Below, piece by piece: positions 1 to 64,000 of a stretch of DNA of 64,000 nt (within the stretch, counting starts at the first letter, position 1; each line of letters opens with the position of its first letter). The position numbers and the translations under genes were made by a program. The stretch spans positions 8,680,413-8,744,412 of the forward strand of contig NC_049979.1 of assembly GCF_000003815.2 (NCBI RefSeq), read 5' to 3'. This DNA is from Branchiostoma floridae (taxonomy: Eukaryota; Chordata; Leptocardii; Amphioxiformes; Branchiostomatidae). The notes beneath the pieces are model-generated. The model did no database searches. It was not told the DNA's origin and worked only from the letters and a program-made list of their open reading frames with translations.

Positions 1-796
1 CACTGTCAAATCTCAGGTGCTTCTACTAAGGCCACCAATACAACTCACAAGGTCAGACTTCTCCACATATAGTCTTCTATACAACATGGCTTGTATGACA
101 GGTAATCGGTCAAAAAGAGAAGTTTGAAATATAACTGTATCCATTATTCAACCAGAATGGCATTGAACTATAAAGTAAAAAAAAACAAATGCTTTATTTA
201 TTTTTCATGTTCACATTGTTTAAATATGGAGTGAAGTATTGACTTAGGCATTTGAATGAAAAAAATGAAAAAAAAAACCTTGGGTGAGTTTTGTGCTTAG
301 ATATCCTAGGGTTAGTGTACTATGATACATGTATACTAGTTGGTATAGCCATAGGTATTCTGATGTCTCTGACTGATAGGTGATAGAGGATAATAAATTT
401 TGACACTAGAGTTTTGGCCAAAGTCTGAAAAAAAAATTAGATTAAAAAAAAAAGAAGACGAATATAATCCCTACCTACCCACCCTAATTTTGTCAGGATT
501 GAAACAGAAAACACAACATTTTTACCCTAGGCCCTACAATGTCACAGTTAAAATAGTTGTCAGTACAACCCGGTCCAAGGGTGACAATATTGAAAACGGA
601 AGAAAGAGAAGGGACAGCTCAGCTGGATGCTGAGCAGACAGAGGACATTGCTGCCCAGGCTGGCGTCGGCACAGTAGGGGGTGTTGCTCAGATACAAGAG
701 GAGGTGACTACAGGTGTCCCAACATGGCATGAGGAAGAGATGACAGCTTTACTATCAACTTTAATAATAATAATAATAATAATAGTGCTACTCTAA
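1..796. other. AT-rich flank with a coding-like fragment
   Basis: No gene can be supported here. From about 557 to 760 one + frame stays open and reads as an acidic, Ala/Gln/Glu-rich stretch (for example QLDAEQTEDIAAQAG), but I found no convincing splice sites, start or family match. It runs into a (TAA)n microsatellite at about 759-786, next to a transposon end at 797. It may be a fragment of a gene or mobile element. Confidence 0.25.
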
Positions 797-1549
797 GGTC
801 TGATTTAGACACATGTCGCTTTAACCGACCTGTGTCGGTTAACCGTCATATGACGCTTAACTGCCACGGGTCTAAAGAGGAAATAAGGGGTGTATGACGG
901 TATTTCCGCGAACCGACCTGAGCCACCTCTGGACCTGGTTCTGGGTCGGTTCAGTGGGGGCCCGTGACGGTTTCTCTCGTGTGTGAAGAGAAAGCGTCAC
1001 CGGTGACGATATACTAAAGGAGGTCGTGGATCATATAATAATGATATGCTAACGAGCCCGTATCAATGGAAACATGTTTTTCCTCATTCTAATCGTTTGA
1101 GACATTGAAAGTTGTCAAATTTTCCAAGTGGAATGGCCTGCAACCGGTGACTGTTTTGGTGTCCTCCTATGACCCTATCTATGTGCCCGGGTTGCGCTAC
1201 CATGCACCAGTGCGGCGAGAACAGAAGCTGAGTTCAAGCCTGGGCATTGCCCGTCTGCTCTGTACATATGCCTCATCCTCTTTGTTGCGTCTCATACGAA
1301 GGAAGATTGCGGGTAGTAAACATTAAAAACATAAACAGTATTTAGCAATTTTAGGTAGCTGTTGCGAGACGAAAATAAGCGTCATTTTGTTTTGCGCGCA
1401 AGTATCCTGCGCCACGGGCGGCCTGCAACGCTTCCTCCCGCCCGCACCGGTGTGTCTAAAGAGAACCGTCACCGAACCGACCTGTGTCGGTCAAGCGCCA
1501 TATGACGGTTAACCGACACAGGTCGGTCGACCTGTGTCTAAATCGGGCC
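797..1549. mobile_element. PIF/Harbinger-like nonautonomous element, 753 bp
   Basis: The ends are terminal inverted repeats of about 65 bp: the left end starts GGTCTGATTTAGACACA and the right end, reverse-complemented, starts GGCCCGATTTAGACACA. Inside the arms both carry CCGACCTGTGTCGGTTAACC followed by a CATATG block. The element is flanked by TAA at 794-796 and TAA at 1550-1552, the three-base target duplication typical of PIF/Harbinger transposons. No transposase-like reading frame is present, so it would move only with help from another element. The superfamily call rests on the duplication length and termini, not on a protein. Confidence 0.72.
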
Positions 1550-1552
1550 TAA

Positions 1553-3458
1553 GGAATTCGCTTTGTACTACGTTATCTCGCATGAAAATTATTTTCCTTA
1601 CTTTGAAATTGTTACATGATTGTTACAAAGAGGATCCATGGGCTGAGGCAAAAATGTACTGCAGACTTTATGTATAGTGACTGTGACAAACCTTTGGAAA
1701 TAGTCATCAACAGCTTCTACAGAGTGATGTCTCTGGTGGGTTTTCTTCATTTTCTTCTGTATGGGGAAAGTTGTATCAAATACATTCAACTAGATATGCA
1801 TCTTTTGGGTAACAATGTATTTTCATTTTCTATACATGTTTTAGTGAGATGTATGTCTGTTTAGATATCATAAAAAGAAAGAAAGAAGCAATGCAGTCAT
1901 TTACTAAATCAATCTAATCAGTGCCTACATATAAAATAGTGTCCATCTAGGATATATCCAGAAGAACCAGATAAAATGTTATAAACCATAATGTGTAATG
2001 AGAAGGGTTGAATCAGTTGATTACCAATTTAATCAGCTTTACAAGCTAATCAAGCTAATCAGGGAACTGATCAGGTATCTAGAGTCTTGTCAACATCTTC
2101 TACATACACAAATGAATCTGCACTTCCACTGTTACTATGAGTCCTATGTCATTGTTGTGGTAGTTGTCTTAACCATGTGCTTGCTATAAACAATGCACAA
2201 TTGAGAGTTGCTTACATTGATGAGCAAGCCAAGAACTCATCAAGACAATTGGAATATGTCATCTTGGAATATGTTATCATGTATCAGATAATCTAAATCA
2301 TACAATCAGAGCTTTGTTTTCTGATTTAAAGTATGGAATGAATCACAGATTATCCACGGAACAAGGCAATGAAAATTAATAAGTAAAATGACTTTAATGT
2401 ACCTGATAGTCTTGAGAATAGATGCTCATCAATGTATGTAGGGAAACCCTGTCAAGAGAAAATGGCAAATTGAAAGTCAGTCCCAAAGCTCACAAGAAAC
2501 GATTTGCAATGCTGCATTCAAATGCAACATGGCCATAACATACCTATTACCAATGAGGCTCTCCTTGTTACTTTTATACCTGGCCAAACACAAAGGAGCT
2601 ATTGACATGTAAACTAGAGTAATTAACTTGAAATGCAATTATCACCCCGTATCTCATTGCACTTTCAATGCAGATAAATACTGTTACACTGATTTTGACA
2701 GCGATAATGACAGAAAATATATCTTCTGGCAATTAAGTGTCATAATTATTATTCATTATAATTCAGTTTGTGACTGCCTTGTCAAAGACCACACAATGGG
2801 ATGATGATTATGATGATGATGAAATTATATACTAGTAAATTATTTGTGGCATGGCTTTCTCGCAAATATTTTGATCTGGAAGCTCAGCGCAACATCACCT
2901 GTAGTGCTGGGCTATCGCTGAAAACTCTTCACGCTCCCTGCCCTGCAGCCGCTTCAGAATCTCCTTGTATATTGCAAGCTTCATTTCTAGCTAGATATTT
3001 CCCCCTTTTGTCTACAGCAATATATCAAACCATTTGAAAACACAGATGCACGTCACTTCGAAAATGGCGGCCACCATCGTGGTAAATACCATACTTGTAC
3101 AGGGGGGTTCTTAGAATTTATTTCCTAAAATTCCAAGTTATGACAACTAATATACATAGTCAAAGAACAATTTAAAAGTGATTCTTAAGATACCACGAAT
3201 ATATCATATTTAAATTGTTGACCTCTTTGGTGTATGAAATCAGTTTCTTAGAAATATACTTCACTTATGATAATGGTTTTGTCTGACCGTAGTGCACGCT
3301 GGGACTTTTCATCAACCAATGAGAGCTCTGCTTGGCGCGCCTTTCAAAGCAGCGGCCATTTTGTACAAAAATGTGTGAGAATTTGGTTGTCTGAATTCCT
3401 TTGTTTTACTCATCAGTGGGATGAGCTTGTTGTTATGAGTCTAACAAATTTCTATTCT
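1553..3458. other. Intergenic DNA upstream of ETAA1
   Basis: No gene is supported between the transposon and ETAA1. Simple features are a GAT/GATGAT microsatellite near 2801-2822 and the ETAA1 promoter region near 3060-3460, listed separately. Confidence 0.5.
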
Positions 3459-3570
3459 ATGACGAAAAGAACGCATACGCGACGTCAAAAGACGCCCAAG
3501 TCCCGCAGAAAACGGTCGGCGATCGATGGTAAGTTATGTTTTTCATGGGCCATGATGGATGTTTGGCGCG
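3061..3570 (+). promoter_or_regulatory. ETAA1 promoter region (YY1-, CCAAT- and E2F-like motifs)
   Basis: Upstream of the ETAA1 start there is AAAATGGCGGCC at 3061-3072 and GGCCATTTTG (reverse orientation) at about 3353-3363, both matching the YY1 core. A CCAAT box lies near 3315-3320, a GGCGCGCC block near 3334-3341, and an exact E2F-type TTTGGCGC at 3562-3569 in the start of intron 1. There is no TATA box. The motifs are seen directly; that these factors bind is inference. Confidence 0.4.
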
Positions 3571-6500
3571 CAACCGCTTTTAAAAAACCATTTTGTTCAG
3601 CTGTCATAGCATGTAGCAGTGTTTAAAATCGACGTCGTGTTTTGTATAAATGTATCTGTCAAACTAGACTAGAGATTTGTCCGTTAATGTAGGGGGAAAA
3701 TACGTAGTACGGTACCCGTGACATATATAAGAAGAACATGCCCTTTGCATGGTGTTATCAGCTAGGGGCGTTACTCAAATTGCCCCCCCCCCCCCTCGTC
3801 GAAAATATGGACAAATTGGGTTTGTCTATTGTCTCCCTATTCTGTGTACATAATTTTTGTTTTTACTGTTTCTGCAACTCAGTTCCGAATTTAAAGTCTA
3901 GGATACAGACAGTTACATGTATCAGAATGTTTTGGCACCTGACAGTTTGGCCCCAGACCTAGGAAATAATGTAGTGACTCTTGGCATACTAACCTTGACC
4001 TAACACGGTGCCCAACCTGAGACAGGATATTCTAATACACACTTCTGCATCCTTGAGACGTATAACATGTTTGACAAAGGCCACAGCTCATGGTGTTACC
4101 CTTGTCATATGTATTTATATGCTAATTTTGCCCTGCAGGTGACAGGTCTCCCCTGCACCCCCGGTCTCCAGGCGACATGTTGGGAAGCCAGGTCATGGCG
4201 CTGTCTCAGAGTGAGTCTGAACCTGAGGTGAGATGGGACAACAACTCCCCCTCCCCACGGCGCATCATGCAACTCAGTAAGTACAGTACTGCTGCCCTCA
4301 TCAGGTCATTATGTCATGTGAATGTCATCTATCAGTATCATAGTATCAACATACATAATGTTGGCACTAGAGGAGCAGCTGCTTTGTTCCCCAAAATTGA
4401 AAAAAATTATACAATTTTAATCTAAGGAAAGTTTCAAGCCATTGGAAACCTGAGTGTCTGAGATGGAGAATTTTAGGATGGTACATATTAACATGTAATG
4501 TCAGGTGACTCAGGTCTGTTAGGATTTCTTGAAATAAGATTAAAGAAAACTCATGTGTTTGTGGGAGGAAATGTCATTGGCAGAAAGGCCTGGCATTGCT
4601 CTACCAATGTACTTGTAAGGATATTGTTCCTTGTTGTTAAAAGAGTTTTCTGTCCATGTACGTACAGCACGACTAAAGCCAAATGGACCAGGTGCAGACT
4701 TGTCAGACATCGTGAAGAGGCTGGCATGTGGGGTGAGTACAAGTACAACTTACTTCTTTATAACAAGGCTAAAACACAAATGTAACTGGTAAGTGCGTCA
4801 TTTCTACCCCAGAGATATTGCTGACACAAATGCATTTGTGCCATTCTGATTCTTTCCAGGATGATGAGATCTCCCCCTCCCCACCTCTGCTGGGACTGTG
4901 GATGGACAAAACTGGACCCAGCTGTGTCCAGAGGCAGATAGTCAGCCCTGTAAGGCCTCCTGTCAGAAAAACAAGGTCAGTGCTACATGACACATGTGTA
5001 AATTCTAGTAGCAGTTGGTCAGGACAATATCAATTGGTGTAATCACTTTAGCATGTTTTCATTGATAAAGGACGGTTTGGTTATTCAAACCAGTAGGGTT
5101 TAGAAATGACTTTTTTCATTCATACCCAGATCAGGATGTGATAAAGTACTAAAACATGTTTGTGGATGCATTTCTGATATACTATCAATTTGTAACTCTA
5201 AAATAAAATAGGGAATTAAAAAAAAAAACTGTATCCTGTAGAAAAATATTGTAGAGATATCCAGTGCCCTATCAAATATGGAAGATTAAACTGCAAGGTG
5301 CAGTGTTGCAAGTAACACTACAAACTTCATGATGTATCCAATTGAATAACAAATTGAAATGTGGAGCTTTCAACATGATGCATTTGAAGACATCCAGTGT
5401 TTCATACTTTTGTACCAATTTCTCATTAGGTGAACTAAGCTGTACTAACTGAAATATTGTATTACCTCCGTGTAGGAGGAGACGTGTGGGAGGGCTGACA
5501 GCGGAGGCAGAGCAGGAGCTGCGCAGGTTGGCTGCAGGGCTGAACAACCCGGTCAGGAACAGATATGGTGAGATGTGCTAGTAAAACATACCCTAAATGT
5601 TGCTCAAGAGCTCAATAGTTTTTGAGACATTTTATCTACATTGAAAGATGTGGTAAGAAGTTGCATTGATGTGATGTCATCACAGCATGACAGTGACATG
5701 TATTCTAACAGCATTTCTTTATGTTGTGTGTAGAAAATGGCGACAAGGAGGAACCACCAAAGCCATCTGCGTCCTGTAGCACAGCAGACGGTGTCCCCAT
5801 GTCACAGAGGATCTCCCAGCATTCTTCTGAAGGAGGCGACATCCCAGAGTCCTTCACTCTGTTTGACGAGCCCACCCAGCACACAGACACCTCCAGCCAG
5901 AGATCGGAGACCAGGCTGTCCCCGGCTTCAACAAAAGTTACAGAAATGGATAAGGACGTAGAGCAAAGCGATGCTAACACAGAAGACAGCCTGCTTGCGC
6001 TCTGGGAGGATGACGACCTTTTCGAAAACGACTCCTTTGTCAGAATTGCCACCCAGTTTCCCACCGGTGCAGAGCCGGATTTCAAGAGCCCGCCCCGGTC
6101 AAGCAAGAGGAAGAGCCTGGCAACAAGTACTCCACTACCTACCAAACATGCTAGGTATGACACTGCTGCAAGAGAGACGTCACAAGCCGCAATAGGACAA
6201 GAAAGGAGGTCTGCAGGGAAAAGTTCATTGATGGAGGAAGGTGGGAAAAAGCATCATTTCGCTGCACAGATAAAGGACATACCTGTTAGTGGGAAAAACG
6301 TATACCCACAAAGTCAGAGAGTACAACATGGTTGTATTACAGGAATGACTCTGCTAAAGGAAAAGGCAAATGAGGAAAAGTGTGAAAGTTCTGGGCACAG
6401 AGGAATGGGATCATACAGAGGACCATCACAAGGACAGGACAACAACAAAACATCCATGGTTACAAGGTCTAACACACACAGATTTAGAAAGCCGACACAA

Positions 6501-9370
6501 GTAAACCAAAACAACAAGCCATACATGGACTCATCTGGCAAGTATAACTTCAAACCGTCACAGAGGCCTAGTACTAGTGGTACGAATGTGGAAGGTAAAG
6601 CACCAGGTAGACTGTACAATAGCCATAATTGGAGCACCACAAGTGGTAGCTGTAACCTTGCAACAAAGAATATTGCACATACTGTATCCAGACAAGCTGT
6701 GAAGGTCCCTGCCAGTACACCAACAAGTGTAGTGAAAGAGGTGGTTTCAAAAGACACTGAACTACTAGTACATGTATGTGACACCAGCATTCCGGATGAT
6801 GTCCTGCTATCCCTAGCAGAGCCAGATGACTTTTTTGACACGTCAGGTACACTCAGTCCATCCAGTACCTTCCCAACACAGATCCTGCCATCTCCCAAGA
6901 CAGCACCAGTGGCACCTCCGCCCAAGAGGTCTGACCTTTTGACAAACAAGGGGATCACACAGAACACTACTGCCATTACCACATCATCCTCTGGAACCCA
7001 GAACAAGCATCATTTTACCAAGCTGCAACCAGCAGTGACAACCCAGGCAACCTGTACCAATGCCAATACCACAACCACTAGTGCGCCAAGACACACTGAA
7101 AGGTCCAGGAGTACCTTTACAAGCAACACCACCTCAACGTCAGATAGAACTGCACATGCAAGCTTGAGTAAGAGATCTGTTAGCATACATGTAGCAGCCA
7201 CAGTGCCCTCAGCATCGACATCAGTGTCAAACGGAACAACATACCCAAGTGTGGGTAGGAAAGCCATGAATGTGACAAGCACAGTGGCTTCATCAAAATC
7301 ATTCAGCTCCAAGGTGCAATCGAAGCCATACATGCAGACAAGAGCAGTGTCTGCTACAGTTACAGGGTCCGTCCAAGGAACCTCACGGCCACAGAGGGGG
7401 CGAAGCATCAGTGAATGTGAGAAGTCGGTGCAGGATGGAGGTGGGCAGAAGGATGACTTCCCTTCAGGTGATGATGATGATCTGCTCCTGCAAGCTGTGC
7501 TGTCACAGGAGGGACTGCAAGGTATGTCTACATCAAACACATGTCAAAAATAGATCATAGATGCCAGCTTGTAAATACAACATGCAAACACAATAGATGA
7601 TTAATACATGAACTTAGAAGAGAAGCCTTTCTATACAGTATACATGGAGCATCTGGAAGTAATGTACAAATCTGATGTAGTAGTTCAAGTACATTTGTAA
7701 ACATGAGATATGAATGTACTTGGATCAGCTGATAATTGATGGTCATGTTGTAAGTCATTTACAATTTTTTGTACCTGGTAACCAAAGGTGACTCGGAATT
7801 ATATAGATAAAGTGTAGATTGTTTTGTAGAGGTACAAATATTTATTCCTGTTTCAGAAACTAAGGCCATACCAATTTAATTAGTTGGTTCTCGGATATTT
7901 TCCTAAAAAAATTGAAGCGACAGGGCGAAAAAAAAAAAAAAAAAACTTGCAACAAGTCTGGGTTCAGGTCCAGGCTGGTTAGTCCAGACCTGAACCCATG
8001 GTATACGTGTGCTAGAAATAGTTATTATTAATAATCAATTAAAATTACATGCAAAATTGCATGTTGGCATAAATTTGTACAATATACATTAAATTATGTA
8101 CAGTTGCTACAGTAAACAGAAATGTTCACAAAACATTCTCAAATAGACCAATATAGTATTTTTACAAAGATGCAATGACAACAACAAACATTATTTAAGT
8201 TTGCCTCTAGAAATAAAATACCATTGCTGGAAGACTTGTTTGCTCTCTGAGTTGATAAGAATCTGTCTATCCAACTTCCAAGGCTCTAAATACATTTCAT
8301 GGTCAACTGGTGCAAATTGGAAACAAAATTACAAATACTTCCACTCCCCAAAAATACATGAACAAGCCAAAGTACTTTTTTTGTTACATGTACAATTATT
8401 TGTTGACAAATAATTAAGATGCAGTTTGATTAAACTTCCTTAGAAAAACCTAATGTTACATGCAATCACTGAAATCAGCACTGAAATGGTACTACATGTA
8501 TCTAGCCAAATCTGCAGTTCCACTAGAAACAGCGTGGGGGCGCTTTTTTGACTTGCAGGGTCAAAACAAAGCTGAAGAAGAAAGATGGCCGCCCGGGAAA
8601 ATGTCCGACTTCATTTTCATCTCCATTTGGAAGGCTTTGGGCATTTCAGGCATATCAAAACATGTTGGTTATGGAGGTACAAGAGTGAAAAAGTATTGGT
8701 GATTTATTGAGTTGTTTGTTTGGGTGCCGATTTCTGTGTTTCAATTGAAAATTTGCATGTGAAAGTGTGTGTGAGAGAGAGCACATGCTCAGCTGAACTT
8801 CTGGTTCTGCTACGTTATGTTATGCCCATGTGTATCTCATTTTACGATGATTTATTTGTTCCTAAATATACTTTGCAACAAAAAAGATATGAATCAATTT
8901 GTAACAAAGGACTTGGGGTGAGAAAAAGTAAATGCACTGGTACTTTCCAGACGTTCTGTTTCTCTAACGGAACCAAAGTTTTGCAGCACGATTTTTTTAC
9001 TGAACGGAATTTTTTTTTTTTTTTAAATTGGGAAAATTTGAAGCGGCGATTCCGAGAACCAACTAATTAAATTGGTGTGGCCTAATGAGCTTTATTCCAT
9101 GTATCAGATGGAGCCAGACCCCTCCCACCCGTGGCGGAGGACCCTCCCACCCAGTGCTCACCTGAAGAGATTGAGCGTAAGAAGCAGCAGGCCCTGGAGC
9201 GACGGAAGAAGAAGCTTCAGCTGGGGACACAGGTCCAGCCTCCCAGGAGGAACCCGGCCTCCAGCAGGCTACAGAGGAGTAAGAGCTGTAACGTTCTGAC
9301 AAGCCGTGGTGGTGCCCAGAATACAAGCAGGAATGGCCCTTCAATGTCACAGAGGAACACTAGAAGATAG
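3459..9370 (+). CDS. ETAA1: ETAA1, ATR-kinase activator
   Basis: Exons: 3459-3528, 4139-4276, 4668-4732, 4860-4975, 5476-5567, 5734-7521, 9108-9370 (2532 nt, 843 residues; human ETAA1 is about 926). ETAA1 is recruited to stalled replication forks by RPA and switches on the ATR-ATRIP kinase. Residue W56 sits in EVRWDNNSPSP, matching the conserved Trp region of the human ATR-activation domain. It is followed by an ISEIV-like segment (ADLSDIVKRLACG) and SPPLLGLWMDK, both family signatures. The large exon 6 is Ser/Thr-rich and mostly disordered, with acidic patches such as LWEDDDLFENDSF. The C-terminal exon carries CSPEEIERKKQQALERR (about 773-789), the RPA32-binding helix type also found in TIPIN, UNG2 and SMARCAL1. 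The start is uncertain: an in-frame ATG at 3435 has a better -3 base. Intron 6 holds a transposon. Confidence 0.9.
7864..9082. mobile_element. PIF/Harbinger-like element in ETAA1 intron 6, 1219 bp
   Basis: The terminal inverted repeats begin GGCCATACCAATTTAATTAG on the left and, reverse-complemented, GGCCACACCAATTTAATTAG on the right, continuing through GTTGGTTCTCGGA. Both ends are flanked by TAA (7861-7863 and 9083-9085), which fits PIF/Harbinger target duplication. Long A and T runs lie just inside each arm (about 7930-7947 and 9009-9024). No transposase frame is present. The right end stops 25 bases before the first base of the last ETAA1 exon, so the element sits where a branch point would normally be. 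Confidence 0.78.
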
Positions 9371-11130
9371 GCACAGAATGTTACGGATATGTATTGTGGA
9401 ACAGCAGAAAGGGGTTATAATCCTATTGGGATTGTAACTTGTGCCCAGTATCTCATGGAGAATGCAAAGAGGTACATATGCCATTGCAACATTTAAAAAA
9501 AGACAGAGAACACAACAAGGCTATGGGTTAAGATAGCCATGCCATAAGTCTGTTCTCAGCTTATGTTGGAAGAACTCAGTGTACATTTCACTTTTCTAAC
9601 TCTTCCAAGCTTTTACACTTATGGTACAAGGACTACTGCTCTCCAACAAAGTTGAATTTTAGCCTAGCTTCAGAAAAAATAAACGATCAGACACACATTC
9701 GCAATTGTGCAAAATGATTATTTATTGCAATCCTCAATTTGAGTATGTTATTCAACACTGTTGGTCAATAGTCTAAATATGCCTCGTTATAACATGTTCT
9801 GTATAGTTCTGTATTCTACACAGGAATCAGGGCAGATATGGAATAAGGTAATTGCAATACCCAGTATTTGATCAAACTGTTGCCGTAGACATAATTGAGC
9901 AATAAGATGATGAGGTCATTTTATCCTTTGGCGTCCTAATGAATTACATCAATTTACAATGAGAAAAAAGTGTGAGATGATGTACCTACTGTATGTTGTA
10001 CTGGTTGTCTGAAGAAGACAATGAAATACTAGTAGTCTTACTGTGTTTGTTTTAATTTGCCAGTTTTCTGTAAACCATTTACAGTTTCAATTTATTTTCA
10101 TCGAAATAGCCTTAAGCGAAGACAAGTATACTAGTAGTTAATTTCTTGCAGACTGTAGAGTTATGGACTTATGGTGTCCTCTTTCATTTGAAAAAGTGCT
10201 TTATATGCTTGCTATCTGTTCCCTAACCATACTCTTATTGGTACTACATGTAGATGCTCATTATGTAAAGAGTTTTATTGTCAGCTTGTAGCAAAATGGG
10301 ATTTGGATGAGTGATGCAAGGAAAGAAAACATTTTCATGGCTCTTGAATGTCAGTGATCAGTATGGATAGGAAGCTGAGTTTCCTAATTTTGCAAGATGA
10401 AGAGTTTATTTCACTTTTTTCTGTCCAAATGATAGGCTGTGTATATTGAATGTAATCTTTAGTACATTTCTTTATGTTGTACCTCACTCCCTTACACATG
10501 TACTGTCTGTGTAGTAGAGTGTACAAAATGAAATGTACAATAATGTTGCTCTAGGTAGTAGTGATGGTATTATATATATATATATTGTCAAGTCAATGCA
10601 ATAAACATCATGAACCAAGTCATCTGCAGTTCATGTGTATTCATCAATTGTGCTACCTTATCTGCCATGGTCTCCTTGTCCTATGATGGAGGAGAAAAAT
10701 AGACCAGAAGGTTAGGGAGAGGGACTTTGTTACTGTATTATAGCAAACAGTACTTGATTAGATTTTAGCAACGTAGAACATTTGAATGCATTTTGAGCTT
10801 CTTTCAGAAGATCAAACGGTAAAGGAAATAAGTTAGGAATATTTACAATCAAGAGGAAGTCGCATCAAAGGTAAAATCAAGATGAGCCATGCCTCTAAAA
10901 GCATTCCTCTATTGTTAACTAGTCTGGAATACAGTATACAGCTATTGTTGATAGGGTAGAGACCATTGGCAGCGCACTAAAGCTGATAAGACTGGCGTTC
11001 CCTCCCTCTTGCCTTTTGGTAGAGTCTGTCCAGACTATTTTGAATAGCTCACTGTCCGTGTGACCGTTGGTAAACATGACCTTCGCGTTCTGCCCTGCCC
11101 GTTCAGTACTTGAGCACGGCCGCGTGCAGT
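9371..11130 (+). other. ETAA1 3' UTR and intergenic DNA
   Basis: Two AATAAA polyadenylation signals follow the ETAA1 stop, at 9679-9684 and 10600-10605, so the 3' UTR may be about 0.3 or 1.25 kb long. A (TA)n run lies at about 10571-10585. Nothing else coding is supported before the next gene begins at 11131. Confidence 0.45.
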
Positions 11131-14100
11131 ATGGACAGTCCTGCCGACTTCTCCACCAGCCACCCGGGACCCGCTGATGGCGGCAGCAATGGGGACGGTA
11201 AGTATTCCGACAGGTCAGGCTGACATAGAACCTGCCTACTCTCCAAGCTGAGGTTAGGCTCCTGCTGTTTTTTTTACAAAAAAATGTCCGTGAGACATTG
11301 ACAAAACGGTACAAAATAGAAAGCCCGCTAAAACACCTAAAAACGTTTTTAAAAAAGCCGGAGTCTAACTCTTCTTGGAGAGTAGGCAGGTTCCATGTTA
11401 TGTTCACACGGACAATACCACTTAATGAACGATGTGGTAGATACAATAATATAATACAGTCAACTCGCTTTTATTGTACTACAAGTATGTTGGCTCTAGC
11501 ATTCTTCGGAGAGGAAAAGTACGCAAACTCATTTTTAAGAATGAACACGGAATTGGTTCGAATTCGGAATATTATAATATGCTTCCAGTCAAGTACTATA
11601 CTATCATATAGTTGCATCTATCACATCTTGTCAAAATGCTACACATTGTTCATTGTGAATGACAAGATCTAGAGTCTGTGCAAAGCTACTTTGGTAATTG
11701 ATAAATTATGAATGAGTGTTGGACCTGTTAGTGCTGGCGCTCAACTTTTAGATGCACATTTAATAGTTAGCATCAATAGATATTTCAAACGAATTGCCGC
11801 ATGATGCACCAAGGTTGCATCGCTGCTGCTTCAGTAACAGTAGGAAGACTTTTGACGCTTGGGCCTTTTCAAGTGAACAAACAGCCCTTTTCAGACGGGT
11901 ATGAAGCTTCTGTGCCAGCCGCGTCTCCCTGGGAACCGGAGAAGGAGGACAAACTCGTCTCCTCACCGGAAGAAGACGACGACTACGCCGAGCTTGGTGA
12001 TCAGCAGGCGGAAGAAAACACGTACGAGACTCCCTCGCCGACCAGCGCCGTCCCGGAGACCGGGGGTACAGAGAGGAGTTCAAGGCCTGTCCGCATACTG
12101 AGCTACCGTCTGGGTGGACTGGGGAGGCGGCGCCACAAGGACAACGGCGACCTTCATGGGCTCCTCTGGAAGGCTGCCATCGTCATTTCCATCGGCTGTA
12201 ACGTCTGTGTCATCAGTCTCTTCCTGCATGACAAGGGTAGGTCATGAGAATGCTCTATTCATGTCACGATGTTCTTCTTTTCAGAATCCGGAAGGTTTAA
12301 TTTGTAGAGGGGAAGCTCACTACAACAGGTTCAAAAGCGGCACTAATTCTTTTTCCATTTACCTGATGCGAACTTCCTCTTCTTCTTACCGTAGTAAAAA
12401 GTAGCAATGTAACGTTTGCGTTTTCAATACATCGTCAACCTGCTTGGACATATTTCCCGAAAGGACTCAAAAGGGTTTGCATCAATTTTAATTTCAGCGA
12501 TTTCATCAACACCAGTGGATACCAACCGTGTCCCCTTATTTTCGGACGGATTGTCAGACACACACACAGGGGGCAGCGCAGGCGGTATCTACTATGATGA
12601 AGACTCGCAGCAACGGCGTCTGTCCAACAACACGAAGGGCGAAGGTGAGAGTTCTTACTGCCAAACGACAGTTTGGAGGGAGTGTTTACGTCTGTTGTTT
12701 CCTTTTGATAAAATATTTGTAGAAGGGTTCACATGTTTAGAGAGGTCTGGCGTTTGTTCCGCTTGTTGATTGATTTTATTAGACTTTGCTGGATAAACTT
12801 AAGGTCATCAAGCAGTTGATAAAATGCCAAGATATGTAGATGTTAGTCAACCAGCAAATAAACTTTTTTTCTTTGCTGGGTCGAGTGATTGAAGCAACTG
12901 TGTTGTTAGTTGGAACTTGATTGCAATAAATTCAATGCATTGCTTTTCGCAACTAAAACCGTTAAGAATCTTTTCGATATTGCTTCGACTACAAATGTGA
13001 TTTTCTTTCCTCTAAAAAGTCATTTCTCTTTTTGACTGACAAGGTACAGACAGTTCAGCTTCCAAGTTTTTACCCGTGGTTGTCCCCGTGAAACATGCCA
13101 AGGACAGGCCTGTAACAGTGTCAACAACTGCTGCGTTTCCTTCTGGAGACCAAGGTATGAGAAGTGATTGCTTCAACATAGCATGCTATCTAAAAACACT
13201 CACAAACCCTAGTATGAGAGGCGTGAAACATGAAGTAAAAACGGCATCTGCAGTTTGAAAAAGTCTCTATGCCATCAATGAATACGATAATGTGGTTATT
13301 CTTTTCGTCAAAACATCCATCAGTTCGTCTTAGCCATATATCTAGAATCCGAAAACTTTTATTAGAGTCATATTCACTCAGGACCCTGCCATCTTAACGG
13401 CAACTTGTGAAAGTCATGTGCGTTGTACTGCACCACATCATGTTTTCTTTACCAGATCAAGACCGCATCCGCCATAAATATTGGTTCTGTGTGTGTTTTC
13501 TGTCCTACTGCCATGACGTTGTAGCAGGTACCAAGCCTCTGGATTGCCTGGACATCCGCATGACCAGCTCGGGCTGGCTCCCCAGCAGTGTTTACCTGGT
13601 GCACCCGCGGGACGGACTGGGGCCCATCATGGTGTACTGTGACATGGCCACGGACGGGGGAGGGTGGACGGTGAGCCGACAAAGTTTTCCTAACTCTCAG
13701 CCTAGCATTCCGTTTCTTATGCTGCCTTAATCTGATTTTTATACCCTGGTTGTCCTGCTTAGCTTGTCTGGTCGCTCTGGCCAGAGCCTCGCACACTGCC
13801 ACACTTACTTCGTAGACTTGTTTGGCCTTATCTTACCACCTTAAGATAGAAATGACATTTGGGCTTAATCGCTGAGGCAAATGTTACAGTTGATATGCTA
13901 TGTTACCTACTTATTTATCCTCCGTCCTTGGTAAGACATACGGCCATGACTATGTATTACCCTGTATTCAGATGCTTGATAAAGATGTGTTACAGAACTT
14001 GTTTCTTTGTTTGTTTGAAATTTGAATATATCGATATTTAAATTCAGGTGATCCAGAAACGGTACGACGGCTCAGTCGACTTCTCCCGAAGCTGGGACGA

Positions 14101-14990
14101 GTACAAGCGAGGATTCCCGACTTACCTGAGCGGAGAGTTCTGGCTGGGTAACGACAATATCCACCGGTTGACTATGCAGGTGTGTCCTGTAGGGTTGGGA
14201 AGGAAAGACAGGCCAGCTCAGATCCATAGTTTTGGGTATACCCGTTATACCTGTTGGTATTGGTTTCACGTCATTCATTTGGAGATAAAATCATTTGTCG
14301 CACGACCGGTCATCGTTTTCTCGTGTAAATCAGGTCCCGGTTTCCAACTCTTGTGTTTCAGGATAGCTGTGAGCTCCGAGTGGACATGGAGTCATTTGAT
14401 GACGACATCCGGTATGCTGTGTACGATCATTTCTCTGTCGGGAGCGAGGAGGAACTCTACAAGCTCACTGTAGCTGGCTTCAGCGGCAACGTGACAGGTA
14501 AGACCATTGGTGTAACTTTGCTATTTCTCTTCAGAAATCTTTTAGAGAAGGGGACACTTCCGTGCCATTCCAGCCATAGGCGTAACCGCCTGGTGTTCGT
14601 CTATGGTTTTGTTCCGATCTCAATTCGTCACTTCGCTTCTTTCCCCCCTTTCCTGCTTATCTATTCATTCTTCAACATATCTATATTCATATGAAAGTCA
14701 TTTATGTTGCCATCTATAAATATCGTGACGTTCCTGATTCGCCAGGCGACTCCCTCGGGAAGCATGACGGGTCTCCCTTCGCCACCGTGGACCATGACTC
14801 CGAGTGGGGGTGTGCGCAGGCGTACCGGGGCGGGTGGTGGTACTACCGGTGCCACTCCGCCAGTCTGAACGGACAGTACCAGCGGGGCTACCACTCCACC
14901 TGGGCGGACGGCATCCACTGGGACCTGTGGACCGGCATGAACCACTCCCTCCGCCGCACAGAGATGAAAATACGGCCACACAGACGTTAA
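11131..14990 (+). CDS. Type II membrane protein with fibrinogen-like ectodomain (FIBCD1/FREP-like)
   Basis: Exons: 11131-11197, 11895-12236, 12498-12644, 13044-13154, 13528-13670, 14048-14179, 14362-14497, 14746-14990 (1323 nt, 440 residues; human FIBCD1 is 461). There is no signal peptide. A single hydrophobic segment at about residues 116-133 ([18 protein letters not shown]) follows a basic stretch, giving an N-in, C-out type II topology. The cytoplasmic tail is acidic and carries DDDYAEL (Y53) and ENTYETP (Y66). A Ser/Thr-rich stalk leads to a fibrinogen-related domain at about 226-437. It shows the family landmarks [47 protein letters not shown] and RRTEMKIRP. Such domains bind acetylated glycans or pathogen surfaces in FIBCD1, ficolins and tachylectins. 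ATG context is good (A at -3, G at +4). Orthology to FIBCD1 itself is not shown. Confidence 0.88.
11222..11400. repeat. Foldback element in intron 1 of the fibrinogen-domain gene
   Basis: Two inverted arms of about 45 bp face each other. The left arm reads ACATAGAACCTGCCTACTCT at 11223 onward, and the right arm, reverse-complemented, reads ACATGGAACCTGCCTACTCT. The arms continue through CCAAG, a TTAG block and a poly-T run. The arrangement is that of a MITE or foldback element. No clear target duplication was found. Confidence 0.65.
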
Positions 14991-17649
14991 TAGGCAACTG
15001 TTACACGCCTAACCATTTTAGATTGGCTATTCCAAAATTCCTGTGTATGTCACCATTTCACTCCATTCATGCCCTACATATTTCCCACAAGACAGAAACT
15101 AAAGTTGATCATCATATTGCAATTGGCTTTCTGCCAGGTTAGTCGATTCTGACTTCGTCCGTATCCAAGAGATGGTACCATCTCATTGGGGAGTTATGAT
15201 TATTAGTATCGGACGGACGTCGCACGAGCCCCGACCAGTTTGTGACGGGGCAGATTTTCAGCGAAAAATACGGTCGACGCTCGGGTGATTTTGAAATTCG
15301 GCTGGCGTTCGCTTGAATTGTGACGCAGTCTTAACAGTACTCCTGTAGTGAATGTACAATTTGCACCCGTGGTGAAGTGATAACTGTGCGTCTTGTATGA
15401 GACTGAACTGACAGGCAGTAGTAAGCCGACACGTACACGTGACTTAAGGCTGAATGGATTATTGTACATTCACCACCTATCGGGCTATATACAGGTATAC
15501 AAATGAGACTAATACTGACAAAACATTAAACGGATTAATTCGTCACACATTACAAACTACCCCGAAACTATCCCGTAACTCTACTTGGTCTCTATATACT
15601 GTGTGGTCTTATGTATAGATCCTGGTAGCACATAGTCAACAGACAAACAAAATGATACCTCAGTCCACTGTGGTGATAACCTGTTCCATTAAGGGAATAT
15701 AAAGAGGTTCTCGCACACAACAGCAGGATCAGTCCTTAGATCCAGATACAATCTAAAACAGAATAATTACTTCATCCATGATACCAAGGACACGACGGCA
15801 TATTTCCGATCGGAAATTGGCAGCCGGGGACATCTTAACGCGATAACTCTAACAATTGTCCGGGACTATCCATACTTAAACTTTTCACTTGGTTGTAATT
15901 TTCGCTTGAACAGCATACTGACCTTAGAATATGCTAAAAAAAATGAAACGTGAATCATAACGTGATCACGGTCATTGTCAGTTACATGTTGTTTCTAATA
16001 TGTGAACGATATAATCAATCAATTCATTTCTCGTGCAACACGGTGCAATCCTGTATTACATTTGACAATAAGGTTATGTTTTCAGCAGCTTTCGTGTGTC
16101 TGTAAGTGTGTGTGTGTGTCTGTGCATGTGTTCATGAATGAAGAATGCGTGGACGGATTGTCTTAATACTTGGTTTGTTAGTAGGTGTTGATGAGACCTC
16201 GAAATGATTACATGTTAGTCCCTCTAGCAGCTCGCTATGATAATACAGCGGAACGACCGGTTTTACTATCTGGTGTTATGATCGAGATCAAGATATTTCT
16301 TTCGTAGATAGGCTATTTTGAGTTGCTTTTCTTGTCGAAAAGAAGTTGACTACCTAGCAACCTTCTTTGGAACTGCAGGATGCGTCTCATTTGCACACTT
16401 TGAAATCAATCAAGAAGAGTTGAATGTATTTTCATGATTTTTGTAAATTTTTGTTTACCTTAATGTAACTCTTATTATTCTAGAAATTAGGATGCCAATT
16501 TCATTCTATATTCATAATCTGCATATGTACTTTGTTTGATACTTGTTTTAGTAATTAGGATGATAAGTTTGTTTCTTCTTTTTTTCGCCATAACGTTACA
16601 TTGTACCGTGTACGATCGTTGCGCAATAAAGTTCTTCTTCTTCTATGAAGGAAACAGGCTGAACATGTAACTCTAATGAAGGCCGTCGTAATGGTGCGTA
16701 TGTATGCAAATTAGGACACCATCAATGCACCATGTAACAGATGCAGGGGTCCAGTGGCACCCATTTCCATTTCTGTAACCCTTGGGTCACACATTCTGTT
16801 GTTACAGCATTGGATTGTTATAAATGTGCAATATCTTCAATGCGGTTTGTATCTTTTTATTGCAGTTCGTTAAAGAATTGCATCGCTAAATGACTACCTG
16901 GTGTCAAAATGCAGCATCTGGTTGTTTGTCAGTCTCCCGCCATTTGATAAGCTTACTTCTGGATTGTCGATCCTTTCTTTTTACTCTACATTTAATTTTA
17001 CAAGGTAGTGTTTTAAATAAATCTGACTATGGTGAACAATGAATATTGTTATTGTGCTGCAAATCTGAACTGACCTGAACTGATGCAATCCGTGACTTTC
17101 GTTCGTTATAAACTGATGACGAAGTATTCCTGTAATCTCCTTACATCCATGAAACGATTATTATGTCACGGAAAGGCGCGGACGAGACAGATTGTCGGTG
17201 TTAAACATAGCCTCCGTTGCAGGTCCAATAATACTTTTCTTTTCCGAAAACTAAGCGCAGTTTACAGACCGTTTGCTGTGATATGACGAGCCGCCCGTAA
17301 ACGTCTACCAGCACGCAGAGCCTGGTAGCTGACTGAAACCTACGCATAGTTTTTAAAAAAGAAAAAAAACCTAGGGTCTTCAACGGGGCTAGGTTGAAAT
17401 CAACTTCCATTGACGTCACCGCAACGTATGTGCTACTTTTTGGGATACTTCCGAACCATTAGCTTTCGTGTTGAACTCACTATTTAAAAACCTTATTCAG
17501 GTGTTCGTGTATGAAGAGACCTGTCTGTTGTTCTGCCACGGTGGTGAGTGCTTCAATCCGACAAGACTTCAAGAAAACAAGCTTGTTGACTGTGATTCAT
17601 CAGATTCTTCCGTGAGCATCTTTGTTGCCATTGAACCCAGGGTACTAAC
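14991..17649. other. Intergenic DNA with interspersed repeats
   Basis: No gene is supported. A minus-orientation LINE tail lies near 15445-15500. The stretch from about 16085 to 16640, starting with a GT-rich run and ending GCGCAATAAAG followed by a CTT repeat, looks like a dispersed repeat with a LINE-like 3' end. The AATAAA at 16625-16630 belongs to it or could serve the upstream fibrinogen-domain gene. Region 16650-17649 shows nothing further. Confidence 0.4.
15445..15500 (-). mobile_element. Non-LTR retrotransposon 3' tail fragment
   Basis: On the minus strand the segment holds a GTATACCTGTATATAGCCCG block followed by GAATGTACAATAA. The same pairing recurs in the larger LINE fragment at 26285-27060 and in the fragment near 63022. 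It is a 5'-truncated LINE end; its upstream limit is unclear. Confidence 0.5.
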
Positions 17650-20346
17650 ATGTCGTTCTACCAATCGACGCGCGCGATTTTGATGGATAATGGTGAAGAA
17701 GAGGACAAACAACGCCAGAGAGAGATGCGACTGATAACTGTTCTAGTCAGCATCCTGTCTTGCATCAGCATGGTCATAGGTGAGTCTGTAGGATCTTTAT
17801 TTCTTTCCCGTAGTAGTCGACCTGAAATTTGATTTGGTGTATGCAAATACTTTTAATACTAGTACATTGGACTCGGCTACATTTTCAAAGACCTCAATGT
17901 CACAATTTCTGGAAGACGATGTTGTTCCGTGATGTGTGCAGGTCTTGTGGTCCTGGCCCTGGGCCTGGTGATCCTGTCCGAGGAAGCGGGAGTCATCTCC
18001 TACCTGAGCGGCTGCAACATGACCTTCGGTGTCGCTGTGAGTCAGAAAAGCGCCACGATCCGCAGCTCAAGCATTTTCCTCCTCTCTCTTGTCTTCATCT
18101 AATTTGTCTATGTCCTGTACTTGCAATAATTGACATTTACACATCTCCACCTGTGCTGTCCCGATTCCCAGAGTTCATCTTTGAGTTCTACTTCTACCTT
18201 TTTTACATTAAAGTGTTCATCACAACAATGACATCATAGTGCAACATTTTCGGATCGTACTCAATTGTAACAACAATATTCATAGCTGTACTGAATAGCA
18301 TGAAAAACTCTAATATCCATCACCTCTACACCTTATTTCCTGACGACAGATAGGTGTTGAATCAAACGTCGCTTATCACTTCGATGATGTCATATTGAAC
18401 ACGGTAGCCAATTAGGAGCCTGGCGCAGCGACTTGCGAAGAAAATAGGGCAAGGAGTCCAGATAGAAATAAGATGGTACCCAGTGGGTACCATCCTATTT
18501 CTATCTGGACTACCCAGGCTACCTGTGTTCACTGTGACGTCTACGAAGTTATCAGCAACGTTTGATTTAATTACCTGACAACAGGATGCAAGAGCTGGCA
18601 GTATGATCTCGGATGGTTTGATGTTCAAAGACGTTAGAAGGATGTGCACAGTGTAGATGCCTATGTTCAATGAATGACACTACATCGATTAAGAGAAAAC
18701 GTTGTACTTTGGTGTCATAGGAGAATGGCTAAACAAATAGCTGTCAGCAATGGTTTAACAATTAGATAAATAAGCTTAAGGATGTTGTATACTGTACTTT
18801 CTGAATTGAGACCCTACATCATGTACGTGGAATTTAGACGTTCCCACACACTATTTATTGATCTATAATCTTTTGATGGGTCTACATTAGCCAATCCCAA
18901 AAGACAAACAGTTAAGAGGATTACCAACCTTTTACTTTTAAATCTATTTTCTCTCGGGAAAACGATTATCGGTGGGATCAATTCATTCTAAAAAAAATGG
19001 CAGTGTTGAAGAAATGTCCCCTTCAACACCGAGTAGGAACGTTGCCGTTGTCCTGTGAATTCCTATAGACAAAACAATCTTTATCAACAGTATCATTCGT
19101 GTTTTGTGCCCATCTCCAACCGTATGGCACCGAATTGTAGTATTTACTACAACCTTAAATCTTTTCTGTTCTGTCTCAGATGTTTTTGGCAGGCCTGTTT
19201 GAGATCGTCTGCGCATGCACCAGAAGAGCTACCGGCTGTATGGTAAGTTCACGTAAAAGTTGTCTTTGACTGGCCGAACCTTTTAAAGTTCACGGCTCCT
19301 TTACAAAAGATGATATGTGGAGTCCTCCTTTTTTCTTACAAGATCAAAATGATTTGTCATTGGCTTTCCTGTGTCGGATGTTTATTTATTCATTATTATC
19401 ATTATTTAAACGATGAAATGCCTTTATTGTGCATTGATGTCAATATTGCTTCTCACACAAGGTTTGTCTATTGTCTAGGCGCATGAAAATTATACATTCT
19501 AAGTATGGAAAAATTTCCTTTCATAGGTTAAAGATTCGTTCCCTATGGTACACAGGTACTAAGTTGTCGATCTCTCTCCAACCTACCCCTTCCCAGATCT
19601 TCATGTTCGACATGTTCGCCGTGCTGTCCATCATCGCCGCTATCGTGGATATCGACACCATGCGTCGGTGGCTGCAGTACCCGGACGGGTCGCAGCTGCC
19701 GCTACCTGTGGCCATAGAGTACACCTGTCTGCTACTGGCTGCCATAGGGTGGGTTATCAAAGCCGTGTGTACCTGGGTACTGTGGATGAAAAGTCCCTTT
19801 TCTGCGGCCTGGATGCCAGCCTTGTTATGATTAACCCGATAAGGAAAACAAGTTGTTTTTGCATAAGGAAAACAAATTATTTTTGCCAGTGCATTCTTCT
19901 TTTTCTCTCTCACACTCTACTTCTTCTGTCAGCAGCTCCATGAATGCAGAAAGTTGTCCCTGTTCGAATACTTAAGGATGTGGTTCAAACTTTCCTTACA
20001 ATTGGCTATATTAAGTCTACGTCAATGCCCCCAAAGAATCTGATCATGACTTTGTAAAGAAGAGTAAAAAAAATCACAAAATACGTTTATTACCACGGTT
20101 ATTCAAAGAATGACTCCAATTGCATAAATTATGTTAACGACCTGGAAAAAAACAAGTAGGCGGAGGGGGATCTTTATAAGCGTCGTGATCAGATACCTCC
20201 TAGACCATCATTTCGCTTTTTCTCGTCTCTGCATACCGCGCAGGTTTTGCCTGACGGCCGGGAGCTGTGTGTTGGTGTGCCGCATCTCCCAGGAGCAGGA
20301 GCGACTGTTGTTTGAGGACACGTACGGCCTGGGGACGGACAAGTGA
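17650..20346 (+). CDS. Four-span membrane protein, family unassigned
   Basis: Exons: 17650-17779, 17942-18036, 19180-19242, 19597-19748, 20244-20346 (543 nt, 180 residues). I do not recognise the family. The chain has a short charged N-terminal tail (DNGEEEDKQRQRE) and then four hydrophobic stretches at about residues 28-56, 70-88, 97-115 and 135-160. A GCNMTFG loop with a possible N-glycosylation site joins spans 1 and 2, and a longer loop (RRWLQYPDGSQ) joins spans 3 and 4. The C-terminal tail is acidic. The layout resembles CD20/MS4A-, TMEM176- or TMEM212-like tetraspans, but no diagnostic motif decides. The ATG at 17650 has A at -3; a second in-frame ATG at 17683 is possible. AATAAA at 20976-20981 probably ends the mRNA. 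Confidence 0.7.
18456..18510. repeat. Near-perfect hairpin, 27-bp arms with a 1-base loop
   Basis: The left arm GTCCAGATAGAAATAAGATG continues to GGTACCCA, and the right arm is its reverse complement with one mismatch. It lies in intron 2 of the four-span gene and is flanked by AGCCTGG and CCAGGCT, like other small palindromic elements in this window. Confidence 0.75.
19384..19440 (-). mobile_element. LINE 3' tail fragment
   Basis: The minus strand reads CAATGCACAATAAAGGCATT and then an AT-rich ATGATAATAATGA tail. This closely resembles the 3' end of the LINE at 26285 (TGTACAATAAAGGTCTTC and a TTCA repeat). It lies in intron 3 of the four-span gene. Confidence 0.45.
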
Positions 20347-21411
20347 GCGACACACCAGGTGACTAGACTGGCATCTGGAAGTTTAACACGCACCGATGTG
20401 ACATAGCCAGTCCACATGAGTGTTAAATCACCATGATGACATGAGATATCTGCAGCTGGACTCTGAAATGTGTTGATACCTCGGGACGATATAAAGATGT
20501 ATCTATACTGTAAGAATGTAGGAATATAATACTTCATCTGATGACTTCGGGCCCCCAAGTAGGAGATACTGTGAGCAAAAAAGTATCCCCAGAAAGATCA
20601 TTCAGGCATAAGGTAGGTACACACATTTGTGATATACATATATGCATTGTATTTCGTGGAATCTTGGCTAAGAGCAAGACGGTCTCGTCCCGCCTGAGCT
20701 TGAAACGTTTACACGACAGAGCAATAGTTTCAATGTACATACATATGTTGATATACAAATATTACATATACCTTTACAAATCTTGATAAACAAATAATGC
20801 TGTACAATGACGAAGGGTAGAAATGCAAGGATAATCAACATGCCAAACAGATTCAAAGATACATGTTCCACACTCATCGGGTCAGGCAGACAAATGTACA
20901 TTAACATCTTGCCAGTATTCTAACTGTGATTACGGTTAAGGCAACACGTACAAGTAATCCTTGCTAAAAGCTCCTAATAAAATACAGCTTAGTGTTAATA
21001 CTATGTGCAGATTTGTAAACTGCAAAGCCATTCAAAAATAGAACCATTATCGTTTTATTATTCCAAGGTCAATGTGTCATTGTGTTTCCTGTGCTTTACA
21101 TCGGATTCTAATCAGTTGCTTAGATCAATGGATTATTTTATTTTGTCATTTATAGGATTAGAAACTGTAGTGAAAGTAGCGCAGCAAACATATTCAACTA
21201 GTTCGGGACCTCCGGTAGAAGTGTATGTTTAAAAGTCTCTTTCATTTAAAGAAAAAACGTTGAAAGTATTTTCTTATACTCATGACATACGTGTTGTGAG
21301 AAAAAATTCATAGGAAAATTAACAAATTGCTACGAGGGATCGGAACACTGAAATCTTTACATGACCCTAGCGGCACTTATAAGCCATGGGAACATTCTGT
21401 AGCTTGACGTT
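20347..21411. other. Convergent 3' ends of the four-span and P450 genes
   Basis: The two genes meet tail to tail. The + strand gene has AATAAA at 20976-20981. The - strand P450 gene has AATAAA at 21059-21054 (TTTATT on +). The predicted mRNA ends are therefore only some 75 bases apart or overlap. Nothing else is seen here. Confidence 0.45.
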
Positions 21412-24400
21412 TCAAAGAATTGATGACACAAAAGATGATACGTTAGGAGAATTGTCTTTGCCGGGTTTGCCCTTTTCGTTTGACGGAGTGACACCGGGAA
21501 GGGGGTAATAGTTGGCAACGTCAGTGGGGTAGTACTTGAACGTGACCATGCCCATGGGGTTGTCGGGTTTGCCGCAACGCGACCGTTTCTTCCCGCTCCA
21601 CTTCGGCTCTTCCGTCAGCTTCCACTTACAGAACATCAGCAGCCAGGCCATGGACGGTTTCAGGACGCCCATGGCGAGCTCCAGGCCGGGGCACTGGTGG
21701 TTCTCGGTGGTCGGGAGGAACGTGAGCGGACCCCGCCCGAAGATCAGGGAGCCTCGGAGGGCCTCGCTGCCGGGACACGCGAAACGGTTCCGCCGGAACA
21801 TGATGGGGACCCGGAAGGACGTGGGATCCCGCCCGGCCCAGAAGGCACTGCCGCACACCACCTCACCCTCGTGCACCTGGTGACATAGGAAGGTACATGG
21901 GTGAAGTATGTTTTATCATGGACCAAACAAAACTGCATATCTATATCTAATGTTATTGTTATGAACTTATAAATGTTGTTCTGTAAAGCGTGCTTTGTTT
22001 ATGAAAAGAAGTCCTGGAATAACAGTAAGCATTTTCTGAATAGGCTTAAATTATCGAAGTTAAACATAGAACAACGTTAGGATTGCAATGGTCATCATTA
22101 TTCAGTGGTTTCTGCATCTGCAGTCGTTGAAACGTCCTGCAGCTGCATTCGGTCTTTCGTCATCTTCTTCCATTGTGCTTTGCACCCTGCAAGCTCTCAT
22201 AGCTCTCGGAGTTTCTTTTCTGTTGAAGGAGGACCTCGTGCTGTATACTTGAAGTCATGCTATCATACTAAGAGATTTCATTATTAGATAGAAGTTTTAC
22301 CTGAAAGATCTCCCTGTCGCGTGTCTTCACGATGAAGTCCTTCCGCGCCCGGCCGAAGAACATCTCCATCGGCGGCCGGAGCCTCAGCACCTCCAGGATA
22401 AAACTCTCCACGCACGTCATGGAGCTCAGCACGGCCTCCGTGAACGTGCCCACATTATGCAGGACCTATCGGATATGTAACATTCTTCTGTCATCAGCAA
22501 CTACACACTCGGACTCTCACACATAACACCATATAAAAGCAACCGACGATGTTATAAAGATGAAAAGGTGAGCAATTGTCATATTCTTGTCATTCTTGGG
22601 CCATAATGACTTCATTATATAGATGACATCAACTGGGCACCTCAACTTAAAACTGATGCGAACGTGCGAATATATTTGCTCATTTTGTAGCTTTTGCACG
22701 ATTTACAGTATGATCGCAAACTTTTTTAAACTTACGGGCAAAAACAGATGCGCAGACAGATGTCATCAATAAAGGTGTTACTAAAAATGGCAATAGTATG
22801 GTGTACTCTCACTTTAACGGTTACTTACTTGTTAGTAATTGTGGTCTTTGTACAGTATACTAATTCAATGGGCAGGTGTTAAGTCTCGCGGTTAAACCGC
22901 CTCTTATCTAGCGTAAACCGTACGCCGTCAAGATGACAAACCGAAACCCGTCCGATCGGATAGCATTTGTGCAGGAAGACCACGTTTAGGGCAACACCAC
23001 GACGTGCAGACGACATGTTTGCCTCCTCACGCCGATAGCCTTGCAATCTTCGAACGAGGCTTTTTATTTTTATTTTAGGGGGACGCTAGTTCGCAATTTT
23101 CAACGTCGGCTGTGTTCTCTTATTCTGGGAAAGGGAGTTTGTCGACAAAGGGACTTTGCCGTGGAAAGAACTTTGCCTTCCACAGCAAACTCCCTTGCAT
23201 AAGAGAACCTAGACAACGTTAAAAATCGCGAACCAGCCCCCCTAAAATAAAAACCAGCCCCGTTCGAAGACTGCAACTGAGGTTCGCACACCGAGTCGTT
23301 GTGCTTGAGTTGGACGCCGACCCCGGACTAGTCGACTGACATGTCGGCAGGGCCGCATGCCGGGGAGGTAGTGACCGGTGGCACGCGCCACGGTGGGTGA
23401 CTCTGAATGTGGCAGGTGGGCCGTTAGGCTTTCTACCACAGGTCATGTGTACCGTAGTCTACTACGGAACTTTAATTGTTGTTACGCAATGTAGTCTAGC
23501 AATGGCACCGCCAACTCAACTTAACCTCCTTAGTTGGAAACTGAACAAGTGGCCGGAGTAGTCGAAATTTCTCCTTCCGATAAGAACTTAGTTCTATCGC
23601 CTTCCGATAAGAACTTCCGATAGTTCTTGTATGCAATTCTCGGCTTCTGTGGTAATGGTCCCTTGAGGTCTGGGGGATTTTTTTTGCTTGCCAATCATGC
23701 AACCTGCTCGACCAAAGGAAGATGCTAGAGATTTTTACATCACAACTGTCGTTAAATTGTTGGGCGGTGACCATGTACTGTTCACGAAATAGAGATAGTG
23801 GAGCAGGGCATTGTTGATGAAGTATGTACACCACACCTCCCTATTGTCGTTTTGATAATTCAAAATTACTTCAGAAAATTGCATCAAAGACCCACGTTAT
23901 TATCTGCATTGGCGTACATTGGATTAAATTACCGATCAATCAATCAATTAAACACACGATGGTGTCAGAGTAGTACGTTTTCCTGAACATACCAAAGGCC
24001 TAAATCCAGCCCATGCGTCTGAATCAAATGTTTGGTTTACGTTGTAACACCGTTGTCTTCTCTCATCACAAAAGTAACTTGAATTGATCATGAAATGAAA
24101 CGTGTTCTTCGCACCTTGAGAGAAGAAGTAGAGATCTTATCATCTCATCCGCCAGCTAAGCACTGACAGCTTGAACAATAAGCTCAACTTCGCAAAGGAG
24201 CAGACCAAAATAGCTCTCTCATACTGAAACTCTATACAAGACTGTAGTATTGATGTCTTCCCTAAAATGTCCCGCTACTCTTTGGAGTCACGTTTGGTGC
24301 AGAATCAGCACATGATACTTAGTACTGATCTACGGTTGGACTCGTTTGTATTTTGACCACCATTTTTTTCCTCTCTCCAGTTAGTAGCCCTCAGGCCTGT

Positions 24401-25457
24401 TCAGGGCGTACAAAGGGGATTATCTCAGGAAATCAGCTCTAATCTGACCCAATTAGATACTGTTAAGTGTTACAGAAGTAAATGAAAATTTACTCGCATG
24501 ACGAAAGCAATGTCCATTGCAGTTTGCACTTCCGTCGGCCCCAGGGAATGTGTAAAAGAAACGTCATAGGCTCCGGTTGCTACGTTACCGTCCACTACAA
24601 GTGTAATATAATGTTAAGGTGTTAGAAACAAGGTGTTATCACCATCAATTGACAATTACCTTGTTCATTTCCTCCCACATCTGCCGTCTGTCCAGATCCG
24701 GCATGGCGGCATAGGCGGCAAGGCAGGCGAGGAGCGGGTTCTGCACCTGCGGCAGAGCGTGGCCCACGATCGTGTACAGGATCTCATGGGTAGCCTCTTC
24801 CTCCGTCAGTCCGCACGTCTTTCCCAGATGAATTATCTCCTCATAGGCAGGCGCGTTTCTGATGTTCCTGAGGAGTACGGGCAGGGCTCGCAGTGCGTGA
24901 GATTTGGCTAGGTACCGGCCCAGAGTCGGCACCCGCGGCCTGTGGGAATGTAGTCCGTTCTGCCAGGCGCGCACAGACTCGTACGGCAGCGTGGTGCCCA
25001 GGATGACCGTCGACACCGCGTCCGCACAGAACCGGTTCACGCGGTCTTCGAAGTCGTAGATGTTGTGTCCGACCGTGGCCCACATCGACGTGTGCGCGTG
25101 GAGCTGTTCCACCATCGTGGAGAACAGGCTGTTGGTCAGGCTCCTCTGGATCACCGCCATGGCGAACTCCTTCCGTCTGACGTGCTCCACTCCGTTTGAC
25201 AACATGCCCGGACAGTGTCCACCCAGCACCGCCGGGCGTAACGCCGTGTTACCAAGTGTGAACGGTACCTTCTCCACTAGGTCCATGTCAAACACGTACC
25301 GAATGTTGTGTTGGTCCAGAAGACTGACGACAGTAACCCCGATGTTTCTCCGGAGCACCGTGGCGTCCGCCCCGCCGTAGTTGATCTCCTTTATGGAGTA
25401 GTTGCCCTGTTGAAGGGCCCGCCACATGCCCGCATAGTTGGAGCAGCAGTTCCCCAT
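21412..25457 (-). CDS. CYP74-clan cytochrome P450 (oxylipin-type)
   Basis: Exons in transcription order: 25457-24660, 22465-22301, 21876-21412 (1428 nt, 475 residues, about the length of plant CYP74 without transit peptide). CYP74 enzymes (allene oxide synthase, hydroperoxide lyase, epoxyalcohol synthase) rearrange fatty-acid hydroperoxides and need no oxygen or reductase. The K-helix EVLRLRPPMEMFFGRARKDF (E291, R294) matches the CYP74 form YECLRxEPP..QYGRAKKD. The heme Cys lies in TTENHQCPG (C383), like CYP74 GNKQCAG and unlike ordinary FxxGxRxC. Related enzymes (CYP440 family) are reported from lancelets. The start at 25457 has a strong context (G at -3, G at +4) and gives MGNCCSNY, a myristoylation-type N-terminus, instead of a membrane anchor. 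The I-helix position of the CYP74 catalytic Asn appears to be His233. Whether it makes an epoxyalcohol, allene oxide or aldehyde cannot be read from sequence. Confidence 0.9.
23041..23276. repeat. Long foldback element in P450 intron 1
   Basis: Two arms of more than 100 bp face each other. The left starts TTGCAATCTTCGAACGAGGC and the right, reverse-complemented, starts TTGCAGTCTTCGAACGGGGC. Both continue through TTTTTATTTTAGGGGG, a GGTTCGC-type block, GTTCTCTTAT and AGGGAGTTTG. The small centre lies near 23145-23165. The transcript would fold into a long stem. No protein-coding potential is seen. Confidence 0.7.
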
Positions 25458-28400
25458 GTCTATGTAACAACCAGGACCGCGAAGCCTAACTGTTCCCACC
25501 CAGAAAGTAAAGTGTAGTCCTGTTGTGTAACTCCACTTAGGAATGCGCAAACTTTGTCAGGCCTCCGCGCAGCTACAAGCCGGTCCAGTGAGTTCGGGAT
25601 TGGCATCGCCTGAAGTGACACAAGTAGACACCAGGAGTTAAACAAATAGGCTGAGCTGTGGCTCTTTTCTTGGCATTTCAATTAAGCCGTGCCGATGTAG
25701 TTTCTGGCTGACTTCTCTTTGACAATTTTGTGGTCCCCCCAGGTTGTTTTTGGCGATGTAATCGGTTACCAAAACAAAGTGTCTTAAGGGCCGCCCCACT
25801 CTTGACACGGAAGATAATCACATGACCAAACAGTCCGTACGGTCGGCACGAACCTCAGGGTTTTCACGATTTGGAGGAGAACACTGAAGCTCAGAACAGA
25901 ATACATTACAGAAAACTTTCTATCTTTGTACTCATTCCGCCTCAATGCATTTCTGACAATCCATTATGTAAAATGGACAGGATCCCCTGAGAGTTCGAGA
26001 CATCGAGCAATTATTCTTAAAATGATTTTGTCCTGCCATCAACATTACTATCATTACTAGTGTTAGAGGTCGTCTCCCTCATGCTCACCTTTATAGTCTG
26101 AGTATATCATCAGACCTGTAACGTGACATGTTGCTAGGTGAACTATGTGTACGTATGTTGGTAACAAATGAGGCACTTCGGCAATTACCATTCCTTCCAA
26201 ATACACGTACATGTCGTACCCTTTTGGAAAGGATACGGGTTATCCGGAGCACTGAAAGGACAGTTCGTCGAGTAAAACTCTCATTATGATCATTACTGAA
26301 TGAATGAAGACCTTTATTGTACATTCATACCCACTGGGTTTAGTACAGGTCACAACAAATGATACAACATGATATAATGATACAATGAATCTACACTACT
26401 CAAGGATCGTATTCTACTGCGTACATTCGGCTTCTTCTCGTTTCTTTGTGATATTGAAAATGTAAGAACAGATATGCTTTATAAGTAAAGGCTTGTCTAG
26501 ATTCATAAGGAATATAAATTTGTCTATATTACTTAGTTGTATGAAGTGGGGGAACATGGATTCTATTAGTCTGTAGAGTTCAGCTCTCTCTCTCTTGTAC
26601 AAACTACATTCTACTACAAAATGATGTTCGTCTTCTAACTTATCTAGATTGCAGTATCTACATATTCGTTGTTCTAGAGGAGTGCGGTTATGTCTTCCGG
26701 TTTCGATGTGTAATTTGTGGCAACTGACTCGTAGTTTTGTGACGGCCGTCCTGTGCCGAATATTGTCAATATCCAGGTATTGTTCCACATTATAAGTGGA
26801 CTTGAACAGTCTGTAAGACCTCAATTTGTTTTTAGCGGATCCACCTTTGTTGTCATTGTGTATCTCTCTTAGAAAAGTTTGAAAATAAATGTCTTTCAGA
26901 CGCTGGTTGATAGAATTGATAATTTGAGACGAATTTGTATTGTGCTGTAGAGGACAATGCCATACATAACCATAGCCGCATTCCTCCAGTGACTGGCGAA
27001 CTCCTGACGCCCAACACTTGGCTCCAGCCTTGTCTAAATCTATCTGGCAAGAAAGAGCGTCTGACTGGAAACTGTTACTGATTCAGGGAAGGGGGTACGT
27101 CACCTTGCACTCTGTCTTCTTTGGTGTACAAAAAACAACAACTTAAAGTTGTTGTTGCCCAAGATCAAGAAATGACCAGAAAAGGACTAGAAAAATGCCA
27201 CCGGCCATTCGTCCGAAAGCACGTTTACTCCCTGGCTATATCATGGGAGTTTGGCCACCAGAGGGGGAATTCCCGCGAACCGACTCTCCTGACCAATTAC
27301 TCCACCTTTTCCGAATTTTACCCCGTAAGGAAAACTGTTTTAGACTAACAGTTCCCCTTCTAAGTCTGTGCTCAACTGTTACAAACAGTGATCTGCTTCA
27401 TCTCCAAGGAGACCGACTCTTACATGGATAATGGTTGATAACCGTACGGGCACGAGGCCGCCGGTAGGTATATCTACAGTATGACGTACACATGGAGATA
27501 GAGTTACCGGACACACAGGTGTGAGACAGGTACATGTATGTGTATGAGGTAGGGACCTCTGTGTGAAAGAAAGGACCCTGTCGTCCGGAATAAGACCATA
27601 AGCCCAGTGTGCTGCGTCCGCACCTTTCCTCTGTGGTAGTCTTTGTTTGAAACGATCAAAGCCTCGTAGCAAACATGACTGCATTCATGAGTGATCGAAT
27701 TGTCATTGTGGGCATTTCCTATAGTTTATGCAGACACAATTGGCCGTTGTCTATACGTTGAAATACATGGATATTCTGCAAGGCGTAAGAACATGACTGT
27801 TCTTGGTCTATTTAGTTTTTTGAAATTTGAAGACCTGACACAAATCAAATCTCCTCCCTAGAAATTGTCTTGTCAATTGACTCTCTCTGAAAAGAAGAAT
27901 ACTATAACTTTACTGACCGTCTGCATATTTTCAAATATTTCTAATCTCGTCAAAGCCGGTGTCGTACCTGTTTGAGACAACGTGTACATAGCAGGTCCAT
28001 TCTAGTGTACCAAATGGCTCGAATCGCTGACAGCTCTGTGTGATGTTACCCACCATAAAGGTTGACACAGTACCTAGCATGGCTTGTCACCGTTTGAAAC
28101 AGGAGACACTGTGGCTGTCAGTACTACGCCAAGCAGAATAATTGTAAAGTCCGATGATCTATCCCATTCCTAACAACGTTCGCTGTCAACTACACTGCTG
28201 AATGTTGGCATGGGGCGCACCTTTTTTTTTTTTTGTACAGCATACCTTGCCTTGACGTCCAGGCTTTGCTGGTGCACACTACTAATATACCCACCTTTCA
28301 GGTCGATTTGTGACATCTGACAGACACCTTTGTTGTTAACAAACCTCATCCCCAGGTGGTTCAGGTTGTTATTTCACATGAGTTGCCATCGGAAGTCATT

Positions 28401-30821
28401 GGGGCACAGCACAGCGCCAGCACTTGCAAACGGAGGGACTCAAACTAGTTGTCGGTACACCTGATATTTAGCACGTCCATTCGATCTCCCCAATGCAGGG
28501 GAGGGAACCACTTATTCACGGTGTAGACACTGTTTTCATACGCTGGTTTACACAACTAGAGTCTCTATGATGAAGCAGTGCCTTTTGTACTTCACTACAA
28601 CAGACGAGCAATAAATCTGTATATCTGAGAGGCTGGGGCACCAATGGAATATTATGCAGGAAAATTCTAGACATAATGAACATGCAAGTTTCCGAGTTTC
28701 ACACAGAAGCTGTATTATAGCTCTGTGGACAACTGTTTTGAGAAGTGGACATTGTTAAGATTTGTTTACCTGTTCAACAGAACTCTCTTGTTGTTGCTGC
28801 TCCGACCGCATCAGCCGATTTCCTCCAAGTGATTACTTGACCATGTGTTATTGTATGTTGTATGGCTGTTGCTACGTGTAGTGACAATTGTGTACAACCA
28901 GTCAGACGGCGCTGAAAAAAACTGAAGATTGTTGCCGTTCGTGTTTCAGACACAACGTTGCTCATCTTACTGCATTTTCTATGGAGAAATGGCCACAACA
29001 AATAGGTTGGTTTATTTACATTTTGCACAGAAAAAAAAGCTCTCTACTTACCACGTCACAGACGTGGGCACTCCTCCAAGTCTCCGACTTGTATTTTTGC
29101 GCTTGAGCATGTAGAAACATCGCGTGAGGGTGGGAGTTGTGCTAAATTCCAGTCTCCTTGTGTCAGCGTTGGTAACGAAATTCAGTCAACCTTACGGCAC
29201 CGTGTCATTACCTGGGTAGATGCGCCGTTACATTTTTGCAGCTTCTACACTGTCCTAAATTGGCGTGTTAAATTCTACGATAAAACGCTAATTATGGCGA
29301 ACTAAGATAGAACCCGTAGAGTCTCAACCCTAGGTAACCAAACATTTGTTCATGTGCGAACCCCGTAGCATGAAACCATCCACCTGTTGTGTGATATTTG
29401 CTAACTACGCAGTTCTGGTTGGATCCAACAGGTGCTAATGAATCTGCATTCCCTGGCGTGGGCTCTAGGTGGCGCTATTTCACTAATCATCATGCGCTAT
29501 AGGCATCAGGGAACGTACATGACGTATAGCGTTTGGAATTTTGCCTAAATGACTGATGAATTGTAAATACATGTGGCATTCTGATGCCTTCTGTAGTTCT
29601 TAGTGCAATTTTCTACTGGTACAGTGATGGTTCTGTATTGTGAAGGCTGAATAAATTGCGAAACTTTGCTCCTTTTGTTATCAGCAGCAAAAAGGGTACC
29701 AAAATTACTTCAGTATTAAACAATTGTAAGAAAAACAGAAAACAAAACTTGAGTTGGTTTGATTTAATGTTGACATCTAATACAAACACATTCATATGTA
29801 TACAAAAAAACTTGCTCTTCTTCAGAAACCAATTCTGGCATATAGTATGTCATACTTAATGCCTCATCCTATAAGGAAGCTTGCATTAATGCTAGGTTAA
29901 ATAACAGAAACAATTTCTATAAACTACAATAAAAACACACTTTCTATACTTCTGACCAAACAAAATAAATCTTTGCATTCTATTTTACATGTTTGAAACA
30001 TATCTTTTTGATCTTTATAGTAAAATTGTATACTCAAAAATCAATCATACTGTATATATCAATTTGAATTCTGACTAAATCAAATCAAGATTGTCTTACA
30101 ATGTAAACTAGACTACAAGTCTACAATTTATAAAGTTGAGCCATGAGTCAAACACTACACAATTGTGTTAAGGTCAGTTTGGACAAGGCACCCAATATTT
30201 CTGTACCATACCTATCAATAGTTATCACAGAAATACGTTATGTACTCAGGATAATAGTTCTATGCGTAAGAGTGTGATTTGTGCTAACTGGTAACAATCA
30301 GATGTCCGTGCTGGAATAGTACATATAAACGTGCAAAATGACAGATGATCGCCTAACACTAAATTCTCCTTACAATTATCTGTAACAATGACATATAAAC
30401 ATGATTTTATTTACACAGCCTCACATTCCATTTGTATTTCAACAATAAAAAAATTCAAAATATTTATCTCAAGAGAGTAAGTTAAGCATACCAAAATTCA
30501 TATACAGAGATTGTGCAGTGTGCGCTGTTAACTCAACTCTCATATTTACACTTTTTATTCTTATCAGAAGAGAGTTTCACAGCTCCATGTGCTTCTTTGT
30601 TCTGTAAGTTCACGAAAGGTTGCAGCACGTAAATAATGCGGGACGGTGAAAATCAAGAGTTCCCAGTGTCTTTGAGTTTGTGGTTGACAAAACCGAGGTA
30701 ACATGACAACAAGTTTGCCATGTGATGAGTCAGTTTCGATGAGAGGTCACAAACACAAACACAAAACCACTGCGAATATTTCATGATTTACACTGTAATT
30801 CTATAGGAGGATTCTTTATAA
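25458..30821. other. Gene-poor interval between the P450 gene and FAM177A1
   Basis: The only clear content is the LINE fragment at 26285-27060. The P450 promoter should lie just above 25457 but shows no recognisable core motif. From about 29600 to 30821 the DNA is AT-rich and probably contains the FAM177A1 3' UTR; minus-strand AATAAA-type signals occur, for example at 30411-30406. No further gene is supported at 27060-29600. Confidence 0.4.
26285..27060 (-). mobile_element. 5'-truncated LINE: C-terminal end of the reverse-transcriptase ORF plus 3' UTR
   Basis: Reading the minus strand from about 27060 to 26414 gives one open frame. It has the tail typical of CR1/L2-like non-LTR ORF2 proteins: a W-A-S-G-V-R start, then HRTAVTKLRVSCHKLHIETG, then a zinc-knuckle-like C-x2-C-x(8)-H-x4-C (ICRYCNLDKLEDEHHFVVEC) and SLYKRERAELY. 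The frame ends at 26414. A short 3' UTR ends TGTACAATAAAGGTCTTCATT followed by TTCA repeats. The reverse-transcriptase and endonuclease domains are missing, so the copy is dead. Confidence 0.85.
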
Positions 30822-33618
30822 CTAACACTCCACTTGCTCAGCTTTAGTAGCTGTAGCTCCGCCCTCCATGTCATTCACCTGCTCAGCTGCCTGCTGATTG
30901 GCTCTCTGTCTCTCAGCCTCTGCCTCCCTCTCTGCTTCCTCTTGCTCCTCTTTGTCCTACCAGATTGTTGATGGACACTATTACCTCTTATGCTCAGATT
31001 AGAATGAGAAAAAAAATTCTACAGCCAGAACAGTAAAGAAAACGTAAAGGAATAGAGATCAAGTACCTTTATCGATTTCTAAAATGAATGACAACATAGA
31101 AACCAACTATATATTTCAGAACTGAATGATGTCAACAGAGTATGTACATTTGATGGAACTTACTCCACCCTTGTAATACATGTGTAGAACAGAGTACGCT
31201 GATAACACTTTGCCAACATAGTAAAAGGCAGGTCAAGATGCCTACTCTAGTGTTAGATATCAACACTGACCTGTCTCTGCATTCTTTCATACTCGTCTAT
31301 AGCATACTGGTACTTGGGACTGGTGATGCCGAAAAACCAGGCTAGCTTTTCACCAAGGAAGTCACAAGCTACAGAAAATATACATTGACAAGATATCAGA
31401 CAGTACCAGACCCTTCCTACACTATCTGAAAAGCATTTACATCAGAATTCAGGTGAGAAGAAAGTTAAGAATATCTGTCAGATGCAGACAAACTGTACTT
31501 TGTCTGTCCATACAACCTTTTAACCAAAAGGTGAAGTCCAAGCATCTATGTGCCATGCAGCAAGCAACATCCCATTCACTTTTACGGAACATTCTTTTTT
31601 TACATAAATTCATCCCTTTTGAAAAGTCAATAACATTTCTCATAAGTATAATTGAGTTTTTTTTTTAAAGTTTTACCTGCAAGTCCTCTGCCTGCAACGA
31701 AGGTGGTGTAAAACCACAAGTATGGGCCCCAGGTCAGAGTTTTCTGAAGGGAATGAAAAAAAAGAATGTTATGTCAACTTTCCAATGCTATCAAACAACT
31801 AACAATGCCAGAACATCATTAGCAGAAAAAGTAGAAGAAGTGACAACTAAAACTAGCATATGCTAATACTTACCAGGTCCTTTTTTTGAGTTAGGTATCA
31901 GTGGTTGCATAGAGGAGAAAGAAGCAACTGCATTAAGTACATAAAGTCATTTTTTGAATTCATATGGTGGACATCCTGAATTGTTAAGTGCTGACTTAGA
32001 TACTTGACATTGTTTGTTGTGAGTACTGATTGTTGTCATCGCAAATCACTTCCATGATTCAATTTTTGCTCCTTTTCAGAGAGATTTTAGAATTGATTAC
32101 CTCTCATTAATAAACTGGCATCAAATGGCTGAGTGGCCAGGCTAGGAGACATGAAATCACGAGGTCATGGATTTGGTTCTTGGCAATCCTAGCTAGACAT
32201 TGTGTCCTTGGGAAATGCGCTTCCAATTCAGCACTACTTTCCTTACTCTATCATGGTTTAAAAACAGGTTCCTGACTTTTGTTTGGGAGGTTACCACCTA
32301 TAAACTACTGTAAATGCAGAAATGTTCGCGGTGGATTAACGTTCGCGGTTTTCGCGGTGACCACTTCACCGCGAATTTAAAACCACCGCGAACATTTTTC
32401 TATCATGGTATGAGACTGCAGTCTATGGTGCTACCGCGAAATTAAAACCACCGCGAAAAGTCCTTTTTCCCGCTACCGCGAAATTAAATCCCCGCGAACT
32501 TAAATGCATTTACAGTATTACACAGATGCTGCTGTAGGAGAGACACATGACTTACAGGGTCGACTGTAGGCTCATCCACCTCATCCTCCTCATCTGTGCT
32601 GAACTCCTCGTAGATCCCATCACTGCAGTGGAGCACACGCCGCGGCTTCTTCTTCTTCTTATGGGCAGGACAGCTGGGCAGGTGTTCATCCAGACTCACT
32701 GTGTGGAACCCCTGGGTGTCATCCTGGATGGGGGCAGAAACAATACTGTCCTTATGTACTCACCATGTCAGATTTATCACTGACTCAATATGTCCAAGGA
32801 GGTTCAACCTCCTTGATATGTCTAAGGTTGGATCATGAACAGCCTGTGTTTACACAATCTCTCGTGGGCTGGGGTTAACTAACCCCTCCCCTAGGGCAGC
32901 GGCAATTGTAGGGCCAGCCGCTAGGGTTGCAATTTTAGTCAGGCTAGATTACATAAGGTTATACTTGATTACGTTGTATATCAAAAGTACAGAAAGTCAC
33001 TGACATCTCAAAAGAATGTGTAATCAAGGAGGTTGTTTCCTACTTCTATGTAACATTGCTGTGCCTTCTTCTCATTCTGTCTTGTGATTTCCTGATGGTT
33101 ACAGTCTCACAGCTTAATTTTTTTAGAGTAGATTAGAGTTCTTCGGTTGAGTAGGAGTTACACTCCAGTTGGAACCGATCCTCTTGAACTCGAATAATTC
33201 AAGCTGAGATGATTTGGACTCTTCATCTCAGCTTACTGTCATGCTGGGTCTGTGACTGTGAGGACTGTCCAGTGATTAGCATGCCGTCTCATATCGTATC
33301 ATCAAACGGAGTGACTTAGTTGTCACTGCTTGTGGCAGCATTTCAGCATAAAATATTGAGTATAGTATTCCCTTTCCAGTTTTATTTCGATCTCTAAGAA
33401 AAACAACAACCTGCAATTGAACCCCCTCCCATGTAAGTATAAAATGTCACTCATAAAGCTTTTCCTATTGGTAACAGTAACATTTAAATTACATAATCCA
33501 AACAACATAAGATCCCCAGTATAAATGGCATCAAGTTTTGACAATGATACTTCACCATTCGTTTGTCCTGAAGTAAAACATCGTCTGTAGCGACAACTGA
33601 AACACCTGACGACGCCAT
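30822..33618 (-). CDS. FAM177A1: FAM177A1
   Basis: Exons in transcription order: 33618-33556, 32723-32556, 31743-31677, 31368-31271, 30956-30822 (531 nt, 176 residues). The family is conserved in animals; the human protein is Golgi-associated and its biochemistry is not firmly known. Recognition rests on several blocks in the right order: KKKKKPRRVLHCSDG, EEFSTDEEDEVDEPTVDP, TLTWGPYLWFY, CDFLGEKLAWFFGITSPKYQ and YAIDEYERM. The C-terminal exon is a Glu/Arg/Ala-rich, probably helical tail (EEAEREAEAERQRANQQ). The ATG has an ideal context (AAGATGG). The gene is head to head with TMEM62, with 1.1 kb between the starts. Intron 2 carries a TA-flanked MITE. The first donor is GTGAAG, a usable but not ideal site. 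Confidence 0.93.
32308..32515. mobile_element. TA-flanked MITE with TTCGCGG motifs, 208 bp
   Basis: The ends are inverted: CTGTAAATGCAGAAATGTTC at left and, reverse-complemented, CTGTAAATGCATTTAAGTTC at right. TA flanks both (32306-32307 and 32516-32517), which fits a Tc1/mariner-type origin. The interior repeats GTTCGCGGT and ACCGCGAAATTAAA blocks, so it is full of CpG and can fold on itself. It has no coding potential. It lies in intron 1 of FAM177A1 (between exons 1 and 2 on the minus strand it is downstream of exon 2, that is, in intron 2). Confidence 0.75.
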
Positions 33619-34714
33619 CTTGGTTATTTCTAAAGATGACGTCATTCTCATGGGACTCATTTTCGTGTTTTCATAAAAAACGGAGATGTTTGTAATAAAA
33701 CATCCAATTCCTTACCAAAAGATAAATCAGAAGTTATATTTTGTTGTGGCTAATGAAGTTTTCCGATAAGCTGGCATTATGTTTATGACAATTTTGTAAT
33801 TTGACCTTTGAACCCAAAAGAATGACGCAATGTCGGCATGAAAAATGATCAGGACGAAAATTTGATGATCTGTGAGTCATTGTGCCAGGCACATCAGGCG
33901 CTGAGCGATAGACAGCCCGTTGTTTGGTAAATACGGTAACCAAACACATCCGATGTACATTCAGATATGATGTTAGTTGTTGCTGAGGTGAGAAAGCCGG
34001 CAATGTGACCTCAGGGACAGAAACGGCGACCGTTGGACCGGTAAGATGACATGTTGTGTTGTGATGATGCGGTTGGTGTATTCCCTCAAATTTTGATCTT
34101 TGTACTTCCCCTTAAAACTGTACTGTTTTCATTGTTATTTTGTTGATGGTAGAATGTCCCTGACCTTAGCGTATCTCAGAGATTTGCGATACTGCCCATA
34201 TTTGACCTACAAACACTGTTGAGAAAGAATAATAAAACAGGTGTAACGTTAACGTTATTAATACTTGTAACAGAAAACAGAACATGTTATGACACAAGGA
34301 CAAAAGAACCCATAGAAGCCACACCAGCACGTTTATTAGGAACAATGACATAGAAATGTAAGAGAAAAAGTAACCCCCATGTCCCCGATCAAAGGTCATA
34401 ATTTTCCTCAAGTGTTTTCAATTCATTGTGTTTACTGATCAAATCAAAATACTGTAAATCCTGAAACATCAATGGTGGTTTCATTTTTTGCTGTTTTGTT
34501 GTTGAAATAAATGGTTCATTGCGATTGTGAATTCATGACACAGTGAATAAAGTTTCCAAATTATTTATTTCAACCACAAACACTGAAAAATCCAGGACCT
34601 CCACTTCCCTTGTACTATCAAATTAAGTCCCTGCAAACATAAATGAAGTTACAGTACAACTGTTGTGTTGTTCCCAGATTTTAACGTTAGGACCGGACTC
34701 AGGAAGAAGAGAAG
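33619..34714. promoter_or_regulatory. Shared interval between FAM177A1 and TMEM62 (head to head)
   Basis: The two start codons point away from each other across 1096 bp. No TATA box is seen at either end. The TMEM62-proximal side is occupied by an old MITE (34452-34654) that ends only 60 bases before the TMEM62 ATG. A bidirectional promoter is possible, but the distance also allows two separate promoters. Confidence 0.4.
34452..34654. mobile_element. Diverged TA-flanked MITE next to the TMEM62 start
   Basis: The left end CTGTAAATCC and the right end, reverse-complemented, CTGTAACTTC are inverted and flanked by TA (34450-34451 and 34655-34656). Inner blocks (TGGTGGTTTCATTTT and, on the other strand, TGCAGGGACTTAATTT) are decayed versions of the CGCGG..TTAATTT blocks of the MITE at 32308. 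It therefore looks like an older relative. Confidence 0.5.
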
Positions 34715-37700
34715 ATGGCCAGTGGTTTGCTGAAGGGAGCTGTGCTGTTGTTAGTGTCTGTGTTGTCCTGGCTGTGTGTTTACATGAAGGGGAGGTACAC
34801 AGTAGATGTGCAGAGCCTGCCACAGCACCCACGCTCACACCAACCTCCCTATCCCGGGGGGACGGCAGACAACTTACTATGGTTCCTTCAGGTAGGTATT
34901 GAAGTCTGTCTCAATCTCCCTGTATGTGAGATTGTTGATGGAAAACAACTTGTTTTTCTTTTTTTTCTTCACATCGCACTTTCAGTTTGTGATTCTGTCA
35001 CCTCCTTGCGATATCATTCTCGTGCTCACACTCACTCACTATCTGGTTCAGCATCAGCTCCCCCCCCTACTTTTGCCCCTCGCGGGGTCATTTGGGGGTA
35101 TCCTATGCAGATGCAGATGCATCCGTTGTTCCCTGTCTTGCAAGGGTTTGACATTGCGGGATGTTGTTAATGTTTGTGAAAGAAAAATACCGAGTCATTT
35201 GTTAGACTGGTATTCATCGGATTCCATACTTATACCTGGTCCTTGTCCAACGGGTTCTTGGATAGGTACCAGGTAGCTTAGAATATGGATGGATGCCAGG
35301 CTGGTAGTTGCACTGTTGGTGGCAGTGTTCTTTAGTACTGCAACAGCAATGCAGTGTTACATCATGGCACTGTTGAGGGCTATTTTCCAGATCTCTTACC
35401 AAAGTTACCATGCACCTGTTAAGCCCAAATGCTTTCAAAGTGGTTGTTTTGTTTGAAATTGATAAAACTGCAACACACTGCTAAAAAAAAATTCTAAAGC
35501 TAAAAAAAAATTCTAAAGCTTCTTCTTTCCTGATCACATTAGCTCAGCTTTCTGGCTTTATTGCAAAAGAAGACCCTGATAAATCAATATGCAGGCTATT
35601 CTGGTCATAACTAGGTCATTTAATAGCAAGGACATGCATTTTATTGACCTCTGTTGATATTCACTGACTGGATCCATGGACAGTTGTCTGTGGTATGTTG
35701 TCCAGGCATCTGTATCATGTTATATTAACCTTCCAGTCACTGAGATATTAGATTTAGATTAGATCTAAACTTTGCAGCCAAGGGGTCCCAGGATATCATG
35801 GAATATGTCTTCAGTACACTGAACAGAATATTTGTATTTTCATTTCATTCATTTCATTTTGTGTTTGTAAAAAATGTACCTTGATCTGTAAAAGATGTGT
35901 TTGATATTGAGTAGTTTTCCTGTTGATGATTGCAATCGGTGATTGTACCTTAATAAACGGTACAGTCAGTAAGTATGGTAATTGAGAGTAATGTGTTCAA
36001 ATGGTACATTTACATCTACCTTATTAGATGATCCACCATGCCAGCTGTCACTCCCAAGAGAGCCAGGATTTTTGCATATGAGCAAAAAACACTGACTCAT
36101 AATTTAACGTACATGTATTTAATTCTAGTGTCTGAGTAGACAAATGGAAAAGTGAGGCAAGAATAATATGTTGAATACTACATTTTTTCCTAACTTGTTG
36201 CCCATTGCAGGTGTCAGACATCCACATCAGCAGGTTCTATGACCCACAGAGAGTGACAGACTTAAAGCAGTTCTGTACTGAGAATGTCGATGTCTTTAAA
36301 CCTCCCATGGTCCTGGTAACTGGTAAGTTTTGCTTGAATGTGGAAATATATAAACCATTTTTCATTGCTGCTATCAGGTAAACTGTCCTTATTCTGTTAT
36401 TGTCCAGGTGATATCCCTTAAAAAAGCCCTGATAGAAAAAGTTGTGAGAATTGAAACCTGGACAGTATGCGGCTTTGTTCATTGCCCCTTATGCAGATAT
36501 CTTTCGACTAGACTGTTAGTGTTACCACTGAGCAACCAAACATTTGACAGATCTCTTATCCAATTACATAGATAATTAACAGATCGTTTTATATTTTGTG
36601 TGTTTTATTGCCTACTAAATCATACCTTTACATCTTCCATCATGTTCCAAACTGTTAAATTAAGGGTCAAACAAATTCAACATCGGTGGCTTATTGGAGT
36701 GCTGCATAGTGTAAAAGGGGCTTTGAAGTTTGACAATATTTTTATCAGTAACCTAGCTGAACATAAATGATGATACATGCTAGGTGTACAGGTGCCTCAT
36801 CTGATTGTGGTTGATTTTCTCATCTGATCTACCATATGGCTCTATGAAATTGACAGTCTGTCCCAAACCTGTTTTTCGTGTATTTTGTATATTAGGTGAT
36901 TTGACCGATGCTAAGACCATAGACCGGGGAGGGTCCATGCAGTATGAGGTGGAGTGGAGGACGTACTACGGTGTGCTGAAGGAGACTAACGTTATGGAGA
37001 GGACATTGTGGATGGACATCAGAGGCAACCATGGTCAGTAGGCTCCATTGATATTCATCTACCAGGTTACATAATCATATATCAACCACTTTGAAAAACA
37101 GTGTGTTTGTGAGATCTCTAGTGCAGTACTCCTCAGGTATCGTATGCACAGTTTAGATACGCAGTAGTGCATCAAACTGGGGATGTTATGTTGGAGATCA
37201 CTTTGGATGCATTTTTCAAGTTGGAGCATATATGTGTTCTTGTAGAATTGTGTTAGTAGATGTTAAACATTTTGACTCATGACATGCGCAGCCAGGATGT
37301 GTTTCATATTTAGGTATTTTTGTAGGTAAACAGTACTTAAATGTACCAGTAGGCCTCAAGTGTTGACCACTTCTTTTTGTGCCTTCCAGATGCTTTTGAT
37401 ATCCCTGCACTGCACAGCAATAGAAACTTCTTCAGGTATGTGCTTAATGTGAATTGAAACATCTAGGTGTCCTAGCTCATAGTGAGATATCCAGAATCAG
37501 AAAAAAAAAACATATTCAACAATACATTATCATAGTGGAACTGTCTGTTCAACTTTAATGCTTAAACTTTTCTCTAAATGTGCCAATGAAAATAAGTTGT
37601 AAGAGATGTCAATAAATGATCATTATAATTCAAAGGATTAGGAACCTTATAGCTTTACAACAGAACTGCTGCCATATATTGTGCCAGCTACTGTACTGCA

Positions 37701-40700
37701 CATTAGGCAGCCACAAAAGCACTGTTGACTTGTGTTGAGTCATGTTGACTTAATGTCAATCTTTCCTCCTACAGACAGTATTCCTCCATGGGGCAGACAG
37801 GAAAGATATCATACCACCACGCCCACAAGACTCCGTTTGGAACCTACTCCTTTGTGGCGTTAGACGCTTGCCTCAACCCTGGTCCAAGGAGACCCTTCAA
37901 CTTCTTCGGCTATCTTAATGAGGTTTGGTGCTGTTTAATGAGATTGCAATATACATGTAAAGTTGATGTAAGCCGTTCAGTAGAAAAAGAATCAAGGTTA
38001 GAAATACTTGACATCTGTTTTCTGCAATGCAGTTCATAATACAGAGTCTGTATACTTTTAGCTTGCCATATGGCAAGTTGTTGAATTTGGCTCTTCAATC
38101 TGAACAAATTATTTGCAACTTGTAGATTGCGAGTGTGTATTTTGAGACCTGAGAGTTCTTTGCAGTTGCTAAGGATACGTTTCCCATGTGATCACTCCAA
38201 GCTATTGTTAGGAAATATTTTAGCAGGGTAACTTAACTTGAACTGTTTAGATTCAGATGTTGTCATAGTAGTGAGCTGGGAAGGTTGAATGCTGCAATGT
38301 TTCCTCCCTCAGTCTTCCCTAGCCACCCTACAGAGCCTTGCAGATGAGACAGTCCACAGTAACATGACTATCTGGATGGGGCATCACCCTACTGCTACAA
38401 TCCTGTCTCCTAACCCTGGCATCAAACATGTCATCAGGTACTGGGAACAACAACAACTCCTCTGAATACAGCAAACATGTAACACATTTGTGTACATTTT
38501 TTCATTTCATTTATTACATTACCTGATCAATTTGATGTTTGTATCAAGGGAATAATTAGAACAAGGGTGGAGCAATAATGAGTATTTTTTACATCTCCAT
38601 CCCATGACATGCTGTAATGGAGGACTTTCTCCTGTTGTTATGTTTTCCCCAGGAATGGAATAGCTTACCTGTGTGGCCACCTGCACGACCTGGGCGGGCT
38701 GTTTCCTGTCATGTACTCCATGCAGGAGGGCGGGACCTTAGAGCTGGAGCTGTCGGACTGGATGAACAACAGGAGGTGAGCTCCACTTTCACCATTTATA
38801 ACAAGAAAATGCTATACTTGCATTTGGTGTTTAGGGTGTCAAGGCTCTCTTTTACGATTTTGTACATGAATTGATTGTGATCAGTGAAAGTCTGTCTGTT
38901 GACCTAAACTAATTGAAGCAATAGTCTCAAAAGTGCTCATTTTTCAAGCTCCAAATTTAAACTGTTAATGATCTAGATAGATCTATTATGAAGAGATGTA
39001 TTTGATTTGAAACTTACAACTGCTGACACAGTGTTGACTTTGGTCTGAGCTGTCTAAGATGACCCCTCCCTTGTTATCAAAGGTAGATTGTACAAATATT
39101 TCAGTATTAGAAATAAAGGTCCGTAATTTTGCTGCAGGTATCGCCTACTTGCTGCTGACCATGACATGCTGTCGTTCGTTGATGTGAAACTCGGGGAGTG
39201 GCCAGTGGTGCTGGTGACCAACCCCAAACATGCCATGTTTGCAACACCTTCCCATGAACCTCTGGGGAGGATACGGCATTCTACCCACATCAGGTTAGTC
39301 TAATATTTCATTCTGATGACCCTGTGTGTCGGGTAGAAATTGCCGGGTTTGCCGTCTAGGTGGATGATGTAAATCACCATATGGCTGATATGAGACAGAG
39401 GTTTGCCAGGCCTCCACCTGGGTGATTTGCAGTGAATCACCAACTACCGACCAAATGATTTGGACCATTGCACACCAGGGCATTCCCGTACTCTTTTTTG
39501 AAAGATTTATAGGTGGTAGATCATATTTAAAACTTAACATTGTGACAGACTGGAGCCTGTTCCAAACTTGTAAAACCATTCTTGCAGATTGCCCTATCTT
39601 TTTATGATGGGACAATTTTTATGTAGGTACATCAATGCTTAACCTTAAGTTCTATCGCCATTCTGTAGGGTGCTGGCATTCTCCCCAGATCCCATAGAGA
39701 AGGTGGTAGTGTGGCTGGATGGTGTGAGGTTCTGTGAGGCCAGTCATGTGGAGGGACCCTTATTCACCTGTCCCTGGAACCCTGCAGACTATGGGACAGG
39801 CCTGCACACCATTGCTGTGGATGTCTCTGTGAGTTTTGGGTGTCTTACAGGAACATGCCACTAACATGGAACACAACTTTTGAATGCTTAACTCACTGCA
39901 CAAAGAGTACCATCTGATCACACATGTGCCATAATTTTGCATAGAATATTCAAGGCTCGAATGTCTTCCATATGAGTCCAATTTAATCCTTCTGTGAAAC
40001 AACACGTGCATATACATTCCAGATGATTCTGGTCTAAGACCATACAGTGTACCAGAGACACTGAGACAGAGAAAAATTTGAATTATAGTTATGCAATCAT
40101 CTAAAGCTTATAACATGTACTGTGTAGTGAAAAACTCAAAAGACATACATGCACACTAACAGTTAAATTGAAAGGATTTACGATATGAAATTGTGGCAAC
40201 TTTTTTTAGAGATTACTAATTTTCCCCACACAGGACAGGAAAGGTCGTACCCGGCACCAGGAGCACCCCTTCTCTGTGGACGGCAGCCGGGCTAACATCT
40301 CCTTTGTCCAGACGGTCATCCTGCAGACAGACTGGCTGGTGTTGGTGGGTCAACTGGTTCTCCTGAAACTTTCAGACTGAAGACTTGATGAACATACTTA
40401 TTTTTGGACAATGATGTATCATTAGTTGGAAAGTATAGGATTTTACAACAAATCGTTATGATATGTTGCATGAAAACAGATTTGTTGAGTAGTTGAGAGA
40501 TATCATTCCAGTATGAATATGTGCTTTTTTTTTCCCAATGACATCAAGTTATACAACCAATTCCTGAGAAGGTAGTGATTTAACAACCTGATGAAACTAT
40601 TTACAGATCTATTGTCATGTATGTTCAAACCCCGACCCGACTCGGAGAGAGGGATATAGAGAAAGTATGGGAGTTAAACACACTCCATTTAAGCAGTGGA

Positions 40701-43618
40701 TTAGCCTCCTACTGTAGTGGTCTGTGTAGCCCAAGAGCTATTAAAATGGAAACAGGTACAGCCACTACACACCCAATGGTGTGGGAAAGATTTTAACTAC
40801 TTCCTGTGTGTTGTTCCAGATGAAGCTTGTATTCGTGCTGGTGTTCACGGCTGGTGTCCTGTCCCTGCCAGTCCTGCGGTACTGCAGCCCTGCCCTGCCC
40901 CCAGGTGGGTCCAGCCTGGACAGTGTTGGTGGTGCTGGCTGTGGTAATAAGGGTTCCCCCTCATTCCTGTCTGCTCATCCTCTCCCTAATCATCCTGGCC
41001 TGGTATCCAGCCTATTTCTAGCTCATCTGATTAGGCCCAGCAAAGAAAAATGTTCTATTTCTGGTTACGATCCTGAATAAGATAGGATCGACAGGTAATG
41101 ATTCTCTCTCTTGTTTTAAAGTTTAATGTTTGAATGGAAAAAAGTTGCAGTCTTCTGCAGGGAAGTGATCAGAGGGCTAGAATAGTATGGATACCAGGCT
41201 GAAATCGCCCAGGAATCATCCTTAATTTCCAAGTTCCACTTTTACTTACTCTCTCTAGAATTATTTTCATTCACAAATCATCATTATTTTATTTTTTCCA
41301 TCTGCCATTAGATCATCATTGTTCTGTGACCTCTGTTGGAATTGTTGTTTTTTACCTTGAACACCATCAGGCTGTTCTCGTTTACTGGAATTACTGGGAA
41401 TATCAGCTTGGTGTGGCATGATGAACATGAGTAAAGGTAATATATAATCACCTAGAATCAATACAATTTCGATACATGGATTCATAGCACTAAATAATGT
41501 AATTTCTGTCACAAATTTCATGAAAAATGTAACTCATTGACACCTGAAAATTGTGAATGCCATGAAATCTGTTGGTCTTGTTGAATTAGTTAAGAAAATA
41601 AATGGAATGTAATGTCTTCTAATGTTTCTTCTGAAATTGTCTAATGGTGCTATCACATTCACTGTACGTCCTCCTGCGATTTTGTTATCTTGCGATTTTC
41701 AAGCTTGCTGTAACAAAACCAACCAAGACAAAGATCTAAGCCTTTTTGGCAGCATGACAGCTTAAGTTTGTGCAACAAATGCACAACTATCCCCAGAATG
41801 CCTGCAGTTTCTGATCATACAACAATCATATGACAAATGTGTCAAGGCCCTTAGTCCCAATATCATTTTTTTGCAGGTGCGTACCCACGCCAGTTTGTAC
41901 AGAAGTGGCTGTCACGGCTGTCTCTGCTTACCAAGGTGGACCAGCTCTACTACCCGCTGTTCTGCTTCGGTGTCTACATTCCTATAGGTGGGTCTCAACC
42001 AGGTTTCTTTGAGACTCACTCCTGGGCTGTATGAGTAGTTTGCTCTTGACTTCGTGGTTGAATGTGAAATTGCTTTTTAGTGGCTCATACTTGGTATGTA
42101 ACTTTATGTCACTAATTGTGATAAAGTGGATCAATCAAAAGAAATTCTGATTTCATGTGTACAGTATCTTTTTTTTTGCTGCAACCAGATTTGGTCAGTC
42201 ATAAATTAGGATTTATACAGCCTGGTTTATCTCATTTTGAATGGCAATTTTTTGTTTGCAGCATAGCTTCACTACAATAGTACCAGCAGCAGATGATTAC
42301 GTTGATTTTTAACCTTGTTAAGTGTAGATTCCTGCAAAATTTTTCTTGCAGAGTGGCACAAGGTGAGTGGATATGTTTGCACTGTAGTGTTACCTTTCCC
42401 AGTCAAGTGACTATATGTTTCTTGCATGTCTTCGCTACATCAGGCCCATGGTTTTACGGCGAACTGATCCAAGGGTGCCATGGTGCACTCTTCATGCACG
42501 GGACCTACATAGCTGGAGCCTACGTACCAGGACTCTGGTCACATGCCTATGCCACTCTGCAGGTTAGGAATATAGTGAAGGGTTTATTTGTCAATGCTCT
42601 CTTTGTGTCTCTGCTACCATAGGCCCTTGGTATGTTGGAGAACTGATCAGAGGGCACTACGGTGCGCTCTTCATGCATGGGACGTACATAGCCGGTGGCT
42701 CCTTGCCGGGGCTAAAAACCTATGCCTTTGCTTCAGTACAGGTAAGAATCTTAGTTGAGAATTTTGTGGATTTTAAAATTCAGATTGGTTCTTCACAATT
42801 GGGGGATTTTGAATTCAGATTAGTTCTTCATGATTGGTAGATACATGTATTACCAATACATGTATTTCAACTGTCCAAGAACTTTCATGCATGTACAAGT
42901 TACCATACATTGTACCTGTTACAATCCTCATGCCATGAAGGTCCTCAATGGTTTGCTTGTGATGTCAATGACCACAACACAAATACACAGACATAAATGA
43001 AATTCTTATACTTTTTATAAGTGTATACCTGAGTAAGTAATTTGCTACTTTTATTCATAAGTGATCATCCTCTCTCTCTCTCTTTCAAAGCACAGGTTTC
43101 TTAGTCCATTTATATATACCATATTCAGTATGTCTTTATTAATTAATGTTCAGCACATGATGTTCAGGTCAATTGACTAGGTAGGTAGGTAGGTAGGTAG
43201 GTTCAGTACATTAGAATGCTCTAGGTGTGATGATAGAGCAAGTATATCAGCTATAATGCCTTTTGTATGCTTTGCTTTTCAGATCGCCCTTTTCCATGTG
43301 CCATTGACAGTCTACCTTGCCATGCTGCTGGATAACCATCTATGCCACCTCAGCCATAAAAACAACCAAGCCTCCAACAACCATGCCAAACCCAGATACA
43401 GGCTGTATCGGCAGCTCATCGGGCTCCTGCGACTTCATGGGTTTGGGGTCTTCTTTCTCATCTGGCAGTTATATTCCAGCTATTGGGTCCTGGTTGCATA
43501 CGGGACCATGTCGTTTCTAATATGTCCCCTGCGTACATGGTCTCTTCTTCTGGCCGCTTGGCTGATTTACAAGGTGCGAACGTTGCCAAAGGAGAAAGTC
43601 GCCCACCTGGTTAGATGA
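34715..43618 (+). CDS. TMEM62: TMEM62, membrane-bound metallophosphoesterase
   Basis: Exons: 34715-34891, 36211-36322, 36896-37033, 37390-37435, 37775-37922, 38313-38437, 38653-38775, 39138-39293, 39669-39828, 40234-40344, 40820-40904, 41877-41987, then either 42444-42562 or 42623-42741, then 43283-43618 (1947 nt with one of the pair, 648 residues; human about 643). An N-terminal anchor (about residues 5-25) precedes a calcineurin-like phosphoesterase domain with all its metal motifs: SDIH (D62, H64), GDLTD (97-101), GNHD (140-143), GHH (230-232) and GHLH (257-260). A beta-rich segment and then several C-terminal membrane spans follow (exons 11 to 14). The domain should face the lumen or outside; its substrate is unknown. 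The tandem exon pair is described separately. ATG context is good (AAGATGG). Confidence 0.95.
35220..35306. repeat. Small inverted element in TMEM62 intron 1
   Basis: The left part reads ATTCCATACTTATACCTGGT and the right part, reverse-complemented, reads CATCCATATTCTAAGCTACC and then TGGTACC. The right end carries GCCAGGCT. It belongs to the same loose family as 60257-60367. Confidence 0.4.
40998..41199. mobile_element. MITE with CCTGGTATCCA termini in TMEM62 intron 11
   Basis: The ends are inverted: GCCTGGTATCCAGCCTATTT at left and, reverse-complemented, GCCTGGTATCCATACTATTC at right, each followed by TAGC. The 202-bp element has no coding potential. It shares its outer bases with the other AGCCTGG elements in the window. 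Confidence 0.6.
42444..42562 (+). CDS. TMEM62: TMEM62 alternative exon 13a
   Basis: An exon of 119 nt with a CATCAG acceptor and an AG/GTTAGG donor. It encodes 40 residues counting the split codon, starting GPWFYGELIQG and containing GALFMHGTYIAG. Its copy, 13b, has the same length and phase (in 1, out 0) and is 26 of 40 identical. Only one of the two can be used in a given mRNA, because joining both shifts the frame. The upstream intron is 456 bp. Confidence 0.85.
42623..42741 (+). CDS. TMEM62: TMEM62 alternative exon 13b
   Basis: An exon of 119 nt with an ACCATAG acceptor and an AG/GTAAGA donor, the stronger donor of the pair. It encodes GPWYVGELIRG and GALFMHGTYIAG, and differs from 13a in the middle and C-terminal part (GGSLPGLKTYAFASVQ). 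Only 60 bp separate it from 13a. The exon lies in the membrane-span region, so the choice would change one loop or span rather than the catalytic domain. Confidence 0.85.
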
Positions 43619-46161
43619 TGTACACTGTGTATCTCAGGGTTTTAAGTTGAATGAAATTTATGTGGATTATTTTAGCAGCACAGTGTGAAAGTGAAAAGTT
43701 GCAAGTGTTGCAATGAGATGTGTGAAATATAGCAGTCATGAAGTCCAGACTTGTGTAGTGGGCTCACTTGCCACATTATTAAAGTTGAGCATGACAGAAG
43801 ACAGGTGAATGTGGTGCAATATCTTGTCTTACATGGACCTCCTCACAGTATAATCAAGGGTTCATTACATTTGATGATGAGGTACTGTAAATTCGCTTAT
43901 TTTAATGGGGACCTAATTTCAGAGTAGGAAGAAAAAAGAAAAGCTTTTTGCTGAAATTTGAATTGTGATTGAAATGATTATGTTGTGCAGTAGTAATACA
44001 TTGAAAATGTGTATTCATGATTTCGTGTTGGAGAGCACAAAAACATTATGAAGCACTGGCAGTACTTATAGTACATTTATATTGAAGGACTAGATAGAAG
44101 CAGTCCTAAGACATACAGTTCCTGTGTCAGATGTTGATGTTACATTGCTGCTGACCACAGAAAGTGCAAACGTTTCAATCCTTTTTTAAGCCACATCGTA
44201 GCAAATATGTGTTAGATATGAAAGGTAGTGTAATGTGTGTGAAATAGAGTATTGACATCTTTTGCATGAGCATACAATTTGGTAGGTTATTGATGTTGTC
44301 TTTGCAGGTTTTGTGCATTGTGAACTCTCTGTGACATGGCAATGCTAGATTTGTCTCTGTCCAGCAACACATCTGATGGGGAATATTGATGTTGGGTGAA
44401 AAGGTCACTTACAAAAACCTGATTTATTTGCATTGGCTTGTAGTCAAACTAATCTCCAGAACCTGCCCTTCCATTCCAGGATGGAAAGTTGCTTGTTTGG
44501 ATGAAAAAAAAATTCACATTCACTCAGTTTGTCCCAAAAATCTAACTTCATGACTCAAAATTGATTTAAAAAATGTTTTCTTGGCTGAAAATAACCAATT
44601 CAACAGAGCAAATTAACAAATAAATGAGCTCCCAAGCAATGATGGGATTAAAAAAAATTAAAGCTAGAGACAGTCCTGATCTACTCATTTTTTGTTTTCA
44701 ACGAAAAATCTCAAAAAGTCAATCAAGAAGGCTAGATAGGTGACAAGCTGAAATGTAGAACTTTGGAACACAGTGCAAGGAAGAGATGTATACATCTGTT
44801 AGTTTACATGTTCACACATCATTCCTACACAGTCTTAACTAGACTGGTCATTTTGGTCAGTAATACATTTGTAGAAGCCTGATGTGTAAACCAAGATGTA
44901 ATATTTACATGGGCAAATACAAATCAGCCAAAGGGTCACTGAAAGGAACCCTGAGCTTCAGCCAAGTTGAAATTTGAATGGACGACTGCTATATGTGTCA
45001 AAGCCATTGTTGTCTTGTTGATGTACTTATATATGTATATGTGTCGTGGAATTAAAGGTATCTAGTGTATGTATATAGTGTGAAAATGAGAGCACACTCT
45101 TGCCACACAATGTTTTGAATATGGTTCACAAGTGTGTTTATGATCTGTATGTTGATGTAACTATTTATACGTGTGATGTCACATCTGCTGTAGCCTGGAC
45201 ACCACCCTCCGCAGTAACCGCTAGTTCCATCTACAGAGGATGGTACCCAGGCTGTATCAGGTTTCCTCAGCAATTAAAGCAAATTTCAACAACACCACAA
45301 TTGTGTTTCCTGTTGCTTCTTTTGTATGTAGTTGACCAAATCTTAATGGCAAAATGTGTCTGCATTTATTGAGATAGAATTGACACTGCTTAGAAAGATA
45401 TGACAGAGAAATGTTTGTTCACACATTTATGCAATATACATAGTCAATGGCATGTAGCAAAATTAAGTTAATAAACAGACTTGGTTCATTTTCTTCTGCC
45501 ACGAAAGCAGTCTAACTGTATGTATGTAATTATCATAATGGCGTAATATGCTTCGTTTTGCTGTTTCTTTTTTTTTCAAACAATGGATCAAAACCTTTGA
45601 TTTGCAACATTTACAGTATTCTTTAAACTAACAACCTTATTTTACAACATCAGCATGGAATACTGCTGAAAGAGGACTGGAATGTACAAAGTACTTACAT
45701 GTATAAGACCGACTGCTATAGACATATACGGTACTCTATTATTATAGCCATACTCGATTATTATAGCCATACAGCCACAGACAAAGTTGGATATCTAAGT
45801 GTGAACTATTCTATAGCTTGGGTGAAATAATGGCTACAGAGACCTTTAAGCCCTTGTTACACAACAGTAAAATGAGCCTGTCGACAAGTCGTTTTCGACG
45901 GCAATACACCAGGTGTTCTCTTGACCATCGCGCGATTTTTAAAGATCGGCTGAAGTTCACAGATCCAACAACCCCGTCGAATGTGGTGGGATAGATTTTA
46001 GGCGACAAATATGCTCCAGTCTGTGGTGATTTTTACAGTCGACAACCACCTGATCATCAATAGATACGATCGAAGCTCGTCGGCTGCATGACATGGTATA
46101 ACAACGTATTCATGCGAGTAAACACTAAATACAGTGCAAGAACTAGGTGGAAACCTTGAAT
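43619..46161. other. TMEM62 3' UTR and intergenic DNA
   Basis: A half copy of the CTGTAAAT MITE begins near 43885 (TACTGTAAATTCGCTTATTT). A 62-bp palindromic element sits at 45192-45253. AATAAA occurs near 45470, and several ATTAAA-type signals lie earlier; which one ends the TMEM62 mRNA is not clear. A short tandem copy of ATTATTATAGCCATAC is at about 45737-45772. No gene is seen. Confidence 0.4.
45192..45253. repeat. 62-bp palindromic element (AGCCTGG...CCAGGCT)
   Basis: The left arm is AGCCTGGACACCACCCTCCG and the right arm, reverse-complemented, is AGCCTGGGTACCATCCTCTG. The whole is nearly one hairpin. Confidence 0.55.
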
Positions 46162-48543
46162 TTACATATAGATGCTGCCTTCATACGGATCCCACATGTC
46201 CTTGGGCAGGTCGTACACGAGGAAGAAGAGAAGCCCGGAGATGAGCGCCAGCACCATGCAGACCCAGGCGATGATGTAGGAGTATCCCCAGTACAGCACC
46301 ACACCGCCGGGGCCCGGGGTACCACGGATGAAGCCGGTGTACAGCGCAGCGGCGATCATGATTAGGAGACCTAGATGTACGGACAAAACACGACAACACG
46401 ACAAGGGTGATGAGCAAACAGGTGTACAGTTTGTTTTTTTTGCCTTTGACCGATAATTTTACCAACAAGCAATTTGAGAATTTTGCCCCAAATAACTTGA
46501 TGGGAGTTGGTGTTAAATTTGAGAAATGATCGATTTTCACTGACACTGTATGACGAACAAGTTCTCTGTTCTTCCATTCGGAAGATAAATTCATATCTGT
46601 AATGCTACCAAACCTTTCATCGCACAACATATTTGTTCCTTCATTTCTACTATGCCAGGAAAAGTTTAATTTATTTAATGTCTGCTAGGTAACCTTGTAT
46701 TTATGAACGTTTTAACATATTTAAGGTGTTGTGACCTGTACTTAGCCCTGTGTGGCCAAAATGCCCAATAAGTATCTACATTAATACAATAATGTGGCAA
46801 ACAAAGCATCTTAAGACTACGACATAGCTCCTTGATGTGTGTCTTCGAAAGTTACGAATGACACTGTTCGCACCTGTGAGGATCATGAGTGCGCCGGCAA
46901 CTTTGGGCTGGTTGATCTTGTGAGAAATACAGATGAATCCCAGAATGCCCAGCACCAAGGCGACGAACGCCGTGAAGACGGAGAACACCATGAGGAACCG
47001 GACGGCGTGCAGCCAGCCCTCGTCGGTACCTGGATTAAAACAGAAGGACGTTATATAGCACGGACGTAGGCCTGTCTGTCTTCAGAGCATAATGTACGAA
47101 AAGAAGAGGTTCTGATACTAAGTGATAGAAGGGGCTGACACACTTCTATTTACTAGTAAATGGGTGGTAGGCTGGTTTTCATAGCTAGACTGATATCCAA
47201 ACCTATTGTAGCTCCCGAGTATTTGCTTGTAGGTTTGAATACCAGACTAGGTTTTTATCCAAATCTGTCCTGCTCGTCGCTTCATGCCCGTTATACATAA
47301 CGTACAGCAAGAGTTGGGAGGAATGTTGCGAACAGTCATATATTATATTACCATAAACGAGTTTATACTCGTTTTGTATCTAACAGACGATTTCGTTGTA
47401 GAAATATAGAATATCTTTTGTTCCCCTTTTGAAGACAGCGGTCCCAAATCTTGGAGAATAACTGTACTTAACCCATCTATGGAACGTTAAAGACCCAATC
47501 CCCTCGGATTCTCTAGGATTATACGTATTAGTGACAGCGGGTTGTTGTTATAGTGAATAAGCGAATGCGTTAACGTTAGTAACGAATGGGTGGGCGTTGA
47601 TAATGCATATGAGACCTGGGTGTTTTCTGAATCTATGTCATTACAACTCATTATAACCACGAGAAAAACGGTCCAATCCGAATATGTTTTGGCGACGTAA
47701 GAAAGGTCGACGCGATTTCAGTTCTTGATGAATAGACTCAACAGTAAATGCTGGCAAACTGTCTGACGGTACGAAAGTACGAGTGACTCGTAGGGTCTGA
47801 CGATAACACTCACGGTACATTATACATGGCACCTTGAGTACTAAGTGCATTCGAATATCTGGTAATTGATTTGGGCGGGACACAAATTATTCGCCGAGTG
47901 GCAAACAATTTACCGCTTGGGAGCAAGACAAAGATCATGCGATGAAAACTTAAGCACGAAAAACAGAAGAGTATTTTTCTTTTCAAATTGAAAATTCACC
48001 TCAGGTTTTGACACGAAAACCGAAATAAAGGATCTCACAATGGAGGTCATTTGCTCCAATGGGAAACTCCAAAGAATGCTCTGTCATACAGGATACACTC
48101 ACATAAAGGACACGAACAATAACGTGCGGCTGGGGTTCTGTGCTGCTATCTGCGCGCAAGATATACGCGAAAATCGTAACAACGTGCTGGAATGAATGTG
48201 TTTTTGACCTTTCCCAGAGATAAAACAACAAGGGCACACAAAGCTAGAGGACGCCATGGTGGTTCCTTTCATTCTTACAAAGCAGCAGTGCCTGACCTTG
48301 GACCTTAAAAGCTTGTACAATTACAGACAAGATGGGTGACATACCGATATCCAGTAGCTTACAGCTCCGGTAGTACCCCTGGAATCTGCACGATATGAAA
48401 ATCCCGAAGCTCTCCCTGAAGAAGGTCTCCTCCGTGACGCGCCAGGTGCTGGTGGCGGTGGCCACGACGGTTAGGACCAGGGTGGCTGCCGCCAGCAAGC
48501 AGGCCAGGGCTCGGATCTCCTGCATCCGACAGCACAGCACCAT
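46162..48543 (-). CDS. PMP22/EMP/claudin-superfamily tetraspan
   Basis: Exons in transcription order: 48543-48345, 47029-46874, 46370-46162 (564 nt, 187 residues, within the PMP22/EMP/LIM2 range). Four membrane spans lie at about residues 9-30, 77-101, 109-131 and 148-170. The first loop has W34 and the Cys pair C52 and C61, the superfamily signature, but the usual GLW before the first Cys reads GIF (GIFISC). The third span ALMILTG...ALYTG resembles the LIM2/EMP third span. The C-terminal tail is short (DMWDPYEGSIYM). Members act in junctions, myelin or ion-channel regulation; which role applies here is unknown. The ATG has ACA before and G after. A TATA-like box sits 38 bases upstream. Confidence 0.88.
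47185..47250. repeat. Small inverted element in the PMP22-like intron 1
   Basis: The left arm CTAGACTGATATCCAAACCT and the right arm, reverse-complemented CTAGTCTGGTATTCAAACCT, form a 66-bp stem-loop element related in style to the other short palindromic elements. Confidence 0.45.
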
Positions 48544-48580
48544 TGTCACCTCCTTTTCTTCTTCCTCAGTTCCTCGTCCC

Positions 48581-48587
48581 CTATATA
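48581..48587 (-). promoter_or_regulatory. TATA-like box of the PMP22-like gene
   Basis: The minus strand reads GGATATATAGGGG ending about 38 bases before the ATG at 48543. If it works at the usual 25-30 base spacing, transcription would start near 48555 and leave a 5' UTR of roughly 10-15 bases. No other promoter motif was found. Confidence 0.4.
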
Positions 48588-51194
48588 TCCTAGATCGGAC
48601 TGTTCGGGGAGTCGTAGATGCGGATTGGAGGGAGTGAAGCGATTAGATGGTAGTTGTGTCGTTGTTTTCCCACGAACTGCGTCTGGAGATGTCGTTCAAC
48701 CACTGGCGATTTTCCGCTTGACTTCCCCAGTTGAAGACCAGCCCACTGCACTACTACGGACGACCCCGACCTGCCTGTGACGGGCCTGGGCGTTCCCTTG
48801 TAGGTGATTCCGCCTGGGGGTCACCTGTCACGCAAGATTATCACGCGTTATGGCGCGACTTCAGGCGAACGTAATAGCCTGAACTAACGTTGGTAACGCT
48901 ACCCTCTCTATACACCCAAAAATGCATCAAAGGCACAAAATTTCTGTTATACCTTGCTATTGAAAGGTCACGTACAGTAAGCATGAAAGGTGACAGCCTG
49001 ATTAGTAAGAGAAAAGTTTACTGATCTATCTCGTAATTGTTCGTGGCGGACGATAGGGGCAACATTCCTGTGGTGCCTTCAATAGGAGGAAAAGATCGTC
49101 ACCCCTATCATAGGATAAAGTGTGGCATTACCAGAAATACCGTTGTGTACCGCTGGCAAATAGCTTCAACAGTTACCTTTACTTCACTCTTTGCAAGGTA
49201 AATGTCAACGAGGGTCCGCTGTATGTGGGTAAATTTATCACAAAGAGATGCATAACACCCAGTTTCTGTTCAGTACTGTTTAAAGCCTTAGCGGCAAGGA
49301 ACACATTTATGTAGTGCGCTTGTCAAAGATGTCATCCATTCTATGTCTATCTATATGTCCACACTTAACACCTTTCCCATAGGAATTGATATAGACCAGT
49401 GCTGAGCTATTGTGCTCCCGTCAGGTGCCTTAGTCTAAATAGTGCGCCATACATAATTCATAGATCCTTTGTTGCCAAAATCACGAGAGTCCCTCTGACA
49501 GCATATTTCAATATATCAAAAGATCTAGGAAGGAATGTTGCCTTTTGAATCTTACTCTATGGAATTCGATACCAGACTTTACGCAACTAACGGGGATTGT
49601 AGTGTGCTGTTGAATGTGAGACGAGCATGTATAGTCATTTTGCAGAGATCCTAGGGACATGCATGGGTTCGCAGATGCAAAATTCACCAGTACAAACAGA
49701 ATATCAGAATTGAAGTTACGTTGCCACACAATCGCCCATCTCCGGGTTTAACTATGCAAGATGCCTACGATATAAATGTACCCAAGAATGTGCATGAAAT
49801 AAAGACTTCGTAATGGATGACGATTTAGAACTTACTATATTTAGCGAACGATAGCTATAGACCAGTGAGAATAGCCTACTGTCAGGATCAAGTAGTGACA
49901 TGTGATTTGAGGGATCAATTTATGTATAAACATAGGACAAAGGATCGGAAATGATAGATTTGATATTTACGACTGAAGATTACTTTGGTTTGGATGGTGT
50001 TCAGTAACAAGGACAGGTTGGTTCTACTGTGTTTGGATGGTGTTCAGTACCAAGGACAGGATAGGAATGTTTTACTGTGTTTGGATGGTGTTCAGTACCA
50101 AGGGGATGTATGTATGTTCTATTGTGTGTGGATGGTATGGTGTTCAGCAACAATAACAGGTCTGTTCCAATGTGTTTGGTGGTGTTCAGTACCAAGGACA
50201 GGTTGGTTCTAATGTGTTTGTATGGTGTTCAGCAACAATGACAGGTCTGTTCCAATGTGTTTGGTGGTATTAGTCAGCTTGGACATGCCTGTTCAATCAT
50301 TGCAGGGGGGACATACCTTAATGCCTTTAGGATCAGTTCTACAAACTTGTATTTATCTATGAGTGGATGCAATCACCTAAATGTGTAAGGTTTTAAATCC
50401 ACTTTATACCGAATCATGACTGAACACTACTGAGATAACCAGTTGCAGACATTTTATATACACCAAAATAATCTCATATAACTTTACACTTTTCGATTTT
50501 TCACCAGATATATACATACCTCTTGTAGGTACATGCGCATGTATACAACACACAGTAGCTCTACCATCATTGAGAATTGTGGGACCAGATATATTTGACT
50601 GCATTTTCTATAAACCAGATATCTTCGTTCAAACATTTTTAAAAAAGGTTGTACAACAAAACTATCTCCCATACTCATAATATATCTATAAAACAACAAT
50701 TCATACAATAGTACAACACCTGTCTAACTTACATGAAACATGGCAGATGTGTTGGACTAGTAAAATCCCTGGCACATCAGTTTTTCATTACAGCTACATA
50801 ATATTGTAGACTAAAACCAACACCAAAATCTGCCAACATACTTCACTGTTTATAACCATTGCACTGTTTTCCAGTGTTAACATTATTGCACTTGGACATA
50901 TATAAAAAAGCATTGGCAAGACACATTTACTAAAAACAATGCACTCCTTTCTTATGGCATAATCAATGGCATAATAATATATTGTAACATTCTACGAAAC
51001 ACTAACCCTCTGGTTCTAAAATTTCTTGAAAGCAAACTGACATACACATTCTCTAAGGAATATACAACTGCTATAGTATAAACCTTGGCCTCAAAGGTTA
51101 CTGCCCTTGTGGATACTTTTTTGAAACATGTCAACATCTTTTGTAAGACAGGTAAAGTAGAAACACATAATGTTGATGGTACAGGAGCTGCGCA
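48588..51194. other. Interval between the PMP22-like gene and LRRC71, with a minisatellite
   Basis: No gene is supported. The stretch holds the degraded 43-bp minisatellite at about 49986-50268. The AT-rich DNA from about 50400 to 51194 is probably the LRRC71 3' UTR on the minus strand. Confidence 0.4.
49986..50268. repeat. Minisatellite array 1 (degenerate)
   Basis: About six imperfect units share TTTGGATGGTGTTCAGTACC followed by AAGGACAGG and a GTTCTAATG block. The unit length varies. It is the same family as the regular 43-bp array at 51905-52470. Confidence 0.75.
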
Positions 51195-54100
51195 CTATGA
51201 CCCAGTGGCCTGAGATGTTGACTCCTCGTCAGGAGTTTTAGACGGTGGCTTGTACAGGGGGTCTCGGGTCATCATCAACTCCTGCATTTTCAGGTAAGAC
51301 TCATGGTTTAGCGGGAAGCTGTTTTTCTGGAAAAGAAGGAACCAATAGAGGTAAGCCCACAGAAGACATAACACAACCTGCACTACCATTATTTCCTTCA
51401 ATTATCTCAAAATCCATGAAATTCCTGGTTTTGTAAAACGTCATGAAAATATTTGGCCATGGTCTGATAACAAAAAGTAAAACTAGCACTACTTTATGCT
51501 ATTTTCCTCAATGGTGCCTGTATTCCTACTTTCCTGCTAATGACGTCTTGGATCTTACCTACAAAGCACACAAACCTGTATTGTCCTGATTTCATACAAT
51601 TAGCTACAATTTTCAAGAAATGCCCTTCATGTGATATCCTACAAAAAGTTACTGAACTTGTCAAAACGTTTGTCGACAGAAAGGGATGCTAGAGCTATAT
51701 GCTGCCTGAAATCCTACTGTGAAAGTGAGCTCTCCGATCTCACCTGCACAGACAGCCTCATGAGCCCGGTGCCACCTGACCGCGACCCCAGCGTGGTGAG
51801 AGTGATCTGGTACTGGATCCCCTTCAGCAGGGACTTCAGACCTGCCTCACCTATTCTGTTTCCTACAGAGTGGAGTGAATAACATACATTTTAGGATAAA
51901 ATAGGTTTTTGGATGGTGTTCAGCTCAAAGGACAGGACTGCTCTAATGTATTTGAATGGTAGCAGGGACAGATCTAACATTTTTGAATGGTGTCCAGCAC
52001 CAAGGACAGATCTGTTCTAATGTATTTGGATGGTGTTCAGCACCAAGGATAGATCCGTTCAAATGTTTTTGGATGGTGTTCAGCAGCAAGGACAAATCTC
52101 TTCTTATGGTTTCAGATGATGTTCAGCACCAAGGACAGATCTGTTCTAATGTTTTTGAATGGCATTCAGAACAAAGGATAAATCTGTTCTAATGTTTTTG
52201 GATGGTGTTCAGCACCAAGGACAGATCTATTTCAATGTTTTGGACGGTGTTCAGCAGCAAGGACAAATCTCTTCTTATGGTTTCAGATGATGTTCAGCAC
52301 CAAGGACAGATCTGTTCCAATGTATTTGAATGGCATTGAGAACAAAGGACAAATCTGTTCTAATGTTTTTGGATGGTGTTCAGCACCAAGGACAGATCTA
52401 TTTCAATGTTTTGGACGGTGTTCAGCACCAAGGACAGATCTTTTCCTAAGTATTCAGCACCAAGAAGAGGTCAACAAAAGCTAAAGAATGATAGAAATCT
52501 ATGAGATACAAGTGACATGAAAGGAGTGCTGACCCACATGAGCTGTGTTACACTCAGTCTGGAACAAGTGTTTTTGACTCCAAAATCGTCAAACAGAATG
52601 GTCCAAAAGTCTTAGTATGTACGTTGGCACACCTCATCCTCAAACTCTTTGTATTTACAGCTTTTAAGCTGCATGCAGATGGCTATGAGACATTACACAC
52701 TACAAATATCACTGCACCAACTCTGAATTCAAACTAACAGGAACATGGAACAGAGTGTATCCTAACCAAACCAAACCAAAGCAGACGTGTCCTTACTGGA
52801 GATGTTGAGGTTGATGAGTGCCCTGTTTCCAGGGATGAGCAGCTCCCCATCCACTCTCTCTGCCTCCTCCAACAGGGGGTTGATAATCTCTAGGATGTCA
52901 GGAGTCTGTGGAAACAGTCAATATATATATATATTTATACTTTATATAACTTTAAACTTATGCTGTGTTTTTTGATTTGCACTTTTTTAAATTGACCTCT
53001 CCTTCATGAGTTGATAATAATGGAAATATGCATTTACAAAGTATGCATTACTACTGTGCTACAAAACTGTGCTATCAAATCTAGACACCTTGAAAAATAT
53101 CTTCCCCCTTTAGAAGGCCTCGGTTCAGAGTTTTTTTTTACGAATTGGGGCCAATTTGACTGTCTCTCAGAAAAACACTAAGTGCTTCTCAAAACATCGT
53201 TATTCCAAAAATTCAATGTTTCCGATAGAAAAAGGTGCCCAAATGGACCCTGCACCCTGGCCCTTCTTACCTCAGCTTCAGTTATGGACCCTGCACCCTG
53301 GCCTTTCTTACCTCAGCTTCAGTTATGGACCCTGCACCCTGGCCTTTCTTACCTCAGCTTCAGTTATGGACCCTGCACCCTGGCCCTTCTTACCTCAGCT
53401 TCAGTTATAGACCCTGCACCCTGGCCCTTCTTACCTCAGCTTCAGTTATGGAGCCTGCACCCTGGCCCTTCTTGCCGCCCGACTGCCGACCTTTGCCCTT
53501 GGATGCCTTGCCCAGAGTTTCTGCAAGCGAAACAACTGCAATTACCCAATGGGCATCAGTTTTATAGTCCATAGGGAGGGTGGTGAGGAAATATTATTAT
53601 AATAATCTCTCCAGTGATACATGCAGATTTTTCAGAATCATCTTATTATATCAACAACAACCAGTGTTTAAGAGAACAAATGCATACGTCCAATGTGTGT
53701 CTCATGGCAATGACATGCAAGTATCAATTCTTCATAAAAAGTGATGTTCTTTGCTACTACATGTTTATTGAAAACAATTTGAAGGAGAGAGATGTGTTTT
53801 CTTTGGAACAATATACCTTACACATCAATAGTATTACTACAACGGCATACTTGAGCTGAGAGAATTTGTTTTAACAAATCCATGCATAAAAGGAGTGAAA
53901 ACAGCATTACCATAGTCACTTTTCCGTAACTATTTAAAAAAAATTGAGATCCACAAGATCTTTTACTTCAAGTGGCTGCATACAAAATGATACCTGTTTG
54001 TAGTTCAGATGTAAATCCTAGAGAGTTTGCTTGCATACAAACAGCATACAAACACATTTCAATCAAAACACATGCAAGAATAGAACTTCTAAATAAAGCA

Positions 54101-57100
54101 TGCATTTCTACAGTCTAACTAACATGAAACTGTACTATATGTTGTAAAATGCAAGGTTAAAAACATGTATTTGAATAAATAGTGCCCTGATATGGATCAT
54201 GATTTCTATGAAGAGGTGTTCATGATCGAAATGACTTGCATGCAAAAATGACTGATTTTTCCATTGCAAATGTTCTGTGAGTTCATCTAAAAAAACAAAA
54301 CAGCATGCTTTGCAAATGCTTGGTGGATAGCTCTGCTCTAGTGCAAGATTAACAATAAATTCATAGATAGGAACAAAAACGTCTAAGTCAGAAACATGTT
54401 TTACTGATCAGAGGTTATCAAAGTAGTAACAAACATATGGGTTTGACTGATTTCTCCAATGTCATATTAATTGATAGATTAGTGATTCAGTGATTAGAGA
54501 GAGAGAGAGGAGAGAGTAACCAACACCAATGATTAACCTTTGGAAGCACCCCGCTGTGGCTCTATGGTTGTGTCCATGGGATGGAGTGAGTGTGGGATGA
54601 ATGGATGGATGGATGGAGGAATGAAAAGAAACCATGTTAGTTGGTCATGGACAATACAACAATGGGGATATCAACAATTGACCACTTATATTGCATGTGA
54701 ACCTCAAAACAAGTCTGAAAGAACTTCTCAGGAATGTCAAAAACATTTGCATTTGTATTTACAGTACAGTCAACCCTGTACAAGTGACCATGCCTACATA
54801 AGGACCACCTGGCTAATGGAACCACTTTTTGGTAGATAACTTTTCCATCAAAACAAGCATTTTGAATAGTGTCTATAGTGCCCAAATAGACTAGATTGTA
54901 TCAGTCCCATGAGATGTTATTTTGTTGCTAAACATTGTCTGAAATGTTTTTTTCAGACTTGTCTAGAGATGAGCTCAATGTCTTTACATATTAAGCTATC
55001 CAAAGCACCTTATTACCACTTAAGGCACACAGAAGCACACCCTCATGCTTGCTAAAGAAGGCACAGCCCAACCTGTTACGGGACTATTGGCAGATCCTGG
55101 AGTTAGGGCGGTTAGGGCTCGTATCAGCAGGCACAAGTCACAACAACACATAAGGCATACATGTAGGCACCCTGAAATAACTGGCTCCCAAGCAGAGGTG
55201 GGGAGGTTTAAAGGAGGAGGAGGGCTTAGATAGCCAGCTGGGAGCTTTTGTTTTCTTCACTTGTAAGTTTTAACATTGCTCATATTTTCATTTAGAGGGA
55301 CAAGGGTTGTGTTGAGCAGGAAACTTTAAGTTACCTTTGGTTGAAAAAAATGCAATGCACCAAAATGAAAGAATTCAAAATTGGAGGGTATTCAAAATTT
55401 GACAAGTAACTTGACAAGATGCAGTAGGTCATAATTTTTGAAAACCCCTTTTTATCAAAAGTGAAATATTTTACAGAAAAGAGAGCAGGAATACTTAAAG
55501 GAGGTTGGACAAGAAATCTGCACAAGCTGTTACCACAGTAGTTACCACTTTAGTTGGTGATAGTCATGCTTTTAGAGCTATATTCACAGTATTTTTCTTA
55601 CCATGATTGAGTTGTCAAGCATCATGCATTAAATATAGCTTGAATCGAAACGTTTCATACCAGGAATATATTGTCAGTTATTACATTACCCTTATTTCTT
55701 TTTAAAGAATCAAGACGACTATGCTCATAGGTTTAAAACAAAGCAAAAGTTAAGTTAATCCCTGAAATAAGATGCAAACTTGGACTGATGCCATCTCACC
55801 TTTCTTCCACTTGTCATCTTTTCCCTTTCCCTTTTTGTCATCTTCCTTTTTGTCCTGTAAGTAAGAGAAATCTCTAAACTCATCACGGCAATAAGCCACA
55901 CAGAATACACATACAGTGCATCTAAGGTCTTGTTGGAGCAGTGAAGAACTTTGTCAACAAAGGACTTCAGAAACAATTTATTACACACCAACATAACAAA
56001 AATCTGGAGAGTTTTAACACATTGCCTGTAGAAAAAAGTATTTCTTATACAACATGGTATTGAATCTAACCTTCTTTGCTTTCGAAGAGGCCCGCCCAGA
56101 CTTGGCCATGGACTTGTCCAGCTGTGACCTGCTGCTCTGGCTGCCTGGCCTGTCCCGGGACTCCGCTCGTCTGGAGATGGGCTGGGATAGCAATATAAAG
56201 GACAGTCAGCCCTCTTTTAGAATATTCTACCTACAATGGCCTGTATATGTGTGGTTCAGCACCAAGGCCAGGCCTGTTCGTTTGGTGTTTAGTACAAGGG
56301 ACAAGTCTGTTCTGAAGTGTTTGGATTATATTCAGCACCAAGGACAGGTCCAACAAAACTATAGGATGATAGAAATGTGGGATGCAAGTTTTTCATTGAA
56401 ACAAGTGTACTGACTTTCTGTTTATGTGCAGTTTATATCTCAGATGACAGAAGTTTGTTATATCAGCAATTGGGCAGCTAAATTTCAATGGATCTTTTTT
56501 TTTGTTGCTCCAAACAAGTGTGAATAAAACCTTTTTCTTTACGTTTCTTGACTTGTTTTTATGCTGCTGCATATGTCTTGCTATGGTATTTGCATTATAT
56601 ACACATTCTGTAAGATTTGTAGATGACCATTTGTTTCTTTTTTAACTTGAATCCATTGTATACTTTGCTGGGGTGAGAGTCAGTAAAGGTGATCACCCCA
56701 TCTACATGTGAGGTGAGCTTTCGTAAAGAGATAAATTCAATACTCACTGATCTCCTGACATCAGGGGCTCCCTTCTCTGACAGAACTTTCCTCCTCTCCA
56801 CGACTTCCTCATGGGTCAGGGAAAATCTGGACAGCACCTGCAGACAAAAACAAATGATCTGATTGGTCTGGAACTTCTCTTTTAAAATGCAATAAACAGC
56901 ATGATTGGCCAAAACTTTCAAACTAAGATGTAACCACTGATCTGGTTGGATGAGACCTTTGAAGAGGAAGCAAGCACCTTTGAAGTGGTTAGATGCACAC
57001 CTGATTACAGTGAAACAAAATGGATTAATAAAAAAATATCTTGAAACTCACCTCTCCAAACTTCTTAGCAGCTTCATCTCCGATGGCATTATTGGCAATG

Positions 57101-60100
57101 GACAGAACTAGAAGTGTCCTGTTCATCCTCAAGCCCTGGGAAAGTAGAGTAGTCTTTCAAACAACATTCATGGAACAGCCGTTTAGGCTTAGACACATTC
57201 TTTATAATGCAATCAAAAGAGGGTTTAACTTATACTTCTGAGACAAAATGATGGACATCTGTGATAATAAAAAAAAGCATTTAGATTTCATATTCTTGGT
57301 GGTGTAATAAAGACACTTATGTCAATGGTGCTTTGTACTCCACAATTTGTAGATTTTAACTTTTAAGTTACATTTGTAGTACAAAATAATTTAAAAATTT
57401 GTAGTACAAAATAATTTGTAGTACAAAATAATTTAAACATTTGTAGTACAAAATAATTTAAAAATTATTTTGTACTACAAATGTATTCCTGGACAGATTC
57501 ATAACTTTGAAAAAAAGACACTTATCTTTATCAAAGACAGAAGGACAATGCCATCTACTCACATTAGCAATGTAGCATGCCCCTGCGTCTGTGATCATAT
57601 TACTGTTGAGGTTGAGGGCACACAGACTCTGGTTCCGTGTCTTGGCTGTGGACAGCGCCTTTCCGATCAGCTCTGCACCCTTGTCCGTTATCTTACAGCT
57701 TCTCAGGGACATACTGACAATCCTGTAAAAAACATTTAGGCCAGATGTTGGTGAGATCCTTTAAATACAAATGATTAGTTACTTAATAAACTGAATGGAT
57801 CTTGCAAATGGTCAGACGTTTCAGATGGCATTCACCACCTTTTGTCAGTGAGTCGCTTAGGTAGTGGCTGCAGGTCATCGAACCTTGCGCCATTCCCTCA
57901 GTCACTGACAAAGTAGGTGGATGCTACGTGAAACATCTGACCAGTAACAAAATCTATCCAGGTGCTTGAGTAGCTCTTGTTTGTGTAGGTTATTACCTTA
58001 ATATCTCAACTTTATTGACATGAATTGTAAACACATTACTGGTACCAAGTGTAAGTTATAACGCTAGTTCACCTTAATCTGTGGGGTAACCTAGATTCGT
58101 TGTTGTAAAAAAATGAGTATTTAGAGATTTCAGGTCAACGTCGTGGGTTTCAAATGTCAACATTTTCAAATATTGCAATGTGAAAGTACCTTCCATTGAC
58201 TTAACGATACCCTATTTTTATATACAACGGTTACCCTAGCATAAAGGAGAACTAACGTTTAAGTTCAAGTTATAAATTTTACAATAGAGTGTTTCTGCCC
58301 CTCCACCAAAAATAAAGCAAAGAAAGCACATCCTGGTTGTAGAAAGGATTTCTCCTATATCCTTGACTCTACCACATCATAATGATGAATTGTGCATTCT
58401 AGCATCTTTTAGCAACAGAACAGCTAATATGAAATAATCTAAAGTACATGAGTCAGCCCTTACATGCTGTCCTCTCCTATCAGTTGATGGAAACCTTCCC
58501 CTGGCACAGGGTTCCCATCCAGTTTGACAGTCCTGGGGAAAATCACAACAATTGTCAGTAACTGTTGGATTGGACATAATCAACAAGTTAACTGTGAAAA
58601 GAAGAGGATTTGCTAAAGCATATCGTTTTTCACAAATTTCATAAAGAATACCACTGTAAGTGAGACTGGCTGTGGAAATGGTTAAAACCGTGTTTCAAAC
58701 TTCAAACAAAACTGAGACGCTTCAGGTTTGTATCAACTAGTAATGCAAGCTGGTGTGTTATGCCAAAGGGCATTTATACCAGCCATATTGATACAGATAA
58801 AGATAATGCCTTACCTGAGATTGAGACACTGTGAGGCGACTGCTGCAAACTGAGCCAGCGTGTTGTCTGTCAAGCCAACATTCCAGAAGCTGTGGAAAGA
58901 AAGTAAGACATGTCACAGTGTCATCAAGAGCATAAGACTTAATGAGAACAAAACTCAGTGTGTCCATAGTGATAGTCATAAGATACTGCTCTTGTCTGAC
59001 CTTGCCAACACTTCAGAATCAACCTCACTATTGTTTGTATGTTTGTATGTATGTATGTATGTATGTATGTATGTATGGTCAAACCAGATGTCTACATGTA
59101 TGATTACAGGCCAATATACAGCAGACGTAACCAATCTCAAAAAACGTATAATATTATGTAGATTCTTTCACTTACTCGATTGTATGCAGTTTGTCCGCAG
59201 CAGGGAAACACTGCTTGAAGATATCAATGTACTTCTGGTCCACTTTCCAACCTGGAACAGAAATTGATGACTTAAAAAAATTAATTCCTTTAAATGTGAT
59301 CTAGCCTTGCCTAATTCCTCAAGTCAGTTAACAGTCAACATTAACAGTGAATATGTTTTCAAACAACATATCACTATTTTATCCAAACCAATCCTGATTG
59401 TGTAATGATAGAGTTCATCTCTCATAAGATGTTTAAGGCAATTGCTACACATAATATAAGCCCAAATAAGAAGCCCACCAAGTTCCCATTTACCTCTGAT
59501 GTAGACCTCAGTCATGCTCTTCTTGTCCTCAGGTTTCTCCAGCTCCACCTGTACCTTTGGCTTAAAGTAGTCAAACTTGTCGCTGGTGGTGTAGGTGGTG
59601 GGAGGGGGCTCCTCCTGCTCCGAGGGCACCGGGGAGGTCGGCTCCTCCACTTTCTCCTGCAGAAAATCAGTAGTCAATAACACTGCCTTCTTTAACACAA
59701 CACTTCTAACAGGATGTTTATACCCTGTAATGTTATATAATCCTACCACAGAGCTGTATATCATAGATGTTTCGCTGGTTGTTGTGAACTGTAAAGACAT
59801 GCTGCATGTGAGTTGAGACCATTCTGAGTTGAGATAATAAGTTTGTTTTCACAGCAGACATGGAGGAAAAGAGTGACTTTCCATGAAATATCTTGAAAGA
59901 GTTCATTGTCACAAAGGTAACAGGATTGGTCTGTATGTGGCTGTTAACTTGGGGGCTAGGTTGAAAATGATAGTTCAAACACCTGTGTAGTTTAAACACC
60001 TGTGCGTTCACCCAAAATCCCCTAGCCACAATTTGCTATAATGGCCCTTTTCTACCATCACCTTATAAGTAAAAAGACCCTTCATTTTAAAATACACCAT

Positions 60101-61631
60101 ATCAGTTTCACCCAATCACCTTTAAAACACCATCACCTTCACCTGCTGCTTACAACACTGGCAGCTAAGCACCTTTCTAATGAATGATCTATGTTAAAGA
60201 ACTATTGGAAACACCTCTATAGAATAGCCTACATCAAGACTAATGTGATATACAGCTAGCCGGGTAGCTATCCATATCTAGCTACCTGGTCCCTATCCAA
60301 GTATTTGCAACTGATTATTGGATCTGGACCAGGTAGCTAAATGTAAATATGGACGGATACCAGGCTAACACAGAGCAACTACAGCCATTGCAGTTCTCAG
60401 TATGTTCCCATGACTACCAGTTAGGATACCTTGCCACCGCTACTGCCACCTACACCGAGCTGTTACAGGGAGGACTGTGCTATTAGTAGTGACAACCACA
60501 CACTTACCATACGTGTACTACGAGCACTTTTACAACTCTCTCTTTGGGACATGGGGGTGGCAGACTTGTTTAGGGGGAGAATGCAACATTCAGACGTTAG
60601 TATCATCATTCAAAGTCTCCAATAACCAGGAATATTACAACAATGCTACTCTGCTGATTTAGTACGATAATCACTTTTATCCGTTGCCTCTACAGGTAGC
60701 TTTTTTTATAGAAAAGTTTAGCACATTTGCATGGAAAACAGAAATGCTGGTTCTAATCTAAGAAATTAATAAATACAGGTTTCAAAGCTACAGCAAATAT
60801 TCTAACACATAAACGACAGGCTGTACTGTTCACTATTTGTATCACCAGTATGCCCTTTGGTGTAACACACCAACTTTACTGGCACGCATCACGGCAGCAG
60901 CTGGTTACTTTATACTGAATGACCATCCACAGCTAACCTATGGAAATCTAGCTGCAAGCCTTTAAGTGTAACTACTACTAACTAACTGTGACCTTCATGT
61001 ACCTTAGGGTCAGGAGGAGGAGGTGGCCCCGGCCTATGGGGCCTTGGCACCACCTTGGGGATCTCCATCAGCCCCGCCCGGTTACACAGTTCTGTATAGT
61101 CTGCCTCAAAATCACCTGTGCAACTGTAGGGCTCTGTAACACAAAAAAATAAGATATAAATCTCTCAATACTGCACAGATTATTTCAAAAGAGAGTTGAA
61201 CTAAGCATCTATTATTAAGGACCAACTGAACTGACCATGGCGCAAAACTCCATTGTCTCACGAGACTGAAGGATACCAACAACAAAAATTTCCAACAGAA
61301 ATTAATTTGCAGAGGGAGAATTCATAAATCTAATGTCCTTGATTTGTGCTATCAGTCACTTTAGAAAGCCACAAGAAAAGTTTTTATCATGAGGTACAAA
61401 ATATTTAGTGCCAGTCCTAATGTTTGTACTATCAAAAAAGAAGCAAAGTTATAAGTGTTGAAGCTGCTCATACAACAGGTTGCAAATGATCACAGGATCG
61501 TAAGAACACCCTGACTGTCATGCGGATGACATACCAGGAGATTTATTACCGTCCACATCTGAAGTGTCATGAGAGGTCGCAGAGGTCGCACTGCGGTCCC
61601 CCTTCATCACTCGCTCCAGCTTCTTCCCCAT
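51195..61631 (-). CDS. LRRC71: LRRC71, leucine-rich-repeat protein
   Basis: Exons in transcription order: 61631-61550, 61133-61003, 59656-59494, 59251-59176, 58889-58815, 58532-58464, 57722-57563, 57135-57052, 56837-56748, 56181-56071, 55854-55800, 53520-53435, 52905-52797, 51862-51744, 51326-51195 (1542 nt, 513 residues; human about 559). A Pro-rich N-terminus (PHRPGPPPPPDPK) leads to leucine-rich repeats at about 150-280, with motifs such as LRSCKITDKGAELIGKAL, LNLNSNMITDAGA and LVLSIANNAIGDEAAKKFGE. The family block FSLTHEEVVERR follows. A Lys/Gly-rich linker (about 310-394) separates a last repeat, ALINLNISRNRIGEAGLKSL. The function is poorly known; vertebrate expression is linked to ciliated tissues and testis. 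The donor of the exon ending at 53435 lies in a tandem repeat, and an optional 24-nt exon may exist at 54561-54538. Confidence 0.87.
51905..52470. repeat. Minisatellite array 2, 43-bp period
   Basis: About 13 units of the type TTTTTGGATGGTGTTCAGCA followed by CCAAGGACAGATCTGTTCTAA. The recurring GTTCAG falls at 52035, 52078, 52121 and 52164, which gives an exact 43-bp period. A higher-order pattern is also visible: a block of several units near 52070-52200 is repeated near 52240-52380. It lies in LRRC71 intron 13 (between exons at 52797 and 51862). Confidence 0.9.
53244..53460 (-). repeat. 41-bp tandem repeat carrying a 5' splice site
   Basis: Five and a part units cover the 3' end of an LRRC71 exon and the start of the next intron. 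On the minus strand each unit reads GGGCCAGGGTGCAGG, TCCATAACTGAAGCTGAG and then GTAAGAA. The CTGAG/GTAAGAA donor occurs at 53435/53434, 53394/53393, 53353/53352, 53312/53311 and 53271/53270, exactly 41 bp apart. The sixth unit, inside the exon, has GGCAAGAA where the donor would be. Confidence 0.92.
54538..54561 (-). other. LRRC71: Possible 24-nt LRRC71 microexon
   Basis: The minus strand reads CCATAG, then a 24-base open segment, then GTTAAT. It would add eight residues (EPQRGASK) between the exons ending at 55800 and starting at 53520, with matching phase (1 in, 1 out). The donor GTTAAT is weak, so this is only a candidate. Confidence 0.3.
56245..56350. repeat. Minisatellite array 3 (about two and a half units)
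   Basis: Units such as GGTTCAGCACCAAGGCCAGG and TATATTCAGCACCAAGGACA match the 43-bp family, in the same orientation as the arrays at 49986 and 51905. It lies in LRRC71 intron 9, just downstream (on +) of the exon at 56181. Confidence 0.8.
57360..57484. repeat. Tandem repeat ending in a perfect 23-bp inverted repeat
   Basis: Four direct copies of TTTGTAGTACAAAATAATTT occur from about 57374 to 57460. The last copy is followed by its exact reverse complement, giving arms of 23 bases with a 2-base spacer at 57437-57484. It lies in LRRC71 intron 7 between the exons at 57563 and 57135. Confidence 0.85.
59033..59078. repeat. (TATG)n microsatellite
   Basis: About ten TATG/TTTG units lie in an LRRC71 intron. 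It has no evident role. Confidence 0.9.
60257..60367. mobile_element. Short MITE (TAGCCTGG-type ends) in LRRC71 intron 2
   Basis: The left end TAGCCGGGTAGCTATCCATA and the right end, reverse-complemented, TAGCCTGGTATCCGTCCATA are inverted, and both continue through TAGCTACCTGGTCC. Length is 111 bp. A partial relative lies at 35220-35306. Confidence 0.6.
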
Positions 61632-62350
61632 CTTCACTTTCTTAGCCGCACTGCAGGAAACACAAATGTTTTGTTAAGCTTAAACTTGTTGAAGGCCTGT
61701 TGAGCCGTCTTTGACAGAGGGTACATACAAGTACCAGCCTATCATAACACAAGAAAATCTCCTAGTATTGGGGCACTTCATGTCAGACAATAGAGTAGCA
61801 TTAGCAAGTATGTTTTATGTAGAGGATCCAATTGTGAAGAAACGATTGGTTCGTCAGTTGTAAGAACATGCATCAATTTTTAGGGAGCATACAGATGCAG
61901 AGTCTTTTAACGTATTATATTTTGCTAAGGTGTTATGTGGCCAGTCTCGTTTCCCCTTGTTTTTGAGCTCTTATCATACATCATGTAATTAGTATTATTA
62001 ATCAGCACCAACACCCCCCACCCCCACAAGCATGTAAATATCCTATTTGTTGCATCAAGCCAAGGAGGCAATGGTTGTAACACTTATACCCTCTCTGATA
62101 CTTTCAAACCCTTAACCTCTTCTTTCCTGTACAGTACTAGAGTCTCCTTTGTCCCACAGTAGTACATGCCTACCTACAGGCGCACACCACCAGAACAGCA
62201 GCACGTTGAGACTTGACATCAAACAAAACAAGTGACCTGTAAACATACTTGGACTACCAACTAAATCAGCATTTTGGTCCCAAAAATCATCGTATAACGT
62301 AACATCTAGAGTACAGTAGCTACTGCTAACTGTACAGTGACATGCTTACC
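61632..62350 (-). other. LRRC71: LRRC71 5' UTR with intron 1 and a noncoding first exon
   Basis: The coding exon begins with 19 untranslated bases (61632-61650) after a CTGCAG acceptor. An upstream exon ends at 62350 with CACG/GTAAGC. Reading the LRRC71 frame back into that exon meets a stop and no ATG, so the ATG at 61631 is kept as the start. The 5' end of the first exon is not defined. Confidence 0.5.
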
Positions 62351-64000
62351 GTGCTGGTGAGTGAGCAAATTGTCTGTCTTTGTCCCCAAATCAGGTCAAG
62401 TTTGCCAAAGGTCGATGTTTTTGACAAACGTGAACAGAAAAGATTTATTTACAGAAGAAGCCGCACAACACCCACTTTGACACTGCTAGATTCCTACGCT
62501 AAAAAATAGTCCTCCTGAAAAACACCCTATAGCTTTGACACAAAAGACGAAAAAGTGCTATACTATGTACTGATTGAGAATCAAAAACACCGTGTAATGG
62601 GAAAAGTTAATTTAATTTGCAAGTTTTGCCATTTCCGTGTGCAAAAATACCTAGAGACATCGCAAAATATATCAATGCGCTGAATGTTGTCTCTAGCAAC
62701 TAAATCTGCGCACTGGGTTCTGCGCACAGGTGAGCGGGAGCCTCGTTCTGGTGCAAAACTTTGGTACAGGTAAACAAATTTCAGGAAAGGTGTGCATGCA
62801 TTTTAGCGTATTGACGCACTGTGTCTCAAGGCATGAAAATATCAACAACGATACTTCGAATTCTATAAAACACTTCGTAAGGTTACTAGTACTTGATTTG
62901 TATGATGAAACGTCATATAACGTTATACTTGTAATTTGCAATTTATGAGAAAAAAAACTGTACTCTTGATAATAAACCATGAACGTGCATGAATGTTTGG
63001 ATTATTCTGATAACGAAGAATTGCACATTCATACCCTATCGGGCTATTACAGGCATATAGATACAAAGGGTACGTAGTAATACAGTAAACATGTTTTTTA
63101 AAGACTATTCTAAAACATGGATTCTAAAACTAGTCTAATACATTTGTTTGGCTTCTTCTCGTTTTTAGTAAATGTTGAATATGTAGCTTGAGATATGTTT
63201 GTATAATGTCGTTTGGTCAAAACTCATAAGAACGTTACATGTAATTTGCAATTTATGAAAAAAACTGCTAAGTACTCTTGATAATAAACCATGAATGTGC
63301 ATAAATGTTTGGATTATTCTTCTAACGAAGAATAATTGTCTTATAATTACGCAATGCCAGTGAATATAATGATTAAGAATCCTTACAACATGATTGGTGC
63401 GAGTTCACTCAGATTGTGGCACGCTATAAAATCAAACAGAAGGAAAACGACAATATCATGTCGTTGGTTTGGATAGGCCGCGGTGTAAAAAATAAAAGAA
63501 TCAATCATTTTAAGAGCAATATTCTTTATCTAACTGATGAGAACAACGACACGATGTTGTTTGTGTTGCACCATTGTTACACACTTGTCCCCTTGGACAA
63601 CCTTTGTTAAGATATCAGATAACCTTTGTTTAGATATTCAAATTTGTAAGATTACTATAATTAATCTCCTATAGAGTTGATGACTACCAGTCCAACAACT
63701 GCTCAACGTCCAGACGGTAAATTTATTACAACAGACAATTTTGTTTCACGTGTTTTGATTAAACAGCAACATCAACGTAACGCAGTTGTACCTACTGCTG
63801 GACTTGTACAGCCATTTGGTGATAAATCTCTAAGCAGATGTTTGGTGGCAAATCGTTATACATTCTATGCGCAAACGCGGTATTCAAAATGACATTCTGT
63901 TGGAAGATGTGCTTCGAGATTTATACGTTTAGCCAAGTCCAGAGTGTCGAAAACTGCCTTTGTTTTCTGTATGTGTTAAGGTGGCATGTTAAACTTATGG
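62351..64000. other. LRRC71 upstream region and repeats
   Basis: No gene is supported. A LINE tail with duplicated flanks occupies 62920-63332. Two short open frames at 63416-63610 and 63677-63892 lack recognisable motifs and splice context. Confidence 0.4.
62920..63332 (-). mobile_element. LINE 3' tail flanked by a direct repeat of about 100 bp
   Basis: The inserted segment, about 63022-63231, holds the LINE tail on the minus strand: a degraded copy of the last coding residues and 3' UTR of the LINE at 26285 (GAAGCC..AAAC, then GCCCGATAGGG and GAATGTGCAATT). The flanks at 62920-63021 and 63232-63332 are near-identical direct repeats, both running ACGTTA, TGTAATTTGCAATTTATGA, CTCTTGATAATAAACCATGA, TGTTTGGATTATTCT and AACGAAGAAT. 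They differ by small indels and substitutions. Confidence 0.7.

Follow-up and report, generated by a model that had tools for sequence, protein, structure and literature searches.

A putative two-member mutually exclusive exon cassette in the TMEM62 gene of amphioxus

Two neighbouring exons of equal length lie near the 3′ end of a TMEM62-type gene in amphioxus and encode similar versions of one short protein segment, which raises the question of whether they are used as strict alternatives or whether the duplication has some other meaning. The locus was analysed in a window of 64,000 nucleotides (C1:8680413–8744412), and the genome searched comprised 513,431,437 bases in 431 contigs, part of the assembly being N (34,557 of the 200,000 bases sampled). 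The gene model rebuilt here has 14 coding exons per isoform, exon 13 being either 13A or 13B (hereafter also A and B), and its coding part (34715..43618, plus strand) encodes 648 aa without interruption, all introns being of the GT..AG type. Coding exons 1–6 occupy 34715–34891, 36211–36322, 36896–37033, 37390–37435, 37775–37922, and 38313–38437, and exons 7–12 occupy 38653–38775, 39138–39293, 39669–39828, 40234–40344, 40820–40904, and 41877–41987, all on the plus strand. Exon 12 (41877..41987) is the common upstream exon and ends in phase 1, and exon 14 (43283..43618, plus strand), the last coding exon common to both isoforms, holds the stop codon. Two further observations on the minus strand of the window were made by eye: a 303-aa open frame at 24645–25556 resembles part of a cytochrome P450, and hydrophobic open frames at 46162–47081 resemble exons of a small membrane protein with several spans.

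The name TMEM62, given to the gene in the initial annotation, holds on account of three Pfam matches: Ig_TMM62 (49.9 bits in isoform A and 50 in isoform B; cut-off, 27), Metallophos (33.8 and 34.2 bits, respectively; cut-off, 21.5), and TMEM62_C, which scores about at its cut-off of 21 (19.2 bits in isoform A, just below, and 21.2 bits in isoform B, just above). The domain set of the TMEM62 family, consisting of Metallophos, an Ig-like domain, and a C-terminal membrane domain, is present, the last being marginal. The encoded protein also carries the motifs DIH, GDLTD, GNHD, and GHLH, which we take to be the metal-binding motifs of calcineurin-like phosphoesterases. The two 40-aa exon peptides by themselves matched no Pfam family, and isoform A gave no relative in PDB at E 0.01.

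The TMEM62 gene is single-copy in the assembly. All 10 genomic matches of the N-terminal protein and five of the six matches of the C-terminal protein fall at the TMEM62 locus; the sixth, on contig C2, is weak (E 0.05), contains a stop, and was rejected as a second gene. Protein searches of the 513-Mb, partly N assembly thus returned no second TMEM62 gene. When the Pfam TMEM62_C model was run over the genome, five matches were obtained at E 0.19 or worse, none of which is the TMEM62 gene. The best of these, on contig C3, exceeds the cut-off when neighbouring matches are included and is interrupted by two stops; its longest open frame resembles the end of a GPCR by eye, and it was taken as a chance match to a membrane protein rather than a relative of TMEM62. 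The same model found no matches in any of 14 control genomes. Among the matches listed for openly available literature on TMEM62 (transmembrane protein 62), no paper carries TMEM62 in its title, and no title or abstract opening describes an exon pair in this gene; the one listed match that links TMEM62 with mutual exclusivity concerns TMC5.

Exon 13A (42444..42562; GPWFYGELIQGCHGALFMHGTYIAGAYVPGLWSHAYATLQ) and exon 13B (42623..42741; GPWYVGELIRGHYGALFMHGTYIAGGSLPGLKTYAFASVQ) are both on the plus strand and 119 nt long, with the first Gly of each split with exon 12, and are separated by a 60-nt spacer (42563..42622, plus strand) that carries the pyrimidine tract of B. Each exon lies between AG and GT, with phase 1 at its start and phase 0 at its end; the lengths, equal phase, and spacing first reported for the pair are reproduced exactly. 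The reported identity of 26 of 40 residues also agrees with our count, comprising 25 of the 39 full codons and the common split Gly codon, and includes the shared core GALFMHGTYIAG. When the window was searched by tblastn with each of the 40-aa peptides, no third full copy of the exon was found, and exact matching of a degenerate DNA pattern for the core gave two hits in the partly N assembly, namely exons 13A and 13B.

The isoform with 13A and that with 13B are each open over 648 aa. Joining of both exons, which had been predicted to shift the frame, leads in the rebuilt model to an early stop at aa 544, which lies 95 nt ahead of the last junction. With the spacer retained, the stop falls at aa 556 (119 nt ahead of that junction), and with both exons skipped it falls at aa 514, within the last exon. 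By the usual 50–55-nt rule for nonsense-mediated decay (NMD), the A+B and spacer-retention products are predicted NMD targets, because their stops lie 95 and 119 nt upstream of that junction. The pair therefore has the features of a mutually exclusive exon (MXE) cassette formed by tandem duplication, being adjacent, homologous, of equal length and phase, flanked by canonical splice sites, and open with either exon alone, with neither both nor none giving an open frame. Productive mRNA would accordingly run from exon 12 through A or B to exon 14, and joining A to B would yield a truncated product that could be degraded by NMD.

A second source of exclusivity may be steric. The spacer is shorter than the other introns of the TMEM62 gene (215–1319 nt on the A route), as had been stated for the window and as is confirmed here within this gene, and its only yUnAy match places the predicted branch-point A at +24 from exon A's donor. 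The human MXE atlas assigns steric interference to a distance of <50 bp between donor and branch point, which accounts for 57 clusters (9%) in that study (PMC5740500); by way of the yUnAy match, the lancelet pair would fall in this class, the branch point being predicted. Splicing from A to B would be hindered by a branch point so near to A's donor. The initial annotation regarded the spacer as probably too short to be spliced out; its shortness stands, but removal of such a short intron is conceivable, since human introns of 37–65 nt (PMC4463651) and a 56-nt human intron (PMC8363638) are spliced, and steric blocking is uncertain for this reason. The strict either/or layout stands at the level of sequence, but its strictness rests first on the frame, which is broken by A+B, by neither exon, and by spacer retention, and in second place, probably, on steric blocking.

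The same spliceability of short introns, together with the position of the A+B stop, lends some weight to a different reading, namely that A and B are also joined to each other, giving a truncated, NMD-targeted transcript that tunes the level of TMEM62, so that the pair would be partly an expression switch. Against this reading are the yUnAy A in the spacer and the protein-level constraint on both exons described below, which needs a protein-producing use of each; we consider it distinctly unlikely.

Exons A and B share 83 of 119 nucleotides, i.e., they differ at 30% of positions, with 10, 8, and 18 differences at the first, second, and third codon positions, respectively. Estimates of dN/dS are 0.231/1.518 (NG86), 0.255/1.846 (LWL85), and 0.242/1.097 (ML), corresponding to a pairwise ratio of 0.14–0.22, which is rough because dS is near saturation and only 39 codons are compared. 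In simulations of neutral divergence to the same nucleotide identity (5000 runs per starting exon), at least 25 of 39 residues were kept in 0.06% of the runs starting from A and 0.08% of those starting from B, and when an open frame and splice dinucleotides were additionally demanded, the proportion was 0.02%. Neither copy has a stop, an indel, or a lost splice dinucleotide despite dS > 1. Even when all amino-acid changes are loaded on one copy with half of the synonymous change, dN/dS is 0.28–0.44. Within the limits of a pairwise comparison, these values indicate protein-level constraint on both copies, and the pair, judged by its divergence, is an old tandem duplication of exon 13 held under such constraint.

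These data bear directly on whether only one exon is used, the other being a silent and slowly decaying duplicate. Exon A would be the candidate for such decay: its acceptor (6.0) is the lowest of the gene's 14 and its donor (7.4) is modest, and the isoform containing it is the one that falls just under the TMEM62_C cut-off passed by isoform B, the two being ~2 bits apart. However, five other donors of the gene are weaker than that of A (3.6–6.5), both copies are intact after dS > 1, the worst-case loading on a single copy still leaves a ratio well short of one, and the neutral simulations almost never yield such a pair; this reading is therefore rated as improbable. That the pair is an assembly artefact of misjoined alleles is scarcely credible. 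Lancelets are highly polymorphic, which could favour such a misjoin, but the copies differ by 30% at the nucleotide level and the assembly has one copy of the gene. Taken together, the best explanation, to which we give a probability of about 85%, is that exons A and B constitute a two-member mutually exclusive cassette in TMEM62 that originated when exon 13 was duplicated in tandem long ago.

Within the proposed cassette, exon B (acceptor, 8.3; donor, 11.3) is likely to be the default, since both its splice sites outscore those of A. The splice-site scores used throughout derive from human weights. Eleven regulator patterns were scanned around the pair. Three copies of TGCATG, an RBFOX-type element, occur in the surrounding 1295 nt, versus 0.40 expected from the window (P 0.008) and 0.41 from the sampled genome; they lie in the acceptor region of exon A (42423..42428, plus strand), inside exon B (42674), and downstream of B (42888). 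Control of the pair by RBFOX is a possibility suggested by these motifs, which emerged after the scan of all eleven patterns. NOVA, QKI, CELF, and ESRP types are about at or under expectation, and the MBNL type is found five times versus 2.2 expected. The PTB types exceed expectation (TCTT, 16 vs 6.8; CTCTCT, 6 vs 0.7; TCTCT, 7 vs 1.8), with a CT microsatellite accounting for five of the six CTCTCT and five of the seven TCTCT occurrences. This microsatellite (43070–43083) lies in the intron downstream of B and is a possible PTB-type site. The same intron contains, directly downstream of B, two tandem 35-nt units that are 77% alike (42764–42833), the second of which is overlapped by a 22-nt stretch (42825–42846) with 77% likeness to TCTTCATGCATGGGACGTACAT of exon B.

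The donor of exon A is also the site of a predicted RNA hairpin. Its 5′ arm (42347..42358, plus strand) is intronic and is an exact 12-nt complement of the 3′ arm (42550..42561, plus strand), which forms the end of exon 13A and adjoins the donor GT at 42563. The duplex energy of the A donor region with the upstream intron is -30.4 kcal/mol, versus -13.7 to -24.1 kcal/mol for the 12 other donors tested, including that of B, which gives -14.5 kcal/mol with the same intron; pairing of the B donor with the downstream intron gives -12.4 kcal/mol. None of 137 blocks from the window and none of 339 from the genome pairs as well with A's donor; among 407 donor-like sites sampled from the genome, however, two show equally strong pairing with the sequence upstream of them. 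When six splice sites were considered together, an exact 12-nt complement appeared in one of 2000 shuffles; for A's donor by itself it appeared in none of 2000, and three of 1240 real positions in the window have one at a like distance. Of the 192 synonymous ways to encode the last four residues of exon A, only 2 would pair perfectly. Part of the pairing is explained by the self-complementarity of CTGCAG. The stem has a predicted probability of 0.99 in three fold ranges, and the fold of a 601-nt region has a z-score of -2.57 against 20 shuffles. A second inverted repeat, 41993–42009 with 42744–42760 (82% complementary, -15.3 kcal/mol), plays no part in our explanation.

If the hairpin forms, it would mask the 5′ splice site of exon A, and its opening would be needed for the use of A. 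This regulatory role, proposed for a structure that was found by looking, is tentative, the odds being somewhat against it. The arrangement recalls the clusters of Dscam and srp governed by docking/selector and bidirectional RNA pairing, in which long-range pairing likewise occurs beside duplicated exons (PMC6071210). It differs from them in having a single stem, between the intron and the 5′ splice site region of A, with none comparable at B's donor. The docking/selector type calls for one docking site that can pair with a selector beside every exon; judged by the donors compared, with strong pairing at that of A only, the TMEM62 pair does not match this type.

Upstream of exon A, a candidate 11-nt microexon, M (42352..42362, plus strand; AGTGGCACAAG), was noted. 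Its donor (12.0) is the gene's best, whereas its acceptor (7.8) is moderate, being equalled or beaten by 10 of 14. M might serve as a third alternative or as a poison microexon, or it may be due to chance. On the plus strand of the 64 kb it is the sole acceptor/donor pair 3–30 nt apart with scores of at least 6 and 9, respectively, and the minus strand has one; the background rate in 200 kb of this genome, N bases excluded, corresponds to 0.014 such pairs expected per 456 nt at 6/9 (10 pairs counted) and 0.0014 at 6/11 (1 pair counted). Because 11 and 119 leave an equal remainder modulo 3, a transcript joining exon 12, M, and exon 14 is open over 612 aa, with EWHK in place of the 40 residues, and combinations of M with A or with B meet a stop at aa 508. 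A study of neural microexons dates them to bilaterian ancestors, ascribes to the eMIC-dependent exons acceptor-proximal UGC motifs and extended AG-free zones, and names amphioxus once in its main text, for low conservation of the eMIC programme (PMC8797185). M resembles this type in length, donor, and UGC near the acceptor, but AGs lie 24 and 29 nt upstream, leaving a short AG-free zone.

The reading of M as a genuine microexon, whether an in-frame third alternative to A and B or a poison exon if joined to one of them, is favoured by the rarity of the site pair, the matching remainder and open frame, and the UGC motifs. It was, however, found after looking, and the in-frame fit is a one-in-three chance; the acceptor is undistinguished among those of the gene and is partly a by-product of complementarity to the CTGCAG end of exon A, and an M-only transcript would lose the GALFMHGTYIAG core. 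We regard this extension of the set as unlikely. A fuller version, in which M, A, and B would form a three-way exclusive set and the hairpin would join M's acceptor region to A's 5′ splice site region, silencing both and leaving B as the default, is a speculative elaboration to which we attach little credence.

The proposed two-member cassette of A and B has known counterparts. Among human MXEs, exon lengths not divisible by three occur in 60% of the clusters, and two-exon clusters share with the lancelet pair the neighbouring, similar exons in the same frame, the non-3n length, and, for its predicted branch point, a donor-to-branch-point distance of <50 bp; the difference is that TMEM62 is absent from the main text of that atlas (PMC5740500) and the splicing of the TMEM62 pair is predicted from sequence. 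The FGFR IIIb/IIIc exons, for which amphioxus transcripts have been studied, likewise stem from one tandem exon duplication, which preceded the separation of the chordate sub-phyla, and are used in a mutually exclusive manner; they are Esrp-regulated and conserved across chordates, whereas the TMEM62 pair is compared here from one genome (PMC5703972). The JNK exons form an exclusive pair in human JNKs, and the gene is alternatively spliced in amphioxus too, under Nova, but these exons belong to the kinase domain and have this known regulator (PMC8586503). The layout of the TMEM62 pair is familiar, the gene is little studied, and the predicted RNA hairpin alongside the pair is unusual.

In the encoded protein, exon 13 corresponds to aa 498–537, between hydrophobic peaks at 488–506 and 535–553. 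The choice between A and B would exchange 40 residues of the membrane domain that lie between two of its hydrophobic segments, with the GALFMHGTYIAG core kept, the flanks differing, and the net charge changing from -1 in A to +1 in B; the 14 differing residues are candidates for a functional role. With the predicted hairpin next to one 5′ splice site and the neighbouring microexon-like segment, the mechanism of choice lends itself to direct testing. TMEM62 is a little-studied membrane phosphoesterase, and an old exon pair whose amino-acid sequence is maintained by selection suggests a role as a functional dial for the region between its membrane segments.
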